Origin: a virus
Reading direction: 5' to 3' (one strand)
Virus record (IMG/VR): IMGVR_UViG_3300012009_000046
Location: 1-21,838 of that record
DNA length: 21,838 bases
The notes below the pieces were generated by a model. The model was not told the DNA's origin and made no database searches. It was given only the letters and a program-made list of their open reading frames with translations. The translations under genes and the position numbers were made by a program. Below, piece by piece: positions 1 to 21,838 of the stretch; the first letter of the stretch is position 1, and every line of letters begins with the position of its first letter.

Positions 1-171
1 CTGGTAGCTGTAACCGTCTGATTTGTGTAGATGGGTGCAGTAGCGATAACCGATGCCCTGCACCGTGTCTTTGCGGGTAGCGATATTGAAGCTACCTGCC
101 CTTCGTCGTGGCTGAGGCTGGTCAACATGGGCTTTTACAAGCCATCCGCTTCAGCGGATAGTCGTTGACTA
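1..171 (-). repeat. Left copy of a ~170-bp inverted repeat
   Basis: The first 171 bases match the reverse complement of 21656-21825 with about 18 differences by eye (roughly 89% identity) and one or two single-base indels near 71-78. The inner edge, read leftward, begins TAGTCAACGAC. Its TAG is the stop codon of the last gene of the leftward operon. The copy starts at the window edge, so its outer end may lie outside. No transposase or integrase is near it. It could be a multi-copy host or phage element, a recombination site, or a boundary where an assembly broke. Confidence 0.9.
121..169 (-). other. Potential three-way-junction stem structure in left repeat
   Basis: Read leftward, GTCAAC (169-164) can pair with GTTGAC (126-121). 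This closing stem encloses two hairpins: CCGC-TGAA-GCGG, and a second stem in which ATGGCTT pairs with AAGCCCAT (one bulged C, loop GTAA). The same fold is possible in the right copy at 21658-21706. Because it starts within the stop codon of the last gene, it could cap the 3' end of the transcript, but no U tract follows, so it is not a normal intrinsic terminator. It could equally act as folded single-stranded DNA. Confidence 0.5.
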
Positions 172-273
172 TTCAATCAATCCTGCTAGATATAATCCGA
201 CTAAAACCGCCAGCACAACAACCGCCAGCGGGATAAACGTAAACACGCACATTACAGCCTGATACTCGTTCAT
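169..273 (-). CDS. 34-aa single-span membrane peptide
   Basis: This short reading frame starts at ATG 273-271, overlaps the stop of the 66-aa gene as ATGA, and ends at TAG 171-169. The peptide begins MNEYQAVMCVF and then has one strongly hydrophobic stretch from about residue 10 to 32, rich in V, L, A and G, ending LAGLIE. The pattern is a single transmembrane helix with few charged residues. Phages encode many such small membrane peptides (holin-like, superinfection-exclusion or unknown), and the sequence does not say which this is. The ATGA coupling and the clean hydrophobic profile are the case for it being real. Its stop codon forms the inner edge of the left inverted repeat. Confidence 0.55.
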   Translation of the reverse strand: MNEYQAVMCVFTFIPLAVVVLAVLVGLYLAGLIE

Positions 274-470
274 CGAAGGCTATACCGATACGACGACGAT
301 TTGGGTATGTCGTTGATACCCTCGTAGCCTTTTTGCACCCAACGCCAGACTGTTAGCGGATGCACTTTGAAATATTCAGCGCACGCTTTTTGGCTTTCAA
401 AATGCAACACGCGGCCTTGAGCGTCCTTGAATTTCATCGGCTTTTTCCTACCATCTCTTTTTTTAGGCAT
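270..470 (-). CDS. Small helix-turn-helix DNA-binding protein
   Basis: This 66-aa basic protein starts MPKKRDGRKK. Residues about 20-50 (FESQKACAEYFKVHPLTVW and the following RWVQKGY) look like the helix-turn-helix of NUMOD1/IENR-type or excisionase-like proteins, where 'S..eaA.y..v...TV.r' is the recognisable pattern. Its ATG (470-468) overlaps the stop of the upstream gene by 8 bases and has a GAGGAG ribosome site about 8 bases ahead. It probably binds DNA as a regulator or an accessory recombination factor. The family is inferred from the motif alone. Confidence 0.7.
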   Translation of the reverse strand: MPKKRDGRKKPMKFKDAQGRVLHFESQKACAEYFKVHPLTVWRWVQKGYEGINDIPKSSSYRYSLR

Positions 471-1005
471 ACACAGACTCCTCTATAATCGTAATTTCTA
501 CCCGGCATTCGTTGGGCAAGTCTCCGGCGTCTAACAGTAAGCGATAGCTACCATCTGCTAGGCGTTCCAGTTTGCCAGTTGTTGTTACGGTCGCCCGGTC
601 GCCAGTATCGTCTGTCTCATCGCTGTTGATCCGTGTAACTTCGCGCTGAGCCTGATCCACCGTGCAATCAAGCTCTGACCATTTCGATAGCAAATCCAGC
701 GCGTCGGCTAAATTACCGGAACGCATGGCAACGCGCATATGTGAATAGCTTAGATTTTCCATATCTGCGATGTGCGCCATTGCATCCCGGCCATAAAACG
801 CGACAAATCCCGCATATTCGCGCAACGACCGCGAACTAACGCCAATGCATCCGGCGAAGTGATTTACGAGATCCTGACCGTAGTACGTGTCGCCATAGCT
901 GTTCCGTAAATCCAGAACCAACTGGCCTAATTGTACGCGGCCCCGGTCAAGCAAATTGACCAATTGGATACCGCGTGATACCGCGTCCTCCCATTGTATT
1001 GTCAT
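463..1005 (-). CDS. ParB/DUF3102-like helix-turn-helix protein
   Basis: This protein has 180 residues. The region from about residue 18 to 125 reads like the DNA-binding core of plasmid and phage ParB/DUF3102-type proteins: an N-terminal helix for which length and acidity fit, then a helix-turn-helix around LVNHFAGCIGVSSRSLREYA, then 'LSYSHMRVAMRSG...ALDLLSKW', which resembles the 'LSysHy.va...' segment seen downstream of the helix-turn-helix in those families. The C-terminal 50 residues (KLERLADGSYRLLLDAG) look like beta strands. No nuclease motif is seen. The start ATG has a clear AGGAGAT site that overlaps the stop region of the gene before it. A role in early regulation or in DNA partition or replication is inferred; the family name is tentative. 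Confidence 0.6.
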   Translation of the reverse strand: MTIQWEDAVSRGIQLVNLLDRGRVQLGQLVLDLRNSYGDTYYGQDLVNHFAGCIGVSSRSLREYAGFVAFYGRDAMAHIADMENLSYSHMRVAMRSGNLADALDLLSKWSELDCTVDQAQREVTRINSDETDDTGDRATVTTTGKLERLADGSYRLLLDAGDLPNECRVEITIIEESVYA

Positions 1006-1017
1006 GCAGAATATCTC

Positions 1018-1662
1018 CTATGCATTTGCTCGATAATTGCAGACGGATAGCCAATGCGCTACGCCGTCATCCGTCAGGCGCACGGCGATACCATCCTGAA
1101 CGATATGACCGCGCTTATTTAGGCGTTGGTATACATCGTCGTCCAAATTCCGCATCGGATAGCACATGTCCGATTGCATGTGCTGGTACATGGCGACGTA
1201 TGCCATGCGAACTCGATAATCATCAGTGTCTAGCATCGCGTATCTGCGTTGCTCATTCTCTACAGTATCCAGCAACGCATTAATCAAAGTGCGTGCGGCT
1301 ACTGTGTGGTATTGGCTGTTACAATTAAACAATTTGTAATGCGGGTAATCGTCGCCATACGACCGCATAACTTTACCATCGGCTTTTCGCTCTACCTTCA
1401 GCGGCGGCCAGTGGAGCGTGTAGTCAGGGTAGTCTGGATGCTCCCCGGTTCGCGGTGTGGTCATTATATCGTTAATGTGTGCTAGCACATCCTCATGCGC
1501 TAACCACTGACGATGATTATCGTCGTTCAAAAGCTGGTAATGACTGTATAAGCCATCCTTGCATAGCCGGAGTTGCTTTCTGCTACGCTTGTTAATAATT
1601 CTTACCGGTTCGGTGTGCAATTCATACCGCGAAAACCCCGGAATACGCAGTCTCAGGTTCAA
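1018..1662 (-). CDS. Early protein: two NUMOD4-like repeats plus winged helix
   Basis: This 214-aa protein probably starts at TTG 1662-1660, which overlaps the SSB stop as TTGA. No in-frame ATG lies near the front and no strong ribosome site is seen, so translation is likely coupled to SSB. Two segments share a pattern, about residues 28-65 (LRLCKDGLYSHYQLLND.. QWLAHEDVLAHI) and 96-132 (MRSYGDDYPHYKLFN.. HTVAARTLINAL). This is a basic strand, 'Y..Y.L', a basic strand and then a helix, resembling NUMOD4-type DNA-binding units found beside HNH nucleases. No HNH motif is present. The last 60 residues (QRLNKRGHIVQDG, then VRLTDDGVAHWL) look like a winged helix. It is probably a DNA-binding accessory protein; its exact function is unknown. 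Confidence 0.65.
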   Translation of the reverse strand: MNLRLRIPGFSRYELHTEPVRIINKRSRKQLRLCKDGLYSHYQLLNDDNHRQWLAHEDVLAHINDIMTTPRTGEHPDYPDYTLHWPPLKVERKADGKVMRSYGDDYPHYKLFNCNSQYHTVAARTLINALLDTVENEQRRYAMLDTDDYRVRMAYVAMYQHMQSDMCYPMRNLDDDVYQRLNKRGHIVQDGIAVRLTDDGVAHWLSVCNYRANA

Positions 1663-2057
1663 AACGGGAAGCCCCCGCTATTGCTAGGCGCGTAATCCTC
1701 ATCGCTCCCAACACTGCCGGATGTATCCCCGCCGCTTAGAAATTGCACGCTCCGCGCCCGTAGGTCAAGCGATGCACGCGCTTCGCCGTCTTTGCTGGTA
1801 TAGGCGTTGGCTTCTACTGTGCCGACGACCATCACCTTACGGCCTTTGATCAGGTACTTAGCGCAATTTTCCGCAAGGCTACCGAAAGCCGACACACGAT
1901 ACCACATTGTCTTGTCCTTCCGTTCGTTGGTCTGGCGGTCGGTCCAATATTCGTTAACGGCAATCGGGAAATTACAGACTGCCGTTCCGTCTTTGGTTTC
2001 GCGCAACTCTGGGTCTCGCCCCAGGTTGCCTATCACAATCGTTTGATGGAACGTCAT
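1659..2057 (-). CDS. ssb: Single-stranded DNA-binding protein
   Basis: This 132-aa protein is an OB-fold SSB. It has the expected 'IVIGNLGRDPELRETKDGTAVCNF' start (residues 7-30), the 'WYRVSAFGSLAENCAKYLIKG' core (about 51-72) and 'VMVVGTVEANAY' (about 74-85). A glycine/serine-rich tail ends in GGFPF. That tail corresponds to the partner-binding tip of bacterial SSBs, but it lacks the usual run of aspartates just before PF. The protein coats single-stranded DNA during replication and recombination and sits directly after the ERF annealing protein, a common pairing. Its ATG overlaps the ERF stop (ATGA) and has an AGGAG site 8 bases upstream. Confidence 0.95.
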   Translation of the reverse strand: MTFHQTIVIGNLGRDPELRETKDGTAVCNFPIAVNEYWTDRQTNERKDKTMWYRVSAFGSLAENCAKYLIKGRKVMVVGTVEANAYTSKDGEARASLDLRARSVQFLSGGDTSGSVGSDEDYAPSNSGGFPF

Positions 2058-2848
2058 GAGTTATGCTCCTTGTGCTTGATCGCGGCAAAATTTTTCACCG
2101 CTTCTTTGAATTCATCCGACCTGTTATTCCAGGCCGCTGTGTCCTCTAGCAAATCAAGACTATCCTCTACCGGCTTAATTTTCGTCACGGCATCGGCTAC
2201 AGCCAACATTGCAAGGGCCTGATACGACTCGATTAAACCATCAAGCTCTGAAAAACGCCGCGCCTCAGTTTTTGCCCACACGTTTAACGTAGATAGGATG
2301 GCATGCGCTCCCTCTGGAACAAATGCCCCCGCCATTTCGACAAACTCCTTCACTTTTACTTCATCCTTCCAAAAAGGAAGGGGAGGTTGTCCCTTGAAAT
2401 TTTTCGTCTTTTTCGGCGGCAATGTTGCTTCACTGATACCATTATAGCCGTCGTGATCCCGTTCGCCTGTATCAATGAGGAACGTCGAGATTAAAAAATA
2501 CTTGACCGCGCTACTAGCGGCCTTCGTGATGGCTTTGTCATCGAATGCGCCTGCCTTTGACTCGAACAGGGCGGACGCTGACCAGTTCGCACGGATGACC
2601 GAACCATAGCCATAGAATGCCATATCAAAATTGGCAATTATCACCTTTTCTGCAATGTCAAAGCTGACCAGCGACGGCACAAACACAATCTTGTGCTTTG
2701 CTAAAATTGGCCTGACTGCGGCGAATATGTCATCCTTTTGAACATAATAATAACTCTGAAATTTGTTTGTGCCGTCCTTCCCGATACTTGGTATTTCCCC
2801 GCTCACTTTTGCTAGGGCCTCTACTAGATTCTGATTGTCGTTTTCCAT
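2054..2848 (-). CDS. ERF-family single-strand annealing recombinase
   Basis: This 264-aa protein is recognisable as an ERF-type recombination protein. It has an early 'KFQSYYYVQKDDIFAAVRPILAKH' segment (about residues 28-51) that matches the family's 'Y.Y....d....v.p.L' pattern. It also has 'DKAITKAASSAVKYFLISTF' followed by 'LIDTGERDHDG' (about 102-132), the conserved alanine-rich helix ending near acidic residues. ERF proteins anneal complementary single strands and allow RecA-independent recombination and circularisation of phage DNA. The C-terminal half (about 150-264) is charged and less conserved. The start has a strong GGAGGTGG ribosome site and overlaps the previous stop by one base (TAATG). 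The SSB gene follows directly. Confidence 0.88.
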   Translation of the reverse strand: MENDNQNLVEALAKVSGEIPSIGKDGTNKFQSYYYVQKDDIFAAVRPILAKHKIVFVPSLVSFDIAEKVIIANFDMAFYGYGSVIRANWSASALFESKAGAFDDKAITKAASSAVKYFLISTFLIDTGERDHDGYNGISEATLPPKKTKNFKGQPPLPFWKDEVKVKEFVEMAGAFVPEGAHAILSTLNVWAKTEARRFSELDGLIESYQALAMLAVADAVTKIKPVEDSLDLLEDTAAWNNRSDEFKEAVKNFAAIKHKEHNS

Positions 2849-3141
2849 TATGCCACCTCCAAATATACTTCAGCACCGTCAATGATCGTATCAAACATGA
2901 GTACACGCGCTACGTACTGCAACGCTTCCTCTTGCTCGTACTTCCCAAATATAATTGGTTGGTAAATCCGGCTGTGGGGTTCAACCGCGTACCGCATGTC
3001 ACCAGTTACGTCGATATAAACAGACACTGTAACCCATTGAACCCGAACCGTAGATTTTACAATGAAGTCCTGCGGATTTTCTTCTAACCACGCAACCATG
3101 GCTTCGTTTGACGCTCGATTGAGCAACGCACTAGCCTGCAT
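2848..3141 (-). CDS. Unknown early protein (97 aa)
   Basis: This is the first gene of the leftward operon. I chose the ATG at 3141-3139 (protein starting MQASALLNRASNEA) because the promoter -10 at 3228-3223 would place transcript starts almost on top of the upstream in-frame GTG (3216, 122 aa). The ATG has a GAGG about 14 bases upstream, a slightly long spacing. A leaderless GTG start remains possible. The protein has a helical first third and then apparent beta strands (FIVKSTVRVQWVTVSVYIDV), with no motif I recognise. First-position early genes in phages often encode small regulators or host-takeover proteins, but nothing here shows that. Confidence 0.6.
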   Translation of the reverse strand: MQASALLNRASNEAMVAWLEENPQDFIVKSTVRVQWVTVSVYIDVTGDMRYAVEPHSRIYQPIIFGKYEQEEALQYVARVLMFDTIIDGAEVYLEVA

Positions 3142-3222
3142 GTTTGGGCTTGTTTCCTCACTGTAAATGGTATTTTCGTTAAACACTGTTTTGACCTTTG
3201 GATTATTAACTAACACATGTAT

Positions 3223-3251
3223 AGCATACCATGTATTGCGGATGCGGTCAA
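3223..3251 (-). promoter_or_regulatory. Leftward early promoter
   Basis: Read leftward, TTGACC (3251-3246) and TATGCT (3228-3223) are separated by exactly 17 bases. This is a near-consensus housekeeping-sigma promoter. It drives the early operon from 3141 down to 169. A short inverted repeat (AACCC-TCAG-GGGTT, 3265-3278) lies just upstream and could be a weak operator. Confidence 0.75.
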
Positions 3252-3286
3252 GAATAGATTGCGGAACCCTCAGGGGTTAGGGGTGC

Positions 3287-3313
3287 TTGACAGGGATGTG
3301 CGGGTATGATAAC
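3287..3313 (+). promoter_or_regulatory. Possible rightward promoter 1
   Basis: A perfect -35 TTGACA (3287-3292) is followed by the AT-rich stretch TATGATAACG. GATAAC (3308-3313) at 15-base spacing is the likeliest -10; TATGAT (3305-3310) would be only 12 bases away. Spacing is imperfect, so the call is moderate. It is divergent from the leftward early promoter and followed about 60 bases later by a strong terminator. Confidence 0.45.
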
Positions 3314-3317
3314 GTAT

Positions 3318-3394
3318 GAGTAGGCGCATGATCCTTTGGTTGATCTAACACATCTTCTTCTGCGCCGTTCTCCGGGGCGAAAGCCCCTTTTTTT
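3318..3394 (+). ncRNA. Putative short leader RNA ending at a terminator
   Basis: The stretch between rightward promoter 1 and the terminator has no convincing reading frame, and it can fold. GGCGCA (3323-3328) is complementary to TGCGCC (3361-3366), enclosing two copies of GATC (3329-3345 region), and the terminator hairpin follows. It could be a free-standing small RNA, or a leader whose termination controls the gene at 3416. The exact 5' end is uncertain by several bases. Confidence 0.4.
3374..3394 (+). terminator. Intrinsic terminator 1 (attenuator position)
   Basis: A GGGGC-GAAA-GCCCC hairpin (3374-3387) with a GNRA loop is followed by seven T (3388-3394). It works for rightward transcription only, because the other side has no A tract. 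It lies 22 bases upstream of the next start codon (3416) with no room for a new promoter, so the downstream gene depends on read-through. Confidence 0.85.
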
Positions 3395-3415
3395 ATAAAT
3401 TGCTTGAGGGTAATA

Positions 3416-3769
3416 ATGGGTAGGCGGAAATCAATTTACAACGGGCTGGAAGGCGGTAGCCAAACCGAAAAATCCGCCGCAATGATCTTACAGACAGAAC
3501 CGCCCAACGAACTCATCAACGATTTGCGTCACACTCATTACGTCCTCAACCCCGAGGACGCCAAGCAAATCAGCTATTATGACATCCGCCAGCAGATACT
3601 CACGCTCAAACGACTAGGGCCACCGCGCTACACGTCCGGTCAAATCGCAGCGGGTAAGGTATGCTCATGCTGTGGCAAAATGAAGCCGCGTACACCGTCC
3701 AGCTATCATCGAAACACGTATAGTCCGGATGGATACCATAGCAAATGCAAAGTGTGCCGCAAGTTGTAA
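3416..3769 (+). CDS. Small zinc-ribbon protein, candidate late regulator
   Basis: This 117-aa basic protein starts at ATG 3416, with GAGGG six bases upstream; an in-frame TTG at 3404 is less likely because it precedes this site. The C-terminus holds a four-cysteine zinc ribbon: C83-x2-C86 in 'CSCCGKMKP' and C111-x2-C114 in 'CKVCRKL', joined by 'YSPDGYHSK'. This pattern is common at the ends of phage HNH nucleases and in stand-alone phage zinc proteins, but no HNH residues are present. The N-terminal 80 residues are unrecognised. The gene lies alone between terminator 1 and promoter 2, ahead of TerS. By position it could be a regulator of late transcription or an accessory packaging factor. 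The zinc-binding call is firm; the role is inference. Confidence 0.8.
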   Translation: MGRRKSIYNGLEGGSQTEKSAAMILQTEPPNELINDLRHTHYVLNPEDAKQISYYDIRQQILTLKRLGPPRYTSGQIAAGKVCSCCGKMKPRTPSSYHRNTYSPDGYHSKCKVCRKL

Positions 3770-3815
3770 CAAACCCATTAGTTTTTAGTTTGCAATACGG
3801 TATAACCTGACCAAA

Positions 3816-3833
3816 TATCCCAAATTTGGGATA
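3816..3833 (+). promoter_or_regulatory. Perfect 18-bp palindrome, likely operator
   Basis: TATCCCAAATTTGGGATA reads the same on both strands with no mismatch. It ends 8 bases before the extended -10 of promoter 2, so it covers the position of the -35 element, which is otherwise lacking. This is the arrangement expected for a dimeric repressor, or for an activator replacing the -35. Confidence 0.75.
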
Positions 3834-3838
3834 AGTTG

Positions 3839-3847
3839 TGTTATAAT
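3839..3847 (+). promoter_or_regulatory. Extended -10 rightward promoter 2
   Basis: TGTTATAAT (3839-3847) is a consensus extended -10 (TGnTATAAT). No good -35 is seen at the usual distance, where the palindrome lies instead. The expected transcript start is near 3854, ahead of terminator 2 and the TerS gene. It is the best candidate for the late promoter. Confidence 0.7.
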
Positions 3848-3886
3848 GTGTATACCAAAATTTATACTCTGTTAGATAGAGTAAAG

Positions 3887-3916
3887 GGCGCTAGGGTGGT
3901 TACTGGTGCCTTTTTT
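3887..3916 (+). terminator. Terminator-like hairpin 2 in late leader
   Basis: GGCGCTAG (3887-3894) pairs with CTGGTGCC (3903-3910) over eight pairs, two of them G-U, with an 8-base loop. Six T follow directly (3911-3916), and AAA just before the stem can extend it. It sits about 33 bases after the predicted start of the late transcript and 74 bases before the TerS start, so unmodified polymerase would often stop here. Confidence 0.65.
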
Positions 3917-3942
3917 GATTCGCAAATCGGCGCATGTGCGCC
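3917..3942 (+). other. Two tandem small hairpins after terminator 2
   Basis: GATT-CGCA-AATC (3917-3928) is followed without a gap by GGCGC-ATGT-GCGCC (3929-3942). The GGCGCATG string also occurs in the first leader at 3323-3330. Paired hairpins in a late leader could be part of a read-through control element. They could also be chance. Confidence 0.35.
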
Positions 3943-3989
3943 AAATGTTGAGGCTTGCAACAATTATCTCTTGTAATCGAGGCTATGCC

Positions 3990-4643
3990 ATGCAATGCAC
4001 GGCGAAATCTAAACGAAGCGGTAAGCGGTGTCGTAACCACGCTGTAAAAGGCCGGGACAAATGCCGGATGCATGGCGGCACGCAACCACGCGGGCAGGCA
4101 TCGGCACAGTTCAAGCATGGCCGCTACAGCAAGCATATGCCGACGCGATTAGCGGAAAAGTACAAGGATGCTACGCTATCTGATGATAGCAATCTTTTGC
4201 AGGATAATATCAAGCTCCGCGAAACGTTCATCCGCGAACAACTCGAACGCCTCGACGATGCACCGGATAGCGTGCAGGTCTGGCAGTCTATACGTAAAGC
4301 ATTGGACGCTGGTAAACGCGCCATGAATAACGAGGACTACGGCGGTGTTGTGTTGGCATTTGAGGAAATGAGCCGGGTAACGGATGACCGCCTACTCTAT
4401 TATGAGGCAATGGACGACATCCGAACGAACCTAGCAGAACAGCGCAAAGACGTGCAAGCGATTGCAAACATCCAGTACAAAGGCGAAAGCGCGGTTAATG
4501 TCCAGCAACTCATGGCGTTCGTCGGTGCGTTGGTACATCTTATTCAAACTACCGTGACTAGTCGTGATGAACAAATACAACTTGCCAATGGGATTGATCG
4601 CCTCATCGGCGTTGACCAACGCAATACGGTCTCTTTCGAGTGA
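3990..4643 (+). CDS. terS: Terminase small subunit (zinc-binding type)
   Basis: This 217-aa protein has an N-terminal zinc-binding cluster (C3, C14, C25, H28) in a pattern that ends 'CRMHGGTQPRG', typical of a class of phage small terminases. The basic surface around 'SKRSGKRCRN' suits DNA recognition. The rest is predominantly helical (residues about 60-190), as expected for a ring-forming small subunit. It lies immediately before TerL, which supports the call. I chose ATG 3990 (GAGG seven bases upstream) over the in-frame GTG at 3906, because that GTG lies inside the terminator-2 stem and the family normally begins just before the first cysteine. The protein recognises the packaging site on phage DNA and loads TerL. 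Confidence 0.8.
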   Translation: MQCTAKSKRSGKRCRNHAVKGRDKCRMHGGTQPRGQASAQFKHGRYSKHMPTRLAEKYKDATLSDDSNLLQDNIKLRETFIREQLERLDDAPDSVQVWQSIRKALDAGKRAMNNEDYGGVVLAFEEMSRVTDDRLLYYEAMDDIRTNLAEQRKDVQAIANIQYKGESAVNVQQLMAFVGALVHLIQTTVTSRDEQIQLANGIDRLIGVDQRNTVSFE

Positions 4644-6045
4644 GATCAGAGACGCGCCCGACACAGATTCATACTCTCAATTTATAGACCCGGACGCGGT
4701 TTCATTCATCGAGGCCAACGTATACGACCCGGAAACGGGCGCACCACTCGTCGTTTATGACGAACAGCGCACGGTAATCGACACCATGACACATCGCACT
4801 GATGGCATGTTCAATTATTCAACATGGTTATGGTCACAGCCTAAAAAGTCGGGTAAAACAACGATCTGTGCAGGTCTTGCGCTGTGGTGGGCATGGCAGA
4901 TACCAAACGGGCAGGTATACGTCATCGGCAACGATCAGAAGCAGGCAGATAGTCGCCTGTTTCGCGTCATTGAATACGCTGTGAAACACCACCCCGTTAT
5001 GAAAGATCATGCGCGGGTTGTGCGTTACAAGATCGAACTCAGCAACGGGACGGTTATTGAGGCGTTGCCAGTTGACCCTACTGGGGAGGCTGGAAGCAAC
5101 CCGACCGCGATTATCTACACCGAAGCCTGGGGGTTTACCGGTAACAAGGCGGAGTTGATGTGGTCGGAGATGGCATTATCCCCGACGCGCAAAGGCCAGT
5201 CATTTATCCTGGTAGAAAGCTACGCGGGACACAAAGGGCAGTCTGTCATTTTGGAACGCCTGTATAACAATGTGGTGGATGAATCCAATGCGATTGATCC
5301 CGACCATGAGATTTACGCCAAGCCCGATGACGGCATAATCGCGTACTGGTGTACCCGTCGCGTAATGCCCTGGCAAAACGGGCCAATTGCAGACGAATAC
5401 TACCGTAACGAACGTCATCATAAGTTGCCGTCAGAGTACGACCGTCAGCATAACAATCGGTGGGCGGATAGTACCAACGTATTTATCACACAGTCTCAAT
5501 GGGATGCTTGTCTAGGTGAAATGCCGGAAGCGGTGGAAAGCCGGCGGTGGGTGATAGGTGTTGATGCGGCGGTAAGCGGTGATTGTTTTGCAATCGTTGC
5601 AACCACGTACTATGAAGGCAAGATTTATGTACCGCGTGTGTGGGTGTGGTACCCGCCGGAAGATGGCAAAATAGACTTTCGAGAACCTGATAAATTATTA
5701 CGTGATCTTATCGAACAGCGCAAGACCGATACCATTGTCTATGACCCATACCAGCTAGAAAAGCTTATGGCCGATTTGCGACGGGATAACCTAGCATGGA
5801 TTATCGAATTTAGTCAAGGTGCTGACAGATTGAAATCTGACAAACGCTTACGTGATAGCATCAGTCAGGAGCTACTAGTGCATAATGGCGATCCACTGTT
5901 GACTGAGCATGTCCTAAACGCTGATGCCAAAGTAGACAAAGACGAAACACGTCTTAGAATTGTCAAACGGCAAGAAAAGCTTAAAATTGACGCGGCAGTC
6001 GCTTTATCAATGGCGGCAGCGATAGCGGAGAGATACCAAATATGA
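4567..6045 (+). CDS. terL: Terminase large subunit
   Basis: This is a 492-aa packaging motor. Numbered from ATG 4567, the Walker A motif is SQPKKSGKTT (residues 90-99) and the Walker B strand is TAIIYTEAWG (180-189, E186). The second position is T-E where most relatives have D-E. The RNase-H-like nuclease domain shows its three acidic positions: D333 in 'GVDAAVSGD', D393 in 'VYDPYQ' and D475 in 'KIDAAVAL'. The protein pumps DNA into the prohead and cuts the concatemer. Its start overlaps TerS by about 77 bases with no clear ribosome site. GTG 4564, ATG 4567 or ATG 4588 are all possible, so the N-terminus is uncertain by a few residues. Confidence 0.95.
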   Translation: MNKYNLPMGLIASSALTNAIRSLSSEIRDAPDTDSYSQFIDPDAVSFIEANVYDPETGAPLVVYDEQRTVIDTMTHRTDGMFNYSTWLWSQPKKSGKTTICAGLALWWAWQIPNGQVYVIGNDQKQADSRLFRVIEYAVKHHPVMKDHARVVRYKIELSNGTVIEALPVDPTGEAGSNPTAIIYTEAWGFTGNKAELMWSEMALSPTRKGQSFILVESYAGHKGQSVILERLYNNVVDESNAIDPDHEIYAKPDDGIIAYWCTRRVMPWQNGPIADEYYRNERHHKLPSEYDRQHNNRWADSTNVFITQSQWDACLGEMPEAVESRRWVIGVDAAVSGDCFAIVATTYYEGKIYVPRVWVWYPPEDGKIDFREPDKLLRDLIEQRKTDTIVYDPYQLEKLMADLRRDNLAWIIEFSQGADRLKSDKRLRDSISQELLVHNGDPLLTEHVLNADAKVDKDETRLRIVKRQEKLKIDAAVALSMAAAIAERYQI

Positions 6046-8270
6046 CGCCACCGGACGCGGTATTACGTCAAACAATTGAAGATATTGACCCCGCGTCAGA
6101 GTATATCGGGAGCGGCGTTTTCGGTTTGACCTGGGGGCATGTGTCAAATATACCGTCCTGGGGTTCGCCACATCGGGCGGCGTATCTGCGTAAATTGTGG
6201 CACGATGCCAATAATACGTTGGTGATTGGTGCGCTCACAAATCTGATTGCCCGTGAGCAACAAACGCCCTGGGAGATCAGCGGGGGGCCACGATTAACAC
6301 CTCGCTTCCAAGCGATTTTGCAGAACGCCCAATACGGCGAAGGTTGGGATGCATTTAAGGAACGTCTATGGCAAGACTATTTAGGCCAGGACATCGGCGC
6401 GTTCATTCAGATCATTGGCCCTGGCAACCCGGACACACCGCTAACCCGTGCTATAACTGGCATCACAACATTAGATGCCTGCCGGTGTTATGTTACAGGC
6501 AATCCTGAATACCCGGTGTGGTATCAGCCGCATCGAAGCGGCGGCTTTGTCAAACTCCACGCATCGCGGGTAGTTCGTCTGGTAGATATGCCATCGCCTG
6601 ATCCGCGCTACAAGGGCCAGGGGCTGTGTGCGCTATCGCGTGCAATTGCCATTGCTGAGCGACAGATTATGGTCAGTAAGTTTTACACCGACAACCTGAG
6701 CGATAAGCCGACACAGGGGTTTCTGCATATTCCGGGCATGTCGTCTGCACAGTGGGAGGACATGGAGCGCAAGGCGGCGGTTATGCGAGATAGTAACGCG
6801 AACCAGTGGCTAAATAATCTGATGCCAATTTTGCAAGCTAATCAGGAGAGTAGCGCAAAAGTAACACTGATACCATTCGCTCAATTGCCTGAAGATTACC
6901 GTGTCGAGGCAGAGGTTCATCTGCTGGCATTAGCCATTCAGGATGATCCAACCGAGATCTGGCCGCTTACTGGTCAGGGGCTGAGTACCGGCAGTCAGTC
7001 ACAGGTACTCAATGCCAAAGGCAAAGTTCGGATGCTTGGCAAAATGCGGACGGTCATGGAGCGCACGACAAACAGACGTTTCCTTCCGCGTGCATTGGAG
7101 TTCCAATACAAACCGGACGATACCGAGCAGACCAAAACAGATGCCGAAGTCGCGCAACTTTGGGGTAATTTTGCACAGGCGCAGGTAGCGGCTGGTGTGT
7201 TGACGCCCCAGGCGGCACAACGCCTACTCGCTAACACCGTAGGCGCGGTTGAGGACGTACTTTTAGACGACGCCGGCCAGATACGCCTACCCGACGACGA
7301 TCCGAAGGAAGATCAGGAGGTAACTGGCACAGATGAGACACCGCTAGATACGCAATCGCAAGCCAGTTATAAGGCGATTGATTTCTCCCCGCCCCAGGGC
7401 GTCCGGCAAGCGGCGCGACGGTTTCTTGAATTGTACGAGGACGGGTGCGCGGGTGACGGATTAGAGCAAGCAACCGTCCGTTGGGCGCGTCGGATTGCGG
7501 CAGGTGAGAATGTATCACCGGAAAAAGCGCGACAGGGTAATCGCTGGTGGGGGCGCAACAGTCGTTTCCTAGAGGATTACGATGACCAATGCTCACCGAT
7601 GTACACCGCCGCTATGGGCTGGTTTGGTCGTCCCGGTCGGGCGTGGTTCCGATCGCTGGTGCGCCAGATGGACGCTGATGAAAGTAAATCCTACAAGACA
7701 TTGCAATCGGCCCGGATTGATTTCGAATTGGCGATGGAAGATTTTCTATCTGCGGCTGAAAATGGCGACATGGACAGGCGTCGGGCTGGTATTGTGTTAC
7801 GCGCTCTCATCAACCGTCACGGTAACGATACGTACCGCGAGGGCTTGGAGGCTGGTGGGGTTCGGGCAGTAGACATAAGCGACGATGACCTGGCAACCAT
7901 CCGGCGGATGGTTGCCAGACAATCACAGTACGTTACGTCCATGCTAAATGATCTATTTGCAGATAACATCACACCCGGTCAGTTGCAACAAAAAAGCACG
8001 CTATGGTTCAACAAGTCAATTTACCCGTTCTACACCGAGGGCTTACGATCTGCAGACCGCAACGGATATTACAGTTGGCGGTTGGGCAACACCGAAGATC
8101 ATTGCCGCGACTGCATAAATTTTAGCCGCAACCACATCCACCGTATGCGCGATTGGATACGTGCTGAGTGGGTGCCGAAATCGGGAAAGCTAGAGTGTGG
8201 CGGTTGGCAGTGTGATTGTTCGTTTGCGAAAGACAACGGGCCAGCGCGTGGCCGTTTTCCACGTAGATAG
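6042..8270 (+). CDS. Portal protein fused to an extra domain and a MuF-like head protein
   Basis: This 742-aa protein overlaps the TerL stop as ATGA. Residues about 20-430 are the portal, an HK97-type ring at the capsid vertex: a helical body with 'DNLSDKPTQGFLHIPG' and 'LLALAIQDDPTEIWPL', typical of this portal class. Residues about 446-547 (FSPPQGVRQAARRFLELYEDG .. ARRIAAGENVSPEKARQGN .. FGRPGRAWF) resemble a small domain otherwise seen attached to phage proteases and other head proteins. The C-terminal part (about 560-742) is a MuF-like minor head protein. It has a putative zinc site at H687, C688, C691, C719, C724 and C726 in 'HCRDC' and 'LECGGWQCDC'. Portal and MuF proteins are usually separate neighbours, so this is a fusion. 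The middle domain's function is unknown. Confidence 0.88.
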   Translation: MTPPDAVLRQTIEDIDPASEYIGSGVFGLTWGHVSNIPSWGSPHRAAYLRKLWHDANNTLVIGALTNLIAREQQTPWEISGGPRLTPRFQAILQNAQYGEGWDAFKERLWQDYLGQDIGAFIQIIGPGNPDTPLTRAITGITTLDACRCYVTGNPEYPVWYQPHRSGGFVKLHASRVVRLVDMPSPDPRYKGQGLCALSRAIAIAERQIMVSKFYTDNLSDKPTQGFLHIPGMSSAQWEDMERKAAVMRDSNANQWLNNLMPILQANQESSAKVTLIPFAQLPEDYRVEAEVHLLALAIQDDPTEIWPLTGQGLSTGSQSQVLNAKGKVRMLGKMRTVMERTTNRRFLPRALEFQYKPDDTEQTKTDAEVAQLWGNFAQAQVAAGVLTPQAAQRLLANTVGAVEDVLLDDAGQIRLPDDDPKEDQEVTGTDETPLDTQSQASYKAIDFSPPQGVRQAARRFLELYEDGCAGDGLEQATVRWARRIAAGENVSPEKARQGNRWWGRNSRFLEDYDDQCSPMYTAAMGWFGRPGRAWFRSLVRQMDADESKSYKTLQSARIDFELAMEDFLSAAENGDMDRRRAGIVLRALINRHGNDTYREGLEAGGVRAVDISDDDLATIRRMVARQSQYVTSMLNDLFADNITPGQLQQKSTLWFNKSIYPFYTEGLRSADRNGYYSWRLGNTEDHCRDCINFSRNHIHRMRDWIRAEWVPKSGKLECGGWQCDCSFAKDNGPARGRFPRR

Positions 8271-8279
8271 GAGAGTATT

Positions 8280-9554
8280 ATGGCAATCAGGATAGGCAGT
8301 ATTGTAAGTTGGAATGGTGGCGGCGATGAACCTACAATTGGCCGGGTAACGCGCATTAGCCCCAACCGCCCTATCGAGGTTCCAGGGTCTGATTTTACAC
8401 AGACGCCGGGGAGGGATGACCCGGCGGTTTTGATGCGGGTTGTGCGCGAGTCAGATGATGGCCTGGAGGACACAGATACATACGTAGGCCGGAGACTTTC
8501 AAACCTGACTGAGCGAAACCAACAGGGGGTTATTCGAAAAGCGGTAGCAGCGATTAAAAACCAATTTGTAAAAACGCCAGAGTTGCACCGCGCCACAATC
8601 AAAGCGGTGGCACCGGGGATATGGGTAGCCGCATATACCAATAATTTCCGGGACAAGCACAACGAAATTATCAGCGCGGCGGCGCATGATCGCTACATTG
8701 CACGCCTCAAAGCCGGCCTTGTCGATTACCCGGAGTTATGGCTGTGGCACACCAAAGGCACACGGCATGGGGAGGCAATGAGCATCGAGCGTTACGGCCA
8801 TATGATTATTGCGGTTGGGACGTTTGACGACACGCCGATGGGCCGTGCGGCGGAGCAATTTTACCGCACCGCAAAGGACATTCAACTATCACATGGTTTT
8901 TACCATCCATCGTATGACCCCGACGAAAACGGGGTTTATCACGATATTAACACGTTTGAAATCTCGTCATTGCCGGCTAATACAGCGGCAAATCCGTTTA
9001 CTAGTTTTGCATATATAGAGGAGAAGGAACAAATGAAAGAGTCACAACGCGCATTTATCCAAGCTGTTTTCGGAGAGGAAGCGGCCAGCAAGATTGAAGA
9101 AAGCGTGAAGTCTATTGAGCAGAGCGGCGACGAAATTAGAGACGCCGGTACTGCCTACAAGGACTTTGCCGATCTCACACAGGACGAACAACCAGCCAAC
9201 AAGGAAGCCAGCGAAGCGGATGTAAACGCCTTGGGTGCCAAGTTTGGCGAATTGTTCCAGGAGATCTTCGAAGCGCAAGCGTACCTGTCCGAAGAAACCG
9301 CAACTGTGAGCAAAGCGCTAAAGGGACTGGCTGGCAAGGTGGAAGCGGCTGTTAATCATCTGAACGCGCAAACGAAAGCGTTTGAAACTACGCTGAAATC
9401 GTTGAAGACCGAGGTTGAACTTGCACCGCGCAGTGTACAGGACGTTCAACCGACCGTAACCGATGAGGAAGCGGCCAAGTCGATTGAAGCACAGCAAGAA
9501 GTCGAGTATGACCCGATTTTTGGTGATATGAAAGTCCCGAAGGAGAGTAACTAA
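8280..9554 (+). CDS. Capsid maturation protease with scaffold domain
   Basis: This 424-aa protein starts at ATG 8280 after an AGGAGAG site. Residues about 1-75 look like a small SH3/Tudor-like barrel ('GSIVSWNGGGDEPTIGRVTRI .. DDPAVLMRVV'), as found ahead of some XkdF-type phage proteases. Residues about 100-245 are the protease: H157 in 'LWLWHT', a putative serine nucleophile S204 in 'LSHGF', and 'TFEISSLPANTAANP' near its end. Residues 252-424 are acidic and helical with heptad-like regions, a scaffold. The protease cuts the scaffold and trims the prohead during maturation. An in-frame internal start at 9033 probably makes the scaffold alone. It lies directly before the major capsid gene, as expected. 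Confidence 0.85.
   Translation: MAIRIGSIVSWNGGGDEPTIGRVTRISPNRPIEVPGSDFTQTPGRDDPAVLMRVVRESDDGLEDTDTYVGRRLSNLTERNQQGVIRKAVAAIKNQFVKTPELHRATIKAVAPGIWVAAYTNNFRDKHNEIISAAAHDRYIARLKAGLVDYPELWLWHTKGTRHGEAMSIERYGHMIIAVGTFDDTPMGRAAEQFYRTAKDIQLSHGFYHPSYDPDENGVYHDINTFEISSLPANTAANPFTSFAYIEEKEQMKESQRAFIQAVFGEEAASKIEESVKSIEQSGDEIRDAGTAYKDFADLTQDEQPANKEASEADVNALGAKFGELFQEIFEAQAYLSEETATVSKALKGLAGKVEAAVNHLNAQTKAFETTLKSLKTEVELAPRSVQDVQPTVTDEEAAKSIEAQQEVEYDPIFGDMKVPKESN
9033..9554 (+). CDS. Internal-start scaffold protein (in frame within the protease gene)
   Basis: ATG 9033 is in frame with the protease gene (its residue 252). It is preceded by an unusually purine-rich ribosome site, AGAGGAGAAGGA (9017-9028). 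The product would be 173 aa, starting MKESQRAFIQAVF. It is glutamate- and alanine-rich and helical, with 'VSKALKGLAGKVEAAV' and 'LKSLKTEVEL' as coiled-coil-like parts. Lambda does the same with C and Nu3. The excess free scaffold would assemble the capsid shell around it. The evidence is the ribosome site plus the domain boundary at exactly this point; expression is inferred. Confidence 0.6.
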   Translation: MKESQRAFIQAVFGEEAASKIEESVKSIEQSGDEIRDAGTAYKDFADLTQDEQPANKEASEADVNALGAKFGELFQEIFEAQAYLSEETATVSKALKGLAGKVEAAVNHLNAQTKAFETTLKSLKTEVELAPRSVQDVQPTVTDEEAAKSIEAQQEVEYDPIFGDMKVPKESN

Positions 9555-10864
9555 TGTTTACACCTGATCAGATTAAAGCATTGCAGGGATTAAGCTCTGC
9601 GTTCAAGGCCAACCCGCACGGCACCGGTGGTTTGTTTTCCGGTGGGCCAGAAGCCGAAATGCCGGTTTCTATTGAGAAGCCGTCCGACATTGCCGGGGCT
9701 TTTGCGCCGCGTCCATCAAACTTCCAGGATAGCATTGTAGAGGTTTTTACAAACATTACTGCCGCGACTGGAACTAACCCCGACGACAACTGCGGGACTC
9801 CGCCAGTAGCTGGTGATCTTGAGGTGGCGCGTCAAACGTTGCCTTTCGGATTGTTTTACATGGCAACGCAGACGATCAATATTACCAATGGCAACCTACG
9901 CCGGGATCGCACCGATCTGCCGCGCATCATTGAGAATGACGTGTTTGGGCCAATGGGTAATCCGTTTGTTCCAACTCCGCCCAACGGTCAAATTGACCCG
10001 AATACCCTTGTGGGAAATCGCTTTATGACATTCGGGCAAAACGCAGCAAATGCGTTTAGCTATGTTCATATTCAAGGCGATACGAGCAAGGCCCCGGCTG
10101 CTACCCGCTTAGGGTTTATTGATGAGTATGCCGGCCTAGATGCTCAGATCGCAACCGGTAAAACCGACTCGGTTAGCGGCGCGGCGGCTCCTGGATTGGA
10201 CAGTGTGGTAAACACGACCGGGACGACGCTAGGCGCAAATACCGTCGAGGACATTGTAGACGCTATCCGTACACTGCGTATCCGAGCCGATGAGGTTATG
10301 CTACCCGGCACGCGGTTTGAGTTAGTTGTACACCCACAACAAGAGACCGAACTCTATGACGTGTGGGCGTGTAACTTTGTAACCGTCAAATGCAACAATA
10401 CCGCTGGCGATCTCGATCTGATGACCATCGAAAATCGACGCAATGAGATGATGAACGGTCGGTATGTCATGGTTGATGGCATTCAAGTGCCAGTGCGTAA
10501 ATCCTGGGGCGTGGCAAATGGATTTAACGCCAGTGCCGGAACTAACACCAGTGACATTTACATCCTGCCGATCAACAACACCATGACCACATTTAATCGG
10601 TTTGAATTCCAGCCGATGGGGACAGGTGAAATGGTTGGGTTGAATATGGATAACATGTTCGATGTTCGCCCGGTAAACGGCGGTTTCTATTTGATGGGTG
10701 TTATCAAAAACGACCCGTACTGTCTGCAATACACATTCACTGGCCGTCATCGTCTGGTTCTTCGCTACCCGTTCCTGTGTGGGCGCGTTGATAATGTTAC
10801 CTACACCCCGCAAAGCCTGCGTGGGCCTGAGTTTGACGGCGGCAGCGTGACGGCGCGTACCTAA
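9554..10864 (+). CDS. Major capsid protein
   Basis: This 436-aa protein starts at ATG 9554, overlapping the protease stop (TAATG), with AGGAGAG six bases ahead. The gene order protease/scaffold then capsid, together with length, points to an HK97-fold major capsid protein. Features consistent with it are a central 'VEDIVDAIRTLRIRADEVMLPGTRFELVVHPQQ' region (about 233-265), like the spine helix and following strand of capsid proteins, and 'VDGIQVPVRKSWG' (about 311-323). The first ~60 residues are low in structure and may be trimmed. Hundreds of copies would form the head. I recognise no close named family, so fold assignment rests mostly on context. Confidence 0.85.
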   Translation: MFTPDQIKALQGLSSAFKANPHGTGGLFSGGPEAEMPVSIEKPSDIAGAFAPRPSNFQDSIVEVFTNITAATGTNPDDNCGTPPVAGDLEVARQTLPFGLFYMATQTINITNGNLRRDRTDLPRIIENDVFGPMGNPFVPTPPNGQIDPNTLVGNRFMTFGQNAANAFSYVHIQGDTSKAPAATRLGFIDEYAGLDAQIATGKTDSVSGAAAPGLDSVVNTTGTTLGANTVEDIVDAIRTLRIRADEVMLPGTRFELVVHPQQETELYDVWACNFVTVKCNNTAGDLDLMTIENRRNEMMNGRYVMVDGIQVPVRKSWGVANGFNASAGTNTSDIYILPINNTMTTFNRFEFQPMGTGEMVGLNMDNMFDVRPVNGGFYLMGVIKNDPYCLQYTFTGRHRLVLRYPFLCGRVDNVTYTPQSLRGPEFDGGSVTART

Positions 10865-11862
10865 TGTTGACCGTAGTCATACCGTATATTGACACGGATG
10901 CACATCTGGCAGAGCGTGCTATCCGTTCGGTAGAGGCGCAAACATTGACCTCTACCGCAATTGCGGTGCATGATAAAGACCGTCGCGGCCCACAATGGGC
11001 GCGTAATCATGGTTTGTGGCAGGCGGATACTCCGTTTGTCACATTCCTAGACGCGGATGACTGGATAGAGCCAACGTTCGCAGAGGAGATGATAGCGGCA
11101 TATCTGCCTAACCATTATGTCTATTGTGACTATTGGTATGGCAAAACATTGCGAAAGCTCAAAACACCAGCGCGATGCTATGATCGAGGCGTTGTCACAC
11201 GATTGATACGTACCGAAACAGCACGCGAAATTGGCGGGTTTGACGAAACGTTAAAACGCCTTGAGGACACTGAGTTTTGGTTACGCGCACGCTATCATGG
11301 CTTGTGCGCGTTACATGTCGATAAACCGTTATTGACATATTCTGCTGATGGAGCGCGGTCAACGCGACACAAAGACCGCGACAAACTAATGCAAGAATTA
11401 ATCCAGATGAGGGCAAAATATCTAATGGGATGCTGTGGAGGAAGCGCACGGGTGAATTATGCAATCGTAGGCGAAAAGCAAGAGGGCGATGTGTTAGCTA
11501 CTCCTACATGGTTTGGTAATCGCTCGTTTACTGGAACGGTTAGCGGTCGGGTGTACCCGCGTGCATCGCGTGGGCGCGGCGTGTGGGTAGACCCACGCGA
11601 CCTACAGGCGATGAACACGTTAACCGAACTGCCAAAACAGAAAAACATCGAAGAAACACCAGTTGAGGAACCGGAGCCTGTAGAGCATCTAGCACCGTTG
11701 AATGGTGTTGAACTTGAAGCGCTACCCGATGAGGACGAAATCAACGCTATGTATCGCAATGAACTAGACGAATTGGCACAGCGAATTGGCGTCTCAACTG
11801 ATGGCAACAAGCCCGATGTGCTTCAACGCATCCTAAACGCAATGCAGAGCGCACGCGGGTGA
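10864..11862 (+). CDS. Family-2 glycosyltransferase fused to a minor virion protein
   Basis: This 332-aa protein has three parts. Residues 1-185 are a GT-A glycosyltransferase: 'LTVVIPYIDTD', 'RAIRSVEAQT', the metal-binding D-A-D at 63-65 in 'FLDADDW', and the acceptor-loop 'GGFDE .. LEDTEFWLRA' (E134-E137). Residues 188 to about 245 (MGCCGGSARVNY .. GVWVDPRDLQAM) resemble small head-cluster proteins that start with MGCCGG. Residues about 285-330 (DELAQRIGVS .. KPDVLQRIL) look like a SAP/HeH-type helix-extension-helix. The gene overlaps the capsid stop (TAATG) without a ribosome site of its own, so it is translated with the capsid gene. It may transfer sugars to virion or host glycans. An internal ATG at 11425 could release the C-terminal part. 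Confidence 0.85.
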   Translation: MLTVVIPYIDTDAHLAERAIRSVEAQTLTSTAIAVHDKDRRGPQWARNHGLWQADTPFVTFLDADDWIEPTFAEEMIAAYLPNHYVYCDYWYGKTLRKLKTPARCYDRGVVTRLIRTETAREIGGFDETLKRLEDTEFWLRARYHGLCALHVDKPLLTYSADGARSTRHKDRDKLMQELIQMRAKYLMGCCGGSARVNYAIVGEKQEGDVLATPTWFGNRSFTGTVSGRVYPRASRGRGVWVDPRDLQAMNTLTELPKQKNIEETPVEEPEPVEHLAPLNGVELEALPDEDEINAMYRNELDELAQRIGVSTDGNKPDVLQRILNAMQSARG

Positions 11863-12158
11863 ATTATCTACTGCTAGCATTAGCTACTTATCGACTATCC
11901 TATATGCTAGTTTATGAGGCTGGACCGTTTCATATATTTAGCCGCGTGCGCCTGTGGGTAAAGGCGGGTGAATACGATTGCATAGAAAACGGCAGTAATA
12001 GTGTGCTATGCTGTATATGGTGTACGTCGGTTTGGGCAGCTATTGCACTTTACGCGCTATCGTTTGCGCCCTGGGGTGTGCATGTTATCGCGGTGCTAGC
12101 GATAAGCGGTGCGGCGATTATTATACATAATATTGTAAGGAGGTTGACCAATGACTGA
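11859..12158 (+). CDS. DUF1360 family membrane protein
   Basis: This 99-aa protein starts at GTG 11859, overlapping the previous stop as GTGA. It shows the DUF1360 pattern: 'LATYRLSYML', then 'GPFHIFSRVRLW', then a cysteine motif 'CCIWCTSVWAA' at about 51-61, then a hydrophobic helix (about 66-90). Two to three membrane spans are likely (about 2-18, 55-75, 76-92). The family occurs widely in phages in just this position between head and tail genes, but its function is not established; a holin-like or envelope role has been considered. It overlaps the next gene by 8 bases. Confidence 0.85.
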   Translation: MNYLLLALATYRLSYMLVYEAGPFHIFSRVRLWVKAGEYDCIENGSNSVLCCIWCTSVWAAIALYALSFAPWGVHVIAVLAISGAAIIIHNIVRRLTND

Positions 12159-12402
12159 TGACACACAACCAATCCCGCCGCTTGATGATGTGGTTGAAGA
12201 ACAGCCAAAAAAAACGAAGCGGTCAAAGCCGAAGAAGGCCACTGTGAGCCTGGAATGCATCGCACTATATCAACGGCGCGGCGCGGTTAAAGGCAGTTCG
12301 GGGCGTCGGTATAAGTTCGTTCCGGGCCAATTGCTAGAGGTTCACCCGGACGATGTAGAGCAGTTGCTGAAGGATGATATATGGCAATCAGTCGAAAGTT
12401 AG
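12151..12402 (+). CDS. Small connector-region protein, unknown
   Basis: This 83-aa protein starts after a consensus AAGGAGG site. The first 30 residues are a disordered, acidic then lysine-rich stretch (VEEQPKKTKRSKPKK). The remainder (about 33-83) reads as a small beta domain: 'VSLECIALYQRRGAVKG', 'SGRRYKFVPGQLLEVHPDDV', 'EQLLKDDIW'. Proteins of this size and shape, with 'PG..leV...d...Ll', are common after capsid genes in siphophages and are presumed head-tail connection components. It overlaps the next gene by 22 bases. Confidence 0.7.
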   Translation: MTDDTQPIPPLDDVVEEQPKKTKRSKPKKATVSLECIALYQRRGAVKGSSGRRYKFVPGQLLEVHPDDVEQLLKDDIWQSVES

Positions 12403-13451
12403 CAGGCGATTACCTGGAAGCCTGGCGTTCTATAATGAATGAGGATATATGGCGATTTAATCAGGTATCAGGCGCGGGTATACCCGACATTGCCGAAGGT
12501 GTGTACATCCAGAGCGAACGCGAGTATATCGCAAACGCGCTAAATATCGCAAAAAACACAATGGTTAACTGGTTAGGCTACAATCTGAGGCCAGAATATA
12601 CCCACCGGGAGTTGGTTAAGATTCCGGCAACCGGCAGTCTGCGTAACATGGTATTCCAGACTAAAAAGCGTCGGTTACAGAGTATTGGTGTGCGTACCAC
12701 ATCGTTAATCGAGGCAGATCGTAGAGTGGTTTACGCGGCGTTCGGTTCAACTGGAATTCCCGACGTTGCTACAATGACAATATCGTTGTCAGTTTCGCCT
12801 GATGAGGTCGGGTTGTTTTTCCGTGTCGATGATGGAGCGACCGATGCGGGTAACATCTTGTATCAGGTACTACCGCTGGACATCACCAGCGATGGATCAA
12901 CGCTGAAAATTATAGGTCATCGGTCATTGTTTGTCCTCCCGGCGAATATCTGGCAGAGACCCTATGAAAATGACCGGAACCTGGAGCGGCGAGTGGGCAA
13001 CACGAAAGATCTTCGAGACTTTGTGCAATTTGTTGATGTATATCGTGTTTACCCTGATAGTACCCAGGCGGTTGTTTTGCAATACGATAACGGCAACGGT
13101 TGCCAACCGACCGAACGCTACGCAGAGGCGGAAATTATCGATAGCGACCTGGGCTATTGGCGCATTCGTAACACGCGCTACGGTGTTCCATCGCGGATGT
13201 ACATTTCGTATCTATCTGGCGAAAGTATGGAAAACGGCAGAATGCAATCCGATTTAGCAACTGCCATGACACGCTTTGCTAACGTCGAAATGCCCTACCG
13301 CCCGCTAAATCTATTTGATCGCGGCGGCATGTTTGAGCGTGACAACGAAGTCGAGAGCATCGCGCAAAATTTGCAGGCTAACCCGTTCGGTGTTTACAAA
13401 GGCCATTACGCCGCGTGGAAGGTCGTGCAAGCGAGGCGATCGTATGCCTAG
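12381..13451 (+). CDS. Putative neck/connector protein (356 aa)
   Basis: The start is at ATG 12381 with AAGGA seven bases ahead. The N-terminal 60 residues are helical (AGDYLEAWRSIMNEDIWRFN), and the remainder is rich in predicted beta strands (about 85-290). No motif is recognised. Location between the capsid region and a gp10-like tail completion gene argues for a head-tail connector or adaptor. It is long for that role, since most such proteins are 100-200 aa, so it may combine several functions. Function is inferred from position only. Confidence 0.6.
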   Translation: MAISRKLAGDYLEAWRSIMNEDIWRFNQVSGAGIPDIAEGVYIQSEREYIANALNIAKNTMVNWLGYNLRPEYTHRELVKIPATGSLRNMVFQTKKRRLQSIGVRTTSLIEADRRVVYAAFGSTGIPDVATMTISLSVSPDEVGLFFRVDDGATDAGNILYQVLPLDITSDGSTLKIIGHRSLFVLPANIWQRPYENDRNLERRVGNTKDLRDFVQFVDVYRVYPDSTQAVVLQYDNGNGCQPTERYAEAEIIDSDLGYWRIRNTRYGVPSRMYISYLSGESMENGRMQSDLATAMTRFANVEMPYRPLNLFDRGGMFERDNEVESIAQNLQANPFGVYKGHYAAWKVVQARRSYA

Positions 13452-13959
13452 CAGACGTGTACGCTCAACACTGAGGCGCGAACTCATCCAGCAGAGCGAG
13501 GGTATGAAGCGCGAGATTTTAACCGAGTTAAATAATATCGGTTCGGACATGCGCGATTATTACCAGGACGTGACGGCCTCATGGAAAACGAAAACGACGT
13601 TCAATGTTTACCTGAAGGTGACGCCAGAGCTTATCAGCGTTTACGTTGACCCGAAAAGCGATATATTCCGTTATGTTGATGAGGGAACTGGACAACGGGC
13701 CGGCGGGAGTGCCTATATCATTAGGCCAAAGCGACCAGGCTACCCGTTACGGTTTCGCGGTGGGTACAACGCACGAACGCAACCCGTCGCACGATATGAT
13801 GTAGGCGACGGTACATCAAGCGGGAATTACGTCAGTACCTATGAGGTATTGCATCCAGGCATTACGCCGCGTGAATTTACAAAAACCGCACAGGAAAACA
13901 TCAAGCGAAGGTTCAAACGTGATATTGAAAATGCGCTACGGCGCGGAGCGAGGAGATAG
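13444..13959 (+). CDS. HK97 gp10-like tail completion protein
   Basis: This 172-aa protein (171 without the stop) starts at ATG 13444, with GAGG seven bases ahead and an 8-base overlap with the previous gene. It has an N-terminal helix (about 2-34, 'LRRELIQQSEGMKREILTEL'), then strands around 'TTFNVYLKVTPELISVYV', then 'FRYVDEGTGQRAGGSAYIIRP', and a helical end 'TKTAQENIKRRFKRDI'. The 'WVdeGTg.' pattern with a terminal 'a..n...rf...i..al' helix is typical of HK97 gp10-type proteins. These attach and complete the tail at the neck. The weak point is low overall conservation in this family. Confidence 0.75.
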   Translation: MPSRRVRSTLRRELIQQSEGMKREILTELNNIGSDMRDYYQDVTASWKTKTTFNVYLKVTPELISVYVDPKSDIFRYVDEGTGQRAGGSAYIIRPKRPGYPLRFRGGYNARTQPVARYDVGDGTSSGNYVSTYEVLHPGITPREFTKTAQENIKRRFKRDIENALRRGARR

Positions 13960-13961
13960 CA

Positions 13962-15458
13962 ATGAGTAATTATTGGAATAATGGCCGCGAAAATACAGCG
14001 GTCGATATTCGTGTTAATGGGCCGGGTAATCCCTGGCAAATTTTAGATCTTGAGGCTAGCGTGGGTGCAACCAGTGGCGGTCAGCAAGGCGTTGAAAGTG
14101 ACTGGCGGCGGTCGGCCTATGGCGGCAGCGAGTACATCGGTGGACGCAAAACGGGCAACCCGGCGCGGGTAACCTACAACTTAATGACACGCATTACCGC
14201 GTCTAATTTCATTCGTGGTTTGCTGCGCGAAAGTAACAGACGACCGGGGGATTGTGAGCGAAACGGCTATGTTGATATTCGTGTCCGCCAGCGTTGCGGC
14301 GATCAACGCGACTTGACCTCATACACCGAGGCTATTTCGTTGCTCGATAGCACAACAACTGGAACAAGCACCGATAATAATCTGGCGAACAATTCCGAAG
14401 GCGACGACCTCAAACTCATGACACAGGAAGCCATGAGCGCGGGGTTGAGAGGCAAGCTCAAGAAATTGGTACGGTCAGACATCTCCGCTAGTGTGACTGC
14501 ACAGGCGATTAATGCGGTGGCGTATCGGTTTGGTAGCGAATGGTGGATTGCAACAGATGGCATCGCCAGTCCGGCTAGCCTGCCAGAGGTATTGTACAGC
14601 ACCGACGACGGCGCAACGTGGAGTACAGCCAATACCAATACCACAATTTCGGCAGCTACGGCTGGTGACAATTGTACATCGCTGATTATCGTTGGCGGGT
14701 ATTTGGTGGCGGCCACTGATAGCGGTGTTTGCTACGCCCGGATTAACGATGTTAAAAACGACGTCGCCAGCGCATGGACGCTAGCGGCAGAGGCGAATAG
14801 TTGGTCAGATTTTCCGACCGCGCTTCACTCGACTGATAACGGCACAATTTGGGGCGCGGGCGCAAGCGGTCACATTTTCCGCTCTACTGGTGGCCCATTT
14901 GCGTTTGAAATCGCAGACGACGCCGGGGCCACATCAAATGATCTGGTTAGCATCACTAGCACTAACGATGATCTGGTCTGGTTCGGTGGCGCGAGTGGTA
15001 CGCTGGTGCGCTACCGTCGCGGGGTGTTTGCTACGGTAGCAGTGGCTAGTGTTAGCGACGAGTTGAGCGTTGTTCGTGCGCCATATGGACGCAACGACGA
15101 ACTAATCGTTGGCACCGATGGCGGAGAGGTTTGGGCGACCCGTGATGCAAACGCTAGCACACCGACGTTCATCGAACGCACGTTTGATGGTAGCGGCGCG
15201 GGTTCGATCACAGACATTCAATTCGCCGGGTGGAATGGCGATGTGATGTTTGTCATCCAGACCAATGTTTCCTCGCAGTCTCGAGTATTGCGTGATCTGT
15301 CCGGCGGTGCGCTTGGCGGCGATGTGGAGATCATCGGCACCTATACCGATCCTATTAACGCAGGCATTAATCAGATAGCCATCGCAAATCAGAATACGCT
15401 GATGGCAGTTGGTGAGCCTTCCGGCGGTCAGGGCTATATTGAGTTTGTGACATACTAA
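13962..15458 (+). CDS. Tail tube protein fused to an Asp-box beta-propeller
   Basis: This 498-aa protein starts after an AGGAGAT site. Residues 1 to about 165 appear to be the tail tube domain (beta-rich, then an alpha/loop region around 'EAISLLDSTTTG'). Residues about 180-498 are a repetitive beta structure with Asp-box motifs: 'YSTDDGATW' (212-220), 'LHSTDNGTIW' (288-297) and 'VGTDGGEVW' (383-391). Each has the S/G-T-D-x-G-x-x-W pattern of sialidase and YCF48-type propellers. About six or seven blades fit the length. The propeller would project from the tube and may bind sugars or stabilise the tail. Its place before the chaperone and tape measure genes supports a major tail protein. Confidence 0.8.
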   Translation: MSNYWNNGRENTAVDIRVNGPGNPWQILDLEASVGATSGGQQGVESDWRRSAYGGSEYIGGRKTGNPARVTYNLMTRITASNFIRGLLRESNRRPGDCERNGYVDIRVRQRCGDQRDLTSYTEAISLLDSTTTGTSTDNNLANNSEGDDLKLMTQEAMSAGLRGKLKKLVRSDISASVTAQAINAVAYRFGSEWWIATDGIASPASLPEVLYSTDDGATWSTANTNTTISAATAGDNCTSLIIVGGYLVAATDSGVCYARINDVKNDVASAWTLAAEANSWSDFPTALHSTDNGTIWGAGASGHIFRSTGGPFAFEIADDAGATSNDLVSITSTNDDLVWFGGASGTLVRYRRGVFATVAVASVSDELSVVRAPYGRNDELIVGTDGGEVWATRDANASTPTFIERTFDGSGAGSITDIQFAGWNGDVMFVIQTNVSSQSRVLRDLSGGALGGDVEIIGTYTDPINAGINQIAIANQNTLMAVGEPSGGQGYIEFVTY

Positions 15459-15979
15459 TGCGTGCAGTTGTCCAGTATGAAACAGTCCTAACGGGTGACG
15501 TGTTGTACGTCACCCCACTATCGGCAGTGGTTTTGCAACGCATCGTTCAAGCGGCTGAGGATCTGTTACCGTTTGACGAAACACCGTTTGAGGAACCGCT
15601 GGAAAATAGCGCAATTGCTGATGATGTATATGTTGATCGTGACAGCCCGGAATATCAAGCCGCACTGGGCCGCAACCGGCAGATACGTGATGACTGGATG
15701 TTAAATCGCCTCTATGGTTTGGCGGTAGATGCGGAGAAAAAAGACGACATCGTAAAGGCGCACGCTGGTTTGCTATCTGAATTGCATAGCGCAGTCGGCA
15801 AAAAGCAGAGCGACGATAACGCATGGATTGCAACGTTGCGTTATTTTGTGCTGGCAAATCCGACCGATGAAAAAGCGGTGATGCAAATTATACGCGGTCA
15901 GGCCCCGCTATCAGACGCTGAGGTTATCGACGGTATGCGTGTATTTCGCACATCGTTACCGGAACAAATCAGCAGTTGA
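15458..15979 (+). CDS. Putative tail assembly chaperone, first part
   Basis: This 173-aa protein overlaps the previous stop (TAATG). It is an acidic, mostly helical protein between the tail tube and the tape measure, which is where siphophages encode chaperone G. The protein has an N-terminal 'VLTGDVLYVTPLSAVVLQRIV' and helices such as 'QIRDDWMLNRLYGLAV'. No catalytic motif is seen. It would bind the tape measure and prevent its aggregation until the tube assembles. The family is not recognisable by sequence; position is the evidence. Confidence 0.7.
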   Translation: MRAVVQYETVLTGDVLYVTPLSAVVLQRIVQAAEDLLPFDETPFEEPLENSAIADDVYVDRDSPEYQAALGRNRQIRDDWMLNRLYGLAVDAEKKDDIVKAHAGLLSELHSAVGKKQSDDNAWIATLRYFVLANPTDEKAVMQIIRGQAPLSDAEVIDGMRVFRTSLPEQISS

Positions 15980-16205
15980 TTGGATCACCGAAAGGCGTCA
16001 CCCGGCACTGTACAGCACTTATCCAATACAGCAGAGCAATCTAGCACTAGAATATGAGTGTATGCACGAATTGCACATCACATCAGATCATTGGTTCGCG
16101 CTCAGTAGAGAAGATCGCGCATCGCACGTGGGATACATGGTATCTAATCGCGTGGTAACTGCTATCAGGGATTACGATAAGCAACAGGAGGCACGTAAAA
16201 AATGA
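15939..16205 (+). CDS. Putative tail assembly chaperone, second part (possibly frameshifted)
   Basis: This frame is open from 15882 to the stop at 16203-16205. A separate start could be GTG 15939, giving 88 aa. It overlaps the upstream gene by 41 bases or more in the +1 frame. The product is helical and charged, with 'QQSNLALEYECMHELHITSDHWF' and a terminal 'AIRDYDKQQEARKK'. In lambda and many siphophages the second chaperone is made by a frameshift from the first. Here that would need +1 or -2, rather than the common -1. It overlaps the tape measure gene as ATGA. Confidence 0.6.
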   Translation: MYFAHRYRNKSAVDWITERRHPALYSTYPIQQSNLALEYECMHELHITSDHWFALSREDRASHVGYMVSNRVVTAIRDYDKQQEARKK

Positions 16206-18787
16206 GCAATAGCTTGCCGCCTGTTGGCGCAAAACTTGAGCTTGATATACGCGATTACGAACGCAACATTGCCAATTCAATTCGCGATGCGTCACGCCTG
16301 GATAGTGTGTTAGGCGAGATTATATCATCCAGCAACCGCACTGGGACCGCGTTAAATGCTATTGATGGTAATGTCAATATCGCTACTGTCGTAAACGATA
16401 GCGAATTGCAAAGCGCGGTTTCCCTTCGGGACTTGCTAGACGAAAACACTAGCATGATTGCCGGTGCTGATGATAGCGAAATCGACGCGGCAAAGCGCAA
16501 AGCCGATGGACTCGATGGGACAACAACGCTCCGGGCCAATGTTAACGACGCTGACATCGACACAGCTATTCGCAAGGCCAACGACCTGGACGGCACGACC
16601 ACGTTAAAAGCGAATGTGGACGACAGCGAAATCGAAACCGCGTTAGACCGGCTTCAAACAATTGGCGCAATTGATCTAGCCTTTAATGTGGCACCAGCGG
16701 CGGCTGGATTTATTGAGAGTGTCGCCAATATGACAGGTGTTCCGGGCCTGATCGAAATGAATGACGTGTTAGGCGATCTGGAAGCGAAAACCGGGCGCAT
16801 GATACCTGGAGCGCGTGAGCTAATCGAGGAATTGTACGTCAACGCTTGGGGCGATAGCCGTGAGCAAATCGCGCAAACAATTGCGGCTGCTGAACAATTA
16901 GGTATAACTGGCGAAGAACAGATTGCGGTCATCGAGCAGGCCTTTGGTATTGCTGGTGTCATCGGCGAAGAAACCGAGCGTGTCCTATTGGCACAACGCC
17001 AAATCGTGCGTAATGAACTAACGCCCAGTTACCTTGAAGCCGGCGATGCGATCATAACGATCTTCCAAAACGCGGGAGATGGTGCTGAAGATTTGCTTGA
17101 TACGTTTGTAGAATATAGTGGTGTTTTCAACGAGTTAGATTTGAGCATCGAAGAAGCAACCTCCGCAATGGTGACCGGCGTACAAGGCGGACTTCGTAAT
17201 TATGATACCGTCGCGATGGCATTACAGGAATTTAGCATCCGGTTTAACGAGGATACCGACGAATTCAGAGCCGCGCTTACCAAAATTGACATGCTAGACG
17301 CCGCTGAAATGTTCCGTAACGGCGAAATATCGGGCGGTGAGTTTGTCGATGGTGTGATGACAGCGGTTAGCGAACTCGAAGACCCGCAAAAGCAAGCTCA
17401 AATCCTGGTTGAATTGTTTGGGACAGTAGCCGAGGATTTCGGAAGCGAGGCAATTACTGCTATACAGCCAATAACAACTGAGGTAGAGTTGATGGCTGGA
17501 CAGGCGCAGCGTGCCGCAGACGCAATGAACAACGACCTGGGAACCGCGCTAGTTGGCTTGCGTCGGTATGTCGAGGTTGAACTAGGCAATGCGATCAACG
17601 AAATATTTGACGTTGACGCACTCATTGATGATTTCAAAACGCGAGTAGGCGTGTTTTTTGAGGAGTTGCAACGCGGCGAAAACGTTTTTGGCTCTATTGA
17701 AATTGCGTTCGGCCTTGAGGGTTTTGAAAATTTTGTGCAGGGCATCCGGCGCGGATTGACTGATCTTAGCATCGGATTTTTAGAATTTATCGCTGACATC
17801 AAGTCCTTTTTGGGCCGTAGTACCGAAGGCGAAGAAGCGAACATCCAGCGGCTTGGATCAATCGCGTTTGAGTTTGATCTGTTCGAAGCGGATAATGCTG
17901 AGGGTATTCAGAGCGCGATTGAACGCGCAATCAATCGAGGCGTTGATCGAAGCGCAATACAAGGCGCAATGGAAGATCTGCTCAACAGCAGTCTTGAAAG
18001 TGCCGACATTGAAACCGCTGAAAATATCATTGAAGCGGCGGAAGGAATTCGCCAATATCACTTGGGTGTCGAGGACGCTAGCGGCGCGGTCGTCCAACTC
18101 AACCGATCGGTTGTTGATTATCTCGATACACAGCTTGAGGCAGGTGTCTCGACTGAGGAATTAGCCTCTCAATCTGAAGCACTTACCGAAGAAATGCTTC
18201 AAAGTGCGTTCTCATTCGATCAAGCTGACGAATCACTTGCCAACATCCGACTGGCAGAGGCCGGCGAGGACTTTTTATCGTTTGGTGACAACGTGAGTAC
18301 CACCCGCGATGAGGTCAATACATCCATGAACAGTATGGAGACGACGACCGGAGCTACTAGCAGTCAAATACAAAGCGCAATTGGAAGGCTTTATGGCGAA
18401 GACAGCGCGTTAAACCTATTTAGTCTTGCTACGATAGGAACTCGTAATATTGCCGAAACTGAAATGAACGCAGTAGCGACAACGATAGATGCAGTCGGCA
18501 CCCGCATAGGCGCGTCCATGTCAGCGGCACGTATTGAGACGTTGGGCCTGGGCGACGAATTACGTAATATGGCAGAGATTGCACTAAACGCATTGGAGAT
18601 TATTCGCGGCATCACCAACGGGAACATTGGACAGATTATCGGCGGTATATCCAGCGGGTTGGGTTCTATCGGTATCGGCGGTGGATCTAGCACGAATATC
18701 AATCAGACAAACAATATCGTAAATCAAAATGGCGCACAGGCGCAGGGTAGCGCACAGGCTACCAGTGCCGCGTTGCGTGGTTTCTAA
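16202..18787 (+). CDS. Tail tape measure protein
   Basis: This 861-aa protein starts at ATG 16202 with AGGAGG ten bases ahead. It is alanine- and acidic-residue-rich and mostly helical, with a TP901-type core (about 210-430): 'GITGEEQIAVIEQAFGIAGV', 'LTPSYLEAGDAIITIFQNAG', 'EATSAMVTGVQGGL'. Residues 60-159 form four 25-aa repeats. A glycine-rich end (IGGISSGLGSIGIGGGSS, about 815-832) precedes a polar N/Q-rich tail. It sets tail length and is ejected with DNA. By the usual rule of about 0.15 nm per residue, the tail would be near 130 nm. It is the longest gene in the window and lies after the chaperones and before Dit. Confidence 0.93.
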   Translation: MSNSLPPVGAKLELDIRDYERNIANSIRDASRLDSVLGEIISSSNRTGTALNAIDGNVNIATVVNDSELQSAVSLRDLLDENTSMIAGADDSEIDAAKRKADGLDGTTTLRANVNDADIDTAIRKANDLDGTTTLKANVDDSEIETALDRLQTIGAIDLAFNVAPAAAGFIESVANMTGVPGLIEMNDVLGDLEAKTGRMIPGARELIEELYVNAWGDSREQIAQTIAAAEQLGITGEEQIAVIEQAFGIAGVIGEETERVLLAQRQIVRNELTPSYLEAGDAIITIFQNAGDGAEDLLDTFVEYSGVFNELDLSIEEATSAMVTGVQGGLRNYDTVAMALQEFSIRFNEDTDEFRAALTKIDMLDAAEMFRNGEISGGEFVDGVMTAVSELEDPQKQAQILVELFGTVAEDFGSEAITAIQPITTEVELMAGQAQRAADAMNNDLGTALVGLRRYVEVELGNAINEIFDVDALIDDFKTRVGVFFEELQRGENVFGSIEIAFGLEGFENFVQGIRRGLTDLSIGFLEFIADIKSFLGRSTEGEEANIQRLGSIAFEFDLFEADNAEGIQSAIERAINRGVDRSAIQGAMEDLLNSSLESADIETAENIIEAAEGIRQYHLGVEDASGAVVQLNRSVVDYLDTQLEAGVSTEELASQSEALTEEMLQSAFSFDQADESLANIRLAEAGEDFLSFGDNVSTTRDEVNTSMNSMETTTGATSSQIQSAIGRLYGEDSALNLFSLATIGTRNIAETEMNAVATTIDAVGTRIGASMSAARIETLGLGDELRNMAEIALNALEIIRGITNGNIGQIIGGISSGLGSIGIGGGSSTNINQTNNIVNQNGAQAQGSAQATSAALRGF
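16379..16678 (+). repeat. Four tandem 75-base (25-aa) repeats in the tape measure gene
   Basis: The repeats begin IATVVNDSEL, MIAGADDSEI, LRANVNDADI and LKANVDDSEI. The first three end in LLDENTS, GLDGTTT and DLDGTTT; the last ends IGAIDL. The consensus is 'DDSEI..A..kADgLDGTTT'. They are clear at protein level and diverged in DNA, so they are old. Confidence 0.85.
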
Positions 18788-18803
18788 CCATAAGGAGATT
18801 GGG

Positions 18804-20450
18804 ATGCATCAGAGTTTGAAAATTGTACGCGGCTTGCCTGCTATTAACGCCGTGTCTGCGGAAAAGATTAGCTCACTATCGTTGATGGACGCAAACGGAC
18901 TCGCACTAGATCCGGCCCGGCCCTGGTCTCCCCGGTTGCCATCGCTTAAAAATGGCGGCACCTGGGATGATGGCGGTACAGATGGCCGCCAATTGGCAAT
19001 TGCAAATTTAACTAACGTTGTTGAGACAATCAATCTCAAATTGACTGCCAGCACCTACGCGCTAGCTTATCAGAGGTTAGCCAGCCTGAATCGTTTTGTC
19101 GGTACATCGCGTCGTTACAGCGCGTCAACGTATGAATGGCAACCTGTGTATTTAGAGTGGCACGCGCAAGACGCACCGGGGCCGCAATTTGCTATGATTT
19201 ATAATATTGACGTTGACGTTGAATGGCTAGATACAAGCGCGGCTACATGTGGCAACGTGTCTGCTGATGTAATCTTGGTTGTTGAGCGTGAGCCTACATG
19301 GTCATCTATTCCGCCTGGCGGAAATTTATTATATCCCAATACAAGCGAAGTCAACTTGACAGGCACAATCAATAACGTGGTTGAATGGACAAACGGGTAT
19401 GACACTGAGGCGTTTACCAAAAACTACGTAACGATTGATAATATACCCGGTGATGCTCCGGCTAAAATCCGGCTTGAATTAGACAGCCAGAACATGAAGC
19501 GCGTTTATCTGTGGCGTTCTACAAAGCCGCTCGATACCGTACAATTCGGCTTTAATTTTAGTAGTAATCTTGCTAGCGGCGGATACCCGCGCCTGTCGTT
19601 TTTGGCCCCAGATGGAGAGCCAAGTAACAGTACATTTACCACCGATACAACCTATGGCGTGTTTGGCCGCAACTCTGCCGCAGTGCCGCGTGTAGTGCAA
19701 TTTGACAATACTCAGGATTCGATTGACTGGCCCTACCCGCCCACTACGCGAACCGATGATAATCTACTAGACCTCAACGCGACACGCGGAAAATTTAACG
19801 TGTACGCACGCGGGTATTACGCCGGGACGCCAGATAGCATCCAACTCGAAACAACGTTTAGTCAAAACAATGTGGGGACACGGGTGCTTGAGGCGACTAC
19901 AATTAGCCAAAATCAGGTAGCGGGATACCCGGAGTTAACGTTTTTGGGGACGCTAGAACTACCGTTCAAGACAGATATTTACCAACGTGATAATGGTACT
20001 GGATACTCATCGTTTGCGCGAGAGCAAAACCCGACAGGGAATGCAGACGGTCAATTCCGCATCAACATGACAGCAACCGGCATTACAGCATCGAACACCT
20101 ATTCGCTGATTGATCTAATCCTGGTGCCATATGACGAGCCGTTAGCAATCATTGATATTGATAGCAGTGACCCATCGCAACATCGAAAAATTGTCTACGA
20201 CACATCGCGCTATGACACACGCGGCAAGCCAGGTGCCTATGCATCGCTCCAATCGTTTTCTGGCTATGCGGTGCCTGACGATTTCGTTATTGAAGTGCGC
20301 GGCCAAGATATTGAGCTTATCCCTGGCATTCCTAATAGATTGCAATTCCTGATTGATCAGGCGGACGAAACCGGAAGCGATCAAAGCCGAGAAACGATGG
20401 ATTACGATCTGACGATTTACCCGCGTTGGTATGGAGCGCGTGACGAATGA
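18804..20450 (+). CDS. Distal tail protein (Dit-like)
   Basis: This 548-aa protein starts at ATG 18804 with AAGGAGAT just ahead; an upstream in-frame ATG at 18729 would overlap the tape measure by 59 bases and lacks such a site. Position after the tape measure and before the hub is that of Dit, the ring at the tail tip. The N-terminal 150 residues carry strands and a helix consistent with Dit ('ANLTNVVETINLKLTA', 'TYALAYQRLASLNRFVG'). The long remainder (about 190-540) is beta-rich and may be carbohydrate-binding or baseplate extension domains ('KIRLELDSQNMKRVYLWRS', 'KFNVYARGYYAG'). This is long for a minimal Dit (200-300 aa), so it is an extended or evolved type. The domain call beyond the N-terminus is inference. 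Confidence 0.7.
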   Translation: MHQSLKIVRGLPAINAVSAEKISSLSLMDANGLALDPARPWSPRLPSLKNGGTWDDGGTDGRQLAIANLTNVVETINLKLTASTYALAYQRLASLNRFVGTSRRYSASTYEWQPVYLEWHAQDAPGPQFAMIYNIDVDVEWLDTSAATCGNVSADVILVVEREPTWSSIPPGGNLLYPNTSEVNLTGTINNVVEWTNGYDTEAFTKNYVTIDNIPGDAPAKIRLELDSQNMKRVYLWRSTKPLDTVQFGFNFSSNLASGGYPRLSFLAPDGEPSNSTFTTDTTYGVFGRNSAAVPRVVQFDNTQDSIDWPYPPTTRTDDNLLDLNATRGKFNVYARGYYAGTPDSIQLETTFSQNNVGTRVLEATTISQNQVAGYPELTFLGTLELPFKTDIYQRDNGTGYSSFAREQNPTGNADGQFRINMTATGITASNTYSLIDLILVPYDEPLAIIDIDSSDPSQHRKIVYDTSRYDTRGKPGAYASLQSFSGYAVPDDFVIEVRGQDIELIPGIPNRLQFLIDQADETGSDQSRETMDYDLTIYPRWYGARDE

Positions 20451-21658
20451 GACCACATTATCTGCATATTTACGAAAAACCGCGCATTGGAAATCAGTTT
20501 ATCAAACGCTATGAAGCGTCGCGTTATAACCATCGTATCGTTGCGATGGGCGGGTTTGATACCGCAAGTTGCGAGTTGGCATTGCCACAAGACGAGGCTG
20601 AAACGTTCCTTTGGTCTCACATTGGTAATCGCGTTGCAGTCTATGGCGAAAATCCGGCGTTGCCAATTTGGGAGGGCATTATCAACAGGATTAGCCTGGA
20701 TACTGGCACAGTACAATTCACGCGGTCGATTGATGAGATGGCAAATCGCGTGCTTGTGCTATATGCTGATGATAGCGGGACAAAGCGTATCAAACGTACA
20801 AGCGGAGTAGTCAATGCAAAAAGCACACAAACATATGGTTTCAAATCGACCGTGTATGATATTGGTGAACAATATACAGACGGGAGCGGTATCTCTACCG
20901 AAACCCGCGACCGCATATTGAACGACGTCGGGTTGCCCGTTGTCAGCGCGGTATCCAGCACATCGAACCGGCAAACGCTATCAATCCAAATGATTGGAAT
21001 GTATCAAACGATTGCCTGGGATACCGAGAATGTAGCCAACAACACATTGGTGACTGAGCAAAATGTGATACGCTCATTTATCAATGGTACGGGTACAGTG
21101 CCGTCATATTCCGGACGTAATAGTTCGCGGTTTGGGGCAAATGGCGACGGCGTGTTTTTTGACGATACCGATCTGTCATGGTTAAATGGTCTGCCCACAT
21201 CTTCGTTTAACAAAACCTATGAGATTGATCTAGGCACCACGTATTGGGATTTTATTCGGGGCATTGTCGAGGCGGGTAACAATGGCAGGCGGATGATATG
21301 CGGTATCACCCGCACGAACCCGAACACCGGGACGCGCATATTTTACTATCAGTTGGTAAATACCGCAGTTGATTACATTACAGACGCCTACGGAAGCGGC
21401 GATATTTACACGATTACAGGTCAATATGTGCCGCCAGCAGAGGTGGAGGCAAACAGGGTAATTCGTGTCAATTCATCGCTAATGAACAATGACACGACAT
21501 TTTACATTAAAGAGGTTGAGTACGACGCAGAGCGCAATCAAGCGACCTGGACGACTGATGAGGATTTCAGCCTGCGTAGTATTTTTGCAATTAATCAGGG
21601 GGCCGTTTCCACCGCTAAACGGTTCGGGCATGTTAGGCAGGTAGATTGGAGTCGTTAG
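20447..21658 (+). CDS. Tail hub protein (Tal/gp27-like)
   Basis: This 403-aa protein starts at ATG 20447, overlapping the Dit stop (ATGA). Regions such as 'CELALPQDEAETFLWSHIGNRVAVYG' (about 42-68) and 'PIWEGIINRISLDTGTVQFT' (about 73-92) are the pattern of the N-terminal hub domain of siphophage Tal proteins. The C-terminal end has 'FYIKEVEYDAERNQATWTTDED', a strand motif seen near the end of the same family. It closes the tail tube and may trigger release. No separate peptidase domain is visible. It ends at TAG 21656-21658, which is also the first three bases of the right inverted repeat. Confidence 0.7.
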   Translation: MRPHYLHIYEKPRIGNQFIKRYEASRYNHRIVAMGGFDTASCELALPQDEAETFLWSHIGNRVAVYGENPALPIWEGIINRISLDTGTVQFTRSIDEMANRVLVLYADDSGTKRIKRTSGVVNAKSTQTYGFKSTVYDIGEQYTDGSGISTETRDRILNDVGLPVVSAVSSTSNRQTLSIQMIGMYQTIAWDTENVANNTLVTEQNVIRSFINGTGTVPSYSGRNSSRFGANGDGVFFDDTDLSWLNGLPTSSFNKTYEIDLGTTYWDFIRGIVEAGNNGRRMICGITRTNPNTGTRIFYYQLVNTAVDYITDAYGSGDIYTITGQYVPPAEVEANRVIRVNSSLMNNDTTFYIKEVEYDAERNQATWTTDEDFSLRSIFAINQGAVSTAKRFGHVRQVDWSR

Positions 21659-21825
21659 TCAACGACCACCCGCTTCAGCGGATGGCTTGTAAAAGCCCAT
21701 GTTGACCAGCCTTAGCCACGCCGAAGCTCAGGCAGTTTCAATATCGCTACGCGGAAGACACGGTGCAGAGCATCAGTTATCGCTACTGCACCCATCTACG
21801 CAAATCAGATGGTTACAGCTACCAG
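21656..21825 (+). repeat. Right copy of the ~170-bp inverted repeat
   Basis: This region is the reverse complement of 1-171 with about 18 differences. It begins TAGTCAACGAC directly at the stop of the hub gene. Another 13 bases follow it at the window edge. Beyond about 21707 one frame reads 'SYRYCTHLRKSDGYSYQ' to the window end; the left copy keeps a similar stretch only with a frame change. Confidence 0.9.
21658..21706 (+). other. Potential three-way-junction stem structure in right repeat
   Basis: GTCAAC (21658-21663) pairs with GTTGAC (21701-21706). Inside lie CCGC-TTCA-GCGG (21670-21681) and ATGGCTT pairing with AAGCCCAT (21682-21700, one bulged C, loop GTAA). Relative to the left copy the only change in either hairpin is in the loop of the first hairpin (TTCA here, TGAA there), while both stems and the closing stem are unchanged. 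Confidence 0.5.
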
Positions 21826-21838
21826 AAAGGAGAAGCGG

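Follow-up and report, generated by a model that had tools for sequence, protein, structure and literature searches.

Why would a phage encode a glycosyltransferase in one reading frame with a small protein of its head region, immediately behind its presumed capsid gene? The question is raised by a 21,838-nt virus record, analysed here over its whole length (the window), whose source, judged by its genes, is a tailed phage. A single open reading frame of the window (10864-11862, plus strand, 332 aa) joins a glycosyltransferase (GT) domain to a small head-region protein, and the gene order around it is terminase large subunit, portal with a MuF-like end, protease-like gene, presumed capsid gene, fusion, DUF1360. 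The same fusion of a GT to a short conserved core is found on three other virus contigs, L002, L019 and L017, with 52%, 37% and 33% identity, respectively. The features of the window on which the analysis relies are the following:

4564-6045 (+): terminase large subunit (phrog_9, E 9e-52)
6042-8270 (+): portal with a C-terminal MuF-like domain (phrog_146 portal, E 2e-8; homologues in all three relatives)
8280-9554 (+): presumed prohead protease/scaffold (homologue in L002 and synteny; size and position in L017 and L019)
9554-10864 (+): presumed major capsid protein, candidate acceptor (after the protease-like gene; homologues in L002, L017 and L019)
10864-11424 (+): compact GT2 glycosyltransferase domain, residues 1-187 (PF00535, phrog_14775; motifs invariant in four fusions)
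11405-11427 (+): possible internal ribosome site, GATGAGGG and the ATG at 11425 (Shine-Dalgarno-like, 11 nt upstream of the start codon)
11425-11601 (+): MGCCG...VDPRD core, residues 188-246 (about 59 aa, two invariant cysteines)
11602-11859 (+): variable linker and weak SAP/HeH-like helical end, residues 247-332 (weak SAP hits; HeH hits in L002)
11859-12158 (+): DUF1360 gene (PF07098, E 1.5e-6; downstream border of the slot in the window and in the contig of L017)

The preliminary description of this locus had its layout right: the coordinates of the reading frame, the DAD at residues 63-65 and the EDTE at residues 134-137 are as it claimed, its MGCCGG segment lies at residues 188-193, and the ATG of the fusion gene overlaps the stop codon with which the presumed major capsid gene ends (TAATG). 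It had also called the gene translationally coupled to the capsid gene. Here the overlap itself stands, and coupling is probable because the ATG/TAA overlap is accompanied by little Shine-Dalgarno signal at the start of the fusion gene.

The upstream neighbour, at 9554-10864, is presumed to be the major capsid gene on the basis of position and synteny. Its product has no match in Pfam, PHROGs, the PDB or 50,697 phage records, and its AlphaFold model, built from a two-row alignment, has a pLDDT of 32; by sequence, it would represent an undescribed capsid family. Likewise, the presumed protease/scaffold gene matches no curated family. We also note that the MuF-like domain of the portal (6042-8270) contains a cysteine motif, ECGGWQCDC, which is common to otherwise distant phages (L008-L013), and that a 498-aa tail-side protein (13962-15458) gives weak matches to BNR/YCF48 beta-propeller-like families.

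The N-terminal half of the fusion is, by its sequence, a GT2 domain, as the preliminary description had proposed. It matches Glycos_transf_2 (PF00535) at E 5.3e-10, with 39.9 bits against a curated cut-off of 23.3, and the other three fusions also score above this cut-off. All four have phrog_14775 as their best PHROG match (E 9e-11 for the window), and when the four are combined into one profile, its matches include solved glycosyltransferases, aligned across the DxD and ED regions (6p61, E 2e-6; 9jma, E 3e-5). D37, R47-N48, D63-A64-D65-D66 and E134-D135-T136 are invariant in all four fusions, and both DAD 63-65 and ED 134-135 align with other phage GTs. The GT domain of the fusion shares with the GT-A fold enzymes of PF00535 the DxD, the ED of the catalytic base and the donor Asp, and differs from them in its compact size (187 aa) and in its attachment to a head-cluster core. 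A chance motif as the source of the GT call is ruled out by the Pfam and PHROG matches together with the conservation. One further candidate, a GT match in Pseudomonas phage Y4, was rejected as a relative of the fusion, as it belongs to a larger multi-GT locus without the core.

Compared with larger GT2 enzymes, about 20-30 residues are missing after the donor-binding Asp, as might be expected if the domain were a catalytically inert GT fold that decorates the head for structural reasons or to bind glycans. We consider this very improbable: D37, the DxD and the ED are invariant in all four fusions, and the same compact form is present in standalone phage GTs of phrog_14775, namely gp106 of Streptomyces phage Zuko and gp169 of Arthrobacter phage Atuin (about 30-36% local identity). 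The GT half is thus probably an active enzyme. Unlike the fusion, the Zuko and Atuin proteins lack the core and are encoded beside other GTs or a methyltransferase, not beside head genes.

Whether the joining of the two parts is genuine was assessed through its relatives. L002, a contig of 6.9 kb found by protein search of IMG/VR, repeats the gene order of the window from terminase through portal, protease-like and capsid genes to the fusion; its fusion (324 aa) aligns without gaps to that of the window through the GT and the core, with 3 nt between the capsid and fusion genes. A DNA pattern describing the core (ATGGG.TGYTGYGG followed by V-D-x-R-D) yielded the fusions of L017 (345 aa, from a contig of 52 kb) and L019 (363 aa); in both, a homologous capsid gene lies upstream and is separated from the fusion by small genes. 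The position directly after the capsid gene, as first described, therefore holds for the window and L002, but not for L017 and L019. The consensus of the core, MGCCG...W.GN...G...GR.YPR...VD.RD, is invariant in the four fusions in its MGCCG and in the whole W.GN...G...GR.YPR...VD.RD stretch. Because the search pattern demanded only MGCCG and VDxRD, the GT half and the rest of the core constitute independent support.

Two circumstances that can be judged from sequence had been named in advance as speaking against the interpretation of the preliminary description, namely related phages with the two parts as separate genes and a frame error here, and the loss of catalytic residues in homologues. 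Neither was seen; the fusion is intact and the catalytic motifs are preserved in three diverged relatives. A frame error or assembly chimera is ruled out by four independent contigs that carry the fusion with no stop inside. Between the window and L002 the GT half (60% identity) and the core (58%) are, with the terminase (55%), among the most conserved stretches, above the portal (48%) and the capsid protein (43%). Synonymous sites are saturated, with pS of about 0.7-0.9, too strongly for a dN/dS value to be given, while pN is 0.27-0.46 in the GT and core, and pN is well below pS in both parts for all pairs of the four fusions. As pS is saturated while pN stays in this range, the sequences are those of an old fusion under purifying selection. 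The fusion also seems to be rare in what we could search: scans of contigs with the fusion and core alignments gave no match (back-translated patterns reach near relatives only), terminase and capsid alignment searches returned L002 as the sole find, and the core was not found in the MuF-related contigs L008-L013, several of which are short. The GT fusion is, therefore, real, conserved and uncommon, and it is its function that we infer.

Many phage GTs act on host glycans, and PHROGs class phrog_14775 as moron/host takeover. The enzyme could accordingly be a modifier of the host surface, involved in superinfection exclusion or serotype change, that became fused to the core without any functional link to the particle. 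Four conserved fusions inside a late head module argue against this, and a functionless fusion is unlikely because the GT and core have been conserved while synonymous divergence became saturated. We give this explanation only a slender chance.

The neighbourhood of the fusion in the relatives points instead to the particle. In the contig of L017, the slot between the capsid gene and a DUF1360/connector-like gene contains, besides the fusion, two further sugar enzymes:

L027:7745-10883, contig IMGVR_UViG_3300037297_000097: 606-aa GT2 + GT4-like enzyme and NDP-sugar epimerase, between the capsid gene and DUF1360/connector

The 606-aa protein combines GT2 and GT4-like (Glyco_trans_1_2) domains, and the epimerase/dehydratase (362 aa, E 4e-41) lies directly before DUF1360. 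L019 has an equivalent of the 606-aa GT, 581 aa long and encoded one gene downstream of the fusion. In both the window and the contig of L017, the fusion lies between the capsid gene and DUF1360. By its gene content, the slot in L017 appears to be a glycosylation cassette lying within the head module, which argues for a late, particle-related role, and glycosylation of the particle gains support because a second GT and an NDP-sugar epimerase share the slot in relatives. No second GT or NDP-sugar epimerase is present within the 21.8 kb of the window, and no further glycan genes were found in the short contig L002. As the window has the fusion only, the host, or genes beyond the ends of the record, would have to supply the sugar donor.

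Two observations were made beside this analysis. Contig L012 contains a sugar-type block (8983-13183) between a MuF-type head gene and a protease-capsid gene, in which we recognise by eye a GT2-like protein, an FkbM-like methyltransferase and a dTDP-sugar epimerase-like protein, apparently another glycan cassette in a head module; its protease and capsid protein are apparently fused in one 628-aa frame (13292-15178). DUF1360 follows the fusion in the window and the epimerase in the contig of L017, and is near an MGCCG gene on contig L018; because of these positions, it may belong to a head-completion module.

On balance we favour a head-tethered GT that would glycosylate the capsid, or some other protein of the virion, while the particle is assembled, an explanation that we regard as reasonably probable. 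The compact GT2 domain would take a nucleotide sugar, host-derived in the window and perhaps partly phage-made in L017, and would transfer the sugar to a protein of the virion, for which the product of the adjacent major capsid gene and the core itself are the likeliest candidates. Docking of the enzyme, on the shell of the capsid or on an intermediate of its assembly, would probably be the task of the C-terminal core and tail. In L017 and L019, the second, two-domain GT encoded beside the fusion would extend the glycan. From sequence we infer the enzymatic activity, the acceptor, the docking by the core, the presence in the particle and the core-only product considered below.

The docking part is the least familiar. 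The core is 47-66% identical among the four phages and has no convincing match in PHROGs, Pfam or 50,697 phage records, where matches at E>0.3 are to lysins, helicases and similar proteins; since it is without a characterised relative, its label as a virion protein rests on its position. The tail is poorly conserved among the four fusions, except between L017 and L019. Of the SAP/HeH-like end that the preliminary description had proposed, weak matches remain in the window (SAP_new25, E 0.012; SAP, E 0.034, 14.2 bits against a cut-off of 23.9), with better ones in L002 (HeH, E 8e-5, 22.7 bits against a cut-off of 28.9; PHROG families down to 6e-9). No SAP or HeH profile match exceeds its curated cut-off in the window or L002, and in L017 and L019 such an end is absent or unrecognisable. 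Structure prediction of the three parts, as had been proposed, was informative for one of them: AlphaFold with a two-sequence alignment gives a confident model only for the helices at the C-terminus (around residues 281-330, pLDDT about 80; predicted at 290-295, 298-307 and 316-331), but none that is usable for the GT and core, where pLDDT is mostly under 50. In streptococcal phages, HeH/SAP-type small genes directly follow the capsid gene. Those of Streptococcus phages vB_Sags-UPM1 and Javan264 (HeH/LEM-SAP proteins of 84-95 aa) have the same post-capsid position and the same type of C-terminus as the fusion, but neither a GT nor an MGCCG core. Because these genes occupy the post-capsid position, a head-slot origin of the core and tail would fit by analogy.

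SAP/HeH-type domains bind nucleic acid, and the end of the fusion might therefore bind DNA, so that the GT would add sugars to modified bases of the phage genome. GTs of phages that act on DNA are indeed known (Pyle et al. 2024, as cited in PMC12619734). Against this, the SAP-like end is missing from L017 and L019, the gene belongs to the head module and is accompanied there by further sugar enzymes in relatives, and no gene of the thymidylate synthase/hydroxymethylase type was found in the window or in the contigs of L017 and L019, which are possibly fragments. A search for Tet/JBP proteins was positive in no control and is hence uninformative on base modification. Glycosylation of the phage DNA thus seems improbable to us.

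The head-tethered GT is compatible with a second reading of the gene, in which it yields two products: the full-length fusion, translated in coupling with the capsid gene, and a shorter core-tail protein, initiated at the internal ATG, which would be the real head component. A Met is invariant at the junction of GT and core in all four fusions, and a core-only product is possible because Shine-Dalgarno-like purine-rich stretches precede it in all four genes, 9-12 nt upstream. Their pairing amounts to -6.1 kcal/mol in the window, -7.7 in L002, -5.7 in L017 and -11.6 in L019, where the signal is best (AGGAGG), with a combined p of about 0.001 that is post hoc and from a model that leaves codon use outside. 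The signal of L017 is weak, however, and a spacing of 9-12 nt is long. Contig L018 encodes a possible standalone 67-aa MGCCG protein near its DUF1360 gene, which may hint at an unfused form of the core; it counts for no more than a hint, since MGCCG and VDxRD were already required by the pattern that found it. We hold the two-product reading tentatively, as a possibility somewhat short of probable. Further than this, one may imagine particles that carry, or are built around, a capsid-docked GT made in step with the capsid protein, with the shell glycosylated during assembly and a core-only form from the internal start setting the stoichiometry of the enzyme. This combined picture we find rather unlikely.

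Finally, we placed the fusion in the context of known phage glycosylation. Glycosylation of tailed-phage virions has come to be known only recently, and Freeman and colleagues reportedly described it in 2023 for mycobacteriophages (Che8, Rita). With their phage-encoded GTs and capsid glycans, these phages are among the closest known counterparts of the system proposed for the window. In mycobacteriophages, phage-encoded glycosylation affects the capsid and the tail tube (PMC11256854, PMC12619734), and the putative GTs are encoded by genes of their own close to the end of the genome (PMC11256854), in contrast to the one GT of the window that is fused to a head-slot protein. In a limited literature search, we found no description of a fusion between a GT and a head-cluster protein. 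By way of a working classification, we file the fusion as a variant of the phage virion-glycosylation enzymes, and its genomic setting suggests that phages with the fusion may sugar-coat their own particles. If the head-tethered GT is true, tethering to a head-slot protein would explain how glycosyltransferases find the capsid, and this fusion, conserved over deep divergence and accompanied by further sugar enzymes in relatives, would provide a directly testable model of how phages build a glycan coat.
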